Below, one piece after another: positions 1 through 64,000 of a stretch of 64,000 nucleotides of DNA. The translations under genes were made by a program, and so were the position numbers. A model generated the notes under the pieces. The model did not search any database, was not told the DNA's origin, and worked only from the letters and a program-made list of their open reading frames with translations. Source of the DNA: Ignavibacteriota bacterium (lineage in GTDB: Bacteria; Bacteroidota; Ignavibacteria; UBA10030; SZUA-254); assembly GCA_016212665.1 (NCBI GenBank), contig JACREZ010000002.1, positions 79,509-143,508 on the forward strand, read 5' to 3'. Each line of letters opens with the position of its first letter. Positions within the stretch are counted from its first letter, which is position 1.

Positions 1-223
1 GCTCTTCCGGATCCATATCTAAAATATTCTTTCCGTTGAAGAGCACTTCGCCTTCATTTACATCATACATTTCACGTCCGGCAAGGACCTGTGCAAGCGT
101 ACTTTTTCCCGAACCGTTTGGTCCCATAATTGCATGAACTTCCCCCGCGTTCACGGTTAAGTTCACACCTTTTAATATTTCTTTGCCATTGATTGTGGCG
201 TGGAGATTTTTTACTTCTAACAT
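1..223 (-). CDS. sufC: Fe-S cluster assembly ATPase SufC (5' part, cut by window edge)
   Basis: The reading frame starts at the ATG at 223 and runs off the left edge, so only the first ~74 residues are visible. They contain the ABC Walker A motif GPNGSGKST preceded by HAIM and followed by LAQVLAGRE, typical of SufC. SufC is the cytosolic ABC-type ATPase that powers the SufBC(D) scaffold building iron-sulfur clusters. It lies 74 bp downstream of sufB in the same direction, so it should be part of the suf operon. The family call is secure; the missing part cannot be judged. Confidence 0.93.
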   Translation of the reverse strand, partial: MLEVKNLHATINGKEILKGVNLTVNAGEVHAIMGPNGSGKSTLAQVLAGREMYDVNEGEVLFNGKNILDMDPEE

Positions 224-297
224 TCGATTTCAGTTTCCAGTTTTCTGTTTTCAGTTTTCAGTTATTATATCATTTTGCATTTTTAATTTTGCATTCA
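224..297. repeat. AT-rich quasi-repeat spacer between sufB and sufC
   Basis: The spacer is built from near-copies of short words: CAGTTTTCTGTTTTCAGTT repeats followed by TTTTGCATTTTTAATTTTGC. No ORF or stem typical of a terminator is seen. Similar word-repetitive spacers occur elsewhere in this window (6721-6894, 36225-36310, 47440-47527). Confidence 0.5.
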
Positions 298-1743
298 TCA
301 GCCGACACTTCCTTCCAAACTTATCCCCAATAGTTTCTGCGCTTCAACAGCAAATTCCATCGGAAGTTCGCGGAAGACTTCTTTGCAGAAGCCGTTTACA
401 ATCATGTTCACGGAATCTTCCGTTGATAAGCCGCGCTGTTTGCAGTAAAATATTTGGTCTTCACCAATCTTTGATGTGGACGCTTCATGCTCAACAGTTG
501 AAGAAGTATTTTTCACTTCAATATACGGAAACGTGTGCGCGCCACATTTATCTCCGATGAGGAGCGAATCGCATTGAGAAAAATTTCTCGCGTTTTCCGC
601 GTTCCTGTGAACCTGAACCAAGCCACGATACGAGTTTTGTCCAAATCCGGCAGAGATACCTTTTGAGACGATTGTACTTCGCGTATTCTTTCCGATGTGC
701 ATCATCTTCGTTCCGGTATCCGCTTGCTGATAATTGTTCGCAACAGCGACAGAGTAAAACTCGCCAACTGAATTATCTCCCTGCAAAATACAACTCGGAT
801 ATTTCCACGTAATTGCCGAACCGGTTTCAACCTGAGTCCATGAAATTTTTGAATTGACGCCTGCACACTTGCCGCGCTTCGTTACAAAATTATAAATTCC
901 GCCCTTCCCTTCTTTGTCACCCGGATACCAATTTTGCACCGTCGAATATTTAATTTGAGCATTATCAAGTGCAACCAATTCAACAACCGCCGCGTGTAAT
1001 TGATTCGTGTCCCGAATCGGCGCGGTGCATCCTTCAAGATAACTGACGTAACTTGCATCATCGGCGACAATCAATGTACGCTCGAACTGTCCTGTGTCTG
1101 CAGTGTTGATTCTGAAATAGGTCGAAAGTTCCATCGGACATCGAACGCCTTTTGGAACATAACAGAACGAGCCATCGGTAAACACGGCTGAGTTCAGGGC
1201 AGCAAAATAATTATCTGTGTACGGTACAATAGTCCCGAGATATTTTTTTATCAAATCAGGATATTCCTGAACTGCTTCCGAGAACGAACAGAAAATCACA
1301 CCAAGCGATTTAAGTTTTTCTTTGAATGTCGTTGCGACAGAAACACTATCGAACACAGCATCAACTGCGACTCCTGCAAGGCGCATTTGTTCAACAAGTG
1401 GAATTCCAAGTTTCTCATACGTTCTTCTGATTTCCGGGTCAATGTCTTCGAGACTATTTGGTTTGACTTTTTGTTTTGGCGCAGCGTAGTAAATTATATC
1501 CTGATAGTCAATCTTCGGATAGTGAACATTGTGCCACTTCGGTTCTTCCATCGTTAACCAATGACGATACGCTTTCAATCGCCAATCAAGCAACCAACGC
1601 GGCTCACCTTTCTTGAACGAAATTAACTTGATGATGTCTTCATTCAAACCACGTGGCGCAGTTTCCGTCTCAATGTCGGTGATGAAACCGTATTTGTATT
1701 CCTGAATCGCTAACGATTCAATTGTCGGAGTTTCGGTTGACAT
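298..1743 (-). CDS. sufB: Fe-S cluster assembly protein SufB
   Basis: 481 aa, the usual length of SufB, the scaffold subunit on which Fe-S clusters are assembled in the cytosol together with SufC and SufD. The C-terminal core has the conserved [11 protein letters not shown] stretch with Cys400, matching the cysteine proposed as a cluster or persulfide site, followed by VEHEAS and the [10 protein letters not shown] signature. It sits 2 bp after the unknown 98-aa gene and 74 bp before sufC, all on the minus strand, so it is part of the rrf2-iscS-x-sufB-sufC operon. sufD is not visible and would have to lie beyond the left edge if present. Confidence 0.96.
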
Positions 1744-1745
1744 TC

Positions 1746-2042
1746 TTACGGAGCCTTCTTTTCGATTCTTGGCAATGCGAATTCAGGATAGTTCAGTCGC
1801 CATGATTGATGGTCTATAGCGCTGAAGATTCCTTGCTTCACCAGTTCAGATGCAAAATCTTTTGCAAGTTCTTCACCGGCAAAGTATTTTAATTTCTTTT
1901 TCATTGTTTCCTTTGTGTAAAACATCAAACCGTAATGCAAATCCCTCAGGAAAATATTTGAATTATGAATAAGATTAAACTTCGATTTCAGATAACTCAG
2001 AAATTCAGTTTTGTTTTGAATGATGAGTTCAAGTGTGTTCAT
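1746..2042 (-). CDS. Unknown 98-aa protein inside the suf operon
   Basis: I do not recognise a family. The protein is small and mixed charged/aromatic, without cysteines, a signal peptide or a membrane segment. It starts at an ATG at 2042, 12 bp after the iscS stop, and ends 2 bp before the sufB start, so it is almost certainly co-translated with both. The position between a cysteine desulfurase and the SufB scaffold suggests a role in sulfur or cluster transfer, but absence of cysteines argues against a SufE/SufU-like sulfur acceptor. That role is inference only. Confidence 0.72.
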
Positions 2043-2054
2043 TGGTTTCTCGTT

Positions 2055-3242
2055 TCAGATAGTTGTTTCAGCAAATTTGTGATAATGCGGAGATAATTTT
2101 CTCAACTTTTGCACATTTTCGATTGTTCGATGTATGACGTAATCAACTTCTTCATCTGTAGTAAATCTTCCCAAACTAAATCGAACCGCTGAATGAAGTT
2201 GCTCGTTCGGGAGATGAAGCGCTTTGAGTACATGAGAAGGTTCGGGGTCGGCAGTGCTACACGCGGCGCCGGTTGATAATGCAACGTCCTTCATGCTCAT
2301 CATCAAGGCGTTATTATCAACATGTAAAAAACTTAGATTGAGGTTGTGTGGTAGTCGTTGTTCGTGAGAACCATTGAGATACACTTCTTCAAGTTCGCTT
2401 TTGAATGTTGTGTACATTTTATCTCGCAAGAAACTCAATCTGCCAACTTCCACTTCTCGTTCGATAGAGCAAAGTTCCATCGCTTTAGCAAGCCCGACGA
2501 TTCCCGGAACGTTCAAAGTTCCTGAGCGCATTCCTCGTTCATGTCCGCCACCATCCATTTGCATTGCAAGTTTCACTTTCGGATTTGCATTGCGAACATA
2601 CAACGCGCCAATTCCTTTCGGTCCGTAAATCTTGTGTGCGTTGAACGACATCAAATCAACATTCATCTTCTCAACATTCATGTTCAGATAACCTATTGCC
2701 TGCGTCGCATCAGTATGGAAGAACACATTTTTTTGTCTGCACATTTTCCCGATTTCTGTGATCTGCTGAATAACTCCAATTTCGTTATTGGCAGTCATAA
2801 CGGAAACTAAAATAGTTTTCGGTGTGAATGTGTCGAATAATTGTTGTAAATCAAGGACTCCATCACTATCAACAGGAAGATATGTTACTTCAAAACCATA
2901 TTTTTCTAATCGCTTGCAAACATCTAAGACAGATTTATGCTCAGTTTGAACAGTGATGATATGATTCCCCTTCTGTCTCCACGCTTCTGCAATTCCTTTT
3001 ATAGCAAGATTGTTTGATTCAGTTGAAGAACTTGTGAAGACAACTTCTCTCGTCTGCGCACCAATGAGTTTGGCAATCATCGCTCTAGATGATTCCACCG
3101 CTTCATCGGCAATCCAACCAAAACTGTATTGACGACTTGCCGCGTTTCCAAACTTCTCAGAAAAATACGGAAGCATCGCATCAAGCACTCGTTTATCCAC
3201 CGGCGTTGTTGCATGATAGTCCATGTAGATTGGAGTTTTCAT
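2055..3242 (-). CDS. iscS: Cysteine desulfurase (IscS/NifS type)
   Basis: 395-aa PLP enzyme that takes sulfur from cysteine, giving alanine and an enzyme persulfide used for Fe-S cluster assembly. Visible hallmarks are the N-terminal DYHATTPVD, the PLP lysine Lys204 in SFNAHKIYGPKG and the catalytic Cys328 in STGAACSTADPEPSHVL, which sits on the long mobile loop of the IscS/NifS group rather than the short SufS loop. Its start overlaps the stop of the Rrf2 regulator gene by 4 bp (ATGA), showing translational coupling. Together with sufB and sufC it forms a mixed isc-suf type operon. Confidence 0.94.
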   Translation of the reverse strand: MKTPIYMDYHATTPVDKRVLDAMLPYFSEKFGNAASRQYSFGWIADEAVESSRAMIAKLIGAQTREVVFTSSSTESNNLAIKGIAEAWRQKGNHIITVQTEHKSVLDVCKRLEKYGFEVTYLPVDSDGVLDLQQLFDTFTPKTILVSVMTANNEIGVIQQITEIGKMCRQKNVFFHTDATQAIGYLNMNVEKMNVDLMSFNAHKIYGPKGIGALYVRNANPKVKLAMQMDGGGHERGMRSGTLNVPGIVGLAKAMELCSIEREVEVGRLSFLRDKMYTTFKSELEEVYLNGSHEQRLPHNLNLSFLHVDNNALMMSMKDVALSTGAACSTADPEPSHVLKALHLPNEQLHSAVRFSLGRFTTDEEVDYVIHRTIENVQKLRKLSPHYHKFAETTI

Positions 3243-3649
3243 ACCACTAACTCCATCACTGTCATTTCGGAAATCATCTTATTGATGTTTCCTTGCAATT
3301 TCATCAACGGGTCTTTGATGGTGCACATTCCGTGAATGATACAATTCTCCGGCGCTTCAATTTCGCATTGCATGAGTGCAACCAGCGGTTTATCTTCAAT
3401 CGCATCAATGATTGAAGCAATCGTCATCGAAGATGGATTTTTGGAAAACGTGTAGCCGCCACGCACACCTTGGTACGAAGAAATAAATCCCCGCTTTGCC
3501 AACTTCTGCATAACTTTGGCAAGCAGGTCGTACGGCAAGTTATACCGCTCGGAAATTTCTTTCGCAGTAAAAATTTGTCCTGATTGACCCTTCGCCATGT
3601 GGCGAATTGCAATCAACCCATATTCTACACGCTTTGATAACTGAAACAC
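3239..3649 (-). CDS. Rrf2-family regulator, IscR-like
   Basis: 136-aa winged-helix repressor of the Rrf2 family, first gene of the suf operon. The N-terminal half has the Rrf2 signature (KRVEYGLIAIRHMA, then the recognition region ISERYNLPYDLLAKVMQKL and GVRGGYTFSK). Three cysteines in C-x7-C-x5-C spacing (MQCEI...ENCIIHGMC) sit where IscR binds its [2Fe-2S] cluster, so it most likely senses cluster supply and represses this operon. The start at 3649 is a GTG (GTGTTTCAG) with no obvious Shine-Dalgarno sequence. Confidence 0.9.
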   Translation of the reverse strand: MFQLSKRVEYGLIAIRHMAKGQSGQIFTAKEISERYNLPYDLLAKVMQKLAKRGFISSYQGVRGGYTFSKNPSSMTIASIIDAIEDKPLVALMQCEIEAPENCIIHGMCTIKDPLMKLQGNINKMISEMTVMELVV

Positions 3650-3686
3650 TGTTTTCTAAATACGACTAATTTTGTCCGTTTTATGT

Positions 3687-3717
3687 CCAAAAAAGATTCC
3701 GCGTTTGCGGAATCTTT
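3687..3717 (-). terminator. Rho-independent terminator
   Basis: A perfect 11-bp stem, AAAGATTCCGC and its complement around a GTTT loop (3692-3717), is followed on the minus strand by a run of T. It lies just after the zinc-ribbon gene stop at 3733 and separates that unit from the suf operon. Confidence 0.85.
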
Positions 3718-3732
3718 AAAGGAGACTTATGT

Positions 3733-3966
3733 TTAATTTACACTAATTTTTAATTTCTTGTTTTCAAGGACAGGTCCGTGCAACATCACTTCTACTTTGT
3801 CGAGGTCAATGTGAACTAACTCTTCGCAATATGCACACACCTTCGAGCCTTGTCTATCAAAATTTATCGGGTTACCGCATGATGGACAACTCGTAATGAT
3901 GATTCCTAATACTTTGGCTCGGTTTTTCACAGAAATCATCTGTCGAGGGATATTTTTCGTAATCAA
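3733..3966 (-). CDS. Small zinc-ribbon protein, unknown function
   Basis: 77-aa protein with two CxxC knuckles, TSCPSCGN and KVCAYCEE, about 17 residues apart, a classic zinc-ribbon layout. The rest has no recognisable domain. The start is uncertain: the longest frame begins at a TTG at 3966 directly after an AAGGAG box (very short spacing); an in-frame ATT follows at 3963, and the first ATG is at 3939. A strong terminator follows the gene. It could bind zinc or nucleic acid, but no partner is suggested by the context. Confidence 0.65.
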   Translation of the reverse strand: MITKNIPRQMISVKNRAKVLGIIITSCPSCGNPINFDRQGSKVCAYCEELVHIDLDKVEVMLHGPVLENKKLKISVN

Positions 3967-4025
3967 TCTCCTTATCTTTCTCTAAATACGGTTAGAATAT
4001 AAACATTTTCAGAATGAAAAAAAAC

Positions 4026-4712
4026 TTATGTGGGAATTCTCTTAATGAGATTGACCGCCTGAGGAATATCCTTCTGAGAGAAAATAGCATTTCCGGAAAC
4101 TAATACATTTGCACCGGCTTTAATTAATGCAGGTGCCGTGGTAGAATCAACGCCGCCATCAACTTCTAAGTACTGTCTTGATGATTTCATCATCGAAGAA
4201 ACTCTCTCCACCTTCTTTAACATTGAGGCGATAAATTTCTGCCCTCCAAAACCCGGATTGACTGTCATGACAAGAACCAAATCTACATCTTCAATGATTT
4301 CTTCAATCGCTTTGGCTGAGGTAGATGGATTGAGCGCAACACCTGCTTTCATCCCAAATGATTTAATCTGCTGAATTGTCCGATGCAGATGTGGACATGT
4401 TTCGACATGAACTGTGAGAATATCGCTACCTGCCTGCTTGAATGCTTCGATATATCGTTCGGGTTTTTCAATCATCAAATGAGTGTCAAGCGGAAGTTTG
4501 GAAATCGAGCTGACTGTTTTTACCAGCATCGGTCCGAATGTTATGTTGGGAACGAAATGTCCATCCATAATATCAAGATGAAGCCAATCGGCTCCGCCTT
4601 TTTCGACCAACCGGATTTGCTTTTCGAGATGACGGAAATCGGCTGAGAGAAGTGAAGGAGCCACTATGATTGATTTCGGTTTACGAATTGCTGATTGCGG
4701 ATTGATTTTCAT
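4026..4712 (-). CDS. rpe: Ribulose-phosphate 3-epimerase
   Basis: 228-aa TIM-barrel enzyme interconverting ribulose 5-phosphate and xylulose 5-phosphate in the pentose phosphate pathway. Family motifs seen: APSLLSADF, LHLDIMDGHFVPNITFGP with the metal-binding His/Asp, MTVNPGFGGQKF and EVDGGV. The protein normally begins close to the APSLLSADF strand; here an extra ~12 residues (NPQSAIRKPKS) precede it. That stretch is encoded by a word-repetitive sequence resembling the quasi-repeat spacers of this genome, so it may be an insertion into the gene start, or the true start is an internal non-ATG codon. Confidence 0.94.
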   Translation of the reverse strand: MKINPQSAIRKPKSIIVAPSLLSADFRHLEKQIRLVEKGGADWLHLDIMDGHFVPNITFGPMLVKTVSSISKLPLDTHLMIEKPERYIEAFKQAGSDILTVHVETCPHLHRTIQQIKSFGMKAGVALNPSTSAKAIEEIIEDVDLVLVMTVNPGFGGQKFIASMLKKVERVSSMMKSSRQYLEVDGGVDSTTAPALIKAGANVLVSGNAIFSQKDIPQAVNLIKRIPT

Positions 4713-4876
4713 TGAAAATTTATGATTGTGTCATTGACGATTGAGACTGATTTCGAATAGCCTACGGCTCGTAGAGCGAATTGTCAAATGCGAATTAGTT
4801 TATTGACAACATATGAACGAGTAACAAGTAACGAATAAAGATAACGTAAACCGATGATGAAATCTGCAATCGTCAA
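4713..4876. other. Spacer between rpe and PASTA gene, contains a CTCGTAGAG element
   Basis: No gene is seen. Positions 4764-4776 read ACGGCTCGTAGAG, preceded by CT so that CTACG and CGTAG can pair in a short hairpin. The same 13-mer recurs at 10484-10496 and, with one change, at 55117-55129. Confidence 0.4.
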
Positions 4877-5650
4877 TTAATTTTCCTCTCCTTCTGCTTG
4901 CTTTGTACTTTCCTGAGCGACAAATAAATCAATTGCTTCATCAAGCCGAACCATTTCACCAGCACGGGGAAATTGGTCAACGATAGTGTTAGGTAAAACA
5001 TCAGGGAGAGATTGGTATGTTACCTTTCCAACAATTAGTCCAAGCGTAGTGAGAACTTCCGTCGCCTCGGTTAAGGTTTTGTTTACCAAATCCGGCACGG
5101 CAATTTTTTCTGAGAGACGCCCGCGACTAACGATAAGTGAAATATGTTTTCCTCGTTTGATACTTTGACGAGGAGAAATAGACTGATTAATAACAGTATT
5201 CTCCGGGTATTCGTCAGAACCTTGACGAACTACTTCTCCCAATTTCAACCCCACACTTTCAAGTTGAAATTTTGCATCGCGAAAAGTTCTCCCCCGAAGA
5301 TTGGGAACAGTAACGTGTCGTTCGCCACCGCTCAACGTTAAATACACACGACGATTTTTTCGGACAAATTTTCCTTCGAGAGGATTTTGACTGATGACCG
5401 AACCGAGCGGATATTGCGGGTCATTAAGAACATCCCCTTCACGGGGGTCAAGTCCGGCAGTGGTAAGTATGTTAATCGCTTCATCTTTCGGCTTGCCAAT
5501 CACCGAGGGAACCATGACCTCCTCTCGCTGACCGACATACCAGGGCATCAACAACTCATTAAAGAGAAAAAAGAATGTAAGAAACAAAGCGAATATGAGA
5601 AGCGCTTTTTTAATTCTTTGTTTGGTAATAATTTCTTTTATCTTTTTCAA
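4877..5650 (-). CDS. Membrane-anchored protein with three PASTA domains
   Basis: A short cytoplasmic tail rich in Lys is followed by one membrane helix (KALLIFALFLTFFFLFNELL) and three PASTA domains, each opening with a VP-x-(V/L) strand (MVPSVIGKPKDEA, VPNLRGRTFRDAK, VPDLVNKTLTEAT). PASTA domains bind peptidoglycan-like ligands and usually occur on PknB kinases and penicillin-binding proteins; here there is no catalytic domain. The ATG-initiated frame could begin at 5740, but a good minus-strand promoter (5673-5703) predicts transcription starting near 5668, so I place the start at the TTG at 5650, giving 257 aa. Location: inner membrane with the domains in the periplasm. Confidence 0.82.
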   Translation of the reverse strand: MKKIKEIITKQRIKKALLIFALFLTFFFLFNELLMPWYVGQREEVMVPSVIGKPKDEAINILTTAGLDPREGDVLNDPQYPLGSVISQNPLEGKFVRKNRRVYLTLSGGERHVTVPNLRGRTFRDAKFQLESVGLKLGEVVRQGSDEYPENTVINQSISPRQSIKRGKHISLIVSRGRLSEKIAVPDLVNKTLTEATEVLTTLGLIVGKVTYQSLPDVLPNTIVDQFPRAGEMVRLDEAIDLFVAQESTKQAEGEEN

Positions 5651-5672
5651 TCTCAGTCTGTTATTGTGCGAC

Positions 5673-5703
5673 CAAATATAGAAAATGGAGTTTGCTTGTA
5701 CAA
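5673..5703 (-). promoter_or_regulatory. Bacteroidota-type promoter of the PASTA gene
   Basis: On the minus strand the sequence reads TTG, exactly 20 nt, then TATATTTG, matching the TTG-N19/20-TAnnTTTG consensus of Bacteroidota housekeeping sigma factor. The predicted transcript start, ~5 nt past the box, excludes the upstream ATG at 5740 and supports the TTG start at 5650. Confidence 0.65.
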
Positions 5704-5771
5704 ACACAACAGGGTTTGAAGTGGTTAAAGTGGAGTACATCTGCAGGTGGACTCCACTTAAGACTGATTTT

Positions 5772-5801
5772 TTGCAATCATTTCATTTTGTTCTATCTTT
5801 G
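5772..5801 (+). promoter_or_regulatory. Bacteroidota-type promoter, apparently giving a leaderless mRNA
   Basis: TTG (5772-5774), 19 nt, then TATCTTTG (5794-5801), a full match to the consensus. The ATG at 5808 follows the -7 box by only 6 nt, so the mRNA should begin at or a few bases before the start codon. Confidence 0.65.
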
Positions 5802-5807
5802 ACTCAA

Positions 5808-6716
5808 ATGTTTTCGACCAATTTTGAACAAGACCTTGCTCGTACCCTACTGTACTACGAGATATTTCGCTATCCGCTTACAGCAAAAGAATTGTTTGTT
5901 CTATTTCCGACAAACTCCTTAACGTTCGAAGAGTTCAAATCAAAATTAGCGGCACTCGTTCTTGAAGAAAAGTTGAAAGAATCATTTGGTTTTTATTATC
6001 TGAATAACGGCGATGAAGACTTTTCACTCTTAAGAATGGAGAAGGAACAATCTGCAAAACGAATGTTGCGACTTGCTAAATTCTTTACTTTCATCGTCAA
6101 ACAATTTCCGTTCGTGCGAGGAGTGTTTCTTTCGGGCGAGTTATCTAAGAATGTAGCAACGAAAGGGAGCGATATTGATTATGTTATTGTTACAGCGCCA
6201 AATCGCCTTTGGTTTACGAGGTCTGTACTAATTCTCTTAAAGAAAATTTTTTTATTCAATAACAAAAAGTACTTTTGCTTGAATTACTTTGTTACGGAAC
6301 AGCAATTCGAACTTCCTGAACGAAGTTATTACAGTGCTACGGAAATAGCACATTTGAAACCGCTATACAATTTCCCTTTGTTTCTGAAATACATCAACAG
6401 TAACGGTTGGATTAAAACATATTTTCCGAATTATTCTGTTTTCGGTTTGACTTCCGAACCAACATTTGAAACTCCCGGATTATTGCAGAAAGTGTTTGAA
6501 TTTTTCCTTCAGGGCGATTGGCTCGATACTTTCGATTTATACTTAATGGATAAAATGAAACGTGTCTGGGAGAAACGATACAACATGTTTGAAAACACTA
6601 TTCACGAACGGTTGTTCCGTTGCACACCGAATGAATCGCGGGCGTTCATCGGCAATTTTTCCGACCGTATTGAAAAAGAATATGAAGAGAAACTGAAAAC
6701 ACACAATCTTATTTAA
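5808..6716 (+). CDS. Nucleotidyltransferase-like protein heading the radical SAM cluster
   Basis: 302 aa from the ATG at 5808; the frame is open upstream to 5685, but the promoter at 5772-5801 leaves only 5808 as a plausible start. The N-terminal part looks like a winged-helix (YYEIFRYPLTAKELF), and the middle carries SGELSKNVATKGSDIDYVIV, the Pol-beta nucleotidyltransferase pattern with the two metal-binding acidic residues in DID but SGE instead of the usual GS. The C-terminal half is unassigned. It precedes two radical SAM genes and a methyltransferase on the same strand, suggesting a shared pathway that may activate a substrate with a nucleotide. Function unproven. Confidence 0.75.
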   Translation: MFSTNFEQDLARTLLYYEIFRYPLTAKELFVLFPTNSLTFEEFKSKLAALVLEEKLKESFGFYYLNNGDEDFSLLRMEKEQSAKRMLRLAKFFTFIVKQFPFVRGVFLSGELSKNVATKGSDIDYVIVTAPNRLWFTRSVLILLKKIFLFNNKKYFCLNYFVTEQQFELPERSYYSATEIAHLKPLYNFPLFLKYINSNGWIKTYFPNYSVFGLTSEPTFETPGLLQKVFEFFLQGDWLDTFDLYLMDKMKRVWEKRYNMFENTIHERLFRCTPNESRAFIGNFSDRIEKEYEEKLKTHNLI

Positions 6717-6720
6717 TTTG

Positions 6721-6894
6721 CTCAAGAAAACATTTTGCTCTCGAAATCCGAAATCCTAATATCTAATTACAAAACAAATTTTAATATAGAATGTTCAAAA
6801 CAGATTTTCCAAATTATGAGACAAATATTGTTGGCTTCGGATTTCGTATTTGTTTAGAGATTAGATTTTCGATATTTGAAATTTAACCATAATC
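6721..6894. repeat. Quasi-repeat spacer with imperfect inverted words
   Basis: This 174-bp spacer contains CGAAATCCGAAATCCTAATA near its left end and GGATTTCGTATTTGTTTAG / GATTTTCGATATTTGAAATT near its right end, so its halves are loosely complementary. No ORF is seen. Confidence 0.45.
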
Positions 6895-8379
6895 ATGTTG
6901 TCCGTTCTTTTCACACATTCCTATTTTCTCCGACTCGACCCGAAAGAGTACAAGGCAATGATGCCCTACTCTCCGCTCGGGACGTTGTACGCGGCTTCCT
7001 ATCTTCAAACGAAAGGATACACGCCGACGTTCTTTGATGCGATGCTTGCAGAAAGTGAACAGGAAATCATTCGACAACTTGAAAAACACAAACCCGATGT
7101 TGTCATCATTTATGATGATGATTTTAATTACCTGACAAAGATGTGTTTGAGTCGAATGCGCTCTGCGGCGTTTGAGATGAGTCGGATTGCTAAGCAATTC
7201 GGTTGCAAAGTTGTCGTTCATGGCTCTGATGCGGCTGACCATGTTGATGAATATATCGGACATGGAGCGGATTATATTATTGTTGGAGAAGGAGAACAAT
7301 CACTCGGCGAGTTGATAGAGTTTCTTGAACATCCTTCAAACAAACAAATTGATTCGATTGCAGGATTGTCTTATCGTCAGGATGGAATAACGAATCACAA
7401 CGCGAAGCGCGGAGTCATGCACGAATTAGATTCGCTCCCCTTCCCGGCTCGTCACTTAGTTGACAATGAAAAGTACAGAAAACTCTGGAAGCAACATCAC
7501 GGATATTTCAGCTTGAACATGGTGACAACGCGCGGTTGTCCGTTTCACTGCAACTGGTGTGCAAAACCAATTTACGGTCAAGTGTACAACACACGCAGTC
7601 CGGAAAATGTTGTTGAAGAAATGTTGGCTGTGAAGAAAGATTTTCAGCCTGACCATCTCTGGTTCTGCGATGATATTTTCGGTTTGAAGCCGGGCTGGGT
7701 TCCGCGCTTCTCGGAAGTCGTTCAGCAGAAAAACGCAACTATTCCATTCAAATGTTTAAGCCGCGCTGATTTACTTCTGAAAGAAAACGCTGTCGAGCAT
7801 CTTGCAAAAGCCGGTTGCCAAACAGTTTGGATTGGCGCTGAATCCGGTTCACAAAAGATTCTTGATGCGATGGACAAAGGAACTACGGTCGAACAGATTT
7901 ATGATTCAACGAGACGAATGAAAGCGCATAATATTCGAGTTGGATTTTTTCTGCAGTACGGTTATCCGGGAGAAACGCGTGAAGATATTGAGAAGACGTT
8001 GCAGATGGTGAAAGATTGCCTGCCGGATGAAATCGGAATTTCGGTCTCCTACCCGCTTCCCGGAACGAAGTTTTATGAGCGAGTAAAAAATCAACTCGGC
8101 GAAAAGAAGAATTGGGTTGAAAGTCAAGACCTCGATCTGATGTTTCCCGGAGAATTTCATCCTGACTTTTATCGTGCGCTTCATAAAATTACTCACAAGC
8201 GATTTCGGATTTGGCAGGGAAAAGAAATACTTCATCGTGTTTTGAACAATCCGTTGGAGATTTCAAAAAGGAATGTACGGCAACTTGCGGCAATGGCATA
8301 TCATTCTGTTACGTTGCCTTCTTTAGAGACAAAATTGAATAGTTTAGTGACTCACTCAAATAATTCAGACAAAAGTTAA
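6895..8379 (+). CDS. Radical SAM protein of the B12-binding (BchE-like) type, copy 1
   Basis: 494 aa. The N-terminal ~150 residues form a Rossmann-like cobalamin-binding-type domain (PLGTLYAASYLQTKGY, GADYIIVGEGEQS), although I see no DxHxxG motif. The radical SAM core carries the 4Fe-4S triad as CPFHCNWC (C-x3-C-x2-C) after TTRG, then GAESGSQKILDAM and YPGETREDIEKTL. Such enzymes catalyse radical methylations, ring formations or rearrangements on lipids, tetrapyrroles and natural products. It is clearly paralogous to the protein at 9103-10494, which shares layout and most motifs. The product cannot be predicted. Confidence 0.9.
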   Translation: MLSVLFTHSYFLRLDPKEYKAMMPYSPLGTLYAASYLQTKGYTPTFFDAMLAESEQEIIRQLEKHKPDVVIIYDDDFNYLTKMCLSRMRSAAFEMSRIAKQFGCKVVVHGSDAADHVDEYIGHGADYIIVGEGEQSLGELIEFLEHPSNKQIDSIAGLSYRQDGITNHNAKRGVMHELDSLPFPARHLVDNEKYRKLWKQHHGYFSLNMVTTRGCPFHCNWCAKPIYGQVYNTRSPENVVEEMLAVKKDFQPDHLWFCDDIFGLKPGWVPRFSEVVQQKNATIPFKCLSRADLLLKENAVEHLAKAGCQTVWIGAESGSQKILDAMDKGTTVEQIYDSTRRMKAHNIRVGFFLQYGYPGETREDIEKTLQMVKDCLPDEIGISVSYPLPGTKFYERVKNQLGEKKNWVESQDLDLMFPGEFHPDFYRALHKITHKRFRIWQGKEILHRVLNNPLEISKRNVRQLAAMAYHSVTLPSLETKLNSLVTHSNNSDKS

Positions 8380-8391
8380 AGGGAATTACCT

Positions 8392-9096
8392 ATGAATAAA
8401 TTATTGATTGGTTTGATGATTGTTGTTTTATTCTGTGGTTTTCAGACAGATTCCGGTACAGAAGATTCGGGAATTAGAATTCTATTTACAGGACAATATC
8501 ATGGGAACGAAATACAGGCAGTTTCAGGAGAAGAATGGTTCGGTTTATTTAGTACATCAGATGGACATAGTTTGGATAAATGTGTAATACAAGTTGAGTT
8601 CACTGTTGATATCATACTTGACACGGGTAATCAGAAAACAGGAAAATTTGTTTCTTCTCTTTCTAATACACAACCAATATTTTTTTTGAAAGGAGATTTA
8701 TTCAAACGGGGTTCCATAAAAACTCTATTCTCAGGAGATTTATCACTTGCTAACTTTGATGTTGTAACCATAAACATGAATGATTCTGATAGATATTATT
8801 TGAGAAACGTTAAAAAGAAAGTTATTGAAGATGGACATACCATTACTAAAGATGTTTTTTTACTACTAAATATTAATGCTACCCTTGACACTTTAACTTA
8901 TTTTAGATTTCTCGATGATGACGGGCCACCAAAAATATTGTGGGCAGGTGATTTAGACAGAGATGGAAAATTAGACCTACTCATAGACATCGCTAATCAT
9001 TACAATCTTAGAGAACCAACGTTATTTCTTTCTTCGCAAGCTAAGGAAGGTAAGTTAGTTGAAAAAGTGGCTTCCATTCGTAAAGGCGGATGCTAA
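8392..9096 (+). CDS. Unknown exported protein between the two radical SAM genes
   Basis: 234 aa, not recognised. The first ~17 residues (KLLIGLMIVVLFCGFQ) look like a signal peptide; the Cys near its end is not in a clear lipobox. Near the C-terminus DLDRDGKLDLLID resembles a calcium-binding FG-GAP/dockerin-type loop. It starts after an AAGGGA Shine-Dalgarno box and ends 6 bp before the second radical SAM gene, so it is likely co-transcribed. The coding sequence is visibly more A/T-rich than the flanking radical SAM genes, which may indicate later insertion between two paralogues. Confidence 0.7.
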   Translation: MNKLLIGLMIVVLFCGFQTDSGTEDSGIRILFTGQYHGNEIQAVSGEEWFGLFSTSDGHSLDKCVIQVEFTVDIILDTGNQKTGKFVSSLSNTQPIFFLKGDLFKRGSIKTLFSGDLSLANFDVVTINMNDSDRYYLRNVKKKVIEDGHTITKDVFLLLNINATLDTLTYFRFLDDDGPPKILWAGDLDRDGKLDLLIDIANHYNLREPTLFLSSQAKEGKLVEKVASIRKGGC

Positions 9097-9102
9097 TAAT
9101 AT

Positions 9103-10494
9103 ATGGACATCCTCCTCACACACGGCTACTTCCTGAACGAAGACGAAGCGGAACGGCGAATCATGAAACCGTATCCGCCGCTTGGGATATTGTACATCTC
9201 TTCGTATTTGAAGTCGAAGGGATTTGACGTTTCCGTGTACGACACAACGTTCAAGATGAAAACTGATTTCAGTTCGTACATTTCACAGCAACGACCGGGC
9301 ATTGTGGGAATCTATGTGAACCTGATGACGAAGTTGAATGTGTTGGAGCAAATCAAACATTGCAAAGCAAACGGTTGCAAAGTTATCGTCGGCGGTCCTG
9401 ATGTTCCGGAGTATGCAGAAAACTATGTTCGCTTCGGCGCAGATGTTGCCGTCATTGGTGAAGGAGAAGAAACAATGGCAGAACTTCTTCCTGCATTAAC
9501 AAAAAATACTTCGCTTGAACATGTCGCCGGAATAGTATTCAAAAATGATTCGGGAGAGATAGTCCGAACTCCATCGCGTCCGCTCATCAAAAACCTCGAC
9601 ATGCTTCCTCTTCCCGACCGGAATGCGATTGATGTATTCCAATATGTAAACACGTGGAAAACTCATCATGGCATGGGCTCGGTCTCGTTGATTTGCGCGC
9701 GCGGTTGTCCGTTCACCTGCACATGGTGCAGTCGTTCTGTGTTTGGTGAATCGCATCGCCGTCGTTCTGTAAAGAATGTCGTTGATGAAATTGAACTGAT
9801 TCGCGAAACATACAAGCCGGATATGCTCTGGTTTGCTGATGACGTCTTCACAATCCAACACAAATGGTTTTATGAATTTTATGAAGAGATGAAACGACGG
9901 AACATCAAAATTCCGTTTGAGTGTATCTCCCGTGCCGACAGACTAAGCGAGGACATCTTACAGAAAATGGCTGAACTCGGTTCGTTCAGAATTTGGTACG
10001 GCTCGGAGAGCGGTTCACAAAAGATTCTTGATGCAATGCAACGGAAAGTTACAAAAGAGGAAATTCAAACGATAACGAAGCAGGCACAGAAATATGGAAT
10101 TCAGGCAGGACTTTTTGTGATGCTCGGTTATCCGGGAGAAGATATTTCCGACATTGAAGAAACAGTCGAGCATTTGAAACAATCAAACCCTGATATTTAT
10201 CTGACAACGGTTGCTTATCCAATCAAAGGAACAGAGTTTTATGAACAATCGGAAGCGAACATAAAAGTTACAGGAGATTGGGAGACAGGAACTGACCGTC
10301 AGTTGAAACTTCGGGGAAGATTTTCGGACAGATTTTATTGGTTTGCAAACCGTTACATGGTGAATGAAGTCGAACAGTACAAAATGAGTTTGGACGGAAA
10401 TGCAAATCAAATGAAACGTGCTGTAACATTCCTTAAAGCAAAAGCGGCACGTATTGGGATGGAACTGACAAAAGATTCCACCAACGGCTCGTAG
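9103..10494 (+). CDS. Radical SAM protein of the B12-binding (BchE-like) type, copy 2
   Basis: 463 aa with the same layout as copy 1: an N-terminal cobalamin-binding-type domain (PPLGILYISSYLKSKGF, KVIVGGPDVPEY, GADVAVIGEGEE) and a radical SAM core with CPFTCTWC (C-x3-C-x2-C) after CARG, then GSESGSQKILDAM and LGYPGEDISDIEETV. No DxHxxG cobalamin motif is seen. The two copies probably act on related substrates or in successive steps. The stop codon TAG lies inside a dispersed 13-bp element (10484-10496). The methyltransferase gene begins 9 bp later. Confidence 0.9.
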   Translation: MDILLTHGYFLNEDEAERRIMKPYPPLGILYISSYLKSKGFDVSVYDTTFKMKTDFSSYISQQRPGIVGIYVNLMTKLNVLEQIKHCKANGCKVIVGGPDVPEYAENYVRFGADVAVIGEGEETMAELLPALTKNTSLEHVAGIVFKNDSGEIVRTPSRPLIKNLDMLPLPDRNAIDVFQYVNTWKTHHGMGSVSLICARGCPFTCTWCSRSVFGESHRRRSVKNVVDEIELIRETYKPDMLWFADDVFTIQHKWFYEFYEEMKRRNIKIPFECISRADRLSEDILQKMAELGSFRIWYGSESGSQKILDAMQRKVTKEEIQTITKQAQKYGIQAGLFVMLGYPGEDISDIEETVEHLKQSNPDIYLTTVAYPIKGTEFYEQSEANIKVTGDWETGTDRQLKLRGRFSDRFYWFANRYMVNEVEQYKMSLDGNANQMKRAVTFLKAKAARIGMELTKDSTNGS

Positions 10495-10496
10495 AG
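10484..10496. repeat. Dispersed CTCGTAGAG element, copy 2
   Basis: ACGGCTCGTAGAG, identical to 4764-4776. It overlaps the last codons and the TAG stop of the second radical SAM gene. Confidence 0.35.
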
Positions 10497-10503
10497 TTTC
10501 ATA

Positions 10504-11307
10504 ATGCTTCACATGAACGAAATACAATCGAGTCCGTTTGATGAGATTGCGCGTGAGTATGATAAAGAGTTTGAAGAACATTGGGTAACGCAACACATCC
10601 GCTCTGTCATTTGGAAAGAGTTACTCAAGCGATTCAAACCCTCTGAGCATATTCTTGAATTGAATTGCGGAACCGGAACGGATGCATTGTACCTTGCGCG
10701 CAACGGAATACGAGTAACCGGTCTTGACGCTTCATCGAAAATGCTGGAGGTTGCTCAGAGAAAAGCCGATAATAGTATTGTTTCTCATGCGCTTACGTTT
10801 CTGAATATCAACAATGAAGACTTGAATACATTGAATGGCAAACAGTTTGACGGAGCGCTCTCGAACTTCGGCGGATTGAATTGTAATAAAGAATTGTTGA
10901 GCGTGATTTCCAATGTCGCTACATTGATTAAACCAGAAAAATATTTTGTCGCATGTTTGATTAACAGAGTCTACCCATGGGAAATTGTTTCGTTCGCAAT
11001 TCGAGGAAAATTCAAATCTGCATTCCGTAGATTTCAGAAAGAAGGAATCGACGCGAGACTTGGTAAGACTTCTGTTCACGTTTGGTATTACTCGGTTGGT
11101 GAATTTATTCGAATATTGCCCCCCTATTTTTCGGTTGAAAATATTTTCGGCATTAATGTCTTCTCACCAAATCCGAATTCACGAGCGTTTATTTTCAAAC
11201 ACGAGTCATTAACAAAATTCCTGCTTACTTTGGACGATAAAATTACACACCGTTCTCCTTTCTACCTGTTAGGCGACCACGTTCTCGTTGTCGCCAAGCG
11301 AAAATGA
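10504..11307 (+). CDS. Class I SAM-dependent methyltransferase
   Basis: 267 aa. Motif I for SAM binding is ILELNCGTGTDALYLA, followed by the acidic end of strand beta2 in VTGLDASSKMLEVAQ and a motif IV-like segment FDGALSNFGGLNC. The fold is that of the small-molecule methyltransferases. It follows the second radical SAM gene by 9 bp, so it should act in the same pathway. An in-frame ATG at 10516 (MNEIQSS) could be the true start instead of 10504. The substrate is unknown. Confidence 0.88.
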   Translation: MLHMNEIQSSPFDEIAREYDKEFEEHWVTQHIRSVIWKELLKRFKPSEHILELNCGTGTDALYLARNGIRVTGLDASSKMLEVAQRKADNSIVSHALTFLNINNEDLNTLNGKQFDGALSNFGGLNCNKELLSVISNVATLIKPEKYFVACLINRVYPWEIVSFAIRGKFKSAFRRFQKEGIDARLGKTSVHVWYYSVGEFIRILPPYFSVENIFGINVFSPNPNSRAFIFKHESLTKFLLTLDDKITHRSPFYLLGDHVLVVAKRK

Positions 11308-11426
11308 GTTTGAAACTTGAATGAGCGGTTGTGCGTTAATTTATACAACAAGTTTACAGAATCAATTACCATCTATTCCATCAGTTCAATCTGACGGCAA
11401 TAAAAACAAAGCAATCTATTTTTTAA

Positions 11427-12668
11427 ATGAATCATTGGACGACTGTTTTATTTAGTTTACTTTTTATCAGCATCTTCCTCCTCGAACAACTGTATTTGTT
11501 CAAACGGGTGAGACGGTATTTTATTGAAAAGAAAACGAAGCGATGGCAAGTGAACCTTGCTACATCGTTGTTCTTCGTTTTCAATTTACCGTTGCTTGCT
11601 ATAGCTATTTGGAGACCTCAACTTTCAACTTTACCCTACTGGTTTATTTATTTCGGGGTCATGCCGTTTTACATCTGGCATGCCTCGACATTTTTTATTT
11701 TTCTGTTTTTGATGATTGGGAAATTGCTCAAACTTCCGATTGTTTCAACTGTTTGGCTTAAACGGAAAATCAAGAACGTACAATCAGAAGATTTACCTGC
11801 TGAGCACACAAAATTTCCATATAGTTCAGATAGACGGTTGTTTCTGCAACGAGGAATCGTCGTACTTTCAGGAGCAACATTTACAGGCGCGATGTACGGA
11901 ACACTACGTCGTAACAGTTATGAAATTGTCAACGAGACAATTTCAATAAAAAATCTTCCCAACGTGTTCAATGGATTTACCATAACACTCATCAGCGATG
12001 TTCATTCAAGTGTGTTTATGTCGAAAGAGCGGATGAAAGAATACGCGGAGATTGTTAACTCCTTGGAATCCGATTTGATTTTGGCAACCGGCGATTTTGT
12101 CACGATGCAATTGGATGAAGTGTATCCTTTTGCAGAAGCATTTTCTGTGTTGAAAGCAAAGCATGGAGTGTATGGCTGTCTTGGCAACCACGACTTTTAT
12201 ACGCGAGAGGTAACGAAAGTTGCACATGAAATCAATTCATGCGGAATCACTCTACTCAGAAACAACAGTGTGAAGATCGAAATGAATGGCGAGTTGTTAT
12301 ACCTTCTCGGTGTTGATGACATCGGAACGAACAAGCAAGCCGACTTTGCCATCACACAGGCAATGCGGAATGTAGACAAGCCCGGTTCAAAGATTCTGAT
12401 GTGTCATCGCCCCTATTTCTTTGAAGTTGCCAAGGAACGAGGAATTGATGTTACGTTCAGTGGGCATACTCACGGAGGACAGGTCGTCTTCTTCCGCTCA
12501 AGTAACAATGTTATCTCACCCGCACGAATGGCTTCTCCTTACGTGTCAGGTCTCTATGCACTCGGCGATTCAAAATTATATGTGAACAGAGGATTGGGAA
12601 CGGTGGGAATTCCAGTAAGATTGAATTGTCCCCCTGAGATTACGAAGATTACACTCGCAAGTGCATAA
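11427..12668 (+). CDS. Membrane-anchored metallophosphoesterase
   Basis: 413 aa. The first ~110 residues contain about three membrane helices; the rest is a calcineurin-like phosphoesterase with the metal motifs DVH (LISDVHSSV), GD (LATGDFV), GNHD (LGNHDFY) and GHTHGGQ, in the usual order. This layout matches the YkuE/YaeI-like group that cleaves phosphodiesters of lipid precursors such as UDP-diacylglucosamine, but the exact substrate is not shown here. A twin-arginine-like RRLFLQRG precedes an internal hydrophobic stretch. It lies 119 bp after the methyltransferase with no promoter I could define. Confidence 0.88.
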   Translation: MNHWTTVLFSLLFISIFLLEQLYLFKRVRRYFIEKKTKRWQVNLATSLFFVFNLPLLAIAIWRPQLSTLPYWFIYFGVMPFYIWHASTFFIFLFLMIGKLLKLPIVSTVWLKRKIKNVQSEDLPAEHTKFPYSSDRRLFLQRGIVVLSGATFTGAMYGTLRRNSYEIVNETISIKNLPNVFNGFTITLISDVHSSVFMSKERMKEYAEIVNSLESDLILATGDFVTMQLDEVYPFAEAFSVLKAKHGVYGCLGNHDFYTREVTKVAHEINSCGITLLRNNSVKIEMNGELLYLLGVDDIGTNKQADFAITQAMRNVDKPGSKILMCHRPYFFEVAKERGIDVTFSGHTHGGQVVFFRSSNNVISPARMASPYVSGLYALGDSKLYVNRGLGTVGIPVRLNCPPEITKITLASA

Positions 12669-12679
12669 GCTAATAGACT

Positions 12680-13009
12680 CTACCTTGATTTCTGATTCTG
12701 CCTACTATAGAATTTTTTTCCAACCCGATCAATATGTTCACGTAAATCTGAGTTGCTGATTTTACTATAATCTGTTACATCAAAATGATAAGGCAAGAGC
12801 GTGTCTTCGTTAAGTTGAAAACTAATTGAAACTATCGTATTGTAAGTAAGTTGATTTCCCTTTAATGCAATGTCGACATCACTACCGGAACGATAATTTC
12901 CTTTTGCTCTGCTTCCGTAAATAACCGCTTCATCAACTTCTGGAAATTGCTCTAACACTTCAAGAATATTGGAAGTATCCTGTTCCGACAATCCAACGTC
13001 TACGTTCAC
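12680..13009 (-). CDS. MntA-type nucleotidyltransferase (antitoxin of a HepT/MntA pair)
   Basis: 109-aa minimal nucleotidyltransferase. GSRAKGNYRSGSDVD fits the GS-x10-D-x-D motif exactly, the active site of MntA proteins, which in studied pairs neutralise HepT by adding AMP to its tyrosine. The start overlaps the stop of the HepT-like gene by 4 bp (ATGA), as expected for a toxin-antitoxin operon. It converges with the phosphoesterase gene, only 11 bp apart. It could also be described as the catalytic partner of an HI0074-family substrate-binding protein. Confidence 0.88.
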   Translation of the reverse strand: MNVDVGLSEQDTSNILEVLEQFPEVDEAVIYGSRAKGNYRSGSDVDIALKGNQLTYNTIVSISFQLNEDTLLPYHFDVTDYSKISNSDLREHIDRVGKKFYSRQNQKSR

Positions 13010-13410
13010 GGTTGTAAGGCTTTCAATGAATTGAAGAGGGATAATAGCAATGCAAAATAGTTTTGGCGGATGCTCATTTCAATTTCTGTTGCGGCTCTCT
13101 CGTCGTACGCATGTGAAGTAAGGTTTCTGTTCTCTAATAATTGTAGCCAACTTCTTCCGTCCTGAATCAACCCTATTTCAAATCCTTTTTTGATTGCTGC
13201 TCTGGGAGTTTTAACATCCGCGAATCCTTGTTCTTCAAGATAATCCTTGAGAGTATTCCATGCGAGTTCAAAGCTCATTTCAAAGAACTGAATCAAACCG
13301 GCTTTTTGAATTATATCCGGCTGTGAAATATTCAGTGCATCTTCCAGATGCCCAAGCGCTTTCTCAAAGTTATTCAGGCGTTGTTGCCATCGTATGTCTT
13401 GGTTCTTCAT
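13006..13410 (-). CDS. HepT-like / HI0074-family protein (toxin or substrate-binding partner)
   Basis: 134-aa all-helical protein of the HI0074/HEPN-related family. RNLTSHAY matches the R-x4-H-x-Y motif which in HepT forms the RNase site and holds the tyrosine that MntA modifies. The surrounding LENRNLTSHAYDE and FFEMSFELAWNTLKDYL stretches are typical of the HI0074 branch. It is the first gene of the pair, overlapping the nucleotidyltransferase by 4 bp. Whether it acts as an RNase toxin or as a binding subunit cannot be told from sequence alone. Confidence 0.85.
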   Translation of the reverse strand: MKNQDIRWQQRLNNFEKALGHLEDALNISQPDIIQKAGLIQFFEMSFELAWNTLKDYLEEQGFADVKTPRAAIKKGFEIGLIQDGRSWLQLLENRNLTSHAYDERAATEIEMSIRQNYFALLLSLFNSLKALQP

Positions 13411-13476
13411 TTTTATCTATGGATATGTTGAATTATGCCATGAAATTACGAAGACATTTTGAAATCCCCAATAAGT

Positions 13477-16110
13477 TTACTTCTTCTGTATAATATTGTT
13501 TGTTGTACAATTGACATCCAACAACAGTTGCCCTGCCTGAGAAACTTTCACCCAATATGCCTTACAAGGCTGAAGAACATCAGATTCGATATAGCCGGAA
13601 TCAAACTGATAAAAAGGAGATTCAATTGTTGTTCCTATCGGTTGAATGCAAACAGGCGGAACAGCAGAACTAATCATACCTATCAAATTCCATCCGGCAT
13701 CTACCTCAATTGAATCCCTTGAAACAGCGTCTCCAAATATTCTGACAGAATCAGCAACGGGAAATTTTTTCCAGTATCCATAACCTACGAACAATGTTTC
13801 TGACTGAATATATCCGTTGAAAAATCCGTAGGCAGGCGAACCTTCGGGCAAAACGACAGCAACTCTTCGTGATGGATATAATGGATTCGAAATCATATTC
13901 CATCCTGCCGAAAAAATACAATCAACGCCGAACACATTTCCGAAATTAATTCCGGTTTGAACGGTGTATGGTCCGATTGTAATTGAATCAGGATTGGTTG
14001 TTGTTTGGTTCCATCCGACTTGCTGAACTTCGCTGACAAGATACTTCCCTTCAATCAGGTTTGTAAATGAATAGTTACCCAATGAATCCGTTTGAGTCGT
14101 GTCATTCATAGCGCCGGATAAAACGATACTCCAATTCTCCAATCCGCTTTCATTACCATCCAACACGCCGTTCGCGTTCGTGTCATTAAATTTCATCCCG
14201 GAGATTGTTGGAATAATTGCCGAGAAATACGCGGCGATGGAATGATTCGAGGTTACATTTGTAAATGTAAAACTATCGAGCGAATCTACGTTGGATTCAT
14301 CAACGAGAAGACTATCGAGTTGATAGCCTTTGTTCGGCGTAATGGTAAATTGTTGGTCATCACCGTAATTGATTGTTACCGTATCCGACGGAGAAATATT
14401 ACCGCCTGTACTTGCTGTTGCAACGATGATAAATGATTGAAGTTTATTCCCGAAATCAAACCCACTTGTATCTTGACCTATTCCTAACACAATCGAGTAG
14501 GAATCTGTCACGGGTAACGTTCTATCCCAACCTGCACGCTGTTCTTCTCGAACGGAATATGTTCCAGCCGGAAGTTCAGTGAACAAATAATTCCCGTTCA
14601 CATCGGTCAGCGTCGTTTCACTTGCAGCACCTGAAAGATAGATGCTCCAATTCTCTAATACTCCATCAGTCTCATCTTTCGTTCCATTTCCATCAATATC
14701 ATTGAAGACAAGACCGGAAATCCGTGCTGTACTTGTTGCCGTTGAATTACCGTTGACATTAATTGTTATCGCCCCGGTTTGCGTATCAGAACTGTTTACG
14801 ACAATCGTTCCGGAATATGACTGGTTCCCTTGCCTTGGGATAAATCGAACAGTTGCATACAAATAACTATCGGCAGAAATTGTTGATGAAGGAAATGAAA
14901 TCGAAAAAGCAGAATCAGATGAAACGGCAGAAGTTATTGTCAGCGAAGCCGAACCGGCATTGACAACTGCTAATTGAAAACTTGTTGTGTCATTTTGCGG
15001 TGTCGTTCCGAAATTAATTTGTGTTGATGGAATGACAAGTCGCGGTGAAGCTGTTACAGTTGCAGTTCCATCAAAATCAGAAATGCGGTCAACGAATTCC
15101 GGATGGTCAATAAACGGATTGCGCTTTCCTTGCACACTCGACTGAGCAACTGCATTATTACGATTGGTTTCTTTTGTCGAAACAGGGTCTTGTTTGTTCC
15201 AATTTCTGAAAACCGCTTCCTGATTCACACCGCTATTCGTCCAATACATTGCCCAATTCTGGTAGCGGATGATGAAGTAAAGCATCGCACGTGAAAGGTC
15301 GCCCTTATGTACATCGCGTGGTTCAAACACAATTGTGTTACTTGCATTTCTCCCAAGTTTAGAACCGCCAACCGACCAAGTAATATTTGAAACGACGACA
15401 TCAAACGGATAATTACTGCGTTGATTATTCGCTGTTTCATCTGTAGGAAAGAGATGATTGATGTCAGCACGTTCCGGTTCTTGTTGACTGAATGTTGATT
15501 GGGGCCATGTATGCTCGGTGTTGAAATTGCCGTTGGTCTGCATATCATCGCGAGTTGTAACTGGAATTTGTCTGCCCGTGTACACACATTCAAGTTGACC
15601 ACCTACCGGGTCAATTTCCAAAAACATTTTATCTCGTATTGTATTGTATCCCCGATTGGTGTGATTGATAACAAGATTTCTCAATGCAGTTTTCAGCGCC
15701 TCCCCTGAAAGTCCTTGAGTTGAACTGTAGTAAGTATCCGGATACTGTTTTGTTCCGGAAAGAGTGAGCGCCAAATCTCCTTGCGTGCCTGATACCTTTA
15801 TAACTCCTACATCCTGATAACTCAGATTATGCTTTGAATAAAAATAGACCCACACACGCGAACTATCATGCGCTTGAATGGTGAACTGTGTATCCCGGAC
15901 AGAAAATACCGTGTCGTGCGTATTAATATCGTTTATGGAAACAGTAGTATCGTTGCTGTTCCATATCCAAAAAGATAAACTGTCGGTGTTTGCTGTACTT
16001 TTGTTGCCGAAACTCAAAGATGTCACGGAAAGTGAAACCTGAGCATCTGCATCAAAAACAAAGAAAAATAGGAGAAAGAGCGAAAAAGTAATCTGCTGGT
16101 AATATTTCAT
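13477..16110 (-). CDS. Secreted modular endonuclease I with surface modules
   Basis: 877 aa. Order: signal peptide (1-24, ending DADAQ), an ASH/choice-of-anchor-like beta domain (25-118), an endonuclease I (EndA/NucM) domain (~120-345) with the ββα-metal catalytic stretch NTEHTWPQS (His at ~200) and HLFPTD, a second ASH-like domain (~354-456), an SdrD-B-like module (~463-555), an NISP/InlB-like module (~560-632), a second SdrD-B-like module (~635-725), and a C-terminal domain (~732-867) of two GWN(M/L)I(S/G) repeats. It should degrade extracellular DNA. No standard T9SS sorting sequence is seen; the C-terminal domain is shared with the 2288-aa protein at 47528-54394. Confidence 0.88.
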   Translation of the reverse strand: MKYYQQITFSLFLLFFFVFDADAQVSLSVTSLSFGNKSTANTDSLSFWIWNSNDTTVSINDINTHDTVFSVRDTQFTIQAHDSSRVWVYFYSKHNLSYQDVGVIKVSGTQGDLALTLSGTKQYPDTYYSSTQGLSGEALKTALRNLVINHTNRGYNTIRDKMFLEIDPVGGQLECVYTGRQIPVTTRDDMQTNGNFNTEHTWPQSTFSQQEPERADINHLFPTDETANNQRSNYPFDVVVSNITWSVGGSKLGRNASNTIVFEPRDVHKGDLSRAMLYFIIRYQNWAMYWTNSGVNQEAVFRNWNKQDPVSTKETNRNNAVAQSSVQGKRNPFIDHPEFVDRISDFDGTATVTASPRLVIPSTQINFGTTPQNDTTSFQLAVVNAGSASLTITSAVSSDSAFSISFPSSTISADSYLYATVRFIPRQGNQSYSGTIVVNSSDTQTGAITINVNGNSTATSTARISGLVFNDIDGNGTKDETDGVLENWSIYLSGAASETTLTDVNGNYLFTELPAGTYSVREEQRAGWDRTLPVTDSYSIVLGIGQDTSGFDFGNKLQSFIIVATASTGGNISPSDTVTINYGDDQQFTITPNKGYQLDSLLVDESNVDSLDSFTFTNVTSNHSIAAYFSAIIPTISGMKFNDTNANGVLDGNESGLENWSIVLSGAMNDTTQTDSLGNYSFTNLIEGKYLVSEVQQVGWNQTTTNPDSITIGPYTVQTGINFGNVFGVDCIFSAGWNMISNPLYPSRRVAVVLPEGSPAYGFFNGYIQSETLFVGYGYWKKFPVADSVRIFGDAVSRDSIEVDAGWNLIGMISSAVPPVCIQPIGTTIESPFYQFDSGYIESDVLQPCKAYWVKVSQAGQLLLDVNCTTNNIIQKK

Positions 16111-16192
16111 TCGGTTGTTCAGTTATGATTTCTGAATGAAATATAATGATAAATGAAATGAAATAATATGGCGCAGGACAAGTAAAAATAAA

Positions 16193-16223
16193 GCCCCCTG
16201 TCTTTGTTCTGATCTGCGGGGGC
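16193..16223 (-). terminator. Possible terminator after the envelope protein gene
   Basis: GCCCCC (16193-16198) and GGGGGC (16218-16223) form a 6-bp GC stem with a 19-nt loop, followed on the minus strand by TTTATTTTTAC. It lies ~130 bp past the stop at 16358. Confidence 0.45.
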
Positions 16224-16262
16224 GACAGATTGCCTTTTCAAATTGAAAAGTAGAGTATACAC

Positions 16263-16298
16263 GTAGGATGGCTATCGAAATCTGTGGAACCATCCTAC
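16263..16298. repeat. 9-bp inverted repeat
   Basis: GTAGGATGG (16263-16271) and CCATCCTAC (16290-16298) are perfectly complementary around an 18-nt loop; a second overlapping pair is TCTGTGGA (16281-16288) with TCCACAGA (16326-16333). No T-run follows. It lies in the 3' region of the gene at 16358-16999, so it may be an mRNA 3' structure. Confidence 0.4.
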
Positions 16299-16357
16299 AC
16301 GACAAAGACCTGCGTTATGTTACCTTCCACAGATTAAACCTATTTTGCTTTTGTTAT

Positions 16358-16999
16358 TTAGAAATAAACAGACACACCTACTTTTACGCCATCATTTGAA
16401 AACCCTATCATACGGTTTCTTGTAACAACTTCTCTCGATAGACTTACAACATATATTTTGTATTGTGAATAAGAAAAATAAAGATACGCTCCGTACTCGC
16501 ATGTCAAACTAATTTGTCTATTGACAAGCCATTCTACCCCTAAATATCCTGAAGGTCCAAATTTTATCGTCTCTCTTGAGTAGCCTTCTACATCTGTACC
16601 CCAAGCATGTTGATAATCAGTTCGTCCTCCTATTCCATAGTAGCCACGGAATTTCTCATTGTTATTAAAATAATTCTGCTTTGATAACGTCAGATATACA
16701 CTAAGCCTCGAATCATCATTTTCTTGAACGGAATAATCCGAGTATCGTATTTCCTCGCCTTCTGTATGACTCCCACTCAAACCTATTCCCATGCGCCAAG
16801 CAGATTCATTATTGATCATCTTTTTTATTGATAGTAACGAACCATCAAACGATGAAATTTGCAAATAACCTCCAAGTTGGAAGGACAAAGCTAACTTCCC
16901 TTCCATATCTAAACCTTGAGTAGTATCGGTTTGCCCAGAAGAAGAACCGACAAAGCAAAGAACAGAGAGAAATATTGCAATTAACTTAAGGGATTTCAT
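16358..16999 (-). CDS. Small outer-membrane beta-barrel-like protein
   Basis: 213 aa with a signal peptide (LIAIFLSVLCFVGSSSGQ). The rest is a series of alternating amphipathic strands rich in Gly, Tyr and Ser, ending in a strand closed by Tyr-Phe (VGVSVYF), which is typical of small outer-membrane barrels. No family is identified. A clear AAGGAG Shine-Dalgarno box lies 4 nt upstream of the ATG at 16999. It is followed by a possible terminator and lies between the secreted nuclease and another small exported protein. Confidence 0.72.
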   Translation of the reverse strand: MKSLKLIAIFLSVLCFVGSSSGQTDTTQGLDMEGKLALSFQLGGYLQISSFDGSLLSIKKMINNESAWRMGIGLSGSHTEGEEIRYSDYSVQENDDSRLSVYLTLSKQNYFNNNEKFRGYYGIGGRTDYQHAWGTDVEGYSRETIKFGPSGYLGVEWLVNRQISLTCEYGAYLYFSYSQYKIYVVSLSREVVTRNRMIGFSNDGVKVGVSVYF

Positions 17000-17053
17000 A
17001 TTACTCCTTTCTTGAAATTGATTTTTTTGATAATGTTAACTAGAAAATCTTAT

Positions 17054-17590
17054 TCATTTCGCTTTTGCTATCGCATACCCGAACGTAAAATTCACTCTCG
17101 TTCCTTTCGGGCTTGTCGAGATGGAAAGATTGACGGGGATGTTGACATCTCCGTACATAAAATTTTTGCCGATACCAACCATCAACGCTGAGTGCGAAAT
17201 CATTCCGCTTCCAAGCATGATATTTGGTCCCAAGCCAAGTTCATATCCATCGAATGTTCGAAGTCCCATAACAAGCGCAATGTTTGGATAAAACACTCCC
17301 TGCTCAACTCCGGAAACCATCGCGCTGAATTGTACAAGAAACGTTGGCGCTTCGCTTTTCGGAATGACCTGATACTCAAACAACCAACCAAACTGACTTA
17401 TCAATCTTCCAAGGTTTTTGCCCTTGAATGATTGAGTTAATTCACCGTTGTCGGCAATGTAGGTCAAGCCCAAACGTGGTCCGCCCAAATTTCGTTCGAC
17501 AAATGTGGTTTTATGAATCGAATCTGATTGGGCAAAAATATTTATTGTAAGAACAAGAACCATTGATGGAAAAAGAAGGAATTTTTTCAT
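17054..17590 (-). CDS. Small exported protein, unknown function
   Basis: 178 aa with a signal peptide (LLFPSMVLVLTINIFAQS). The mature part has Gly-rich beta-strand-like stretches (LGLGPNIMLGSGM, LMVGIGKNFMYGDVNI) and ends in VNFTFGYAIAKAK, suggesting a small envelope beta protein, but the C-terminus is not the usual aromatic barrel end. A GGAGAA box precedes the ATG at 17590. It lies 54 bp upstream of the barrel-like protein gene and 75 bp after the permease gene. Confidence 0.68.
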   Translation of the reverse strand: MKKFLLFPSMVLVLTINIFAQSDSIHKTTFVERNLGGPRLGLTYIADNGELTQSFKGKNLGRLISQFGWLFEYQVIPKSEAPTFLVQFSAMVSGVEQGVFYPNIALVMGLRTFDGYELGLGPNIMLGSGMISHSALMVGIGKNFMYGDVNIPVNLSISTSPKGTRVNFTFGYAIAKAK

Positions 17591-17665
17591 TGTAGTTCTC
17601 CATGTTGTGGTCGGGAATATTCTTCCCTTCCGTGTTATGTGAATGCGAGCGTTGTACTGAAAATC

Positions 17666-19177
17666 TTATGCTGTTACTTTTTGTTTGCTGTGCCGGAATC
17701 CATAGAAGAAATATACCGCCGCTCCGATGAGTAACCAGACTCCAAACCGAGCCCAAGTAACCCACGGTAAACCGAGCATCAAATATAAACACATTCCGAT
17801 GCCGAGCAACGGTACGAGCGGAACCCAAGGCGTTTTGAATGAGCGACGTCTGTTCGGATCTTTTTTTCTTAAGATTAACACACCGAGACAAACAAGCATG
17901 AATGCGAAGAGAGTTCCGATATTTGTGAGTTCGACAATCTCATTTAAATTGGCAAAACTTGAAAAGACTGCAACAGCAACTCCAGTCCAAATTGTTGTAA
18001 CATGAGGTGTTTTATATTTCGGATGAACTCTGGCAAATATTTTTGGCAGCAATCCATCGCGGGACATGGCAAAAAATATTCTCGGCTGACCAAGTTGAAA
18101 GACAAGGAGAACGGCTGTCATCGCCACGACTGCACCGAAGGAAACAATTCCCGCCGCCCAATCAAGTTGCAGGTACGATAACGCGGCGGCAAGCGGGTCA
18201 GCAACACCAAGTTGGTTCCACGGAATGATGCCGGTAAGAACGGCGGCTGTAGCGACATAAATCAATGTGCAAATAAACAGCGACCACAAAATTCCCCTCG
18301 GCATATCTTTCGCGGGATTTTTACATTCTTCTGCCGCAGTGGAAATTGCATCGAACCCGATGAAGGCGAAGAAGATTAAACTCGCTCCCGTCCACACACC
18401 TGTCAATCCGTTCGGAAAGAATGGAGACCAGTTTTCGGGCTTGACATACATCGCGCCAACTCCGATGAAGAAAAAGAGAATGACGATCTTCAGAATCACC
18501 ATAAGATTATTCACTCGTGCCGATTCTTTTACTCCTATGACAAGAATCCATGTAACGAAGCCGACGATAGTAAATGCCAGAAAATTGAATACGATGGGAA
18601 TTCCAAGAAATGTGGGATGATTCAAAAACGCTTCGTACGCCAGCGAGTTTGCCGGATTCGGTGCGCCCTCAATTGCAACGGCACTCGCCGCTTGAACCGC
18701 CGAGCGATAGTCAACAGAAATCCATGCAGGAATATGAACTCCCATGCCGTCGAATAATTGATGAAAGTACGCCGCCCATGAAATTGCAACGGCAACATTT
18801 CCAATAGCGTATTCGATAATCAAATCCCAGCCGATAATCCATGCAATAAGTTCACCGAGTGTTGCATACGAATAAGTATATGCGCTTCCTGAAATCGGAA
18901 CCATCGAAGCAAACTCAGCATAACACAACGCACAAAAAGCACAAGCAACGGCAGTAATCAAAAAAGAAACCATCACACCGGGACCGGCGCCGAGATGGTC
19001 TGCGCCACCGGCGGCGGCAGTTCCGACGACTGCAAATATTCCCGTGCCGATGATTGCGCCGATGCCAAGCATCAGCAAATCGAAAACACCAAGCGTTCGT
19101 TTTAATTGATGCTGTGGTTCTTCAGTGTCTTTGAGAATTGCATCGAGACTTTTTGTACGAAAGATATGATTGAACAT
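17666..19177 (-). CDS. Amino-acid permease (APC superfamily, cationic amino-acid type)
   Basis: 503 aa with about 12-14 membrane helices. The N-terminal signature GIGAIIGTGIFAVVGTAAA is the unwound helix-1 substrate site of APC transporters, and IFFAFIGFDAISTAAEECKNPAKDMPRGI is the helix-6 region of the CAT branch. Located in the inner membrane, it likely imports amino acids. The C-terminal helices include MLGLPWVTWARFGVWLLIGA. It precedes small envelope genes that are not obviously related to transport. Confidence 0.92.
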   Translation of the reverse strand: MFNHIFRTKSLDAILKDTEEPQHQLKRTLGVFDLLMLGIGAIIGTGIFAVVGTAAAGGADHLGAGPGVMVSFLITAVACAFCALCYAEFASMVPISGSAYTYSYATLGELIAWIIGWDLIIEYAIGNVAVAISWAAYFHQLFDGMGVHIPAWISVDYRSAVQAASAVAIEGAPNPANSLAYEAFLNHPTFLGIPIVFNFLAFTIVGFVTWILVIGVKESARVNNLMVILKIVILFFFIGVGAMYVKPENWSPFFPNGLTGVWTGASLIFFAFIGFDAISTAAEECKNPAKDMPRGILWSLFICTLIYVATAAVLTGIIPWNQLGVADPLAAALSYLQLDWAAGIVSFGAVVAMTAVLLVFQLGQPRIFFAMSRDGLLPKIFARVHPKYKTPHVTTIWTGVAVAVFSSFANLNEIVELTNIGTLFAFMLVCLGVLILRKKDPNRRRSFKTPWVPLVPLLGIGMCLYLMLGLPWVTWARFGVWLLIGAAVYFFYGFRHSKQKVTA

Positions 19178-19236
19178 GTTAAATTAGATTGATAAAAGAA
19201 ATTGAACCGCAGAAACGCGGAGAACACAAAGTTGAT

Positions 19237-19506
19237 TCACAAAGATTCTGAAGGTTGTGCTTCGTCTGTTTCAGGAGTTGCTTGTTGTTCGAGCAATGTC
19301 TTGGCTTCTTCGAGATTTGTTTCATCAACAAAAAGTTTTACTCCTTTTACATAGTCCATGTATTGTAACATTCCGCCAGCATCATCACTTGAAATTAACG
19401 ACTCAATTCCTGCGGCAGATAATGTTGCTTGCGCAAGTTGAGCATCCATTTGACTGGAATATGTTTCGATGGGAACAAGATTCCGTTCTTCGTTGTGGTT
19501 TTCCAT
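19237..19506 (-). CDS. DUF2007-type small protein
   Basis: 89 aa with the DUF2007 layout: IETYSSQMDAQLAQATLSAAGIESLISSDD, a short ferredoxin-like alpha/beta unit, then VKLFVDETNLEEAKTLLEQQ. The family is described as putative signal-transducing, without a proven function. The C-terminal tail is acidic. It sits 4 bp after the YihY/BrkB gene and 59 bp before the permease gene, all on the minus strand. Confidence 0.8.
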   Translation of the reverse strand: MENHNEERNLVPIETYSSQMDAQLAQATLSAAGIESLISSDDAGGMLQYMDYVKGVKLFVDETNLEEAKTLLEQQATPETDEAQPSESL

Positions 19507-19510
19507 TGTG

Positions 19511-20377
19511 TTATTCCTTTGGTTGTTCTTTGTAAAGTTGTCCCATTATCGCACCAACGATAAAGACAACAGAAGAATAATAAATCCAGACGATGAAAAC
19601 AAGCATAAACGCGTATGTTCCATATAATTTTGTGAACGAATGAAACTGTGCCAGATACCATCCGAACAGTTTCCCGGCGCCAATCCACATAATTGTTGTT
19701 GCAATGGCAGAAATGATTCCTGTTTTCGTGTTTACACCATAATCGGGAACAAAACGGTACAGGATGAAAAACATGAGGAACGTCAGAAAGATAGAAACGG
19801 CAGAAGGGACAAAATCCAAAACTGCTTTCAAATCAATCCTGCCGAAGGATGGAACTTCATGCACAAGCGATTCGGCAACCGACATCAACCACGGGAAAAT
19901 ACTTGTCACAATAAACAACACACCGACGATGACAACCCAGAGCAAATCTTCAAGAATTGTCAGGATGACAAGTTTGGATGATTTGCTTCGGTAAATTCTG
20001 TTTAGAATTGTTCGCGTCGCGCTGAAGAGCGATGTTGCAGTCCACAGTAAAATTCCCATCCCGATTAAACCGTACGATGTTTTATGATTCATCGTGTCTT
20101 CCATTACTTGTTGAATCGTTTCTTTGATAGTGAGCGCGTATGGCTCGGAGGGAAACGCTGTGTTCAACACTTCGTTCAGTTGTTTCAATGCGAGTTCATC
20201 GGAACTGAGAAAAATGCCGAGCAATGAAGTCAGCAACAACAGCAACGGAATCAAACAGAGAATGCCATTGAACGACAAACCCGAAGCCATAAAGAGAATA
20301 TCTTCCTCTTTGAACCGAAGATAGACTCCTTTGATGTAGTACCAAATTGATTTCAGTATGTTCAGAAATATTTTCAT
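19511..20377 (-). CDS. YihY/BrkB-family inner-membrane protein
   Basis: 288 aa with about six membrane helices. Family features are the N-terminal KEEDILFMASGLSFNGILCLIPLLLLL segment and the late DYGVNTKTGIISAIATTIMWIGAGKLFGWYL region. YihY proteins are conserved polytopic membrane proteins whose role is poorly known; the old name RNase BN is incorrect for them. The start codon overlaps the helicase stop (TGATG), so the two are translationally coupled. Confidence 0.88.
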   Translation of the reverse strand: MKIFLNILKSIWYYIKGVYLRFKEEDILFMASGLSFNGILCLIPLLLLLTSLLGIFLSSDELALKQLNEVLNTAFPSEPYALTIKETIQQVMEDTMNHKTSYGLIGMGILLWTATSLFSATRTILNRIYRSKSSKLVILTILEDLLWVVIVGVLFIVTSIFPWLMSVAESLVHEVPSFGRIDLKAVLDFVPSAVSIFLTFLMFFILYRFVPDYGVNTKTGIISAIATTIMWIGAGKLFGWYLAQFHSFTKLYGTYAFMLVFIVWIYYSSVVFIVGAIMGQLYKEQPKE

Positions 20378-22593
20378 CAGGAGAAAATCAATAGCCGTGC
20401 ATATTTTACCATAAGACTTTTCGCTCCGACACTTTCAAACAACACAACTGCTTTCATCATATCCCCTTTTCCGGAAATACTCAACGTCCTTCCCCGACCA
20501 AACTCTTCATGCTCAACGATGCTACCGACACGCAAACCTTTTGAAACATCATTCATGCTCTCATAGTCGGGCATCGTGTCCGCAAATATTTCTCGTTCTT
20601 GTTGATAGCTTTTCTTTTTGTACGATGGCGAATAACTGTTTTCGTCTTTCCGTTGATGAAATCGCTTGAATGAGTTATAGGCTTCAACACCCTTCCCCTG
20701 AATTTCCGAAATAAAACGGGAAGGAGACTGAAACGTAACATCACCGAAACGATAACGACTACGGGTGTATGTAAGATAAAGTTTCTTCATCGCTCTCGTA
20801 ATACCGACATACAACAACCGACGCTCCTCTTCGAGTTCATTTTCTTCAACTTGTGAAGAATAAAATGGAAGCAATCCTTCCTCAAGTCCGGAAACAAAAA
20901 CAACGGGAAACTCCAATCCTTTCGCGCTGTGCAGTGTCATCAGCGTAATCGCATTGTGTTTATCTTCCCATTGGTCAACATCAGAAACGAGCGCAACTTC
21001 TTCAAGAAACTGTTCGAATGTTGCTTCCGGATGTTCGTCCTGATATTCTGAAATTGCCGAAAGCAACTCCTGCACATTTTCCCATCGAGCCATAGATTCC
21101 GGTGTTGCTTCTTCCTTAAACATTTTCAGCAGACCGATTTCATCAACAAATGCACGGGAGAATTCGCTCATCGAAACTGCGTTCTCGAGTTCGGTATATT
21201 TCTTAATCATCTGAGAAAATTGATTCGCTCCCGATTTAGCACGAGGACTTAGTTTCAGATTCTCTTTTGAACGATGAACACTTTCGAGCAAAGAAATATT
21301 ATTCTGAACTGCAAACTCCTTGATGTTCCCGAGCGCTACATCACCAAGTCCCCGAACAGGGTAGTTGACGACACGTAATAAACTTTCCGTGTCTTGCGGA
21401 TTAACAACTACGCGAAAGTACGCAAGCACATCTTTGATTTCTTTCCGTTGATAAAAAGCCACACCGCCAACGATGACATACGGAATACTGTTTTTTCTCA
21501 TTGCATCTTCAAGGGAACGTGACTGAGCATTCGTTCGATACAACACAGCAAAGTGTTTCAAATCTAACTTGAACCGTTGTGCATCGTTCGTAATCCGATT
21601 CACAATCTGACTTCCCTCTTCACGGTCATCAACACATTCAATGACATGAATCGGGTCGCCTTCGTCGTTGTCTGTCCAAAGTGTTTTGTGAATTTGTCCT
21701 TGATTATGTTTGATAAGACGGTCAGCCGCTCCGAGAATAAACTTTGTCGAGCGGTAATTCTGTTCAAGCCGGAACGTTTTGGCGTTCGGATAATCTTTTT
21801 GAAAATCGAGGATGTTTCTGATATCGGCTCCCCGAAACGCATAGATACTCTGTGCATCATCCCCAACGACACAGATGTTCTTGTATTTCTCCGCAAGCGT
21901 TTTCAGTAAGATGTACTGAACATGATTCGTATCCTGATATTCATCAACGAGAATGAAGCGAAACCTGTCCTGATATTTTTGTAAAGCATCGCTATGCTGA
22001 TGGAAGAGAGTAATCGGTTTGAGAAGTAAATCATCAAAATCCATTGCATTGCTTTGAAGAAGTTGCTTCTGATACTCAGCAAAAATGACCGTTGTTTTTT
22101 CTTCATACATTGAACCGGCATATCTGCCAAACTCGTCCGGCGTTACAAGTTGGTTCTTCGCTTTGCTAATGGACGATTGAATCGCATTCGGATTGAACTG
22201 TTGAGTCGAAATCCCCATCGAATTCATAATGCGTTTGATGAGACTGACGCTATCGCTGTCATCATAAATCGAAAAGTTTTTCTCGAAGCCAATCTTCGTA
22301 CACTCGGAGCGGAGAATTCTTGCAAAGACGGAATGGAAAGTCCCCATCCACAACGAATGACTTTTTTCTCCGACAATTTTGTGAATGCGTTCCTTCATTT
22401 CGTTTGCGGCTTTGTTCGTGAATGTCAGTGCGAGAATCTGGTACGCCGGGACTCCGATGGAAAGCAAATGCGCAATGCGATACGTGAGGACTCGTGTCTT
22501 ACCGCTTCCAGCACCGGCAACAATCAGGACCGGACCATCTAACGCTTTTACAGCATCTCGCTGTACCGGATTTAATTCTTGAAGAAAAGTCAT
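20377..22593 (-). CDS. UvrD/PcrA-type DNA helicase
   Basis: 738 aa from the ATG at 22593, which gives the usual N-terminus MTFLQELNPVQRDAV; the open frame extends 40 codons further but through sequence that includes the preceding terminator region. SF1 motifs are present: GAGSGKTRVLTYRIA (Walker A), VDEYQDTNHVQ (motif II), GDDAQSIYAFRGAD, LEQNYRS, TLHSAKGLEFPVVF and VGITRA. The enzyme unwinds DNA 3'-5' in nucleotide-excision and mismatch repair and removes proteins from DNA. The C-terminal ~60 residues form the PcrA/UvrD RNA-polymerase-interacting Tudor-like region (GSIVEHEEFGRG). Confidence 0.95.
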   Translation of the reverse strand: MTFLQELNPVQRDAVKALDGPVLIVAGAGSGKTRVLTYRIAHLLSIGVPAYQILALTFTNKAANEMKERIHKIVGEKSHSLWMGTFHSVFARILRSECTKIGFEKNFSIYDDSDSVSLIKRIMNSMGISTQQFNPNAIQSSISKAKNQLVTPDEFGRYAGSMYEEKTTVIFAEYQKQLLQSNAMDFDDLLLKPITLFHQHSDALQKYQDRFRFILVDEYQDTNHVQYILLKTLAEKYKNICVVGDDAQSIYAFRGADIRNILDFQKDYPNAKTFRLEQNYRSTKFILGAADRLIKHNQGQIHKTLWTDNDEGDPIHVIECVDDREEGSQIVNRITNDAQRFKLDLKHFAVLYRTNAQSRSLEDAMRKNSIPYVIVGGVAFYQRKEIKDVLAYFRVVVNPQDTESLLRVVNYPVRGLGDVALGNIKEFAVQNNISLLESVHRSKENLKLSPRAKSGANQFSQMIKKYTELENAVSMSEFSRAFVDEIGLLKMFKEEATPESMARWENVQELLSAISEYQDEHPEATFEQFLEEVALVSDVDQWEDKHNAITLMTLHSAKGLEFPVVFVSGLEEGLLPFYSSQVEENELEEERRLLYVGITRAMKKLYLTYTRSRYRFGDVTFQSPSRFISEIQGKGVEAYNSFKRFHQRKDENSYSPSYKKKSYQQEREIFADTMPDYESMNDVSKGLRVGSIVEHEEFGRGRTLSISGKGDMMKAVVLFESVGAKSLMVKYARLLIFS

Positions 22594-22654
22594 TGAGTTC
22601 GATTTTGTGTGTGCAATGATAGGCAAATGTGATGAATTGTCAAAGAAGAATTTC

Positions 22655-22683
22655 AAAAAAAAGACCGAACAATAGTCCGGTCT
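22655..22683 (-). terminator. Rho-independent terminator of the ogt gene
   Basis: On the minus strand AGACCGGAC, loop TATT and GTTCGGTCT form a 9-bp stem (one G-T pair), followed by TTTTTTTTG. It lies 31 bp after the ogt stop and before the helicase start. Confidence 0.85.
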
Positions 22684-22713
22684 GAAAATTTCATTGTTGG
22701 TTTTTGAAACCAA

Positions 22714-23331
22714 TCAAAGCATAATTGCGCCTTCGAGGCGAAGTAAAAATTCTTTTGTCTTAATTCCTGCTCCATAACCGACGAGCGAACCGTTTGAACC
22801 GAGAACCCGATGACACGGAATAACAATCGGCAGTGGATTCGTAGCATTCGCCCGACCAACTGCCTGAAACGCTTGCGGCGCTTTTACTCGTTTTGCCAAT
22901 TGTTTGTAGGAGATTGTTGTTCCGTACTCGATCTTCATTAATTCTTTCCAGACACGAATTTGAAACGGCGTTCCGAGCATATCGTATTGGAGTTTGAACT
23001 TTGCAAGTTTCCCGTCGAAATACCTCGTGAGTTGGTCAATCACTTCTTTGTTTCTCGAACGGTTATCAATGACAGCATCAAGATTAATATGTTCATCAAT
23101 CCAGTTGATAAAATCTTTTCTGTTTTCCTTCGGAAGACTGATTTTACAGACTCCCTGTTCTGTTGACGCAACATAAATTTTCCCGATGCGGGAATCAAAT
23201 GAAGTACAAAACACTTTCGTGATTGTACGAACTGACGGAGATTCGAATTCTTTGTTTTCTGCTTTCATCTTCTTTCGAATCAACGTGGATAGTGGAGCAA
23301 CTTCGGTTGCAACGAGAGTATCAGAAACCAT
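22714..23331 (-). CDS. ogt: Methylated-DNA--protein-cysteine methyltransferase (Ogt type)
   Basis: 205 aa. It repairs O6-alkylguanine by moving the alkyl group to its own cysteine. The active site IPCHRV (Cys173) is present, with the upstream GTPFQIRVWKEL helix and SYKQLA and the downstream GSLVGYGAGIKTKEFLL. The first ~35 residues before the RNase H-like domain are extra and hydrophilic; a start at the Met22 region (MKAENKE, 23268) is possible. A strong terminator follows the gene. Confidence 0.92.
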   Translation of the reverse strand: MVSDTLVATEVAPLSTLIRKKMKAENKEFESPSVRTITKVFCTSFDSRIGKIYVASTEQGVCKISLPKENRKDFINWIDEHINLDAVIDNRSRNKEVIDQLTRYFDGKLAKFKLQYDMLGTPFQIRVWKELMKIEYGTTISYKQLAKRVKAPQAFQAVGRANATNPLPIVIPCHRVLGSNGSLVGYGAGIKTKEFLLRLEGAIML

Positions 23332-23613
23332 AAATTAGCAGACACTGTAACTGCGATAAAATCATGTAAATATTTCTTGCTCAAAGTACGGAGAACAAGA
23401 CAACCGTTTGCCCCGGTTGTATCAGTCAAAAAATAAAAATTGAAAAATGATTGGAGAGATTTTTTTTCGAGAGCCACACACTCTTCGTTCGCGCATAAAC
23501 GCGGGCTAAGTATAACCAGAATCAACTACAAAAACAAGGGTTAAATCCTTTTCCAGAAAATATTTTTCTTGACATTGTCTTATGCAGTGGTTTGAAAAAT
23601 TGAAAGAACATTT

Positions 23614-26600
23614 TCAGAAAAATGCCCGCACTTCTGCCTGCGCGGTATGTACCGGTTCCCGCTCTCCCTCGACCCTTCCTTCGTAGTGTAAGTTCGCCTG
23701 AAGAAATTGAGTCAACCGGTAATCCGATTGAAGACGCAGAAGCCAGGTTTTCCCCGCGACCCTGCCGGAAGTCAATTCAAACGGAATAAAAGTGAGTGAA
23801 TTGCTTAATACCGCTTCTTCCCGAATAAATTCCACCTTCATTTGTCCGGCTTCCTCAAACGAATAAATAATTCGGATTGATTGTTCGTTCAGGTCGGCAT
23901 TGTCCTTACCATAGTTCGTAGCAGAACCAACTCCGAACTTCATTCCAAGTTCAAGTTCCTGTCTCGGACGATATGAAAAATCAGAACTTAGCAGCGTTGA
24001 TGTAATGTTTCTCATTCGACTGCTGAATTGATTAGCAAGCAAATTATCGTCCTTCACAACATAATCAGTCTGGTTGGATATTTCCTTCAACAAAGCAAAT
24101 CGTAACCTGATTGCCCGCTCACGTGTATAGGTCAATTCGTTTTGAGTTGCCAACTGAGTCAAACCCTTTCGTTGGCTGTATCTTAATCGAACGGAGAATT
24201 CCGATTGATTTTCAAACAAATAGAAATCGTTTGAAAAGTAATTGCTCCCTGTGATTGTGGTTTGTTCGTTTAGAAATCTCTCCAATTTCATCAAGTACAG
24301 TACTGATTTATCAGATTCCGTACTCCGCTCTTCAACACGGAAATAGGTTTCGTTTGAGAGTGCTGAGAGGAAATTCGACTTACCAAAAAGTCGTGACCCA
24401 TTCCCCCTGAACCGAACGCTTGATTTCACCTCTGTTACAGGAATATATTCTTGAGATGGATAGAGAAAGGCAATGTATTCTCCGTCAAATCTCGTCGGCT
24501 GGAAGTCCGGTTCGTCCACAATTCTGTTTTGATTGACATCCCCTGCGTACATGTAATTTCCTGACCCTTTGGCAACTCGCTGGAAGATTCGTTCCATTTT
24601 GGCAGTCCGCTCTGAGGCGACTTCATAAAACCAATCTGTCTCAATTCCCCTCTCGAAAGGATTGTACTTCGTTTGCCATCGAATAAGGAAAGCATCATCC
24701 GTTTGATTATTCAATTTTTCTTTCTGATTTCTTACCGTTAAATCAATCTTGGAAGTGAATGAACTCCAATCGGTTAACTCCCATCCATAATGTTGTACAA
24801 ATATGTTTGAAGTAGGAATGATAGACGAAGACTTCAGAGAATCCAGCACTCTCCAACCCAATGCTGCCTTCAATGACATCCGCCAGAGATTCTTCAACGA
24901 AACTGATGGACCGAAATCAACAAGCCGGTAACTTCCCCACTGAAGCGAATCACTTACATTATCCTTCATCTGCTTGTTTTCCTGTTCGATTTTGAACGAA
25001 GCAGTAACATCATCTGAGAAATTGTATGACGAATTCCCTTGCTGTTTTAACCACCAACCGTTTGAGGAATTGAAATTGTTCTTGCTCCAGACATTTTCAA
25101 CTTGATAATTGACAGAAGGAGATTTTACACCGTTTAACCCAACTCCGGCAGAGAAGCGCTTCGAGGAGAAATCGCCTTTGGACATCGTTCCGTAACTTCC
25201 GAGTAACATCGTTTGTTCTGCGGGACGATAATTCAATTTCGCTTCCCGGATTTTTTCCTCTCCGCCAATTCCTTCTGAAGACCATTTTCTGTCAAATTCA
25301 ATTTCATTGAATCTGTCTAACGTGTTGAAATTGCGAGCGATGAATCGTTCGCTTAGGGATATAGCCATTGAGCCGAAGTTTGTATTTCCAACAAGTATTT
25401 CTTTTGGTTGAAATTCAAACAGAAACTTGTAAGCATTCCCATCATTCATGTCATCATCAAGCGAGGAGAACCTATTTCTATCAAATACAGAATGTGAAAA
25501 CTCTCCTGAAAACTGAACTGATTCAACGGGCTTTGCTTTTATTGAAACATCAAGCATCGAATGTTGCTCCGGCAAAGGAAGCAATCGAATCGGCAAATAA
25601 CTTCCCTTCGATATTCCAACAAAATTATAGTTTCCGACAGAAACCTTTTCGTAATCTCCGTTGCCGGAACCGACGAAACTGAACGTGACCAAATACAAAG
25701 CATTCAAAGTATCAACCGGCTCGAAACGATAAAGCAAATAGGGAATATTTGTTTGAGTATTAGCCGAATGGGCGAACGTATCAATTCGTACATAATTCCC
25801 CTTCCCCGCTCCTACAGAATCAATTCCTGAACGGTATGCAGAAAGCGGATTACCTCCTGCTTGTTCAAGAACTCCTTTGTCCGTTTCGCTGAACACCAAA
25901 TCCACAGGGGAGTCATGGTCATCCGATTCTTTAGCAAACGAAAAACCGATACTGTATTTATCTTTCAGAAACTTACTTTCAACCTGCGTTGCCAGTAAAG
26001 AACGATTGTATCTTCTATCGTTGTATTCAAAGTCAATGGTAATTCTGGAGGCATGAGAAATGAGTCGCTTTGTAGTAAATGTTACTTCGCCCGTTCCATA
26101 TTCGATTGTGTAATCATTCAGTTCTCCCCGCGTCATCTGTTCTCCGTTAATATATACGCGTTCGCTCCCGGCAATGACAATGATTTCCTGTTCACCGTTT
26201 TTGCCTTGTAATCTGTACGGACCCTGAACGCTATTCAAACCAATAAACGAGATGGAATGATACTTTCCTCTTGTCGTTGCTCCTGCCACCAATATCGTTC
26301 CATTGGAAAAACCGGTTCGGTAATTTGCATCAAGTTTCCCACCTTGTAACTTTCTTGTAAAGGAAGCGAACTCACTCCCCTCGACATTAAAATTGAAATC
26401 ACCAAGCGTAGCGCTAACATTTTTACTTCTCAACTCGACAAAGACTTTGTCCACCTCCTGAAGCGTTTGCGTTGTTCCTTCCGGTTGAATCGGAGAATTT
26501 TCATCCGTCAGTGCAGCAATGACTTCAATATCGTCGGAGAGATTTCCTGCCATTTGCAAACGAAATCCGGAATTCAATGACAAGTCCCTGTTCGAGCCGA

Positions 26601-27087
26601 TTGTCAATCCACGAACAATGCTTCCGCTTTTTTGCAGATTTGATTTCCCAAAGACATCATTGAACGAAAACGGCTCTTCCACTTTCTTCACCACAGACTG
26701 AACCTTTTTTAAGGAATCAACTTCCCTTACCAATTCCCGGTGCCGATACTTTTCCTTAAATGAAACCGGAAGCGCTTTGTACAAAATTTCAATTTTATGT
26801 GTTTTTGTTTGATTTGATGAATCGCGAGCATTCAATTTCACGATGCCAAAACGTTCATCCAACTGATAATCTTCGCCTCGAACGAGTTTTAATGAATCGA
26901 GGAACACAACTTCACTCCCATGAACGATGAACTGACGAGAAAGTTGGACAATAAATTCATGCCTTGATAAAGTGAACGATTCTTTATATAACGAGTCACT
27001 TCCCAACCAATCTTGCTGAGCATTCAAAGAAAAGAATACCAAAACACAAAGCCCGAAACATAAAATAATTATGCGCTTTCGATTCAT
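23614..27087 (-). CDS. Large outer-membrane beta-barrel protein with SprA-like N-terminal signature
   Basis: 1157 aa with a signal peptide (IIILCFGLCVLVFFSLNAQ). After ~130 residues comes SGSIVRGLTIGSNRD...LNSGFRLQMAG, then IEVIAALTDENSPIQPEGTT and LQEVDKVFVEL. Stretches of this kind are known in SprA, the T9SS translocation pore, and related barrels. The following ~900 residues are alternating amphipathic strands, and the protein ends in Phe-Phe, as barrels do. Being only about half the length of SprA, it is probably a paralogue, not the pore itself. It is divergent from the GH31 gene and has a 208-bp spacer upstream. Confidence 0.75.
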   Translation of the reverse strand: MNRKRIIILCFGLCVLVFFSLNAQQDWLGSDSLYKESFTLSRHEFIVQLSRQFIVHGSEVVFLDSLKLVRGEDYQLDERFGIVKLNARDSSNQTKTHKIEILYKALPVSFKEKYRHRELVREVDSLKKVQSVVKKVEEPFSFNDVFGKSNLQKSGSIVRGLTIGSNRDLSLNSGFRLQMAGNLSDDIEVIAALTDENSPIQPEGTTQTLQEVDKVFVELRSKNVSATLGDFNFNVEGSEFASFTRKLQGGKLDANYRTGFSNGTILVAGATTRGKYHSISFIGLNSVQGPYRLQGKNGEQEIIVIAGSERVYINGEQMTRGELNDYTIEYGTGEVTFTTKRLISHASRITIDFEYNDRRYNRSLLATQVESKFLKDKYSIGFSFAKESDDHDSPVDLVFSETDKGVLEQAGGNPLSAYRSGIDSVGAGKGNYVRIDTFAHSANTQTNIPYLLYRFEPVDTLNALYLVTFSFVGSGNGDYEKVSVGNYNFVGISKGSYLPIRLLPLPEQHSMLDVSIKAKPVESVQFSGEFSHSVFDRNRFSSLDDDMNDGNAYKFLFEFQPKEILVGNTNFGSMAISLSERFIARNFNTLDRFNEIEFDRKWSSEGIGGEEKIREAKLNYRPAEQTMLLGSYGTMSKGDFSSKRFSAGVGLNGVKSPSVNYQVENVWSKNNFNSSNGWWLKQQGNSSYNFSDDVTASFKIEQENKQMKDNVSDSLQWGSYRLVDFGPSVSLKNLWRMSLKAALGWRVLDSLKSSSIIPTSNIFVQHYGWELTDWSSFTSKIDLTVRNQKEKLNNQTDDAFLIRWQTKYNPFERGIETDWFYEVASERTAKMERIFQRVAKGSGNYMYAGDVNQNRIVDEPDFQPTRFDGEYIAFLYPSQEYIPVTEVKSSVRFRGNGSRLFGKSNFLSALSNETYFRVEERSTESDKSVLYLMKLERFLNEQTTITGSNYFSNDFYLFENQSEFSVRLRYSQRKGLTQLATQNELTYTRERAIRLRFALLKEISNQTDYVVKDDNLLANQFSSRMRNITSTLLSSDFSYRPRQELELGMKFGVGSATNYGKDNADLNEQSIRIIYSFEEAGQMKVEFIREEAVLSNSLTFIPFELTSGRVAGKTWLLRLQSDYRLTQFLQANLHYEGRVEGEREPVHTAQAEVRAFF

Positions 27088-27184
27088 TGAATGACTGTAT
27101 CTCTCTGATTATCCGTTTGAATTCGTATTTGGTTCATCGCTGACAATTGTAAAGAAAAAGCACGCCTTCTCCAAAGGAAAATGA

Positions 27185-27215
27185 TTGTTTTTATTCAAGG
27201 GCTTTGGTATCTTTG
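27185..27215 (+). promoter_or_regulatory. Bacteroidota-type promoter of the GH31 gene
   Basis: TTG (27185-27187), 20 nt, then TATCTTTG (27208-27215), a full match to TTG-N19/20-TAnnTTTG. The 5' leader to the GTG start at 27296 would be ~75 nt. Confidence 0.65.
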
Positions 27216-27295
27216 GCAGATTCTTTTAACGAACAACGACTCAGTCTAAAAGATGCCGCTCGTCCGTCTTTTTTCCACAACCCGAAAGTGAAGAA

Positions 27296-30058
27296 GTGAA
27301 ACAGCCAATTCTCCGATTTGCATTATCATCAATATTTCTTTTGTTCTTCACCTCATTTCTGTATTCTCAAACTTACCTCTCCAATTATACTCGATACACA
27401 GTCAACAATAATACGGTTCAGGTTTTTGCCGGTTCTGCGTCAGTAAAATTCTTTTCGATTAAAAGTTACATCCTTCGTGTAGAATATCTTCCGGATTCAA
27501 CTTCTCAATCCGACTCTTCCTTTGTAGTAATAAAAAGTACAGTCGGAATTGTGCCGACAATTACAGAAACTGATTCGTTGCTTACTATTGACCTTGCCGA
27601 AATAATAATACAGTGCAAGAAATATCCCTTACGGTTTTCTTTTTATAATTCAATGAATAAACTCCTCCTCTCTGAACCTGCTTCTGGCGGACTATCAAGG
27701 CAAGGAGAGAAGCGAATTGCCGGTTTTAATCTTACAACCAATGACCATTTCTATGGAACCGGTGAACGAGGAACGCAACTCGATAAACGGGGACTTTCGT
27801 TCGAGTCATACAATGTTGCAATCGGCGGTTATCAAAACGCCTTGCCAAACATGAACGCGAACATTCCGTTTCTTGCAACATCAAACGGCTATGCTTTATA
27901 TTTTGATAATACGTATCGCGGGCATTACGATTTAGGAAAAACAAATTCCTCAATCTTTACATACACAGCTGACGGAGGCGAACTAACTTATTATCTCATC
28001 GCAAAAGAAACTGTTTCTAGACAACTTGACAAATTTACTTGGCTCACCGGTAATCAGCCGCTTCCTCCGAAATGGGCGCTTGGTTTTATTCAATCCAAAT
28101 ATGGTTACAGAAATGAAACGGAAGCCCGTTCGATGATTCAAACAATGAGAGATAAACAGATCCCATGCGATGCAATCATTCTAGATTTGTATTGGTTCCA
28201 ACACATGGGCGATATCAGTTGGAAATCTTCAGCGTTTCCCAACCCATTTCAAATGATGTCTGATTTTCTTGGGCAAGGAATAAAAACGATTGTCATTACC
28301 GAGCCGTACATTATTGAGCCTTCATCAAACTACAGCGCGGCGGCAAGCAATGGGTATCTCGGAAAATTCTCTCAAAATGGTTCACCGTTTGTCCTTGCAA
28401 ATTGGTGGTCGTGTAATTGCAACGCGTACTTGCTTGATTTAACAAACCCTGCCGCACAACAATGGTGGTGGAACAAGCACCCGGCATTTTTCGGAAATGA
28501 ACTTGCCGGAATTTGGACTGACCTCTGCGAACCGGAACGTCATCCCGATTCGATGTATCATTACTTGGGAAAAACTCCGAAGGTTCACAATATCATGAAT
28601 CTTCTCTGGGCGAAAACTCTGTACGAAGGATTCAATTCATTCAGACCGAACCAGCGCTTCTTCAATCTCACTCGTTCGGGATTTGCAGGTATTCAACGCT
28701 ACGGCGTTTCGATTTGGTCTGGTGATGTTTCCCGGACATTCGGCGGACTTGCCGTTCAACTTCCGATGATGTTGAATATGGGAATGTCAGGAATCGTGTA
28801 TCATAATTCCGACATCGGTGGATTTTGTTGCGGCACAACCACGCCCGAATTGTACGTACGATGGATGCAGTACGGAACATTTTGTCCCATCACCCGCGCA
28901 CATGGAGTTGACCAACCGACCGAGCCGTGGGGCTACGGAAGCGAAGCAGAAGCAATCAGTAAAAAGTATATCGAACTCCGGTATCAACTTCTTCCCTATA
29001 TCTATACGCTTGCAGAACTCAATAGCAAAACCGGTTATCCTTTAGCCTATCCATTATTTTTTGATGACATGACAGATGCAAATCTGACAAATGAAAGTTC
29101 TTCGTATATGTGGGGAAGTTCGATGCTGGTTTCTCCTGTGGTTCAAGCAGGTCAAACATCAAAAAATATTTATCTCCCCAAGGGAGGTTGGATTGATTTC
29201 TGGACGGATAATTTTTATTTCGGCAAACAAACAATCACGATTCAAACGCCTCTCGAAACGATGCCGATATTTGTGAAAGCAGGAAGCATCATTCCGATGC
29301 AATTCCCGATGAACTACACCGATGAACGTCCGCTCGATACGCTTCGACTTGCAGTCTATCCACATCCAACAACCGATTTTCAATTTACCAATTCCATGTA
29401 TGAAGACGATGGAAAGACATTAGAATATCAGGATGGAAGTTTTGCAAAGACAGAATTCTCTCAGGAACTCACCACATCCGGCTCGGATACAATTCTCACT
29501 CTCACAATCAATCCGACGAAAGGAACATACACAGGAAAACCGACACATCGTGTTTATTTATCTGAAATTCATTTGATGAAGAAACATCCGGTTGATATAA
29601 CAATGAACGGGACAACTGTCAATGAAAAATACTCATACGTTGCACTGCGACAAGGAAACGATGGATATTATTACGATACACTCAAGAATATTCTTTACAT
29701 TCAAACGCCGACAAATCCCGATAGCAGTTATGAGTTGAAAATTGAAAACGTCCGCTTAACCGGAGTTCTTGATTGGGATGCATCGGAGAAATCGTACGGT
29801 TTTCGATTAGAGCAGAATTATCCTAATCCATTTAATCCTTCGACAGTTATTCGTTATCAGTTATCCGTTAATAGTTTCGTGACCTTAAAAGTGTATGATA
29901 TTGTAGGTAATGAAATTTCTATACTTGTTAATGAAAAAAAACAGCCGGGCGAATATCAAATAACATGGGATGCCTCAACACAGCCAAGCGGAATTTACTT
30001 CTGCAAGATGCAAACCGACAACTATCTTCAAACACAGAAATTAGTCGTTATCAAATAA
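27296..30058 (+). CDS. Secreted GH31 alpha-glucosidase-like enzyme with T9SS sorting domain
   Basis: 920 aa. Signal peptide (IFLLFFTSFLYSQ), GH31 N-terminal beta domain, then the (β/α)8 barrel with the nucleophile Asp409 in GIWTDLCEP and acid/base Asp477 in IWSGDVSRTFGG, plus HNSDIGGF and RWMQYGTFCPITRAHG. The C-terminal ~85 residues carry the T9SS/Por signature NYPNPFNPSTVIRYQL, GEYQITWDAS and a final KLVVIK. It therefore passes the outer membrane through T9SS and acts outside the cell on alpha-linked glucans or oligosaccharides. The start codon is GTG; a consensus promoter lies upstream. Confidence 0.93.
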   Translation: MKQPILRFALSSIFLLFFTSFLYSQTYLSNYTRYTVNNNTVQVFAGSASVKFFSIKSYILRVEYLPDSTSQSDSSFVVIKSTVGIVPTITETDSLLTIDLAEIIIQCKKYPLRFSFYNSMNKLLLSEPASGGLSRQGEKRIAGFNLTTNDHFYGTGERGTQLDKRGLSFESYNVAIGGYQNALPNMNANIPFLATSNGYALYFDNTYRGHYDLGKTNSSIFTYTADGGELTYYLIAKETVSRQLDKFTWLTGNQPLPPKWALGFIQSKYGYRNETEARSMIQTMRDKQIPCDAIILDLYWFQHMGDISWKSSAFPNPFQMMSDFLGQGIKTIVITEPYIIEPSSNYSAAASNGYLGKFSQNGSPFVLANWWSCNCNAYLLDLTNPAAQQWWWNKHPAFFGNELAGIWTDLCEPERHPDSMYHYLGKTPKVHNIMNLLWAKTLYEGFNSFRPNQRFFNLTRSGFAGIQRYGVSIWSGDVSRTFGGLAVQLPMMLNMGMSGIVYHNSDIGGFCCGTTTPELYVRWMQYGTFCPITRAHGVDQPTEPWGYGSEAEAISKKYIELRYQLLPYIYTLAELNSKTGYPLAYPLFFDDMTDANLTNESSSYMWGSSMLVSPVVQAGQTSKNIYLPKGGWIDFWTDNFYFGKQTITIQTPLETMPIFVKAGSIIPMQFPMNYTDERPLDTLRLAVYPHPTTDFQFTNSMYEDDGKTLEYQDGSFAKTEFSQELTTSGSDTILTLTINPTKGTYTGKPTHRVYLSEIHLMKKHPVDITMNGTTVNEKYSYVALRQGNDGYYYDTLKNILYIQTPTNPDSSYELKIENVRLTGVLDWDASEKSYGFRLEQNYPNPFNPSTVIRYQLSVNSFVTLKVYDIVGNEISILVNEKKQPGEYQITWDASTQPSGIYFCKMQTDNYLQTQKLVVIK

Positions 30059-30106
30059 CTTCTGACTATTGATTACTCACAACTAACCACTCACCAATAA
30101 CCTACA

Positions 30107-30709
30107 ATGATAATCAATCCACACGAACACGAATACAATAACATCTACAAACTCCTCATCGGCACAGTCGTTCCGCGACCTATTGCTTTTGTCTCGACAG
30201 TCAGCGCAGAAGGAATCAGAAACCTTGCACCATTCAGTTTCTTCAATGCTGTTTGTTCCAATCCACCAATCATTCTTTTCTCGACTTCGATTCGGAAAGA
30301 CGGAACACACAAAGACACCTACAGAAATGTTGTTGAGACGAAAGAGTTTGTCGTGAATATCGTTTCGGAAGAGATTGCAGAACAGATGAACAAATGCGCA
30401 ACAGATGTTCCTCCCGATGTTGATGAATTTCTGCTTTCCGGTTTAACTCCAACTCCCAGCGACCTCATTAAACCGCCGCGAGTAAAAGAATCCAGCATCA
30501 GCATGGAGTGTACGTTAAATCAGATTATTCATTTCGGAAACCAGCCGGGCGGAGCCGCTACAATCTTCGGAGAAGTCCTCCGCTTCCACATCGCTGATGA
30601 ATTGTTTAATAATTTCAGGATTGATGCAGAGAAACTGAATGCAATTGGGAGAATGGGCGGGGCTTTTTATACACGAACGAAAGATAGGTTTGAGCTGAGG
30701 AGAGTGTAG
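30107..30709 (+). CDS. Flavin reductase-like (FMN-binding split barrel) protein
   Basis: 200 aa with the DIM6/NTAB flavin-reductase-like fold: VVPRPIAFVSTVSAEGIRNLAPFSFFNAV, then PPIILFSTSIRKDGTHKDT and FVVNIVSEEIAEQMN. Members bind FMN and reduce flavins or act as small oxidoreductases; the natural substrate here is unknown. It lies 48 bp after the GH31 gene in the same direction, but a functional link is not evident. The 3' side is the palindrome/RAYT region. Confidence 0.88.
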   Translation: MIINPHEHEYNNIYKLLIGTVVPRPIAFVSTVSAEGIRNLAPFSFFNAVCSNPPIILFSTSIRKDGTHKDTYRNVVETKEFVVNIVSEEIAEQMNKCATDVPPDVDEFLLSGLTPTPSDLIKPPRVKESSISMECTLNQIIHFGNQPGGAATIFGEVLRFHIADELFNNFRIDAEKLNAIGRMGGAFYTRTKDRFELRRV

Positions 30710-30778
30710 TTCATTGGTGTCAATCCAAAATATTGCTAATGCTTCACATGAAAATTTGCATGTACATTTTCTTTCACT

Positions 30779-30804
30779 TTGCCACTACCTTAAGGTAGTG
30801 GCAA
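30779..30804. repeat. 26-bp perfect palindrome, copy 1 (REP-like)
   Basis: TTGCCACTACCTT is followed directly by its exact reverse complement, so the element can form a 13-bp stem without loop. It is identical to copies at 30991 and 31547. Copies 1 and 2 share the flank ACAAGGA on the right. These frame a RAYT transposase and its truncated relic. Confidence 0.85.
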
Positions 30805-30841
30805 CAAGGAATTCCTTTATTTTTCCTTAATATTTTTTTGT

Positions 30842-30952
30842 TCATTTTTTGTCACTCTTTTGCATCTCCCCAAATCCAGATTTCTTCCTGAACTCCTCAT
30901 CTTCCTCTGCATAAGTTTTAGTTCGATGATGTTCTTCCTGATTCAAAATGTT
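30842..30952 (-). pseudogene. Truncated 3' copy of the RAYT transposase
   Basis: This ~110-bp stretch encodes ILNQEEHHRTKTYAEEDE and ends FRKKSGFGEMQKSDKK, closely matching the last ~33 residues of the transposase at 31044-31487. The DNA matches 31052-31150 closely, including AGTTTTAGTTCGATGATG. The upstream (N-terminal) part is missing; only unrelated sequence separates it from palindrome copy 2. It is a relic of an earlier copy. Confidence 0.8.
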
Positions 30953-30990
30953 TGTTTTGATGATGTTTACAGAGTTGCTTGTAGACTCAC

Positions 30991-31016
30991 TTGCCACTAC
31001 CTTAAGGTAGTGGCAA
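30991..31016. repeat. 26-bp perfect palindrome, copy 2 (REP-like)
   Basis: Identical to the copies at 30779 and 31547 (half-site TTGCCACTACCTT plus its reverse complement). It lies between the truncated relic and the intact transposase, 28 bp beyond the 3' end of the intact gene. Confidence 0.85.
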
Positions 31017-31043
31017 CAAGGATTTTGGTTCTCTTGCTTGCAT

Positions 31044-31487
31044 TCATTTTGTCCCCTTATTTGTCTCCTTAAATCCAAATCTCTTCCTGAACTCATCATC
31101 TTCTTCTGCATAAGTTTTAGTTCGATGATGTTCTTCCTGATTCAAAATGTAATCCCTTACCTTCTGCGCCATTGACTCACTTACCGAAACTGCAAAATAT
31201 TCATCCTGCCATTCAAAATATCCAGTTGAGAGATTATTCTCATTCACCCAGTGTGAGGATTCGCCTTTCAATAACATAGCTATTTTGGATAATGTTTGAT
31301 CATGTTTCAAAACAAAAAGGGCATGAACATGGTCAACATAACCGCCAATCGTATCAAGAATAATCCCTTTATCATTTGCATTGGCGCGGATGTGGTCAAA
31401 AACCTTTTCCCGAAGTTCCTTGGTGAGAATTGGCTCTCGTTTTTTTGTTGACCATACCATATGAATTAATACTTTTGTAAAAGGCAT
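31044..31487 (-). mobile_element. REP-associated tyrosine transposase (RAYT, IS200-like)
   Basis: 147-aa Y1 transposase. VDHVHALFVL carries the HUH metal/nucleophile-assisting motif, HMVWSTKKREPIL is the conserved first strand, and the catalytic Tyr is in VRDYILNQEEHH. In IS200/RAYT enzymes this domain cuts single-stranded DNA next to hairpins. Identical 26-bp palindromes lie 28 bp beyond its 3' end and 60 bp beyond its 5' end, consistent with a RAYT acting on REP-like hairpins. The frame is intact, so it may be active. Confidence 0.88.
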
Positions 31488-31546
31488 AGGATTCTATTTT
31501 ATACTCATTGAAAAAAATCGTTTTGTAATTATTCATTTTGTTATTA

Positions 31547-31572
31547 TTGCCACTACCTTAAGGTAGTGGCAA
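31547..31572. repeat. 26-bp perfect palindrome, copy 3 (REP-like)
   Basis: Identical to the copies at 30779 and 30991. It lies upstream of the transposase start and ~95 bp downstream of the stop of the STAND-like gene; the flanks differ from copies 1 and 2 beyond the palindrome. Confidence 0.85.
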
Positions 31573-31666
31573 CTTTTCCAGACCAGAATTTATCCCAGAG
31601 CGTGTCTATTTTTGATTTTAGTTGTGGGTCGGTAAGCATGTTTAGTTTTATTGTTAATGAGAAGTT

Positions 31667-34600
31667 CTATAGCAACTTTCCAGAAAGGACATTCATCTCT
31701 CTGATTATTTCTTCTAACTTTAATTGAATGGCTGGATTTGCAATAACATAGGGCTTCATTGCAAGGGTTTCCAAAGTATCAACTGCTTTCTGAGCAAGAG
31801 AAACCATAGTGCCAATATTCTGCAAGTTTGAGACGATCGCGCGTTTGGCTACTTGATGATAGACTTCTAAAAGAGATTCCAAATGATGTTTCGTCTTGTC
31901 AGTCAGCATATCGAAACAGACCTCAATTACTACTTTGAGTTTAATCGGGTCAAAGTTACATTCCTGATCAAGTTTCATCATGGCTGACGTAATAATGACA
32001 GTTCGATCAGGAAAGTCCAACTCAACAATATTTTCACCTCTTAATACTGATTGTATCTTAGATACAATATCTACATCTTGAGAATCATCTTCCCCATCAG
32101 GAGGACTGATGCTAAGCCACAGCCGAAAAAAATGTTTGGAAAACAACTCAACAAAGTATTGCGCATCTATCCAGTTCTGCATAATGAGGTAGAAAGTTTC
32201 AAAGTTTCTCTTAACAAACTTACTCAAATCTCGAATCTCAACAGTCAAGATGAAATCAAAATAGATCCGATTGTGTATAATCACATACAAGTAATTGATA
32301 ACAATCGCAAGTCGATGACTCTTGAACAACCAATTTGCTGCTTTGCCTTGATAATCCGATTGTAAGTGTTGATTTTGACCATAAAGCCAACCTAGTACGG
32401 ACATAATAAATGCACATAATTTAGATTTGGATGGCTCACTCAGTTCATCACAACGAGCAAGAAAGTAAAGAAGAGAATCTTCCGCTCGAGTGAAAGATAT
32501 CTGATTATCGTATTTTTCAATAATTGAGTTCACCACAGGTATTACCTCAAGCGTGAGAATTGTATCAAAAAAATTCTTGTCTCGAAGGGAAGTCGGTAGT
32601 TCAACATCATTAATTTCATTAAGAAGACGGAATTGGTTTACGATACATCGAAAAGCACTTTTCAAATCTCGAAGGCTTTTGAGATAAGGATGAAACTTCA
32701 TCAGCGTGCCTACGGCCAAAATCTTATCGTTGCTTTTGGTAAGAGAAAACATCGACACTTGTTCAAAGATCGAGATACCCTTATCTGGCAAACCAACATG
32801 TGCAAGAGTTGTTGCCAAGAGTAATTTGACTTTTATAATTGATAACTCAGGACTTCGATAATCCAGTGTCTTGTTATACATGCCAAAGTATGGTTTTACC
32901 CATGGCTCATTTGACTTTGTCCCATCAGGATTGACTAGTTTACCATCCCAATTACCATCCAGCGTAAATGTTAGCCAGCCAAGAGAATGAGATATGATTT
33001 GCATGTATCCCGCAAGTTCAGGATTGTTCAACATGCTGACCATAATTGAAAAGCATTTTGCTGAGTTATAATATTCGTTGATATGGATATAGAAGGTTGA
33101 CATATCTCCAAGAGTTTCCAAACTATTCTGCTCACGACGGGTACCTAAGTTTCGGGCCATTGACAGTGCCTTAAAAAAATTCTTTTTGGCATCCATATTC
33201 AGGCCTAGTTCGGATTGGGAGATTGCTGCCCTTCGATATGTATGTAGTAATAGAAAATCCTTGATATTTGAGGTTTCAAAAATTTTGATGCTCTCTTCAT
33301 ATTTCATCAAAGCACTTTTATAATCCTTTGATTTGTAATAACAATCTGCCATGCCTACTATGATTTCTGCAAGAATCTTGTTATCAGAAAGGTCACTAGA
33401 TACGTGGGTATTCTTTGCTCGATCAAAATGTTGAAGCGTTCGATGACAGTCATTTGAGAGGTCATTTAGAAGACATCCTATTAGATAGCTAATATCTCTT
33501 GTTGCTGATAAGTGTGCATTGACTTCGAACAGATTTCTTAGTTCCTCCAAGTCAGAGATTGCTTCCTCCAAAGTAGTTACCCTCGATGGGTCAATGCTCA
33601 AATTACGATATAGCTTGGTAAATAATATTTGGAAAAAATCTGATAGTTCCTTCTTTCTAAAAACTCGCGAAAGTTCTATCTTTGCCGCCGAATACGCCTT
33701 CACGAGGAGCACTAACAAATCGATTCTCGGTTTTTCCTGTCTGGCGATGAAATAAAACGGGACGCTCAAAACTTGATTCATGAATTTGGGGTCGGTTAGT
33801 TCCTTTGGTAATCGCTCCTGAGTAATGATTTGAACCATCTTGATGGCGCAATTTATCGACTGTTCAGATCTCTCTGGATCATGGGAATAGTGGTAAATGA
33901 GATAGATATGGCGAAAAAGACGATTTACTGGATCAAGAGAAGAGGTAGGCATCGCGAGAACTTTTGCCAATATCCGGTCCTGATTTTTGACATCCTTAAG
34001 TTGGTGATAAGTCTTAAGTGCCAAAATCAAGATGAGTAAATATTGATTGTTATATTTTGGCTCAAGGTCAAGGTTAAAAAAAATATTAAGCTCATTGATA
34101 ACATATCGTATTGTGGTAATATCTTTATCCTCAAGAATAATTCGACTCAATAGAAGTCCACATCTTCTTAGAACTTCATCGATCTTGCCAGCCATGAGAA
34201 AATAAAAGCAGGACTGCGTAGCGTCTTTAAAATCGACAGTGCCTCGTCGCGGAGTAAACAGATAATCCGCAGCAGCCGAATGTATATTTCGTTTTTCATC
34301 ACTTGAAAGATTGTTTATCCCAACTCTTTGAAAGAGGGTTGGGACAGAGAATCTTGAATTTGGATACACATCAAGAAACTTGTTACTTATCAGCTGAAAA
34401 ATCATCCCAGCATCTGCGACCTTTGGATCAATGCTTGCCAAGTATTCTGCAAGCTCCCCTGAAAACTGACCAGTCAGAGCACAAAGACGGTTGAACATCC
34501 TCTTTCCATCGGTTGTTTGAAGGTGAACATTGTAAATTCGATTCGCGATAGCTTCTGTGATCGCCTCCGAACCTCCCACATTCTTCCATCCAGCAATCAC

Positions 34601-35833
34601 CTTTTCAACCAAGACTGCCACTGTATGCCTTGTACTTGCGGCCGAATTTATTTCTGTAATTAATCCATTGATAAAATCGGGATGCCCAGATGTCCCCACT
34701 CTAATCAAAGTCAACAAGTTCTCATTAACACCTTCGACATTACAACCACTAGCTTTCATCAACTCCATGATCTCCTCTTCGTCGAACCCATTTAGTTCCA
34801 TGACATTGCTATGTAATGCAAGAGTTGCAGAGGGGTTCAGGGTATCCCGATCTTCCGAGATTAATATCACCTTGATTGAACCATTGGATTCTTTCAGAAG
34901 GATCTCGAGAAAAGCGAAAAGTCCGTTGAATACTGAGACAGATTGGATGTTATCTAATACGATCAACTGGAAAGTTGAACCATGAATTTGCTCTGTGCAA
35001 AGAGTAACTAATTTGTTAAGACTCAGTTCTCGGCTTATCCATTTCTCTTTAACATTGGCATTAGGGATAACCGAGTCAAGAAAATGTACGAGGTCGTTAA
35101 AGATAAAATTATCACCCACACCCTGATTCACTTTGAAATCGTACCAATAGTAGTTTGCGATGTTGAAGTCACTTACATACTGGCTTACAAGAAAAGTTTT
35201 GGTACTTCTGGTAACTCCATGAATAAACAGAAGTGGCTTCTGACTTAGCATTCCATTAATAATATTGGTCTTATGTTTCCTTTCAATAAAGTCGTTAGGT
35301 ACCTTTGGAGCTTTTTGAGCAATGTATTCAAGGTTGATACTTTCAGTGACTTGAGCACTCCTGGAAAGAATTGATTTTACCCCGTCATCGATTTGTTTGA
35401 GAAGGGAGAACTGCTCCAACTCAGAGGGAGTTCTGCTTTGGCGCACCATGCGAACAAAAATCGCGGAGAATTGTTCAAGCTCTTTCTCAACATCGACATT
35501 CACGTTCTTTAGCTCATGTACCTGTGTATTTGTGTGAAGGAAATGGTCCAGAGCGATAAGTGTTTTGCCAGTATCTCCATCGTACAATTCTTGTCTATAC
35601 GCGGTCTGTACATCTTCAAAGGCAAAGAGTTTAAGGATATCGGCATGTTTATTTTCAGCGAAACGAACTAGGGCACTCACATAAACTGATTGGAAATCAG
35701 GTTTAAGCGTGGGGATATCAAGACCCAACTCCCTTATGATTAGCTGGTATCTCACATTCGATTCTAGTTTCTCTTTGGAGTACTTCCCAAGGAGAGAAAG
35801 TGCCTTCACCAATATAGTTTCAACGACTGGCAT
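31667..35833 (-). CDS. STAND-like ATPase with TPR-type helical repeats, degenerate P-loop
   Basis: 1388 aa from the ATG at 35833 (TTG codons at 35851 and 35848 are alternative starts). Order: helical N-terminal region (~1-165) with VDVEKELEQFSAIFVRMVRQ, a linker VPNDFIERK, an NTPase core with PLLFIHGVTRSTKT (residues ~201-213), and LIVLDN as Walker B (~290-295), then a winged-helix-like stretch, and from ~550 on a long alpha-helical array with TPR-like units (ILAEIIVGMADCYYKSKDY, SALMKYEESIKIFE). The overall plan is STAND/NACHT, as in signalling and anti-phage sensors. The P-loop reads GVTRSTKT, with Thr where Gly normally precedes Lys. No effector domain was recognised. The small gene 35867-36172 lies 33 bp upstream. 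Confidence 0.75.
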   Translation of the reverse strand: MPVVETILVKALSLLGKYSKEKLESNVRYQLIIRELGLDIPTLKPDFQSVYVSALVRFAENKHADILKLFAFEDVQTAYRQELYDGDTGKTLIALDHFLHTNTQVHELKNVNVDVEKELEQFSAIFVRMVRQSRTPSELEQFSLLKQIDDGVKSILSRSAQVTESINLEYIAQKAPKVPNDFIERKHKTNIINGMLSQKPLLFIHGVTRSTKTFLVSQYVSDFNIANYYWYDFKVNQGVGDNFIFNDLVHFLDSVIPNANVKEKWISRELSLNKLVTLCTEQIHGSTFQLIVLDNIQSVSVFNGLFAFLEILLKESNGSIKVILISEDRDTLNPSATLALHSNVMELNGFDEEEIMELMKASGCNVEGVNENLLTLIRVGTSGHPDFINGLITEINSAASTRHTVAVLVEKVIAGWKNVGGSEAITEAIANRIYNVHLQTTDGKRMFNRLCALTGQFSGELAEYLASIDPKVADAGMIFQLISNKFLDVYPNSRFSVPTLFQRVGINNLSSDEKRNIHSAAADYLFTPRRGTVDFKDATQSCFYFLMAGKIDEVLRRCGLLLSRIILEDKDITTIRYVINELNIFFNLDLEPKYNNQYLLILILALKTYHQLKDVKNQDRILAKVLAMPTSSLDPVNRLFRHIYLIYHYSHDPERSEQSINCAIKMVQIITQERLPKELTDPKFMNQVLSVPFYFIARQEKPRIDLLVLLVKAYSAAKIELSRVFRKKELSDFFQILFTKLYRNLSIDPSRVTTLEEAISDLEELRNLFEVNAHLSATRDISYLIGCLLNDLSNDCHRTLQHFDRAKNTHVSSDLSDNKILAEIIVGMADCYYKSKDYKSALMKYEESIKIFETSNIKDFLLLHTYRRAAISQSELGLNMDAKKNFFKALSMARNLGTRREQNSLETLGDMSTFYIHINEYYNSAKCFSIMVSMLNNPELAGYMQIISHSLGWLTFTLDGNWDGKLVNPDGTKSNEPWVKPYFGMYNKTLDYRSPELSIIKVKLLLATTLAHVGLPDKGISIFEQVSMFSLTKSNDKILAVGTLMKFHPYLKSLRDLKSAFRCIVNQFRLLNEINDVELPTSLRDKNFFDTILTLEVIPVVNSIIEKYDNQISFTRAEDSLLYFLARCDELSEPSKSKLCAFIMSVLGWLYGQNQHLQSDYQGKAANWLFKSHRLAIVINYLYVIIHNRIYFDFILTVEIRDLSKFVKRNFETFYLIMQNWIDAQYFVELFSKHFFRLWLSISPPDGEDDSQDVDIVSKIQSVLRGENIVELDFPDRTVIITSAMMKLDQECNFDPIKLKVVIEVCFDMLTDKTKHHLESLLEVYHQVAKRAIVSNLQNIGTMVSLAQKAVDTLETLAMKPYVIANPAIQLKLEEIIREMNVLSGKLL

Positions 35834-35866
35834 CTTAGCAGTCCCCAACAATTTGCCTTATTCGTC

Positions 35867-36172
35867 TCACTCTTCCAACCCCTTCGTCAACTCCTCAATC
35901 TCACTCTCATAGGCAAGTTCAAGTTTCTTTCGTTGTAAAAATACACTCTGCACAACACTGAGAAAACGGGATTGGTCTGCATTGTAATTATACTCAAGTA
36001 TAAATGCATCAAACGCTTTCAGTGTAAATGTTTCGTATGTCGGCAGTGTTTCTAAGTGTAATACAGGTTTTAGGAAGTCAACAAGGCTCACGACACACAA
36101 ACAGAATGTTTTCAACATCCGGTCAATGAGACTATATCGTGTCTCCTGTTCGCTTATTTTTGATGCACTCAC
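35867..36172 (-). CDS. Small helical protein paired with the STAND-like gene
   Basis: 101 aa, not recognised. It is predicted mainly alpha-helical with a somewhat hydrophobic middle (LKTFCLCVVSLVDFLKPVLHL) and an acidic, coiled-coil-like C-terminal end (RKKLELAYESEIEELTKGLEE). The start is a GTG at 36172. The stop lies 33 bp before the STAND-like ATG, so the two are probably one transcript. It may be an adaptor, effector or inhibitor of the large ATPase; that is inference from position only. Confidence 0.68.
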   Translation of the reverse strand: MSASKISEQETRYSLIDRMLKTFCLCVVSLVDFLKPVLHLETLPTYETFTLKAFDAFILEYNYNADQSRFLSVVQSVFLQRKKLELAYESEIEELTKGLEE

Positions 36173-36540
36173 AATTAGCTTCTATTTCGCGGCAGGTATA
36201 TACGAATTTTCTTTGGGAATTTCAATCCTCAGTTGGTGAGTGGTGAATAAAGAAAGTTTATGCTCTCCACACCTACAGCCTACTACCCACTAACAACTAA
36301 CAAAATAATTTCAATTTTGCTCGCATTTTTAACAACCGAAAAGTATATCCGTGATTTTGTAATCCGCTATTCATGAAGGGGTCAGGAAGTTGATTTCGGA
36401 ATGACGGGGCGTGGGTTTAGGGAAATCAATTCAGGAGTTTTACACACGGCAATAATATGTTCCATTTGCTTAAAATAGCCTATATTTCGGCATTTTCAGC
36501 TTCCCTCTAATCTTTCGGGGATTCCCCGAAATGTTGGAGG
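36173..36540. other. Spacer without gene upstream of the STAND pair
   Basis: No convincing ORF or consensus promoter is seen. 36225-36310 contains word-like sequence in two loosely complementary halves: GTTGGTGAGTGGTGAATAA on the left and TACTACCCACTAACAACTAA on the right. This resembles the other quasi-repeat spacers of the window. From 36541 the 21-bp minisatellite begins. Confidence 0.4.
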
Positions 36541-36862
36541 GAATTTCCGAAACGAAATGCAAAGCCCACCAAACGGTGTGCAGAGTTCCGGAAAGCGTGT
36601 GCAGTCCCCTCCAAACAAAATGCAACTCCCGAAAAATGAAGTGCGAGTCCCCCGGAACAAAATGCAATTCCCGATACATCTTGTGCCTTCGCCGCCGAAC
36701 AATATGCGACTCCCCAAAAACCGAGTGCGACTCCCTCGGAATAAAATGCAATTCCCGATACATCGTGTGCCATCGCCTCCAAACAATATGGGACCCCCGA
36801 AAAACGAAGTGCGTCTCCCACGGAACAAAATGCTATCGCCGATGCATCGTATTCCATCGCCT
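36541..36862. repeat. 21-bp minisatellite with 84-bp higher-order repeat
   Basis: About 15 consecutive 21-bp units can be aligned on TGC; typical ones begin TGCGACTCCC or TGCAATTCCC and end in A-rich CGGAACAAAA. Units recur every fourth position: TGCAATTCCCGATACATC appears twice exactly 84 bp apart, followed each time by TGCC(T/A)TCGCC. Because 21 is a multiple of three and stops are absent, several frames on both strands stay open through the array, producing overlapping repeat-only ORFs of ~100-160 codons (e.g. 36496-36857 minus, 36531-37019 plus). The array begins immediately after the DUF4340 stop codon. Confidence 0.85.
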
Positions 36863-36867
36863 ACGAA

Positions 36868-37782
36868 CTACTTCTTCTTCCCTTTCGCTGAGATCAAAAA
36901 CTTTTCAACCGACTTCAAAATATTTTGAACCGACCATTTACTCAACACAAAATATTGAGGTGATTTTGAAGTCTGAACATAATACTTTGCCGTGTCGGGA
37001 AGTTGCGGATAGAAATTAATGGCAACTTCTTCCATTGAAGTGACTTTCAAATGTATAGGCTCCGTTTCCGGCTTTGTAAGCGTATCGGCAAAATCTTCCG
37101 TCTTCAAATCTGAAAGCGTACTGAGCGTTGAATTCATCGTGGTTGTTTCGACTGAATCAGCGCCGATTTTCCATCCGGAAGAATCCTTCTCAACAACGTA
37201 TTGCTTTGTGCCTGTGATGAATTCAAGTCGCCTGATGGAATCTTTCATCGTTGCATAGATTGATTTATCTCTCCACTCACGAACTTCCTGGTTCAACGAC
37301 CATGGACTTAAACCGGAACCGAGATACACATCGTTCGAGTTTTCTTTCCGAAAGTAAATTTCTTCGTATGATGGTCCCATCTTTCCGACTATCATCGTCA
37401 CGGTTTTTCCCGAACGGTCAGTAACGGAAAGTTTTGTTCCTGCGCTATCAACCTGATACGTTTTTTGTCTATCCACATTTGAAGAAACCAAACTACCGAC
37501 TTTAAACTTTTGCATTCCACCGAGAATCGGGAATAAGTTCACCATGTTTGCCGGATATTTCAACGGTGAAGTAACGTACCACTTTCCCCCTTGATTTTCC
37601 AGCGTAACGGATTTCTCCGGTTTTGTAATTTCAATTTTTACAATTGAAGCAGAGTCGAGCGACATGCTGAATGTTGCTGTGTCGTAACTTGCTTCACGCT
37701 CTTCCGAAGGCATCAAATAAAAAACTGCCAACGCTCCGAGCAATACAAATACTGCAATCAATATTACTGTTGATTTATTCAT
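36868..37782 (-). CDS. DUF4340 protein of the gliding-type ABC operon
   Basis: 304 aa. One N-terminal membrane helix (VILIAVFVLLGALAVFYLM) is followed by a periplasmic domain of the DUF4340 type (GKWYVTSPLKYPAN, VTDRSGKTVTMIVGK, YEEIYFRK, WSLNQEVREWRDKSI). This family is regularly found after GldG-like proteins, as here, 16 bp downstream. The C-terminus ends in basic AKGKKK, and the minisatellite starts directly after the stop. Its role in the complex is unknown. Confidence 0.88.
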   Translation of the reverse strand: MNKSTVILIAVFVLLGALAVFYLMPSEEREASYDTATFSMSLDSASIVKIEITKPEKSVTLENQGGKWYVTSPLKYPANMVNLFPILGGMQKFKVGSLVSSNVDRQKTYQVDSAGTKLSVTDRSGKTVTMIVGKMGPSYEEIYFRKENSNDVYLGSGLSPWSLNQEVREWRDKSIYATMKDSIRRLEFITGTKQYVVEKDSSGWKIGADSVETTTMNSTLSTLSDLKTEDFADTLTKPETEPIHLKVTSMEEVAINFYPQLPDTAKYYVQTSKSPQYFVLSKWSVQNILKSVEKFLISAKGKKK

Positions 37783-37798
37783 TTTTGTCTCCGTTCAA

Positions 37799-39385
37799 TT
37801 ACAATTCTCTGCTTTCAAGTCGTTTGCGCATTGAGACTCTCCATCTCCAGCGAACAACTCCAATCAAGACAACAAGAATTGGCGGCACGAGAAGATTTCC
37901 GTACTTCACCATGCTCTTTGTTCCTTCGCTCACTTCATCGAGAGGCTTTGCGCCGGTTTCCCGTGAACGAATCGAAGCAAGACCGATATCATCGGCAAGC
38001 CAATCAATTAAATTGGTAGCGAAGATGAGATTATCTTTGTTGTTCCCGGCGTACGCATCTTGAATAAAATCACCATCACCGATGACAGCAATCTTCGTAT
38101 CAACGCTTGTGTTTTGTTTGTTTGATTGGTCAATCGGAGCTATGAGCGTTGTATCCGGTTCAACTTGTTTATCCTTGAACGCGCTTGTGAATGAACCTTG
38201 CAACGTCACAGCAAGGGGAATGTTTTTCTCGCTGAATAAATCCTTCGTCATAGGTGCGTTCGGATTTATCATAAAGAATTGTTCCTGCCGTCCGCTTTGT
38301 TCGGATGACTTCACGAGCGTTTCAACCTGCAAACCCTTGCTTCGGGCAAGCGAGGTATCAATTGAACTTGTGAAGAAAAAGATAATTGTTCCTAAGTCTT
38401 TTACTATCGGGCTGTTCTTGCTGAACTCGCTCGCCATCGGAATCATCGGAAAAGGAATCTGGTTTTGCATCGTAAAGAATCCCATCTGTTGTTGTACCGT
38501 CACCGGTACGCAACGAACATCGCGCACCAAATCTGTATTGATGCGAACGCCGTACGATTCAAGCATCTCATCCATTTCAAGTTGCAACGGCTGACCCATT
38601 TGTGATTGCAAATCTGCTTTCACTTTGTTCAACCAAAAAGCAACTTTGCCACCTTTCATCATGTATTGGTCAATCACATATTTTTCCCAACTCTTGAACG
38701 GTTTTTCGGGCGCGGCAATTACCAGCACCGCAATATCCGAAGCGATTGGTTGTCCATTACTTAGACTGACAGGTAAAACTTGATATTGCTTTTCTAACAT
38801 CTGTTTCAAACGACCGATTTTATCCATACCGATTTCATCGTGTCCTGAAAGGAAACCGACTTTCTTCAAATCCGTCGCCGTCATCTTCTTCATCGCTGAA
38901 CTGATTTCGTATTCGATGTTGGCGGTGTTCTGCATAACAGGCATAACTTCCTTTTTATCGCCATAAAGGAAAACCATTCCCATGTATGCTTTTTCGATTT
39001 GCATCTTATCTTCCTTCACAACCTGCACCTGCACGGGAGGAATTCCGTATGCCTGTGCTTCTTTTTCAATCTCCTCTTTATCTTTCGGGTCAATGAATTC
39101 GTATTGGAAATTACCGCCGCCGTACGCACGGTAATCGTCGAGTTGGTCTTGCAAATACCGTTTGTGATTGTTGTACGGTGATGGGAGTTCACTCGTGAAA
39201 TATGCTTTCACCAAAAACTTGTCTTCCAGATTCTTCACCAAGTTCTTGCTTGCATCCGAGAGTGTGTACATTTGTGTTTCTGTCAGGTCGAATCGCGTGA
39301 ACAACCGAATCCCGACGATATTCAGGAAAATTAAAATCCCGATTATGAGAATTACTCTGATTATTGTTTGACGTTTCTGATTCAT
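37799..39385 (-). CDS. GldG-like ABC transporter auxiliary component
   Basis: 528 aa. N-terminal membrane helix (VILIIGILIFLNIVGIRLF), then the typical RFDLTETQMYTLSDASKNLVKNLED start of GldG-type proteins, a large periplasmic domain (AYGGGNFQYEFIDPKD, GFLSGHDEI), and a C-terminal membrane helix (LLVPPILVVLIGVVRWRW). In Flavobacterium, GldA-GldF-GldG form an ABC exporter needed for gliding; related operons are common in non-gliding FCB bacteria. It is 12 bp downstream of the permease gene. Confidence 0.88.
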   Translation of the reverse strand: MNQKRQTIIRVILIIGILIFLNIVGIRLFTRFDLTETQMYTLSDASKNLVKNLEDKFLVKAYFTSELPSPYNNHKRYLQDQLDDYRAYGGGNFQYEFIDPKDKEEIEKEAQAYGIPPVQVQVVKEDKMQIEKAYMGMVFLYGDKKEVMPVMQNTANIEYEISSAMKKMTATDLKKVGFLSGHDEIGMDKIGRLKQMLEKQYQVLPVSLSNGQPIASDIAVLVIAAPEKPFKSWEKYVIDQYMMKGGKVAFWLNKVKADLQSQMGQPLQLEMDEMLESYGVRINTDLVRDVRCVPVTVQQQMGFFTMQNQIPFPMIPMASEFSKNSPIVKDLGTIIFFFTSSIDTSLARSKGLQVETLVKSSEQSGRQEQFFMINPNAPMTKDLFSEKNIPLAVTLQGSFTSAFKDKQVEPDTTLIAPIDQSNKQNTSVDTKIAVIGDGDFIQDAYAGNNKDNLIFATNLIDWLADDIGLASIRSRETGAKPLDEVSEGTKSMVKYGNLLVPPILVVLIGVVRWRWRVSMRKRLESREL

Positions 39386-39397
39386 ATTCTTTACTCC

Positions 39398-40111
39398 TTA
39401 CCACCGTTTCCGTTGAAGTGCAAACGAACCAAGCATCAATGAGAATGAAATCATTGAGAGATAGTAAATCAAATCTCTCGTATCAATCACTCCGCGGGCT
39501 ATGTTTGAGAAGTGATAATCAATGCTCATGTATTCAAGCACCGTTGCTAAATACGGAGGAACAACGTACAGCACTTTATCAAGCATAAACAACCCGAACA
39601 CGATAATAAAACTGACTATTGCCGAAGTGATTTGATTTTCCGAGAGCGACGAGCCAAGCATACTGACCGAGATGAAAACTCCGCCGACAAACATCAACCC
39701 AAGATAGCCACCGATAACGGGACCGAGGTCGAGCCTGCCGAGTAATGCTACAGTGATGTAGTAACTTATGGTCGGCAAAAGCGTGAAGAAAAATAACGCC
39801 CATGCTGAAAGGAATTTTCCAATCACGATTTCATGCTCTCGAATCGGCTTCGTCATGAGAAGTTCGAGCGTTCCCGTCTTCATCTCTTCCGAAAGCAGAC
39901 GCATAGTAATAAGCGGGCCGAAGAAAAGCAAAAGAAAAGGAGTTATCTCGAACACCACGCGAAGCGACGACATGTTCATCAGGAAAAGATTGGTGGTGAA
40001 AAACCAACCGAGAATTGCTAAAAACCCGACAATGACGATGTAGGCAATCGCCGAGTTGAAATATGAACGCAATTCTTTCAAGAAAATATATTTGATATTA
40101 GTCAGGTTCAT
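39398..40111 (-). CDS. GldF-like ABC transporter permease
   Basis: 237 aa from the ATG at 40111, which overlaps the ATPase stop (ATGA); the longer frame from 40204 would overlap the ATPase by ~100 bp and lacks support. About six membrane helices are visible. Typical ABC-2 permease features are NIKYIFLKELRSYFNSAIAY at the N-terminus, LITMRLLSEEMKTGTLELLMTKPIRE and a final FALQRKRW. It forms the membrane channel for the ATPase encoded just upstream. Confidence 0.92.
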   Translation of the reverse strand: MNLTNIKYIFLKELRSYFNSAIAYIVIVGFLAILGWFFTTNLFLMNMSSLRVVFEITPFLLLFFGPLITMRLLSEEMKTGTLELLMTKPIREHEIVIGKFLSAWALFFFTLLPTISYYITVALLGRLDLGPVIGGYLGLMFVGGVFISVSMLGSSLSENQITSAIVSFIIVFGLFMLDKVLYVVPPYLATVLEYMSIDYHFSNIARGVIDTRDLIYYLSMISFSLMLGSFALQRKRW

Positions 40112-41067
40112 TTTGTCACCTCCGAAGTTAATTGACGGAAGATATCTTCCAAACTTGTTTTGACTGAGTGCATTTCCAGCATGGTCCATCCTTTTTGAAC
40201 GCACATGTTGAACAGTTCACGACGAACATCAACTGCGATTGCATTGTTCGTCGAGACAGAGAATTTCTTTGTCCCGTTCTGTTCATGGTTAAGCAAGACC
40301 TGCTCAATCGTCGGAATGGTTTTGACTTGCACAGCGACCGTCTCGAACGATTGTCCGTCCGGAACATCAATTTCCATTTCGATTTTCTCTCCGCCGGAAG
40401 AACTTCGTTGCAATTCCTCGATGTTGCCATCAGCCACAATCTTTCCGCGGTTGATGATGATAACGCGAGAGCAAGTCGCCTGAACTTCAGAAAGAATGTG
40501 TGTCGAAAGAACTACCGTCTTTTCCCGACCAAGTTCTTTGATAAGACTTCTAATTTCGACAATCTGATTCGGGTCGAGACCGCTCGTCGGTTCGTCAAGA
40601 ATCAACACACGCGGCTCGTGAATCATCGCCGCCGCAAGTCCGACGCGTTGGCGATAACCCTTCGAAAGTTGCCCGATATCTTTGTGTTTCATTTCTCCAA
40701 GCACACAGACATCAACCATCTTTTTGACTTGTCGCCTGATGTTTTGTTTCTGCACACCTTGCAACTGTGCGGCGTATTCGAGATACTCCAACACATTCAT
40801 ATCGTGATAGAGCGGATTCGCTTCCGGCAAATAGCCGATGAGTTTACGCACTTCGAACGATTCGGTAAAGACATCACGACCTTCGACTTTAATCGCTCCG
40901 CCGCTCGATGCCAGATACCCTGTAATAATTCGCATAGTAGTCGTCTTTCCCGCCCCGTTCGGACCGAGAAAGCCCAATACTTCGCCCGAGTGAACCTCGA
41001 AAGAAATATCGTTCACGGCACGCGCGGTACCGTACGACTTCGATAAATTTTCAACTAAAATTGACAT
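40108..41067 (-). CDS. GldA-like ABC transporter ATPase
   Basis: 319 aa. Walker A is GPNGAGKTTTMR, the Q-loop region follows, the ABC signature is LSKGYRQRVGLA, and Walker B is VLILDEPTSGLDPNQ with the switch His in VLSTHILSEV. A ~90-residue C-terminal extension is typical of drug/GldA-type ATPases (DUF4162-like). It energises the permease encoded directly downstream. The gene has an AAGGA box and a consensus promoter (41139-41169) upstream. Confidence 0.95.
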   Translation of the reverse strand: MSILVENLSKSYGTARAVNDISFEVHSGEVLGFLGPNGAGKTTTMRIITGYLASSGGAIKVEGRDVFTESFEVRKLIGYLPEANPLYHDMNVLEYLEYAAQLQGVQKQNIRRQVKKMVDVCVLGEMKHKDIGQLSKGYRQRVGLAAAMIHEPRVLILDEPTSGLDPNQIVEIRSLIKELGREKTVVLSTHILSEVQATCSRVIIINRGKIVADGNIEELQRSSSGGEKIEMEIDVPDGQSFETVAVQVKTIPTIEQVLLNHEQNGTKKFSVSTNNAIAVDVRRELFNMCVQKGWTMLEMHSVKTSLEDIFRQLTSEVTK

Positions 41068-41138
41068 TTAATAATCCTTAGATAAAATTCCTCAGATATA
41101 CAAAGAAATAGTTAAGAAAAGTTCCTTAAAAAGGCGTG

Positions 41139-41169
41139 CAAATATATAAATGGAATGGGTTTTTTGCAA
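41139..41169 (-). promoter_or_regulatory. Bacteroidota-type promoter of the gldA-gldF-gldG-DUF4340 operon
   Basis: On the minus strand TTG (41169-41167), 20 nt, then TATATTTG (41146-41139), a full match to the consensus. The leader to the ATG at 41067 would be ~65 nt. Confidence 0.65.
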
Positions 41170-41406
41170 ATTAGCGTGGAAACTAACAATGACGTACAAA
41201 CGCCTCACGAGAGTATTATGAGTTTGATACAACTTTGAATGGTAGTCTTTTACATTTCCACACAAAACCTCTATCAAACGTGTTCATATTACACGTAACA
41301 TTCCGATGGGTGCGAAGTTGTTCTGGACACCCATCGGAAGTAAAATCATTTCTTTGGAATTACCTCTACGGGGAATCTCAAAGACGAATCAGCGATAAGC
41401 CGTAAC
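41170..41406. other. Spacer with a 12-bp perfect inverted repeat (41301-41339)
   Basis: TTCCGATGGGTG (41301-41312) pairs perfectly with CACCCATCGGAA (41328-41339) around a 15-nt loop. No T-run follows in either direction. It lies ~70 bp beyond the stop of the small membrane gene at 41407, so it may be a terminator without a U-tract or an mRNA-stabilising hairpin. No gene is seen in the rest of the stretch. Confidence 0.5.
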
Positions 41407-41757
41407 TCAACTATTGAAATCTTTCTTTGATGCAATACCGTAGTAAACAAGTAAAGCACAGCCCGCGAACAAACAGACTAACCCGATAATCACTCCTTCT
41501 TCTACATAGAATTGTGAGTGAAGATAATTTCCTAAGACAACAGCCAATCCTACACAAACGAATAATAATCCCCACTTGAGTGAAGAAAAGGGATCGCGCC
41601 GTATCTCGCGTGTAAAGAATGCTTTTATTTCGTCTGAAGACAAGCCTTTTTCCACCATCGCCATTCGTTCCCGATGGCGGGAAGTGATATGAGTGATAAA
41701 AATAGCCGCTACTGAAATGAAGAAGACTAATGGTATCAGAATTTCGGGACCGTTCAT
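41407..41757 (-). CDS. Small membrane protein (DUF6249-like)
   Basis: 116 aa with three membrane helices: LIPLVFFISVAAIFI at the start and two in the C-terminal half (LLFVCVGLAVVLGNYL, IGLVCLFAGCALLVYYG). Between them is a basic region HRERMAMVEKGLSSDEIKAFF, as in the DUF6249 family often encoded next to ECF sigma factors. It is divergent from the ECF sigma gene, with a perfect inverted repeat in the shared upstream region, which suggests joint regulation. The family call is by resemblance only. Confidence 0.72.
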   Translation of the reverse strand: MNGPEILIPLVFFISVAAIFITHITSRHRERMAMVEKGLSSDEIKAFFTREIRRDPFSSLKWGLLFVCVGLAVVLGNYLHSQFYVEEGVIIGLVCLFAGCALLVYYGIASKKDFNS

Positions 41758-41816
41758 ATATTTTTCCTTATTTGATTTGTTAAACTCTTTATTTACTTTG
41801 ACTCCGATTTTAACAC

Positions 41817-41858
41817 GAATGTTTCATTCAATTTATTATCATTATCAATGAAACATTC
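41817..41858. promoter_or_regulatory. 12-bp inverted repeat between divergent genes
   Basis: GAATGTTTCATT (41817-41828) and AATGAAACATTC (41847-41858) are perfectly complementary with an 18-bp spacer. It lies in the 132-bp region between the small membrane gene (minus) and the sigma factor gene (plus), so it may be an operator or a pair of identical oppositely oriented -35 elements. Confidence 0.55.
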
Positions 41859-41878
41859 TCACCGGTTGATAAGTCTAA
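41849..41878 (+). promoter_or_regulatory. Possible ECF-type promoter of the sigma factor gene
   Basis: TGAAACA (41849-41855), 17 nt, then GTCTAA (41873-41878) resembles the sigma-E consensus GGAACTT-N16/17-GTCTAA. The -10 element ends 11 nt before the ATG at 41890, giving a very short or absent leader. The match suggests autoregulation but is tentative. Confidence 0.4.
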
Positions 41879-41889
41879 CAACATAGAAA

Positions 41890-42459
41890 ATGCATTTATC
41901 GGAACGTGAAATCCTCGAACAGATCCGCTCGGGCAAGAAATATCTTTACACTCATCTCGTTGAGAGATATAAAGACCAAGTTATGACTCTTGCCGTTCGT
42001 ATCCTGAAGAATCGGGATGACGCTGAGGAGGCGGCACAGGATGCTTTCGTACGCGCATATAACGCATTGGAGAAGTTTGAACAGAAAGCGAAATTCAGCA
42101 CATGGTTATATCGCATTGTGTATAATGTTTGTCTTACGAGATTGAAAAAAGCAGAACGACAAATTGAATTTGTTCGCGATGAAGATAATGCAGAAATTGA
42201 AACAGAATTATTTCCTTCCGTCCTTCCCTCAATTGAATACGATAATCTGGAGTTGTTGGGAATTGTCAAATCAATGATTGAAGAACTACCGGAAAAATAC
42301 AGGGCGATTTTATCTCTCTTCTATTTCCAGGAATTAAGCTATGAAGAAATCGGACAAGTGACTGAGTTACCGCTCGGAACAGTGAAAACACATTTGTTCC
42401 GCGCGCGAACGCTGTTACTCAACCGATTAGCGTCTGAATATCAAATAGAAACAGTTTAA
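41890..42459 (+). CDS. ECF-type RNA polymerase sigma factor
   Basis: 189 aa. Region 2 shows YLYTHLVERYKDQVMTLAVRIL and DDAEEAAQDAFVRAYNAL; region 4 shows LSYEEIGQVTELPLGTVKTHLFRAR, a helix-turn-helix for the -35 element. Regions 1.1 and 3 are absent, as in group 4 (ECF) factors. It redirects RNA polymerase to an envelope- or stress-type regulon. The anti-sigma gene begins 8 bp later on the same strand. Confidence 0.94.
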   Translation: MHLSEREILEQIRSGKKYLYTHLVERYKDQVMTLAVRILKNRDDAEEAAQDAFVRAYNALEKFEQKAKFSTWLYRIVYNVCLTRLKKAERQIEFVRDEDNAEIETELFPSVLPSIEYDNLELLGIVKSMIEELPEKYRAILSLFYFQELSYEEIGQVTELPLGTVKTHLFRARTLLLNRLASEYQIETV

Positions 42460-42467
42460 GAAATACA

Positions 42468-43028
42468 ATGCAACACTTAACAGATAGAGAAATTCAAGAG
42501 TTGGCTGATACGAAGGTGAAGAATAATTCTTTCACACAGGCGAACCGGCATTTGATGGAATGCCGGATTTGTGCAGAGCGCGTAAGAGCAATCAGCGAAC
42601 TCTCCCGTTCAATCAAAAAAATTAGACTTGAACATCCGTCAAAAGATTTTACATCTCAACTCATTCGGAAGATCGGAATCAAGGAAGCGCCATCGTTCGC
42701 ATGGAAAGTGTTGACAAATTTCGCTCCGCTTTTTATGCTGACAATCGTTATGGTAGTTTTGGTTGGTGCGTTACAAATTTCAGGAACGACGGAGTCTCAG
42801 GAAATTACACTTGCCGTTGAGAAAGTTCAAACAGCGTATTCCGATGCAACAAAGCAGATTTCCACTGCATCAACCGCTCTTAATGTCTGGCTGAAAAAAT
42901 TATTTCCATTCGCCTTCGCGGGTGATAGTGTAACGTTAATTATTTTTCTGGTATGCTTCCTCAGTGCAATCGCATTGTTGGATAAATATCTCTTCGCGCA
43001 TTTTGTGAAGCGAAGACAAATTATTTGA
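42468..43028 (+). CDS. Zinc-binding anti-sigma factor (membrane)
   Basis: 186 aa. The N-terminus has the ZAS/zf-HC2 pattern H-x3-C-x2-C (HLMECRIC, residues 28-35), which binds zinc and clamps ECF sigma factors. Two membrane helices follow (LFMLTIVMVVLVGAL and LIIFLVCFLSAIALL) with a ~45-residue loop between them. It should hold the upstream sigma factor inactive at the inner membrane until a signal is sensed. Its 3' end overlaps the convergent TPR gene by 8 bp. Confidence 0.88.
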   Translation: MQHLTDREIQELADTKVKNNSFTQANRHLMECRICAERVRAISELSRSIKKIRLEHPSKDFTSQLIRKIGIKEAPSFAWKVLTNFAPLFMLTIVMVVLVGALQISGTTESQEITLAVEKVQTAYSDATKQISTASTALNVWLKKLFPFAFAGDSVTLIIFLVCFLSAIALLDKYLFAHFVKRRQII

Positions 43029-44748
43029 GTTTCTCCAACGCGTCGAGTTTCAACTCAGCACGTTTTTTATATTCAAGAATTGCCTGATGTTCCGGTTTAA
43101 TCGTTAGCGCTTTGGTCCAAACTTCGAGCGCTTTTTTGTAATTTTCCTCAACGTAATATTGCAAACCAATCTTAAAGTATTCTTCGACCTTTGGAACAAG
43201 AGAATCTCTGGAACGGTCAACAAATGTTTGAGCCTCTTTACTTTTCGGGTCTTGTTTTAAATATTCTTGGAATATACCAATCGCCTCAAGGTAGTTTTCT
43301 TGTTCAAAAGCAACCTTCCCTTTATCAAACAATTCTTTCGACGAACGTTGAGTCTTCACCACATCAGAACTTGCTTTCATTTTCGATTCGATGATTGCTA
43401 AATTTCTTTTCGCTTCCGGGTTGTTCGAATTGTATCGCAACACTCGTTCATACGCAATTTGCGCCGCTTCTAATTGATTTCTTTCCATTCGAGCCCCCCC
43501 TTTTGATAGATACACAGCAACACTATCGGCAATCATCTTTTCCATTTCTGAAAGTGTTTGAAGAATTGTTTCATCTTCCGAATCACAATCAAACGCTTGC
43601 TGATAACGATCTCGCGCAGCGTCATACATTCCTAATTGCTTGAGGCTGTCGGCAACGACAAAAATCTTCATCGCCTCCTCATGTAATTTTGGTTGTAACG
43701 CACGCAATCTGTTCGTGACCATTGCATCATCAGGATGTGAACTTAGAAATTTGAGATAATTCTTTTTCGCGGCTAAATATTTCCCTTCCTGTTCAAATTG
43801 CTTGGCTTCGGTTAGAAGAAATCGTGTCGAGGTTTCCGTCACACCCTGAGATAACCCGATGTACGTTCGAGCCGGTTCATAATATTCATCGTATTCAATT
43901 GCATGGACAAAAGAATTCCTTGCCTGAGAAAACGCATCATCCTCATATAATTTTATTCCCTCCTCATAATATCGTTCACTGATTTGTCGGGGGTCATCAC
44001 CAAAACGGAAGTTCACAGAGAAGGAAAGGCTTTGTTTTCCGACTGCAAAGTCTACATTCATTGCAGGCATCTCATAACTCACGCCGCAAGCAAAATCATC
44101 AAAGGATTTTGTTCCGGCTTGCAGTGCAAGTTCGGACGATAGTAAATATTCTGCACCGAGAGGAAATTCTGTATCGTTATGTTCATACAACAAACTCCCC
44201 TGTAATCTCAAACGATTTGGCATCAACCAATATCCGACACCGGCATTTAACTGTTGTTCGTTGAGTGACGAATTCGAGGAAAGATTTATCAAACTCAATC
44301 CAGCCATAATGCCCGAATTCTTTCCTTCAGTCCCCGGAAAATGAACAGAACTCCCCAGTGAAGCAGTTATTTCCGGATTCGTGTTGTTTATGTATGTCAG
44401 TGTCCCTCCGACTGTATGACGAGTTCCGATGATGCGCGCATATCCAATCGAATATTGGGACGAACCAAATTCGTTTCCAATTCCTATGCCGAACGTCCCG
44501 ACGAATGGTACAAAATGGGCAACACCGATTATTGGCAACGATTCAAACCGACTTGTTCCGAGAAAAAGTTCTCGAGTATGAATCCGTGCCAGTTCTCCCG
44601 GGTTGAGAAACAGCGCAGATGGCTTTGCTACTCTCATTACCGATGAACCGCCTAACGCGTAATTGTTGCTTCCTGCAATCTGCGATTGTGAAAATCCCAC
44701 AACTGAAAGCAGGAGTATGATACTAAATATTTTCCCTACGTTTTTCAT
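43021..44748 (-). CDS. PorV-like barrel plus TPR protein
   Basis: 575 aa from the ATG at 44748, which overlaps the cyclase stop (TAATG); the longer frame from 44904 lies within the cyclase gene. A signal peptide (FSIILLLSVVGFSQS) is followed by a ~250-residue PorV/PorQ-type barrel start (NNYALGGSSVMRVAKPSALFLNPG), then TPR repeats (YYEEGIKLYEDDAFSQARNSF, ARDRYQQAFDCD, AQIAYERVLRYNSNNPEAKRNL, KALEVWTKALTIKPEHQAILEYK). It is likely an outer-membrane-associated scaffold; its target is unknown. Confidence 0.78.
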   Translation of the reverse strand: MKNVGKIFSIILLLSVVGFSQSQIAGSNNYALGGSSVMRVAKPSALFLNPGELARIHTRELFLGTSRFESLPIIGVAHFVPFVGTFGIGIGNEFGSSQYSIGYARIIGTRHTVGGTLTYINNTNPEITASLGSSVHFPGTEGKNSGIMAGLSLINLSSNSSLNEQQLNAGVGYWLMPNRLRLQGSLLYEHNDTEFPLGAEYLLSSELALQAGTKSFDDFACGVSYEMPAMNVDFAVGKQSLSFSVNFRFGDDPRQISERYYEEGIKLYEDDAFSQARNSFVHAIEYDEYYEPARTYIGLSQGVTETSTRFLLTEAKQFEQEGKYLAAKKNYLKFLSSHPDDAMVTNRLRALQPKLHEEAMKIFVVADSLKQLGMYDAARDRYQQAFDCDSEDETILQTLSEMEKMIADSVAVYLSKGGARMERNQLEAAQIAYERVLRYNSNNPEAKRNLAIIESKMKASSDVVKTQRSSKELFDKGKVAFEQENYLEAIGIFQEYLKQDPKSKEAQTFVDRSRDSLVPKVEEYFKIGLQYYVEENYKKALEVWTKALTIKPEHQAILEYKKRAELKLDALEKLK

Positions 44749-46271
44749 TATTTCGATTCCGAAAAAATTACCTGATACACTGAAACCTGACTTTGTTTTC
44801 CTTTGATGGAAACTTTTCCTTCCGGCTTTAACGGGAATCGTCCGTTTAACCGTTCTACAACATCTTCCGTAACAATAATTTCGTTTGGACCGGCGACACT
44901 GCATAACCGCGATGCAAGATTCACCGTATCACCGATTGCTGTATAATCCATTCTGTCTCTCGAACCGATACTTCCGAGGAACGTACTTCCTGTCGCGATA
45001 CCAATGCCGACCTTGAATGAAGTTTCCTGTTTGGAAAATCGTTCTTTGTTCAACACCCCGATTTCTTCCTGAATTCTATTGGCAGCAGCAACTGCATCGA
45101 ACGCCATATCTTCCTGAGAGAAAATGCTCATGATTCCATCGCCAAGGAATTTATCAACAACACCGTTGAATGAATGAATAATTCTTGTTTGTAAATCAAG
45201 ATACTGATTGAGTGTCTCAACAACTTCTTCCGGTGAAAGAGTTTCCGATGCGCCGGTAAAATCCCGGATATCCGTGAACATCACTGTTACTGTTTTTCTT
45301 GTCCCGCCAAGTGTCGCGGTGTGTTCTTCCGATAACATTTCGACAGCAGAGCGTGACAAGAATTTCTGCATTTCTGTTTTTTCACGGAGTTGCTGCACCA
45401 TCTTGTTAAATTCATTCGCAAGCACTCCGAGTTCATCTTTGATTTTTGTATCAATCGCGACAAGTAAATCGCCCTGCCCGACTCTTCGAGCTGCATCCGA
45501 AAGCGATGTGATAACCTGAACGAATCTTCCTGAAACAAGAAACATAAACGCAATACCGAAAATACAAACGATTGATGCCGTTGCAATGACTATACGTTTC
45601 ATCCGGTCAACAGGTTCCAACAAAACATCCTTCGAAAAACTGACACTTGCCCCGCCAAGCAAAATTCTTCTGTGCATAGTCTCATCCTGAATGCGCTGAT
45701 AAATCGGAAGTATGTACTGGAACGAACGTTCCGTTTCCCGGAATAAGATTGAATCGGTTCTCTGTACCATTTCCAATTCAACCTTCGATATTTCTCTGTT
45801 CACATAATCGGCATAGAGATGGGCGACAATAATTCCGCTCCTGTCAAACACATATTGCGCTTCCAAACCCGGTATCGGTCGGCGTTGAATAAATTCCTTA
45901 ATGTAATCTTGAATAACAGGGTATGAACTGAGCAACAAGTTTTCTTTTGATGCGGCACCGAGACTCTGCACCATGCTTGTACCAAGAATTTCTGTCTGCT
46001 TTCGAAGTTCTTCTTCCTGTTGTTGTAGCGTTGTCGAAATCAAAATCACTGCTACGATAACGACAGAGATAGCAACAATAAAACTAAGTTTTGTCCGGAT
46101 TCGCATCCGGTAGAAAAAATCTAACATACTTCCATCGGGCTGTAACTTTGGGGTTGGAGGTGTAGGCGAATGTATCGGCTTGTATGGTTTGATGAGTTGA
46201 TAAATTCCCGACTCAGTCAATTTTTGTTTGTCGGCGGTACGCGGGTCAATTTGTTTGGGAGAAGAACTCAT
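44748..46271 (-). CDS. Class III adenylate/guanylate cyclase, membrane receptor type
   Basis: 507 aa. Cytoplasmic N-terminus, membrane helix (LSFIVAISVVIVAVILIST), a periplasmic sensor region (~80-225), second helix (VIATASIVCIFGIAFMFLV), HAMP (FVQVITSLSDAARRVGQGDL) and a cyclase domain with the metal aspartates in VMFTDIRDFTG and FLGDGIMSIF plus YTAIGDTVNLASRLC. It makes cAMP or cGMP in response to an external cue. The start overlaps the bshA stop by 4 bp and the gene overlaps the TPR gene, so the three are co-expressed. Confidence 0.92.
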   Translation of the reverse strand: MSSSPKQIDPRTADKQKLTESGIYQLIKPYKPIHSPTPPTPKLQPDGSMLDFFYRMRIRTKLSFIVAISVVIVAVILISTTLQQQEEELRKQTEILGTSMVQSLGAASKENLLLSSYPVIQDYIKEFIQRRPIPGLEAQYVFDRSGIIVAHLYADYVNREISKVELEMVQRTDSILFRETERSFQYILPIYQRIQDETMHRRILLGGASVSFSKDVLLEPVDRMKRIVIATASIVCIFGIAFMFLVSGRFVQVITSLSDAARRVGQGDLLVAIDTKIKDELGVLANEFNKMVQQLREKTEMQKFLSRSAVEMLSEEHTATLGGTRKTVTVMFTDIRDFTGASETLSPEEVVETLNQYLDLQTRIIHSFNGVVDKFLGDGIMSIFSQEDMAFDAVAAANRIQEEIGVLNKERFSKQETSFKVGIGIATGSTFLGSIGSRDRMDYTAIGDTVNLASRLCSVAGPNEIIVTEDVVERLNGRFPLKPEGKVSIKGKQSQVSVYQVIFSESK

Positions 46272-47389
46272 TTTGCATTCAATACTTGTTGATAATGCTC
46301 TTCATATTGATTCACAATCAATTCCTTATTGAATTTTTCGACGGCGCGCGAGCGCGCATTCAATGCAAACATTTTATATCTCGAATCATTCGTCAGCAAT
46401 TCGATTGAATATTTCGCCATCCGTTCGATGTCCCCTATTTCTGCAATGTATCCCGTTTCACCATGAACAACTAATTCAGGCAAACCACCGACACTCGAAG
46501 ATACAACAGGTAATTCACACGCCATTGCTTCGAGCGCGGAAAGACCAAAACTTTCCGATTGGCTTGGCATCAAAAATAAATCGGAAGCAGAAAGCAGGCA
46601 AACTATTTCCGATTGCTTTCCGAGAAATTGAACATCATGCTCAATCCCCAATTCTCTGCATAGCAATTCGCAGTTGGAACGTTCCGGTCCATCGCCGACA
46701 AGGATGAGTCTCGACTGAACCTTTTTCCTCACAACATCAAACACACGAATAACATCTTGCACACGCTTGACCGGACGAAAATTGGAAACATGAACAAGAA
46801 CCTTTTCCCCATCCGGCGAAACACGTTTCCGTACTTCCGGGACAGTTATTTTCTTGTATTTATTGATATCAACAAAATTCGTGATGACAGTAATATCTTT
46901 TTCGATGTTGTAATTGGTGAGAGTTTTTTCTTTGAGGAAGCGAGAAACAGCAGTTACTCCGTCGCTCTGTTCGATGCTAAATTTCATCACCGGAAGAAAA
47001 CTAGGCTCAAGTCCAACAAGCGTGATGTCTGTCCCGTGAAGTGTTGTAACGATTTTGAGGTTGTTACCAAGAATTTGTTTGGCGAGATACGCACTTGTCG
47101 CATGAGGAATTGCATAATGAGCATGAATAATATCAATTTTTTCAAACCGTGCCACTTCAACAATTTTACTTGCAAGAGCGGGCGTATAAAGCGGAAAGTC
47201 AAACAACGGATAACTTGCAAACTCTACTTCATGGTAAAATATATTGCCAATGAAACTATCTAACCGCATCGGCATGGCATAACTGATGAAGTGGATTTCA
47301 TGTCCACGTTCGGCTAATGCCTTGCCAAGTTCAGAAGCGACAACTCCGCTTCCGCCATATGTCGGGTAACAAGCGATTCCTATTTTCAT
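46268..47389 (-). CDS. bshA: Bacillithiol glycosyltransferase BshA
   Basis: 373-aa GT4 enzyme. It joins L-malate to GlcNAc from UDP-GlcNAc, the first step of bacillithiol synthesis. Typical features: N-terminal IGIACYPTYGGSGVVASELG, IDIIHAHYAIPHATSAYLA, SDGVTAVSRFLKE and the donor-site stretch ASDLFLMPSQSESFGLSALEAMACELPVVSS. Presence implies bacillithiol as the low-molecular-weight thiol, though bshB and bshC are not in the window. It begins the bshA-cyclase-TPR unit. Confidence 0.93.
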   Translation of the reverse strand: MKIGIACYPTYGGSGVVASELGKALAERGHEIHFISYAMPMRLDSFIGNIFYHEVEFASYPLFDFPLYTPALASKIVEVARFEKIDIIHAHYAIPHATSAYLAKQILGNNLKIVTTLHGTDITLVGLEPSFLPVMKFSIEQSDGVTAVSRFLKEKTLTNYNIEKDITVITNFVDINKYKKITVPEVRKRVSPDGEKVLVHVSNFRPVKRVQDVIRVFDVVRKKVQSRLILVGDGPERSNCELLCRELGIEHDVQFLGKQSEIVCLLSASDLFLMPSQSESFGLSALEAMACELPVVSSSVGGLPELVVHGETGYIAEIGDIERMAKYSIELLTNDSRYKMFALNARSRAVEKFNKELIVNQYEEHYQQVLNAK

Positions 47390-47439
47390 ACTGCGGCAAG
47401 AAGATAACCGTTTCGTTTCCGAAAAGCAAGCAATTCTCG

Positions 47440-47527
47440 CGGATTGGAGTGTTGGAGATATGGAGAATTGGAGAATTACTCCATTACTCCATTACTCTAA
47501 AACTCCTTTACTCCACTACTCCAATTT
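47440..47527. repeat. Quasi-repeat spacer with complementary halves
   Basis: The left part repeats TTGGAGTGTTGGAGATATGG-like words, the right part ATTACTCCATTACTCCATTA, so the two halves are mutually complementary and could fold into a long imperfect hairpin. It fills most of the gap between bshA and the 2288-aa gene. Confidence 0.5.
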
Positions 47528-50500
47528 TCAATCACACTTCCTCAATATCAGTTTTCCATCGCTGCTCACTTTCACCCAATACGCTTTACATGGTTTGATG
47601 ATTGATGAAGTAACATATCCATCCTGATAACTAAAGAATGGTGTTTCAATAGTTGTACCTTCTGTGTTGATACATACTGTACTTACTGTATCACTCATCG
47701 AACCAATCATATTCCATCCGGCACAAACATCAATCGTATCTTCTGAAATTATTCCACCCGAAATAATTCTATTCGATGTAGTATCAGAAAACATTAACCA
47801 ATAGCCGACGCCGTTGCTTAATGTATCTGTCCCAACGTAGCCTGCATTACAACTGAAAGAAAATGTTTGAGAAGCATTGTCAGGAAAAACACTATCCTCA
47901 TCCATTTGACTAAGAACAACCGGAACAGAAACCATATTCCACCGATTCAGTAACTCACACAGAACAGTTTCCTCCTGCCTGTTGCCAAAATTCCGGTTAA
48001 CATGATTACTCCCGCTGTATATTATTTCCGGGCAAACAGGCAACAAAGTAAATTCCCATCCCTCACGCATCTCTTCCGACAAACAATATTCTCCATACTT
48101 CAACGAATCAAACATAAATTCTCCGTTGACGTTTGTTGTTGTTGAATCAAGACGAAACGTTGGAGATGATTTTGTTAAATACATTTTCCACCCACTGAGT
48201 GGCGATTCGTTTTGTTCTTTTGTTCCATTCCCATTCCTGTCATTGAACATCATTCCGCTCATACTGCCAAGTTGGAAATTTCCAATATTAAGGGATGCAA
48301 GACTTTCTCCGCTGTGGAGCAAAACAATTTTAGGATTCGATGTCGTTTGAATCCATCCGCTCACTTCAACCTCACGGAGATAATACATTCCGGGCTTGAG
48401 ATTGGAAAACTGATATTCACCGCTTCCATTCGTCTGAGAAATCGGTTCACCCGTATCAAGATTTTCATTGAGATTTAAATCCAAATACATGATTCTGCCT
48501 TGCAGCGTTTGTTCATTCCCATCCCAAACAGAATCTCCATCAATATCATGGAACTTTACTCCTGTAATATTTCCATGTTGGTAATTTGCAAAACTTACCC
48601 CGGTTGAGTTTTCTCCCGAGTGTAAAACAAAACTATAAACTCTTCCCCCTGCATTTTGCCCGCACGGAGAAACAATGCCCGAGCCTTGTCGCGGAAAACT
48701 CTGATACCAACCCGTGAACAAACTTTCTTCGACAATGTATGTCCCTGCCAATAAGCTATCAAATACGAAGTCTCCATTGCCGGACGTTACCGTTCTTTCT
48801 GCTAACGTACAACCCAGACGATACAATTTGATTGTCCAGCCGTTCATCGCTGAATCATTCGTTATCAGACTATCGGCAATTGCATCCTGATATTTCTTCC
48901 CACTGATACTGCAATATCGTGTGTTACCGAAATCTTTCCCAATGGCATTTGTTCCTGAAGTAACAGTAACAACATACGCACGTGTTCCGGCATTGGCGTC
49001 GCACGTTGTAAGAGTAACGCCCGATGCACCAACTCTCGGCACAGTCTGAATCCAACTTGTTTGCAAACTCTCTTCTACAATGTATGTTCCGGGTAAAAGA
49101 TTACTGAACGAGTAACCGGTTGTGGCATTTGTTACTGTTTCACTGACTAAACTGCACGTTCCCTGATTGAAGAGTTTTATTACCCACCCTGATTTTTTAA
49201 TGTCGTTAATGGAAATCAGACTGTCTGCATCATAGTCTTCGTATTTCATTCCGGTGATTGTTCCGTATTGGTAATTCCCGAAATCAACATTTGCAATTGT
49301 ATCACCGGAGGAAACGGAAAGATGATAAGAACGTTGTGCAGAATTCACTCCGCATGTTCGATAGCTGACATTCGGTGTTGTTGTTCGCGGGAATGTTTGG
49401 AGCCACCCGACTTCCAAACTTTCTTCGAGGATGTATGTTCCCGGTTCTAAATTCTGAAAACTAAACTCACCCTGTGATGAAGTTGTTGTTCGTTTTACTA
49501 ACTGACACGTTGCGGAATCGTATAACTTGATAACCCAATTATATCTTCCCAATTCTCCGTTCAACAAACTGTCTGCATTCATGTCAACTATTTTCTCTCC
49601 GCTAATCATCCCTCTCTGATAATTGCCAAAGTTCAGAGTATCAACCGTATCTCCGGCGGCGATGGTAATGGCGTAACACGAATCCGGCATTGACCGAACC
49701 CATCCGGCTCTGTTCTCTTCACAAATAGTGTACGTGCCGGGAAGAACATTCGAGAATGTATAACGACCGATTGCATCGGTTTGTGTGGTTTCACTTGATA
49801 CGCCGGAAAGATGGATATTCCAGCCTTCCAACACTGCATCATTCCCGTCTTTGATTCCGTTGCCGTTTAAGTCATGAAACTTCAATCCGCTTATTGAACC
49901 TGTAATAACAGCAAATGTTACAAGAATTATATGATCTTCTGTTACATTCGAGAACGTATAACCTTCAAGTGAATCCACTTTGCTCCCATCAACAATTACA
50001 CTATTGACATGATAATTCAACGAAGGTGTAAATGTAAATCTCTGACTCCCTCCATACAAAATTTGTACAGAACCGGAAGGAGTGATTGAACCATTCTCAC
50101 CTGCTGTCGCAGTAATGAGTAAAGTATCAATTGCAAACGTAGCAATAATATTCTTATTGCGGTTCATTGTGATAGTAAGGGAATCTGCTGAGTTTGTTGT
50201 GTCTCCGCTCCAACCGACAAAGTGATAACCTGTCGAAGGAATCGCTTTTAGTCCAACGATAGAACCAGCATCATATAAGTCTTGATCAGGTGTTTTGCTG
50301 ACTGTTCCATGTTCCGCATTCACAGTAAGCGTGTAATGATTCACTGCAAAAACAACTCTGATAGTGTGATTTTCGGTTACATTATTAAACGTATAACTTG
50401 TACTTGAATCAACTGCTATCCCATCAATGAGTAAACTATCAAAATGATAACCCGTTCCCGGTGAAAACAAATATTGAATGTTTGTGCCGTAGTTTACCAC

Positions 50501-53500
50501 TTGGGTATCCACTGGTGTGATTGTTCCATTTCCTATAACTGAAGAAATAACGTTGAATTTTTGTTGATAAAGTCCGAAATTATACTCTGTCGTTGAACGA
50601 AGTGTATCGGTATAAACTACTACACTTCCAACTGAATCGAAAGCGCCAGTAAACGATGTGAATACAAGCTTCCCTAATGTATCAAGCGATGCTACAACCT
50701 TACCATAACCGCGAGACGATTCTCCATTGAGTGGAATTGAAGTGGCATCTGTCGCGTTTGAATTATAAAACGTACCTTCTTGAGTAGTATGGTGTATGTA
50801 GTATCCAAAATATGTTTTTTCTAATCCCGATGCCTTTGTTGGAGTCAGCCAAAGAGCATAGGCATCTTGAGCGACCTGATGCAAAGTAAAAATTATTTGA
50901 TTGAGATTTGAAATAATAGAATCTCTTCTCGTTGAATAACTTACTCGTTCCGGTACTGTCTGTTCCCAGCCAAAATCTACTGCACTTGTAAGAACGTAAC
51001 TTCCAGGCGCTACTCCTTCTGCTATGTAGTTACCCGTTACGTCTGTTTCTACCGTATCAATAGTTCTACCGGCAATGAAAACCTTTCCTCCATGAATGCC
51101 TTGTTCGGAAGGCTCTATATTGCCATTTCCATTTTCATCATTGTAAATTGTACCATGAAATGTATTTTTTGGAGTAAGATAAAAATTGTAACCGTATTGA
51201 TCCACGCCGTCTCTCCAATTTACTTTCCACCCATGTTCCTGAACATGTGCAAACGGAACAATATATCTTCCTGCAATAAACCCGCGAGTGCTACCACTTC
51301 CAGATGAAAATACTCCAAATGGTTCCAACTCTATCATTTCGGAAGGGAAGCCGTCGTAGTTTGAGACTCCCCACAATCTGATTTTTGTTGAAGTTGCAAG
51401 TTCAATAGTGTAAGTACCATAGGAACTACCGAATGAAGAAAGTGAATCTGGAATACTATAACCTACATATGAAAAATGCTCATGATAATACTTCGTAGCA
51501 TCTTCTGTTATCCGATAAAGAGTAGAAGTCAGTCCCCACAATTTTTCGTACAAGGTGTCGTTCCGGGGAATATTATGTTGAGGAGGACCCACGAGAAATA
51601 AACTATCGTTTGTTTCTTCGGCGATTGAATAAACACCTGACGGAATATCACTGAGAGAATAGTTGCCTTGTGCATCAGTTACTAAGACCGTATCAACGGG
51701 TCCTTGTACGTGTACGAGCCGACCTGAAAGCCTTGACACACTATCATACTGGCTGTGGTAAACCATTCCCGATATTTCATATGGTTTATTGCCAAAATTT
51801 ATTGATGTAATTTCTGCACTATCCGGCGTCACACGAACTAATGAAGTTCCCATAGTAAATCCATTATTGTCATATTCAATTAAACTACCGGTTGAATCAT
51901 ATGTTACAAAAAAGAAAAAATCAAAAGGAATGGAGTTAACAGCTTTCAACGCTATGCTACCTGTTTGAGAGTTACGAATTGTATAAGTTGCTATACTATC
52001 GTAACTGAGGTTTACCGGAATTTGGTACCCGACAAAAGAATGATTTCCAACTCCATAAAAATAATTTCGGGCATCACTTGCAATTGTTTCAAGTCTGCTG
52101 AATGCTGTCACTTCAAATTTTGAGCGCAACCACGTTTTGTTTTGATAACTTGTTTCAGGATACGTTTGAAACCAGTTTTCTTTCATCACTTCACTGACAA
52201 GATAGTTACCAAACGGTAAGTCATCAATGGAATAATTTCCTTGCTCATCGGTGACGGCTGCATGGTGGGACAGACCATCGAGTTTTACAGTCCAACCAAA
52301 AAGTGGAAGTTCACCGGGGTCATTCACAGCATTTCTGTTTGCATCGTGAAATAATGTGCCGGAAACGGTTCCTACGTTTATCATAGCAAAATCATAATGC
52401 TGCCCGGAAAATTGTGCAGAATCCGTTGCAATCGAATAATAGCCTAACGATGCAAAATCACCAGTTACAGAAGTAAAATTTACCCTTCCGAGTGAATCAG
52501 CAGAAGCCGTTACGGTTCCAAATCCATAAGCTGATGTAGCTTGGAAACTCACAGAAAATTGTGATCTCGAAACTACACTATATGTTGCAAAGCCTGGTAA
52601 AACAAGTCCGGGATTAGGATAATACCCCCAATAATCTCCTTCTCCACCACCTCGTGAACTTGGGGGAATACGAAAAAGTAAAGCATCATGAGCAAGCCGA
52701 TAAAACCAGGTTGTTACATCACGAAAATTATTAAGGACTGAATCCCGTGAATGAACAATAACACTTGGTGAAGGACTTGTTTGTTTCCAAGATTCATTTG
52801 TTCTCGCTGTAACATAATAACTACCGGGAAGAATGTTTGTAAACAAATAATTTCCATTACTATCTGTAACCATTGATGCATTCTCAGCGCCGGTAATAAA
52901 AATGGGAATTTGATAGACCCCATTTTCTTCTACCTCTTTTACTCCATCTAAAGTAGAATCATAGAAAACTACGCCGGTGATAGAACTGTTTTGGGAAACT
53001 GCAAAGTTGTAATTGAAGCGATCAAACTCATCATAATAATGAGGTTTAAGACCGTGGCTACCATCTTGAAAAAATGGAATAACATATTTTCCATTACTGA
53101 TTGTCGCCCCACCCGAACCCGAATTAGATTCGAATTGTCCGTTTTGATTCAGTGTGTAATTTTGAAATACTTCAACAAATCGTTTCGATGTTGCCTGTAT
53201 TTTTAACTGAAGAGAAGAGGCACTCACAATTGAAAAAGTCCCCTCAGGATTTCCTGAACCCGATAAAGAATCAGGAATAATATATCCTTCATACGTAGCA
53301 TGGTTGAGATAATAGTATATCGCATTATCAAATATTTGATAAATACCTTTCATGAGTTGGAACGAATTATTGTAAATACTATCATTAGAGGCAAGAGTAC
53401 TTTCCGGCGGTACAGTTTGCGTCCATCCTTCACTACTCACTAATTCAATAGAATAAATCCCTGACGGAATGTCACTAAAGACATAATATCCAAGTGTATC

Positions 53501-54394
53501 AGTAGATGTCGCTGTAGTAAAAAATGGTGAAGAAAGTAACACGGTCCTTCCACTAACTCCTCCGGTTTGATCGCGCATACTTGAAACAACCCGCCCACGT
53601 ACCTCGAATGGGAAGTACCCAAAATTTTTTTGTGTAACAGACTGACCAGTCGAAGTTATTTTGATAAAGTATGCATTGTTATAATAAGGTCCCCATGGAG
53701 TATATGATGCAATGGTACCATTACTATCAATGGTTACAGTAATACTTCCCCTTAAATAAGTCCATCGAACTGAAGAAGCAAGCAGTGTGAACGTTTTTGT
53801 TGATTTAGCGCTTATCGAATAGGTAGCCGCGCTATCACTTGTTAGAGAACCAGGAATTGTATAGTTAAGATAAGAACGCCCTCCCGATCCAAGATAATAT
53901 TGATATGCATTTTCACGGATTTGTTGTAAGCGTGTAAAAATAGTTCGTTCATTCTCATTAATATAATTTGTGAACCTCCGTCTTGGAGGAGTACGTGTCC
54001 AACCCTCTCTATTGTGAACTGTAACAAGATATTGCCCTATAGGGAGATTATTAAAAGAATAATTCCCGTTAACGTCAGATTCTGTTGTAAGGTTTACATC
54101 TCCTGAAAGGTTTACTGTCCAACCTTCCAATCCTTGTTCATTCACATCATAAATGGCATTTGTATTGAGATCATTATAGACTATTCCAGAGATGATCCCT
54201 TGTGTAGTCACACCTACTTTATCCATAGTATCGTCGTGTCTACTTCCCTGTGAAACGATATTTCTGTTCTCACTCATAAGATTATTGTCTGCATCGTATT
54301 GACGCTCAGCCCAAACTCCAGAATTAGTACCAATGAACATTATCACTAATCCAAACATGAATGTTCTCATTGATACAAATATAATATGTTGCAT
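47528..54394 (-). CDS. Giant secreted protein of SdrD-B-like modules
   Basis: 2288 aa. Signal peptide (FMFGLVIMFIGTNSGVWA). Residues 67-1279 are six composite modules of ~200 aa: an SdrD-B-like half (pattern GVVFxD...TDSNGNYxFxxxLPGxYxV) plus a second half opening with a helix (RLQQIRENAYQYYL) and a YTIP/YSIS-type beta part. Modules 1-3 and 4-6 match in order. Residues 1280-1496 are three InlB/ITP-like modules; 1497-2141 are six more SdrD-B-like modules without the second half; 2142-2288 is the GWN-type C-terminal domain shared with the endonuclease. A surface or extracellular adhesin-like role is likely. An AAGGAG box lies 7 nt before the ATG. Confidence 0.85.
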   Translation of the reverse strand: MQHIIFVSMRTFMFGLVIMFIGTNSGVWAERQYDADNNLMSENRNIVSQGSRHDDTMDKVGVTTQGIISGIVYNDLNTNAIYDVNEQGLEGWTVNLSGDVNLTTESDVNGNYSFNNLPIGQYLVTVHNREGWTRTPPRRRFTNYINENERTIFTRLQQIRENAYQYYLGSGGRSYLNYTIPGSLTSDSAATYSISAKSTKTFTLLASSVRWTYLRGSITVTIDSNGTIASYTPWGPYYNNAYFIKITSTGQSVTQKNFGYFPFEVRGRVVSSMRDQTGGVSGRTVLLSSPFFTTATSTDTLGYYVFSDIPSGIYSIELVSSEGWTQTVPPESTLASNDSIYNNSFQLMKGIYQIFDNAIYYYLNHATYEGYIIPDSLSGSGNPEGTFSIVSASSLQLKIQATSKRFVEVFQNYTLNQNGQFESNSGSGGATISNGKYVIPFFQDGSHGLKPHYYDEFDRFNYNFAVSQNSSITGVVFYDSTLDGVKEVEENGVYQIPIFITGAENASMVTDSNGNYLFTNILPGSYYVTARTNESWKQTSPSPSVIVHSRDSVLNNFRDVTTWFYRLAHDALLFRIPPSSRGGGEGDYWGYYPNPGLVLPGFATYSVVSRSQFSVSFQATSAYGFGTVTASADSLGRVNFTSVTGDFASLGYYSIATDSAQFSGQHYDFAMINVGTVSGTLFHDANRNAVNDPGELPLFGWTVKLDGLSHHAAVTDEQGNYSIDDLPFGNYLVSEVMKENWFQTYPETSYQNKTWLRSKFEVTAFSRLETIASDARNYFYGVGNHSFVGYQIPVNLSYDSIATYTIRNSQTGSIALKAVNSIPFDFFFFVTYDSTGSLIEYDNNGFTMGTSLVRVTPDSAEITSINFGNKPYEISGMVYHSQYDSVSRLSGRLVHVQGPVDTVLVTDAQGNYSLSDIPSGVYSIAEETNDSLFLVGPPQHNIPRNDTLYEKLWGLTSTLYRITEDATKYYHEHFSYVGYSIPDSLSSFGSSYGTYTIELATSTKIRLWGVSNYDGFPSEMIELEPFGVFSSGSGSTRGFIAGRYIVPFAHVQEHGWKVNWRDGVDQYGYNFYLTPKNTFHGTIYNDENGNGNIEPSEQGIHGGKVFIAGRTIDTVETDVTGNYIAEGVAPGSYVLTSAVDFGWEQTVPERVSYSTRRDSIISNLNQIIFTLHQVAQDAYALWLTPTKASGLEKTYFGYYIHHTTQEGTFYNSNATDATSIPLNGESSRGYGKVVASLDTLGKLVFTSFTGAFDSVGSVVVYTDTLRSTTEYNFGLYQQKFNVISSVIGNGTITPVDTQVVNYGTNIQYLFSPGTGYHFDSLLIDGIAVDSSTSYTFNNVTENHTIRVVFAVNHYTLTVNAEHGTVSKTPDQDLYDAGSIVGLKAIPSTGYHFVGWSGDTTNSADSLTITMNRNKNIIATFAIDTLLITATAGENGSITPSGSVQILYGGSQRFTFTPSLNYHVNSVIVDGSKVDSLEGYTFSNVTEDHIILVTFAVITGSISGLKFHDLNGNGIKDGNDAVLEGWNIHLSGVSSETTQTDAIGRYTFSNVLPGTYTICEENRAGWVRSMPDSCYAITIAAGDTVDTLNFGNYQRGMISGEKIVDMNADSLLNGELGRYNWVIKLYDSATCQLVKRTTTSSQGEFSFQNLEPGTYILEESLEVGWLQTFPRTTTPNVSYRTCGVNSAQRSYHLSVSSGDTIANVDFGNYQYGTITGMKYEDYDADSLISINDIKKSGWVIKLFNQGTCSLVSETVTNATTGYSFSNLLPGTYIVEESLQTSWIQTVPRVGASGVTLTTCDANAGTRAYVVTVTSGTNAIGKDFGNTRYCSISGKKYQDAIADSLITNDSAMNGWTIKLYRLGCTLAERTVTSGNGDFVFDSLLAGTYIVEESLFTGWYQSFPRQGSGIVSPCGQNAGGRVYSFVLHSGENSTGVSFANYQHGNITGVKFHDIDGDSVWDGNEQTLQGRIMYLDLNLNENLDTGEPISQTNGSGEYQFSNLKPGMYYLREVEVSGWIQTTSNPKIVLLHSGESLASLNIGNFQLGSMSGMMFNDRNGNGTKEQNESPLSGWKMYLTKSSPTFRLDSTTTNVNGEFMFDSLKYGEYCLSEEMREGWEFTLLPVCPEIIYSGSNHVNRNFGNRQEETVLCELLNRWNMVSVPVVLSQMDEDSVFPDNASQTFSFSCNAGYVGTDTLSNGVGYWLMFSDTTSNRIISGGIISEDTIDVCAGWNMIGSMSDTVSTVCINTEGTTIETPFFSYQDGYVTSSIIKPCKAYWVKVSSDGKLILRKCD

Positions 54395-54503
54395 GTCTAC
54401 TCCTTTTTGTCTTGTAAAGTGTATTGTAATATTTATTTCTGAAACTCATTTCCTCAGCCTTGCGAAGCATTTCTTACTACCGTAGAGAGAACTTTGCTTC
54501 TGT

Positions 54504-54734
54504 CTATTTCAGCAAATGAAAACCCAAATTCACTTGCTCAAAATGTCTATCGCCGGAGAATACATTTGTAATTTTTTCTTCCTGCATAATAACGAACGAT
54601 GTAAAATCTACAAACGAAATATCTGGCTTATCGTAATAGTGTTGTAATAGTTGAAACGCTTTCATCCCAATATCGTGGTCGGCAGGAATAACCTTGTGTC
54701 TCCCTGACTCTACTTCCTCAGGCAACATCGTCAT
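54504..54734 (-). pseudogene. VapC-type PIN toxin lacking its N-terminal half
   Basis: 76 codons that match only the C-terminal half of a PIN toxin: ISFVDFTSFVIMQ with the third acidic site residue and FSGDRHFEQ with the fourth. The N-terminal part with the first catalytic Asp and the Glu, normally ~70 residues, is absent. The ATG at 54734 overlaps the antitoxin stop by 4 bp, so the operon junction is preserved while the toxin body has been deleted. Confidence 0.75.
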
Positions 54735-54961
54735 CCTATAGATGTGCCATAGATATAATGGTCATGTTCCTCAGCGCCATCAGTAACATCGCTTATCCCA
54801 ATACCAACAAGACGTTCAAGACTTCAAAGATTCCTTTTCTTGCTCTCCGAATATTTCCGGTCAAGCAACGATTGAATAAATGAGAGAACCTTTTCTTGCT
54901 CACGTTCATCTAATGTGGCAAACTGTGTTTCAATTGTGTGGTAAATATTTTGTTGTTCCAT
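54731..54961 (-). pseudogene. Antitoxin gene interrupted by an in-frame TGA
   Basis: From the ATG at 54961 (MEQQNIYHTIETQF) the frame is open for 45 codons, meets TGA at 54826-54824, then continues in the same frame for 30 codons (SLERLVGIGISDV, then EEHDHYIYG) to a TGA that overlaps the PIN gene start. The second part matches the C-terminal region, ending in HDxYxYG, of antitoxins that pair with PIN toxins. A nonsense mutation in a vapB-like gene is the simplest reading. Confidence 0.68.
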
Positions 54962-55286
54962 CGTCTGTCCAGAATGTGTTATTTTCGTTTGCGCAATTGT
55001 ACGAATTCAACTTGTTAAATCCAATAATTATCGGCGTAACGCCTCAATTTGCATCGGGCTGGTATTCCCCACGGGACTTAGACCTGCGCATCAACCTCCA
55101 CCAACAAGCAAAGTCAACGACTCGTAGAGCACTAAAGAATGGTAGTGAAAGAAAATTGTATCAGGTGTTTCTCAATAAATTGAGTTTGTAAACATGGTGT
55201 AGCTCCTTTAAGTGTGTTAGTAAAAATGTTCGTGCATCAACTTCTTTCAATCAATGTTGCGTCCGGCTTAATACTTGTGCATGGTG
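54962..55286. other. Spacer without assignable gene
   Basis: A plus-strand frame (54880-55191) is open here but overlaps the antitoxin relic and resembles no family. A minus-strand Shine-Dalgarno box with an ATG at 55195 opens only 7 codons. Positions 55117-55129 read ACGACTCGTAGAG, a variant of the element at 4764 and 10484. The stretch may be the remains of a lost gene. Confidence 0.35.
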
Positions 55287-55385
55287 TTATTGTTTTTTGG
55301 GATGCTCTTTCGGCTCACGGGAAATAAACAACGTGATAATTCCGATAACGACCAAAATAGTAGCACCAATATCGAGACTGGTCAT
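55287..55385 (-). CDS. 32-aa single-pass membrane protein
   Basis: Starts at the ATG at 55385, preceded by a good AAGGAG Shine-Dalgarno box. The product has one membrane helix (IGATILVVIGIITLFI) and a charged C-terminal tail (SREPKEHPKKQ). It lies 123 bp after ccmB on the same strand. Small membrane proteins such as CcmD accompany heme-export genes, but this one has no CcmD hallmark that I can see, so the function is unknown. Confidence 0.6.
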   Translation of the reverse strand: MTSLDIGATILVVIGIITLFISREPKEHPKKQ

Positions 55386-55508
55386 TTTTTATTCTCCTTT
55401 CTTATATTTTTCTGATTTTTCGATATACACAACTCAATAAAACTATTAGAAATAATTCTGTAGTTGGTAAGGTGAGAATGGGTCGAAAAGGCTTTTCGAC
55501 CTACATGC

Positions 55509-56183
55509 TTACTCTCTCCAAATAAACTCAAACAACAAATACGAAACGGTTGTAATGACGATGCTGTATGCGATAAGAACCTGAAACTCGCTCAGTGCAT
55601 CGGTAAATGTTGCTCCTTCGACGGAGAGTTTGGTTGCGTTAATGAGGGTTAAGAGAAGTGGTAATAAAATCGGAAAAGAAAGCACGGGATAGAGAGTCCC
55701 TTTCGAGCCGGCTTTGGAAATAATTGCCGCAATAATCGTTGAGGCGGCGGCTAATCCGTACGTCCCGAAAATGATTGTCGGAAGAAATATCTCGAAATTC
55801 TTAATCACGAAATTGGAAATGACAAGCGAGTACAACACAACGCTGACGAGATTCAACATCGCAAGCAAAACAAGATTGAATAATAACTTGCCAGCAAAGA
55901 TTGTCATTGGAGTTGCGATGAGTTGAAGCGTCATTACCGTTCCCCGTTCTTCTTCGCTGACGAACGTTCGGGAAAGTCCTGCCATCGAAGAGAAGAAAAT
56001 AATCACCCAGAGAATTCCCGAAAGTATGTCGGTGTTGACCGTTTCATTACCGATTGCAAAGATGATGATGGAAATTGTTGTTACGACAAACATCAGCAAC
56101 GCGTTCAGCGCGTAGCGTGTTCGGACTTCCGATTTGAAATCCTTTAAGAAAACAGTAAATGCAGAACGAAGGGACGAACTCAT
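55509..56183 (-). CDS. ccmB: Heme exporter permease CcmB
   Basis: 224 aa with six membrane helices. The CcmB layout is visible: FTVFLKDFKSEVRTRYALNA at the N-terminus, then FSSMAGLSRTFVSEEERGTVMTLQL and LPTIIFGTYGLAAASTIIAAI. With CcmA it forms the inner-membrane ABC complex of cytochrome c maturation. Its start overlaps the ccmA stop by 4 bp. No ccmC is seen in the window. Confidence 0.88.
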   Translation of the reverse strand: MSSSLRSAFTVFLKDFKSEVRTRYALNALLMFVVTTISIIIFAIGNETVNTDILSGILWVIIFFSSMAGLSRTFVSEEERGTVMTLQLIATPMTIFAGKLLFNLVLLAMLNLVSVVLYSLVISNFVIKNFEIFLPTIIFGTYGLAAASTIIAAIISKAGSKGTLYPVLSFPILLPLLLTLINATKLSVEGATFTDALSEFQVLIAYSIVITTVSYLLFEFIWRE

Positions 56184-56833
56184 TTGCTGTTTCCTGCTTT
56201 CGTTTTGAATTCATCCAGATTCAAAACAGAGTCTCCCCATTTGATTTCATCCGGTTCGTTTGTTGCGATGATGATAAGTCCGCGTTTTTTCTGTTCTTGC
56301 ACAATCTCATGAACAATTGCTTTTCCTTCGCTATCAAGATTCGCTGTCGGTTCATCAAGCAAAAGGAACGGCGGCTGATGAAGTAATGCAAATGCGTACT
56401 TCAAGCGTTGCTTCATACCGGAGGAAAATGTTCTCACAAGTTGATTCTTCGCTTGTGTAAGATTCACTCGTTCCAACAACGAAGAAAGCATTTCATCCGC
56501 AACGTTGATTGTCCGGATTTTCCTGTATAAATCTAAATTCTCAAGCGCGGTAAATTCATCATACATCTGTAGATAAGGAGAAACAAAACCAATCGAGCGA
56601 AACAAATCTTGTTTCTTCACTTCCTTCCCATCAACCGACACAGAGATTGTTCCTTTCGTTTGAGAAAGTACTCCAATGAGAATTTTCAAAAGCGTTGATT
56701 TACCGCTTCCGTTTCTTCCTCCAATAATAATCGAATCCCCTTCGTTTAAAGTAAAACTTACCTGAGAAAAAATACTTCTCCTGTTGTACGTTTTACTCAA
56801 ACCGGCAACTTCGAACCTCAAACCGTTCATCAC
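56180..56833 (-). CDS. ccmA: Heme exporter ATPase CcmA
   Basis: 217-aa ABC ATPase with Walker A GGRNGSGKSTLLK, signature FSSGMKQRLKYA and Walker B FLLLDEPTANLDSEG. Pairing with the overlapping ccmB gene supports the CcmA assignment; it energises release of holo-CcmE or heme transfer in cytochrome c maturation. It overlaps the upstream metallopeptidase gene by 4 bp. Confidence 0.88.
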   Translation of the reverse strand: MMNGLRFEVAGLSKTYNRRSIFSQVSFTLNEGDSIIIGGRNGSGKSTLLKILIGVLSQTKGTISVSVDGKEVKKQDLFRSIGFVSPYLQMYDEFTALENLDLYRKIRTINVADEMLSSLLERVNLTQAKNQLVRTFSSGMKQRLKYAFALLHQPPFLLLDEPTANLDSEGKAIVHEIVQEQKKRGLIIIATNEPDEIKWGDSVLNLDEFKTKAGNSK

Positions 56834-58539
56834 TCCCTCACCACAGCAAATTTTCCCTGATATTCATTTCCGTCAATCTGAATGATGAAAAAATAAATTC
56901 CCGAACTAACTGCTTCCCCGTTTTCGTCATGTCCATCCCATGCGATGCTCGGTTCAAGTGGACGTTTGTAATCAATAGGAAATTCATTTGCAATCACTTT
57001 ATCCATGCTCGAACTGAAAACGTACAGCATCGCTTTTTGTTGAATTGCAGTCGGCAACCGGAAATTTAATGGCTTTCGCTCTTTGGCAAGGAATGGATTC
57101 GGATACACCAACACATTCTGAACGACAGCAGGAACAGATTCGTACGTAAACCAGTTTATCGGGTCTGCTACGTCAAGTTTCACAAATATGCCGTTGCTGA
57201 GTTTTCGATATGAAGCGTCTCCGATACTATCCATGAGATACAAAAAGCGAAACCAAGTTCGATTCGGTGTAACATTCGCGTTGGAAACGATTGTAATCAT
57301 TTTCATAGCAGAACCACATGTGTCAGAAATTGTTCTGCGGCTGCAAATCGGAAAGTACAACGATGAGATTGCCTGCATACTATCTTCGATTGAACGTGAA
57401 GTGTTCATATATTCCGTCATCTGTCTCATTCGCATCGGCGGGTAGTAGATTCCCTCAGAATAAAACTTCACCGTGTCAGAACCGGGACCTGTATTCAGAT
57501 TCCAAAAAGAATATTCAGCAAACGCATTTCGGAACGTGCTTCCGATTTCTGTCAATGCACGGTCAATCGCATAGATGCTGGAATAATTTGGCAGATGTTC
57601 CCACGTTCGCTTCATCACTTCAGGAGTATATTTTTTTTCGATAAACTTTCCCCACACCGAACGGCTGTATTCCATCTGTCCGTCATAGCGCTTGAACGAT
57701 AGTTCCGGTCTGGAAAATTGTGAACTTCGCGCAAGACTGTTCGATTGATATTGGTAGTAATCGTTAACGTCATCGTACACAACATCTTCCATCCATGTCG
57801 AAGTAATTTCATAGAAGTACCTGTCATCATACCGTTCGCCATAATTGCCAAGTTGAATCGCATGGTGAAATTCATGTGCAGCCGTAACTTTTAGTCCGGG
57901 TATTCCTCTGCTCGGAGAATAAACCCAACGGAAATCATTATCAATTGTTATAAACGTCAGGTATGTTGGTAAAGGAGTAGTCCCTACTTGATGTACCTGC
58001 TCAGTTATTCCATAATAACCTAATCCTAAGTCCCGAATGTTAATTCGATACAAATTTGAATTATCAAGAGGAGGAGCAGGATAACCAAGGATGTTTACTT
58101 CAACCTCCCATACATCGTTGAAAAATTTTCCTACAGAATCAACAAATTCCTCGACAGTTCCCGGAATTGGTTCAACATCATCACCGACATTTCTCAACAT
58201 CGTTGGCGCATCGTTTCCGGTTGTATCGTAGAAGATTTGAAAGCGTCCGATGATTCTGTTCGTCTGATACTCTTGCGGAGAGAGTAACTGGCGTATCTCC
58301 TCCTGTTCAGAGTGTGAAAGTTCGGGCATCAACCGTTGCATCTCAAAGGACAACCAGAGTCCGCACTTTTCCGACGGTGATTCGGGCGATACATTTTGTT
58401 GATTGTTGTTTGTCGTTACCTGTAAAATCGCGCTTCTCAATTCTGCATACGAAGATAATGTTCTTTCCCTCCCGGCAGAGAAAGTATACACCAATGGAAT
58501 AATCAATAAGAATATTGATATGGAGATTCTTTTTTTCAT
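56830..58539 (-). CDS. Secreted metallopeptidase-like protein with T9SS-type C-terminus
   Basis: 569 aa with a signal peptide (SIFLLIIPLVYTFSAG). The middle carries the zinc motif HEFHH (HExxH, in TAAHEFHHAIQ) followed by a Glu in STWMEDVVYDDV, as in the MXAN_6640-type putative metalloproteases. The C-terminal ~85 residues have NVLVYPNPF, WDGHDENGEAVSSGIYFF and a final GKFAVVRE, typical of the FlgD-like/T9SS sorting region. It is expected to be exported and to cleave proteins outside the cell. It overlaps the FG-GAP gene upstream and ccmA downstream. Confidence 0.85.
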   Translation of the reverse strand: MKKRISISIFLLIIPLVYTFSAGRERTLSSYAELRSAILQVTTNNNQQNVSPESPSEKCGLWLSFEMQRLMPELSHSEQEEIRQLLSPQEYQTNRIIGRFQIFYDTTGNDAPTMLRNVGDDVEPIPGTVEEFVDSVGKFFNDVWEVEVNILGYPAPPLDNSNLYRINIRDLGLGYYGITEQVHQVGTTPLPTYLTFITIDNDFRWVYSPSRGIPGLKVTAAHEFHHAIQLGNYGERYDDRYFYEITSTWMEDVVYDDVNDYYQYQSNSLARSSQFSRPELSFKRYDGQMEYSRSVWGKFIEKKYTPEVMKRTWEHLPNYSSIYAIDRALTEIGSTFRNAFAEYSFWNLNTGPGSDTVKFYSEGIYYPPMRMRQMTEYMNTSRSIEDSMQAISSLYFPICSRRTISDTCGSAMKMITIVSNANVTPNRTWFRFLYLMDSIGDASYRKLSNGIFVKLDVADPINWFTYESVPAVVQNVLVYPNPFLAKERKPLNFRLPTAIQQKAMLYVFSSSMDKVIANEFPIDYKRPLEPSIAWDGHDENGEAVSSGIYFFIIQIDGNEYQGKFAVVRE

Positions 58540-60749
58540 CGTAACGAAATCACTTTCAGCCAGCCATTCATACTGTCTGTCACTATTAATTCCTGGATAC
58601 CATCTGCATTAATATCTGCAACTGTGAATCCGCCGATTCCTTCTGCACTGATTAATCTGTTCACGTTCGGAAACTGCCCGTTCCCAGCTCCCCAATACAC
58701 CTGAATTTCTTTGGTGAGACTGTTATTCACAACAATGTCCATCCTGCCATCGTTGTTCACATCAAACACCCGTAATTGGTCGCGCGAGGAAACACTAACG
58801 GGAAATCGAGATTGAAATTTCGGTTGGAGAAAAATTCCATTAGTACCGTTTACCGAAACTACAAGCGAGTTTTCCGGCTTTTGAAAATTCATAATCAAGT
58901 CGGGATAGCCGTCGCCCGTAACATCTGCGCTCCACATCAACGTCGGTGGAGTTTCTCTTTTGTCAATTGTAAAATCAAGAAACGGTTGAACAACGTTTGT
59001 CGTTTCACTTCTTATGATTCGACGCAACTCCAGTGTTCTGCCGGAAGACTTCTGACCGAGAAACGCGATATCGTTGTCCCCGTCCTTGTCGAAATCATTC
59101 ATTGCCGCGGCAATAAGCGAGGGTTCAAAACGCGAGATGATATTTTGCTCGACATATTTTGTCGGCGCAATCTGAGAGAACTTAATAATGGAAAATTGTT
59201 TTGTTTCCGTATCCCGTTCAAGAACGAAGAAATGCAATTGTTTTGTTTGTTTATCTACATACCGGGAAAGGATTTGAGAACCGCGTTGAATCGGTAATGT
59301 GTATGTTGTTTGATTTTCTAACGAGCCGGTAAATTCTGTTATAGAAAGTTTATCTTCCTCTCTATTCGAGGCAATCAAAATTCCCCCTTGTCCGTTCTTC
59401 GAGTTGTAATTCAGTTTGGTCGCATGAATTGGAATTGACAGTGAGCGTTGCCCGAACAATGAGCCATCACCGTTGTTCATCAAAAAGGAAAATGTTTTTG
59501 CTTGTTTATTGACAACAACAACTTCAGGAAATGTATCGCCGTTCAAATCCGTTGCGATGATGCCGCTCGGTTCAGGTGAAAGAGCGTATAGCATTTCAAC
59601 CGCTACCGGTCTCGCTACTTGCGCGTTCCACATCAGTCGTATCGTCGAACCTTCACTATCAACAACCGCGATATTTGATGTATCAGTTCGTTGATGTGAA
59701 AAGAGCAATATTTCAACAGGATTTCTTCCGCATGATAACTGAGCAGATTCATCAAACGAGCCGCTTTCATTCATCAACCAAATAGTACATGCTTTCTGAT
59801 GTTGATTGAAAGAAAGAATGTCCATGTGGTCGTCCGAATTAGTGTCATCGAGAAATAATTGGTCACTCGTTGACTGAGAATGGAGTGTAAACTCTGAAGT
59901 AAAATCCCCTGCACCATCTCCGATAAAAACAGACAAGTCATTTGAATGTGCAAAGGCAACAACAATATCTTTCGTTGAGTCTGCATCAAGGTACGCGGCT
60001 TTGACAATGGTTGGCTCAGCATCTAACCGAAGAACTGTCGGGTCACCGAATTTCATTCTGCCGTAACCGCGATACACACAAACGAGGTTCTCCAACCAAT
60101 CCGATGCAATAATATCCTGAACACCATCGTCATTCATATCCGAAATACAAACGGAACTGAAACTATGTTCGGGGAAGAGGGTCATTGATTTTGCAAATCC
60201 ACCTGTTCCGCCACCGAGATAGACAGTCAAACCGCTTTCACGTTTTCCAAACAAGAGTAAATCTGTTTTTGAATCTTTGTTGATGTCTGCTGTCAGAACT
60301 TCAGGAACTTCATCCTTGAACCGGAGCGTCGTGCGAACATAGAACTCCATCTCCTTCTTCGCAAGATGAATTCTGATTTGTGATGACTTCCCGTCAACGA
60401 CAATCAGGTCTGACATTCTATCTGAGTTACATTGAGCGGAGAAGATTTTCGTGACGTTTCCTCCCTCCGTCATTTGTCTGCTTGCCTTCCACCCGGAAGA
60501 ATCGCTTGATTGTATTTGAAACAATAATTGTGTTCGATTGTAGGTGGCGAGGTCTGTCATCCCATCGCCATTAAAATCACCCTTGAATAAGCCGAGCGGA
60601 TTTTTTATCGCTCGAATTTCTGAAATCGCTCCGAACGTCGTTTTTTGGAATTGGGAATAGACGGTGGCGGTAAGAATGAATTGAAGGGTCAGTGTTACCG
60701 AAACAACCTGAACACGTTTCAAAAAAGGGATGTGGATAAATTGAAACAA
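58536..60749 (-). CDS. Exported FG-GAP/VCBS-repeat protein
   Basis: 737 aa with a signal-peptide-like start (VSVTLTLQFILTATVYS). It holds about ten FG-GAP/VCBS-type repeats with calcium loops such as DFNGDGMTDLATYNR, DINKDSKTDLLLFG, DMNDDGVQDIIASD, DVTGDGYPDLIMNF and DVNNDGRMDIVVN, forming beta-propeller blades. Such proteins are extracellular binding modules; no enzyme or T9SS domain is seen. The stop overlaps the metallopeptidase start by 4 bp. Confidence 0.85.
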   Translation of the reverse strand: MFQFIHIPFLKRVQVVSVTLTLQFILTATVYSQFQKTTFGAISEIRAIKNPLGLFKGDFNGDGMTDLATYNRTQLLFQIQSSDSSGWKASRQMTEGGNVTKIFSAQCNSDRMSDLIVVDGKSSQIRIHLAKKEMEFYVRTTLRFKDEVPEVLTADINKDSKTDLLLFGKRESGLTVYLGGGTGGFAKSMTLFPEHSFSSVCISDMNDDGVQDIIASDWLENLVCVYRGYGRMKFGDPTVLRLDAEPTIVKAAYLDADSTKDIVVAFAHSNDLSVFIGDGAGDFTSEFTLHSQSTSDQLFLDDTNSDDHMDILSFNQHQKACTIWLMNESGSFDESAQLSCGRNPVEILLFSHQRTDTSNIAVVDSEGSTIRLMWNAQVARPVAVEMLYALSPEPSGIIATDLNGDTFPEVVVVNKQAKTFSFLMNNGDGSLFGQRSLSIPIHATKLNYNSKNGQGGILIASNREEDKLSITEFTGSLENQTTYTLPIQRGSQILSRYVDKQTKQLHFFVLERDTETKQFSIIKFSQIAPTKYVEQNIISRFEPSLIAAAMNDFDKDGDNDIAFLGQKSSGRTLELRRIIRSETTNVVQPFLDFTIDKRETPPTLMWSADVTGDGYPDLIMNFQKPENSLVVSVNGTNGIFLQPKFQSRFPVSVSSRDQLRVFDVNNDGRMDIVVNNSLTKEIQVYWGAGNGQFPNVNRLISAEGIGGFTVADINADGIQELIVTDSMNGWLKVISLR

Positions 60750-60757
60750 GAGAAAAA

Positions 60758-61258
60758 CTAACGTTTCGCTGTTTCCGATTGTTGAAGGCGAATCATTCGT
60801 CGTTCGAGCGCGTCCCGATAGCGACGACGCTCTTCTTTCGTCTGCGGAATCACCGGTTCTATTTGAATTGGTTTGCCGGTCCCATCTACTGCGACAAATG
60901 TAAGGTACGCAGTGTTGGAGATTTTTTTCTCCCCCGCAAGTAAATTCTCCGTCGTAACATGTACACCGACTTCCATCGAAGTTCCAAACACTCGATTGAC
61001 CGACGCCCGCAACACAACAACTTCTCCAAGTTTTATCGGTTGATGAAATACTAAGTTATCAACCGCGGCAGTAACACACACCCTGTTGGAGTGACGCTGT
61101 GCAGAAATAGCCGCGGCGATGTCCATCCACTCCATCAATCTTCCGCCAAGAAGATTTCCAAGTGTGTTGGTATCGTTAGGAAGGACTAATTGCGTCATCT
61201 CGACTTGGGAATCTTTCACAAATCGCTTTTTCTTTTTTGTTTGATTTGCCCCGTGCAT
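60758..61258 (-). CDS. Acyl-CoA thioesterase (YciA-like, hotdog fold)
   Basis: 166 aa. The hotdog fold is indicated by NTLGNLLGGRLMEWMDIAAAISAQRHS with the conserved active-site Asp, then VVLRASVNRVFGTSMEVGVHV and ISNTAYLTFVAVD. YciA/BACH-type enzymes hydrolyse acyl-CoAs. The start is 11 bp after the bamD-like gene and the stop 8 bp before the FG-GAP gene. Confidence 0.9.
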   Translation of the reverse strand: MHGANQTKKKKRFVKDSQVEMTQLVLPNDTNTLGNLLGGRLMEWMDIAAAISAQRHSNRVCVTAAVDNLVFHQPIKLGEVVVLRASVNRVFGTSMEVGVHVTTENLLAGEKKISNTAYLTFVAVDGTGKPIQIEPVIPQTKEERRRYRDALERRMIRLQQSETAKR

Positions 61259-61269
61259 GTGAAACCCTT

Positions 61270-62073
61270 TTATTTGCTTGTTTGTGAATTCGTGTGTTGA
61301 AACAACGCGGAGGATTGCGATTTCAGTTTGTCTTCAATTTCTTTCTGCAAGGACTCTGCATCGCTCTTGAATTTTGAATGTGGATATTTTTCTAAAAATT
61401 TGCCGACTTCTTTTTTTGCTTCGTCAAACTTTTTCCGGCCAACCAATGCTTTCACCAATCCTAAATGCCCCGGTTCTGCAACCGGAGTGTCATGAAATTT
61501 TTCCACGACGCTATTGAAATAATATGCCGCCGCCCGGTAATAACCGAGTTGCATGTACATTTCCGCAGAATCAAAATCTTTCTGCGCGAGACGGATATTC
61601 AATTCTTTTATCTTGCCCGATGCCTCTGCCACTAACTCGTTGCTTGGATAATATTCGATGAATGTTTGAAATGCATCAATCGCTTTGAGTGTGTATTCCT
61701 GATCCAAATAAGAAACCGGTGCGAGATTGTAATAACTCATTGCAATTTTGTACTGCGCAAGAGGTAAGTAGGGACTTCCCTGCAACGTTCGTTTGATGGA
61801 TTTGTATTCCTCGGCGGCGAGTAAATACTCTTCCCGCATGAAAAAACATTCAGCAAGATAATACTGCGCATCATCGGTAACGGAACTTCCCGGAAACTGA
61901 AGTTTAATCAACTCAAATTCCTTCTTTGCTTCGAAATAGTCTTCTTCATCAAACAGTTGTTTCCCGATTTCAAACCGTTCCTCAGCAGTCATGTTCTTTG
62001 TCAAATCAGACGACGAACAGCCGAGGAAGAAAATGGAAATCAAAAAAATAAACACATAAATTATTTTTGTCAT
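61270..62073 (-). CDS. bamD: BamD-type outer-membrane assembly lipoprotein
   Basis: 267 aa. A lipoprotein signal with Cys19 (FFLGCSSS) anchors it to the outer membrane. Five TPR-like units follow (RFEIGKQLFDEEDYFEAKKEF, DAQYYLAECFFMREEYLLAA, AIDAFQTFIEYYPSNELV, LGYYRAAAYYFNSVVEKFHDT, KFDEAKKEVGKFLEKYPHS), the BamD/ComL layout. It acts in the BAM complex that inserts barrel proteins. It is 11 bp downstream of the unknown exported protein gene. Confidence 0.9.
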   Translation of the reverse strand: MTKIIYVFIFLISIFFLGCSSSDLTKNMTAEERFEIGKQLFDEEDYFEAKKEFELIKLQFPGSSVTDDAQYYLAECFFMREEYLLAAEEYKSIKRTLQGSPYLPLAQYKIAMSYYNLAPVSYLDQEYTLKAIDAFQTFIEYYPSNELVAEASGKIKELNIRLAQKDFDSAEMYMQLGYYRAAAYYFNSVVEKFHDTPVAEPGHLGLVKALVGRKKFDEAKKEVGKFLEKYPHSKFKSDAESLQKEIEDKLKSQSSALFQHTNSQTSK

Positions 62074-62084
62074 GAAATTTTAAC

Positions 62085-62723
62085 TCAACTACGAACGTGA
62101 AAAAATAAATAGACTGCAATTCCAGTTGCACCTATGATGATAAACGGTTCAAGCAGTTTGTCGAAAAAACTTCCTTCCGGCAGGGGCGCGTGTGTACTTG
62201 GAATTCCCTCCTGCTCAAGCATCGGAATCATTGAAACTGAAACCGTATCAGAATAACTGTAAGGTAACGTACTGCTTGCCAACACTTTATTTGTTTGAGA
62301 TTCTTTAATGAGAAATGGAAACGAAAGAGAAATCGTTCGCCGTGCTTTTGTCTCTCCAAGAAATCCACTTCGAAACGAATCATCATACTTCACCTTCAAA
62401 TCGGGAGAAATAATTTGTAGTTCAACCGCTGTTTGGCTCATGTCTGATGAATCCAGAAAGACTTGAACTCCCTTCGCTTGCAACTCCAAAACAACCGCTT
62501 GACGAACAAATAAAAGTTCATCTTCACTTTGAAATGAAAGCACAATCGAGTTTGATTTACCAGAAGGCAAAGACTGAAGGATTGAATCGGTCAAAGTTGA
62601 AATTCCGAGCCGGAAGAGTTCCATGTTCGATTTGCTGGTATCGCCTGATTGCATCCCGCGAGAAAGTGCAACCGAAAACGGTAACATCAAAAGGAAAATG
62701 AAAACACGGAATGTTTGACGCAA
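62085..62723 (-). CDS. Exported membrane-anchored protein, unknown function
   Basis: 212 aa with a signal peptide (VFIFLLMLPFSVALSRG) and a second hydrophobic helix at the C-terminus (FIIIGATGIAVYLFFHV). In between is a mixed alpha/beta region (SIVLSFQSEDELLFVRQAVVLE, GVQVFLDSS). No family is recognised. It lies 25 bp after gdhA and 11 bp before the bamD-like gene, so a role in the envelope is plausible but unproven. Confidence 0.72.
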   Translation of the reverse strand: MRQTFRVFIFLLMLPFSVALSRGMQSGDTSKSNMELFRLGISTLTDSILQSLPSGKSNSIVLSFQSEDELLFVRQAVVLELQAKGVQVFLDSSDMSQTAVELQIISPDLKVKYDDSFRSGFLGETKARRTISLSFPFLIKESQTNKVLASSTLPYSYSDTVSVSMIPMLEQEGIPSTHAPLPEGSFFDKLLEPFIIIGATGIAVYLFFHVRS

Positions 62724-62748
62724 CGTGTTTGCCGGATATGAATCTTCG

Positions 62749-64000
62749 TCAGGCGTAAATGCCTCGCACTTTCAATGTCTTTGCAACTTTATCAATCGCC
62801 ATAATGTAGGCAGAAATTCGTAACGTCACTTGATGCTTGCGTGCAGTTTCATATACTGCATCGAACGATTGTTTCATCATCCTTTCAAGCCGACGGTTCA
62901 CACGGTCAAGCGTCCAGAAATAACCGATACGGTCTTGTACCCACTCAAAATAGGAGACCGTCACACCACCTGCGTTGGCAAGAATATCAGGGATAACAAC
63001 AATTCCCTTGTCTCTCAATATCGGGTCTGCGGCGGCAACAGTCGGACCATTCGCTCCTTCACAAATTATTTTTGCCTTTATATTGGGAGCGTTCTGAGCT
63101 GTGATTTGTTCTTCCTTTGCGGCAGGAACCAACACATCGCATTGTAGTTCAAGCAATTGTTCCTGAGTGATTTTATCGCCGCCGGTGAATCCTTCCAATG
63201 TTTTATTCTTCGCAACCCAATCAAGCGCATCAGAAATACTGATGCCGTTCGCATTGAAATATCCACCTGTTACATCTGAAATTCCAATAATCTTACAGCC
63301 ATGCTCTGAAAGCAGTTGAGCAGTAACAGAACCAACATTCCCGAATCCCTGAACGACAACGGTACAGTCTTTTGGCTTCAATCCTATTTTTTCCATAGCA
63401 GAAAGTGTCACCATCATACAACCGCGACCTGTTGCTTCTCGTCGTCCAAGTGAACCGCCAAGAATGAGTGGTTTCCCTGTCACGACAGCAGTCTCTGTTC
63501 TCTTCATGTGCATACTGTAGGTGTCCATAATCCACGCCATTATTTGCTCGTTCGTATTCATATCGGGAGCGGGAATGTCGCGGTCGGGACCGAACACGTC
63601 GAGCATGTTCGCCGTGTAACGACGGGTAATTTTTTCCAACTCAACCTTTGTCAATTTATTCGGGTCGCATTTCACCGCGCCTTTCGCGCCGCCAAAAGGA
63701 ATATTCATCACCGCACATTTCCATGTCATCCACGCGGCGAGTGCTTTCACTTCATCAATCGTGACATCAGGCGAGTAGCGAATTCCACCTTTCGATGGTC
63801 CGAGGATATCATTATGAATCACACGGTAGCCATCGAAGATTTCAATGCGACCATCATCCATTTGGATTGGAATTGAAACAATGACTTGCTTCACCGGAGT
63901 TTTCAAGTAATTGTAAATTCCCGGGTCAAGTTGAAGAATTTCGGCGGCAACATCAAACCGATGCATCATGGATTCGAACGGGTTATCTTTCTCGATGAAC
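62749..64000 (-). CDS. gdhA: Glu/Leu/Phe/Val dehydrogenase (glutamate dehydrogenase), 5' end cut
   Basis: At least 416 residues are visible. The frame continues upstream of the Met pair at 63969 with FIEKDNPFES, the usual N-terminus of this family, so the true start lies past the right edge. It catalyses oxidative deamination of glutamate. Motifs: HNDILGPSKGGIRYSPDV, MNIPFGGAKGAVKCDP with the catalytic Lys, PAPDMNTNEQIMAWI, VVVQGFGNVGS for NAD(P) binding and ILANAGGVTVSYFEW. It heads the run of minus-strand genes to 55.5 kb within the window. Confidence 0.95.
   Translation of the reverse strand, partial: FIEKDNPFESMMHRFDVAAEILQLDPGIYNYLKTPVKQVIVSIPIQMDDGRIEIFDGYRVIHNDILGPSKGGIRYSPDVTIDEVKALAAWMTWKCAVMNIPFGGAKGAVKCDPNKLTKVELEKITRRYTANMLDVFGPDRDIPAPDMNTNEQIMAWIMDTYSMHMKRTETAVVTGKPLILGGSLGRREATGRGCMMVTLSAMEKIGLKPKDCTVVVQGFGNVGSVTAQLLSEHGCKIIGISDVTGGYFNANGISISDALDWVAKNKTLEGFTGGDKITQEQLLELQCDVLVPAAKEEQITAQNAPNIKAKIICEGANGPTVAAADPILRDKGIVVIPDILANAGGVTVSYFEWVQDRIGYFWTLDRVNRRLERMMKQSFDAVYETARKHQVTLRISAYIMAIDKVAKTLKVRGIYA

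Follow-up and report, generated by a model that had tools for sequence, protein, structure and literature searches.

A 21-bp tandem array in an Ignavibacteriota genome: a non-coding satellite and probable orphan of a class of arrays linked to one gene family

In an Ignavibacteriota genome, a DUF4340 gene ends against an array of 21-bp repeats that is open in several reading frames on both strands. This raises the question of what such an array is, whether it is translated and why its period is 21 bp. The stretch of DNA analysed, referred to below as the window, is 64,000 nucleotides long. An earlier note placed the array at 36541-36862 and offered three explanations, namely a phase-variable read-through tail, a recombination hotspot and a non-coding RNA or structural element. 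The array is present at these positions, but its true extent is 36556-36870, preceded by two degenerate units at 36514-36555. The features of the locus are listed below, where C21 is another contig of the same genome and G001 is a congener.

31667-35851, minus strand: gene of a NACHT-type STAND NTPase (Pfam NNH5, E=2.8e-22), a neighbour
35867-36172, minus strand: ORF of 101 aa, possibly the remnant of a type I restriction subunit (EcoEI_R_C, 21.4 bits, below the Pfam cut-off of 24), a neighbour
36191-36824, plus strand: duplicated segment homologous to C21:22990-23586 (84% over 409 nt at 36417-36824, plus a 38-nt match)
36514-36555, plus strand: two degenerate edge units with a palindromic stretch, kept in the C21 copy and in G001
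36556-36870, plus strand (as in the gene-linked C21 copy): 21-bp array of 15 contiguous units with an 84-bp higher-order period
36868-37782, minus strand: DUF4340 gene (Pfam PF14238, E=3.3e-23) with its stop codon in the last array unit, a neighbour outside the module

The repeat structure is well above chance. TRF detected a period of 84 at 36596-36862 (score 352) and a period of 42 at 36605-36833. Self-identity within 36541-36862 was 0.50 at lag 21, 0.58 at lag 42 and 0.73 at lag 84, the highest value, in agreement with the earlier observation that every fourth unit is most alike. Off-period lags of 19, 20, 22 and 23 gave 0.28-0.32, and the highest values in 2,000 shuffles of the same stretch were 0.339 (lag 21) and 0.349 (lag 84). 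The description of about 15 units anchored on TGC also holds, this short signature standing in phase in 13 of the 15 units. Two exact 18-bp matches 84 bp apart had been reported as well; the longest exact repeat is instead a single 22-bp run at 36659-36680. The array does adjoin the DUF4340 stop, but the stop codon (36868-36870, minus strand) sits inside the last unit. A CRISPR array was rejected, the units being contiguous and without spacers. The possibility, raised earlier, of an assembly artefact is unlikely because the array has a second copy on a different contig and the congener carries a shorter relative.

The search for the same unit elsewhere in the genome (3.9 Mb, 45 contigs) returned one other match, C21:23264-23586, with 88% identity over 323 bp. 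This copy lies 272 bp upstream of the gene for a 208-aa protein with a predicted helical hairpin and fibronectin type III (FnIII) fold. The separate 38-nt match to C21, at 36191-36228, is found about 190 nt past the 409-nt homology, and a 17-nt motif inside it occurs only at the window and C21 sites with up to one mismatch allowed. A DNA search of 40 genomes, own included, gave matches only in the own genome and in G001, where the shorter relative, of about five units, is 68% identical to the C21 array over 168 nt. A model of the array edge recovered the known copies; beyond the genus its best E-value was 0.007. In G001, the DUF4340 orthologue (76% identical) carries no array, ends normally and has a different neighbour; thus, the array was gained here or lost in G001 after the species split. 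Protein and profile searches found no family gene in the window or in the rest of its contig, C2, so that the partner gene present at the C21 copy is missing here. The window array can therefore be regarded as an orphan, being a duplicate of a gene-linked array and itself without a family gene.

Three of the four arrays without a family gene in this genome resemble one particular gene-linked array: the window array and that of C21 (86% over 356 nt), the C4 array (C4:42936-43292, i.e. L074 8937-9293, 17 copies) and the end of C34, L133 (85% over 232 nt), and the C34:23627 array and that of C16 (75% over 84 nt). No gene-linked counterpart was seen for the remaining one, which lies at the end of contig C10. 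The 35-nt motif that ends the duplicated segment has a third occurrence with 86% identity, the sites listed being window 36190-36224 and C21:25978-26012; downstream of the third occurrence stands a gene which, from its sequence, we take to be a cysteine synthase gene. The proposal of a recombination hotspot may be compatible with the duplication of the segment and the fast turnover of the arrays.

The neighbours of the 21-bp arrays of this genome include similar proteins of 206-221 aa beside the C21, C24, C11 and C32 arrays. Searching 80 genomes with the C24 protein matched seven of them, with 11 matches in the own genome, and a divergent C11-type protein matched only the own genome among the same 80, three times. 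Family profiles found members in 6 of 395 genomes of the phylum, 22 of 390 of one class and 27 of 395 of another; these three sets partly overlap, and the copy numbers are lower bounds since only seven to eight candidates were scored in each genome. None of the family members scanned matched a Pfam or NCBIfam entry convincingly; the best E-values for the 23 members of the alignment, from which L127 was left out for an internal stop, were 0.007 and 5.5e-4. A sequence search of the PDB with the family profile gave weak matches at most (best E 0.049). The AlphaFold2 model of a family protein (mean pLDDT 86.9, pTM 0.47) has an N-terminal helical hairpin (residues 11-32 and 36-90) followed by a beta sandwich, and on this predicted model the C-terminal domain (about 112-208) is an FnIII fold. 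The best FnIII rows of the structure search had Z of 10-11 with 82-92 residues aligned and an rmsd of mostly 2.0-2.6 A. Family proteins are mostly acidic, with a median pI of 5.7 (n=20). PHROGs gave no match for five of them. A defence gene was rejected as a description of the family, three of its proteins being without a PADLOC match. As the family was searched by sequence, remote members were missed. L246 1135-1767 (G763:C1) encodes a 211-aa protein that matches Pfam fn3 but escaped the profile; a 21-bp array begins about 280 nt upstream of it, and the partner family may be wider than its profile-detected members.

The association between gene and array was measured with a statistic that combines matches at lags 21 and 42 in 84-nt windows, and an array was called when the statistic was more than 8 above the highest value among 11 control lags. 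In the first round, an array was present in the locus (up to about 3.6 kb) of 36 of the 40 family genes encoding 160 aa or more, upstream of the gene in 33 cases and downstream in three. The exceptions were L131 (borderline, with 2.9 copies of 21 by TRF), L143, whose locus holds no upstream sequence, and both genes of G329. This count left out the fragments below 160 aa (L130, L144 and L146) and L123, which had no tblastn hit. The threshold was chosen after the first loci had been seen; more independent are the period scan and 45 later loci, taken from different families and a second class and unused in forming the idea, 32 of which had an array. Two of these 32 are doubtful (L226, heptamer-like, and L190, 1.2 kb downstream), and L228, among the 13 below the threshold, shows an array by TRF.

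Control loci, made up of other genes or chance matches, had an array in two of 45 cases, L045 with its run of identical letters being left out. Since they include chance matches to the array edge, any bias favours arrays in the controls. Control pieces of the own genome were positive in 9 of 93 cases, including the window itself, the C32 array beside a family gene and four heptamer-related repeats, and random 3.6-kb pieces of four family-bearing genomes in 9 of 100. Fisher p-values for family loci against controls were 1.6e-20 and 6e-14, with the reservation that related family genes are not independent events. A scan of periods 10-40 gave 21 as the winner upstream of 70 of 82 family genes vs 24 of 199 control pieces; it used 82 of the 85 upstream regions, those shorter than 250 nt being left out. 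The link is strong but not exclusive, because strong 21-bp arrays also occur without a profile-detected family gene, as in six of the nine background positives, one of these being the array upstream of the fn3 protein of L246. In family-bearing genomes, strong arrays with no family gene found in the stretch were seen at L231 6332 and 9396, L234 822, L241 2105 and L245 12463. The genomes are mostly draft assemblies, in which arrays may be shortened or missing at contig ends. Contigs end inside 21-bp arrays at L067 (G021:C14), L037 (G021:C23) and L077 (G000:C10), which indicates that such arrays interrupt assemblies and that draft genomes probably under-count them. Taken jointly, the linkage of gene and array and the orphan status of the window array are held with high confidence.

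As to translation, stop codons are absent from four of the six frames in 36541-36862 and from two of the six across all 15 units. The array is thus open in several frames, as had been pointed out, but this is no evidence of coding because column permutation of the 21-mer left at least two frames open in 23% of trials. Over 36 related arrays, the variation between units is not codon-phased (p=1.0), and in several of these arrays every sense frame is interrupted by stops. Because of this missing codon phase, the 21-bp arrays are very probably non-coding, as far as sequence can tell. The suggestion of a phase-variable read-through tail on DUF4340 was rejected, since the gene stops right at the edge of the array, the orthologue in G001 ends normally, and the related arrays show no codon constraint.

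The sequence of the unit differs between arrays, while the period of 21 bp is constant. The genes of L126, L129 and L138 are 84-85% identical in DNA, and their arrays have little or no similarity. In the 97% pair L137 and L139 (own-genome contigs C23 and C16), the shared block consists of a terminator, the array, the promoter-proximal region, the gene and a second terminator; within it, the two copies differ in a stretch between array and gene, and from the two terminator-like hairpins outwards the flanks are no longer alike. It looks like this cassette was moved or exchanged as one block. Terminators were found to the left of the array in 4 of 36 loci (background 8%) and to the right of the family gene in 14 of 36 (background 5%); one of the three downstream arrays lies beyond a terminator. 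In the twelve loci listed, 4-97 nt separate the array from the start codon, and comparison by eye found no promoter or motif common to these intervals. Inverted-repeat structure exceeded that of column-permuted controls, with a mean z of -1.68 and -1.75 on the two strands; the excess (z below -1.64) was present in 18 of 36 arrays on one strand and 19 on the other and missing in about half. Being alike on both strands, this dyad excess is more readily explained by an element at the DNA level than by an RNA from one strand.

The surroundings of the window array offer further observations. An IS200-like Y1 transposase gene lies near it, at window 31044-31487 (Pfam Y1_Tnp, E=2.5e-24). An hsdM-like gene adjoins the C21 copy and a possible type I restriction relic the window array; this is no more than a hint that the window array is coupled to type I restriction genes, and 21-bp arrays may mark borders of defence genes. 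Heptamer-based repeats with a period of 7, 14 or 15, which can mimic a 21-bp period, recur in the genome (window 228-263 and 29843-29876; L071 3046-3125; L090 9865; L092 10321). No Rfam match was found within the window.

On balance, the reading that we consider rather probable is that the window array is a non-coding 21-bp satellite, an orphan of the gene-linked class, and that the array of an intact module is a phased cis element. Across two classes of one phylum, 21-bp arrays adjoin genes of the family of about 210 aa, nearly always upstream. Twenty-one base pairs correspond to two turns of B-DNA, so that a feature repeated at this period faces one side of the helix. A phased DNA platform is favoured because the period is fixed, the sequence is free, the position is mostly upstream and neither a coding nor a one-stranded RNA signature is seen. 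The mechanism itself is proposed tentatively. In an intact module, the array would act in cis as an upstream DNA element in which the two-turn phase matters and not the sequence, with a bound protein or a DNA shape recurring on one helix face. The phased array might in this way set the expression or the local architecture of the adjacent family gene. Units would be gained, lost and homogenised, so that the sequence is renewed and the phase persists. The element in the window, between the DUF4340 operon and the NACHT gene, would then be a leftover with a passive role at most. Three downstream arrays are unexpected for a simple promoter element, and the two G329 genes without an array, the 13 later loci below the threshold, the six strong background arrays without a detected family gene, the lack of a common motif between array and start codon and the arrays without a dyad excess also count against it. 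Among the three explanations offered at the outset, a non-coding RNA or structural element comes closest.

The alternative that survives best, possible but somewhat unlikely, is a hitch-hiking minisatellite. Gene and array would move as a mobile cassette, the array being a by-product of movement or slippage and the window copy a fragment. The L137/L139 pair, bounded by two terminator hairpins within unrelated flanks, would be expected from it, as would the orphan copies, the differing arrays of genes 84-85% identical and the IS200-like gene near the window array. BrickBuilt of Porphyromonas gingivalis, a minisatellite within a MITE, provides a parallel (PMC4596501). However, movement leaves a single fixed period across two classes unexplained, the segment ends viewed in alignments established neither inverted-repeat ends nor target duplications, and relatives were found on no phage, plasmid or viral contig. 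An element of phage or plasmid origin was rejected separately: the DNA had no match, viral contigs held no relative, and tblastn with one family protein against plasmids and another against phages gave no match.

Less likely again is a repeat RNA, a leader or separate small RNA transcribed from the array, with repeated hairpins that target translation or other RNAs. Some arrays may indeed be in the leader, because they end so shortly before the start codon in twelve loci, and half of the 36 are more structured than permuted controls. Transcription of 52-nt satellites is described in B. coagulans (PMC8161180; PMC8625621). The excess of structure is, however, equal on both strands and missing in half of the arrays; moreover, three arrays lie downstream, the unit sequence is not kept and the window has no Rfam match.

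It is still more doubtful that the family protein binds its own array like a Rep protein on iterons, assembling at two-turn spacing. Mostly one gene stands beside one array, and the period equals two helical turns. Subirana and Messeguer propose an unidentified protein that polymerises on such repeats (PMC8161180). Direct DNA binding is not favoured by a median pI of 5.7, the sole recognised fold, the predicted FnIII, is not a typical DNA binder, and close paralogues have arrays with no sequence in common. That the array encodes a heptapeptide-repeat tail or a small protein is very improbable: the two to four open frames of the window and a plus-strand frame 0 in which amino-acid changes between the two copies are slightly below expectation (P=0.029, uncorrected for six frames) stand against 36 arrays without codon phase, relatives with stops in all sense frames and the readiness with which chance alone opens frames in a 21-bp repeat.

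The preferred reading, an orphan satellite whose gene-linked relatives are phased cis elements, can be compared with several known systems. Heptamer direct repeats of the TAACTGA type are intergenic and also occur in this genome, but they recur every 7 bp and the window array does not (PMC4679880). The family protein resembles FnIII proteins in the C-terminal fold of its predicted model and differs from them by the additional N-terminal helical hairpin and, for the members scanned, in matching no Pfam or NCBIfam family convincingly. BrickBuilt of P. gingivalis is likewise an intergenic tandem array of the Bacteroidota with a leader, a tail and scattered copies, and promoter activity is reported for its segments (PMC4596501). 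Its unit, however, is of 23 nt and of one sequence family, it has inverted-repeat ends, and no partner gene is reported in the available text (PMC4596501); the arrays described here have a 21-nt unit whose sequence varies between arrays.

The closest system is that of the bacterial tandem repeats described by Subirana and Messeguer in 2021, in which the unit has a constant length of 20-21 or 52 nt and a sequence that varies (PMC8161180). In the available text, such satellites are generally non-coding, occur in many groups and have a function that is called an enigma, for which a protein or small RNAs are suggested (PMC8161180). The window array is a member of the 20-21-nt class. It has 15 units of 21 bp, where a length of 20-21 nt and at least four repeats define the class; arrays of equal period with different units occur in the same genome (window and C21, C4, C11, C24, C32, C10 and others); the codon-phase test on 36 related arrays points to non-coding DNA; and a short signature, TGC, marks the array. 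The sporadic distribution by species is also shared (PMC8161180). The earlier remark that such arrays are uncommon in bacterial chromosomes is correct for most species, but 20-21-nt satellites are already a published class (PMC8161180).

Two differences set the present arrays apart from this class as published. The satellites are described there from Bacillus, with Cyanobacteria and Actinobacteria named (PMC8161180), and here they come from metagenome-assembled genomes of Ignavibacteria and other Bacteroidota. Furthermore, a gene family is the neighbour here, and the available text reports no linked gene there (PMC8161180). A 2019 survey by the same authors makes no mention of a gene link in its available part (PMC6749651), and no report of a gene linked to 21-bp arrays appeared in the titles and abstracts of the open literature, subscription papers lying outside this scope. 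We put forward with reserve that the array and the helical-hairpin/FnIII gene could be halves of one undescribed module, widespread in Bacteroidota, which joins a sequence-indifferent phased platform to a dedicated gene. If so, the 20-21-nt bacterial satellites would be its footprint, and the copy in the window one whose gene has been lost. The partner gene beside most arrays tested makes the question of why 21 experimentally approachable via one neighbour gene, and the link allows new arrays to be found by the gene and new genes by the arrays.

Follow-up and report, generated by a model that had tools for sequence, protein, structure and literature searches.

The window analysed here is the whole 64,000-nucleotide stretch of a contig from an uncultured bacterium of the Ignavibacteria lineage, and its minus strand encodes a giant surface protein in which residue n of 2288 corresponds to position 54394-3(n-1). 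Judged from their translations, the flanking genes are glycosyltransferase-like and ABC-transporter-like, and reading the neighbours within the window did not place the gene in or near a pilus assembly operon. Pfam recognises SdrD_B in the protein at 319.5 bits against a cut-off of 29.7, in 11 stretches, as well as three InlB-type B-repeats (Flg_new_2). Six modules of ~200 residues fill residues 67-1279, each composed of one SdrD_B domain followed by a distal domain of ~125 residues, referred to below as the head. The features are laid out as follows.

47528..54394, minus strand: giant surface protein, 2288 aa, open reading frame without internal stop
54305..54394, minus strand: signal-peptide-like N-terminal segment, approximately residues 1-30, from a hydropathy scan, the signal peptide being judged by eye
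53603..54196, minus strand: module 1, type A, residues 67-264, SdrD_B plus pilin head (head approximately residues 136-264)
52982..53602, minus strand: module 2, type B, residues 265-471, SdrD_B plus pilin head without the GGG loop
52367..52981, minus strand: module 3, type C, residues 472-676, SdrD_B plus pilin head with the RGGGEGDYWGY loop retained
51776..52366, minus strand: module 4, copy of type A, residues 677-873
51161..51775, minus strand: module 5, copy of type B, residues 874-1078
50558..51160, minus strand: module 6, copy of type C, residues 1079-1279
47963..50557, minus strand: remainder with the three InlB-type B-repeats and then headless SdrD_B domains (Pfam; no match to the head profile)
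47528..47962, minus strand: C-terminal GWNxxS-type domain with no T9SS signal after it

The first-pass annotation had described six modules, and on re-measurement their lengths and coordinates matched exactly. It had further proposed that modules 1 to 3 were duplicated in tandem, with 1 matching 4, 2 matching 5 and 3 matching 6 in order, and the pairwise identities bear this out: whole-module identity is 36.3% for pair 1-4 (shuffle z-score 22), 34.6% for pair 2-5 (z-score 24) and 30.8% for pair 3-6 (z-score 21), against 24-34% and z-scores of 5.8-13 for the remaining 12 pairs. This pairing is also the best of the 15 perfect matchings, scoring 861 against 608 for the runner-up. Since it also comes first when only the SdrD_B halves (352 versus 308) or only the distal halves (500 versus 300) are compared, the analysis confirms that the three-module block was duplicated as one unit. 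With paired modules only 31-36% identical in amino acid sequence, the duplication reads as ancient; a recent tandem duplication was rejected because paired modules share just 45-49% nucleotide identity and their identical residues mostly use different codons.

No Pfam or NCBIfam family matched the distal domain. We searched the rest of the 3.9-Mb genome with a profile of the six heads, built without pilin sequences and so independent of pilin rows, and it found only three tandem pilin-like genes (E 3.8e-15 to 9e-10). The reverse search with a profile of these pilins recovered four of the six heads and one other small protein (L038), so that the similarity is reciprocal, with significant E-values both ways. 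In hhalign, heads and pilins align with a probability of 97.7% (E 1.3e-12); direct BLASTP gives 30-33% identity across ~100 residues, and both groups carry the motif string GGG.GxYxGYxIP ... ATSxYGFGTV ... TGDF.

The predicted structure agrees. In the AlphaFold model of module 1, the head has pLDDT values of mostly 90-98 and comprises a 30-residue helix (73-102) and strands 124-131, 136-142, 151-156 and 162-168, giving helix 1 on an antiparallel beta sheet, the head fold of type IV pilins. The model of the genome's own pilin shows the same order of helix (2-55) and four strands (83-90, 95-101, 108-113 and 119-126) with near-identical strand lengths; the alignment behind the module 1 model held pilin rows, and the two models are thus not fully independent. 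Foldseek ranks the pilin PilV as the top PDB match to module 1 with a probability of 1.00, although its E-values to PDB entries are weak (0.04) despite this probability and the high VIA-align Z-scores. In VIA-align, type IV pilins occupy all of the 11 best rows (Z 11.5-8.1), led by PilV (Z 11.5 over 91 residues, rmsd 2.0), while residues 1-66 of the module match an SdrD B domain at Z 8.0 and with 36% identity. The pilin-head link that the first-pass annotation had offered tentatively is thus upheld by profiles, hhalign, fold order and structural searches, including the AlphaFold prediction it had called for, here made on module 1. The heads are homologous in sequence and predicted fold to the lineage's own pilins, and the locus very probably encodes a secreted adhesin-like protein with type IV pilin heads set inside an SdrD_B array.

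The three tandem pilin-like proteins of the genome are ~130 aa long and start with MGQQQLLLIILGV. Their genes lie on contig C6 next to a GspF/PilC gene (T2SSF), and a contig from the same genus carries pilin genes together with a PilB-type ATPase gene (T2SSE); with their pilin fold and with GspE/PilB and GspF/PilC neighbours, these MGQQQ proteins count as genuine type IV pilins. Their N-terminus, which reads MGQQQLLLIILG, has a very short leader and lacks both the canonical leader ending in G/A and the Glu at mature position 5, and neither Pfam nor NCBIfam has a family that matches them. MGQQQ-type pilins occur at 80 loci in Ignavibacteria, Kryptonia, Calditrichota, KSB1, Cloacimonadota and Balneolia; Fodinibius sediminis (L172) is one cultured species that has them. 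Other small proteins, bearing a signal peptide, lipobox or membrane segments, also contain the head as a fused domain. A GGG loop is present in 43 of 47 pilins and in all three heads of a relative of the giant protein from another genus (genome G006), and in one of the six window heads.

What the giant protein lacks is the first part of the pilin. Each head corresponds to the C-terminal half of pilin helix 1 plus the four-stranded sheet, the hydrophobic first half being absent. Neither a class III signal nor a hydrophobic pilin helix (the signal followed by ~21 hydrophobic residues that defines a type IV pilin) precedes any head. The N-terminal segment is the most hydrophobic part of the protein in the hydropathy scan and the only strongly hydrophobic one, and no head follows it; past residue 40 the best 19-residue Kyte-Doolittle window reaches 1.6, as against 3.2 in the genome's own pilin. 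Pilins pack against one another in type IV pili mainly via helix 1N. Because the hydrophobic half of the helix is missing, the heads should not polymerise via the pilus machinery.

An SdrD_B plus pilin-head composite had been expected to be unusual, and it is: with the best 8-11 candidates scored per genome, composites were found in two of 391 genomes of the class, the window's own and G006, and among the matches listed for the 395 sampled genomes of the phylum none was seen besides the window's own, a survey depth at which rare composites may escape. The G006 relative is 1415 aa long, contains one A-B-C triplet and carries a T9SS type A sorting domain (29.2 bits, cut-off 23). Its lone triplet identifies A-B-C as a shared unit that was duplicated as a block. 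In a head tree the composite heads cluster together in 77% of bootstraps and apart from pilins 1, 2 and 3, so a one-to-one origin of heads A, B and C from the three pilin genes is not supported; as this tree has long branches and little resolution, a single capture of the head is likely and no firmer than that. We infer that the head of a pilin gene was captured once beside an SdrD_B domain and was multiplied into the A-B-C triplet before the two genera split, and that the triplet would have been copied a second time in the window lineage afterwards or at about that time. The triplet identities of 33.9, 34.9 and 32.4% are too close to say whether this copying came before or after the lineages of the window and G006 parted.

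The GWNxxS-type domain at the C-terminus of the giant protein shares 37% identity with the domain located ahead of the T9SS signal in the G006 relative. The giant protein itself has no recognisable T9SS type A sorting domain, though 150 other places in its genome carry a T9SS signal, and none of the frames read across the 138 bp between its stop codon and the next gene encodes a displaced one. A GGAGTAAT repeat within these 138 bp is a small dispersed repeat.

What might the heads do? That the protein belongs to the modular pilins, being assembled into the pilus as a subunit onto which other domains were grafted, is scarcely credible: pilin heads and adhesin-type domains do share one chain, as in bimodular minor pilins such as Streptococcus sanguinis PilB (PMC8179133), but no class III signal or hydrophobic helix precedes the heads, the highest hydropathy window past the N-terminal segment stays at 1.6 versus 3.2 in the pilin, and the G006 relative bears a T9SS signal. 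Convergence on a small helix-sheet fold with no common descent would fit the modest pairwise identity, and is highly improbable in view of the E-value of 3.8e-15 from a pilin-free profile, the common motif string and the near-identical strand lengths.

Docking on the cell's own pili, with the heads packing on filament subunits and anchoring, capping or bundling pili outside, is suggested by their membership of the same family as the genome's three pilins and by the T9SS signal of the G006 relative, through which protein and pilus would meet extracellularly; we consider it unlikely, since the GGG loop kept by most pilins is gone from five of six window heads and heads and pilin genes show no one-to-one match, both unexpected if a fit to the filament were required, and helix 1N, the main pilin-pilin packing surface, is missing. 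Inert spacers forming a long stiff stalk with SdrD_B and binding nothing would explain why loops diverge between heads and why heads alternate with a known stalk domain. A stalk, however, does not require an alternating distinct domain, and types A, B and C have stayed distinct after duplication (A and C across genera too), which suggests different roles; we regard pure spacing as rather doubtful. We favour, at about even confidence, a putative role as a multivalent surface adhesin in which the pilin heads serve for binding or spacing. In this weakest step of the proposal, the heads would act as soluble multivalent modules at the cell surface apart from pilus assembly, because the membrane and polymerisation helix is absent and most window heads have an eroded version of the loop that pilins keep.

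In modular type IV pilins such as S. sanguinis PilB, the pilin part still has its class III signal and its helix 1N, and a foreign module is displayed on the pilus (PMC8179133). The giant protein likewise combines a type IV pilin fold with adhesin-type domains in one polypeptide, but it has no stalk, and here the six heads are what has been inserted into a surface protein. With SdrC/SdrD-type MSCRAMM proteins it shares SdrD_B domains (here one per module), repeats and secretion (here predicted); it differs in having no visible LPXTG anchor and in alternating its B-type domains with pilin heads, and it scores 58 of 1700 bits for MSCRAMM, far below the NCBIfam cut-off. By profile, hhalign and predicted fold its head domain is the same as that of the MGQQQ pilins; those proteins have a 54-residue N-terminal helix and sit in pilus operons, whereas the composite retains only the last ~30 helix residues, with no membrane segment before the heads. 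The solved Neisseria PilV, ComP and PilX and Pseudomonas PilA/PilE are alike in predicted fold, but sequence identity is below 20% and they are assembled pilus subunits. Literature searches on the pilin N-terminus and on SdrD B-like domains combined with type IV pilins returned no match, with subscription papers partly covered, and the architecture appears to be undescribed.

It thus seems that a part of the pilus was co-opted as a module of a surface protein, the reverse of modular pilins: there foreign domains are added onto pilins, while here a pilin head lacking the assembly helix is placed in a surface protein and multiplied. An unnamed pilin family comes to light as well, as does an unnamed head domain in small envelope-type proteins; Pfam and NCBIfam miss both. 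To our knowledge, pilin heads without helix 1N normally exist only as artificial constructs for crystallography, which makes the native arrays a convenient means of testing what the pilin head can bind by itself. More tentatively, pilin heads may have become detached from the pilus and been reused as a general extracytoplasmic module within this bacterial lineage, with the six-headed array possibly binding the pilus's own ligand or docking pili at the cell surface, a non-assembling 'stalkless pilin' form of display not described so far.

The giant surface protein is encoded by one 2288-residue ORF:

47528-54394, minus strand: giant protein ORF, 2288 residues, its six modules occupying residues 67-1279

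The first-pass annotation had divided this region into modules of 198, 207, 205, 197, 205 and 201 residues, with boundaries and lengths that are correct, and had read them as a three-module block duplicated in tandem. Our comparisons confirm the duplication, as 1-4/2-5/3-6 is the best pairing both for whole modules and for each half. When all 15 module pairs were aligned globally, identities were 36.3% (1-4), 34.6% (2-5) and 30.8% (3-6), with shuffle z-scores of 22, 24 and 21, respectively, versus 5.8-13 in every other pair. Out of 15 possible pairing schemes for the six modules, this one scores 861 against 608 for the next best with whole modules, 352 against 308 with the SdrD_B halves alone, and 500 against 300 with the distal halves alone. 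The duplication is old: duplicated modules share 45-49% nucleotide identity, and where residues agree their codons mostly differ. In every module, the SdrD_B domain makes up the first ~70 residues; in the module 1 model this part aligns structurally with staphylococcal SdrD B domains (Z 8.0, 36% identity). Many further ORFs of ~700-3400 aa in the same genome have SdrD_B-type matches, and its set of such surface proteins is unusually rich. Elsewhere in the window, 31667-35851 encodes a 1394-aa protein of STAND-type architecture, with a NACHT N-terminal helical domain (NNH5) and TPR repeats, for which PADLOC gave no match.

The distal ~125 residues of the modules have no Pfam match above chance. 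A profile built from the six distal domains only, with no pilin sequences, was run against the whole 3.9-Mb genome and recovered the six domains plus three other places: ~130-aa genes in tandem on one contig (E 3.8e-15, 2.7e-10 and 9.3e-10). The reverse search from these genes returned four of the six distal domains (E 1.7e-5 to 0.002) and one further small protein, L038. Profile-profile comparison of the two sets gave 97.7% probability (E 1.3e-12), and single-sequence BLASTP 30-33% identity over ~100 residues.

The small genes are pilins. Their products begin MGQQQLLLIILGVIIVGVAI, followed by SNxDAIxxDLxNLAAxAYQYxIRPxxMGGGxGxYxGY; a T2SSF (GspF/PilC) gene adjoins them, and the corresponding cluster in a same-genus genome has a T2SSE (PilB-type) ATPase as well. 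AlphaFold predicts a single 54-residue helix, then four strands (mean pLDDT 88.9), and the closest PDB structures are pilins, among them PilV (Z 10.7, 86 residues, rmsd 1.9) and PAK pilin in its full length (Z 9.3, 113 residues, rmsd 2.9). Searching the PDB by sequence yields a Geobacter pilin only, weakly (E 0.1). Unlike canonical type IV pilins, they lack the long leader, theirs being very short, and Glu5. Relatives occur in Ignavibacteria, Kryptonia, Calditrichota, KSB1, Cloacimonadota and Balneolia (at least 80 loci). Loci L021:3291-4707 and L097-L176 hold an unnamed pilin family, MGQQQLLLI(I/V)LGV..., spread across Ignavibacteria/FCB lineages; Pfam has no family above cut-off for its three members in this genome, and NCBIfam none for the single member tested.

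For the module 1 distal domain, AlphaFold predicts a 30-residue helix plus four strands (pLDDT mostly >90), equal in order to those of the pilin model and similar in length (8, 7, 6, 7 versus 8, 7, 6, 8). Foldseek against the PDB places Neisseria PilV on top (probability 1.00, TM 0.66 normalised to target), and on re-alignment the top 11 chains are without exception type IV pilins (Z 11.5 to 8.1, residues ~68-180). The module and pilin models are not independent, because the module alignment contained pilin rows; the distal-domain profile is. The pilin-like fold, together with the reciprocal searches and the profile match, bears out a link first proposed tentatively. The heads do not have the hydrophobic N-terminal half of the pilin helix, which anchors pilins both in the membrane and in the core of the filament, and a hydropathy scan of the giant protein past its N-terminal segment found no stretch approaching that hydrophobicity. 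By profile and predicted fold, then, we identify the distal domains as stalkless pilin heads.

The head also forms the end of other small proteins, among them:

L038:1141-1815: lipoprotein-like protein with terminal head, same genome as the window
L076:1313-1939: small protein with terminal head, genome G052
L089:1030-2145: protein with two heads
L090:196-1179: protein with two heads
L096:3541-4305: protein with membrane segments and a head

The proteins it is fused to here are lipoprotein-like, carry a signal peptide or are membrane proteins; lipoboxes, signal peptides and membrane segments were all identified by visual inspection. The head is a mobile domain, and this variety supports its use as a general extracytoplasmic module.

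The SdrD_B-head composite is unusual, as had been supposed: among the matches listed, one other genome of 391 in the class has it (G006, another genus of the same family), and a search of 395 phylum genomes gave, among the matches listed, none beyond the window's own. Both scans scored a capped number of candidates, so a rare composite may have escaped them. At 1415 aa, the protein of G006 contains three SdrD_B-head modules and no more; the first corresponds to window modules 1 and 4, the third to 3 and 6, and the second, which is divergent, matches 2 and 5 weakly. Given three modules with the first and third matching, the triplet most likely predates the split of the two genera, the window protein being two triplets. 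Triplet-to-triplet identities (33.9, 34.9 and 32.4%) give no order for duplication versus split. When heads and pilins were placed in one tree, 77% of bootstraps kept the nine composite heads together on the same side of a branch, a result consistent with, though not proof of, a single capture. Transfer most likely ran from pilin to surface protein, because pilins are widespread (the head is present in 187 of 391 class genomes) and composites rare.

The N-terminal signal-like segment would carry the giant protein across the inner membrane. The T9SS sorting domain of the G006 relative scores over cut-off, so that protein should arrive at the cell surface. In the window protein no such domain was found, versus 150 matches to that signal elsewhere in the genome. 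Its last domain, of GWNxxS type, is 37% identical to the one preceding the sorting domain in G006; the ORF ends at 47528 directly after it, where the relative runs on into the T9SS signal. The window protein has possibly lost its signal. Just 3' of the stop codon (47435-47527), a short tandem repeat of GGAGTAAT is accompanied by a CTCCA-rich stretch that is partly complementary to it; similar repeats occur in a few other places in the genome.

Known modular pilins carry a foreign module added onto a complete pilin (PMC8179133), whereas here incomplete pilins are themselves the module. In the library of papers searched, none brings SdrD B-like domains and type IV pilins together. The GGG loop hints at what the heads might do: 43 of 47 pilins and all three G006 heads have it, and five of six window heads have lost it, which speaks against the heads having to fit into a filament or pack onto one. 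That loss counts against the heads docking pili, the least probable of three readings; that they are inert spacers is somewhat less improbable, though still unlikely. We favour, with roughly even confidence, independent binding or spacing modules: at the cell surface, folded stalkless pilin heads would be carried on SdrD_B spacers as parts of a putative multivalent adhesin.
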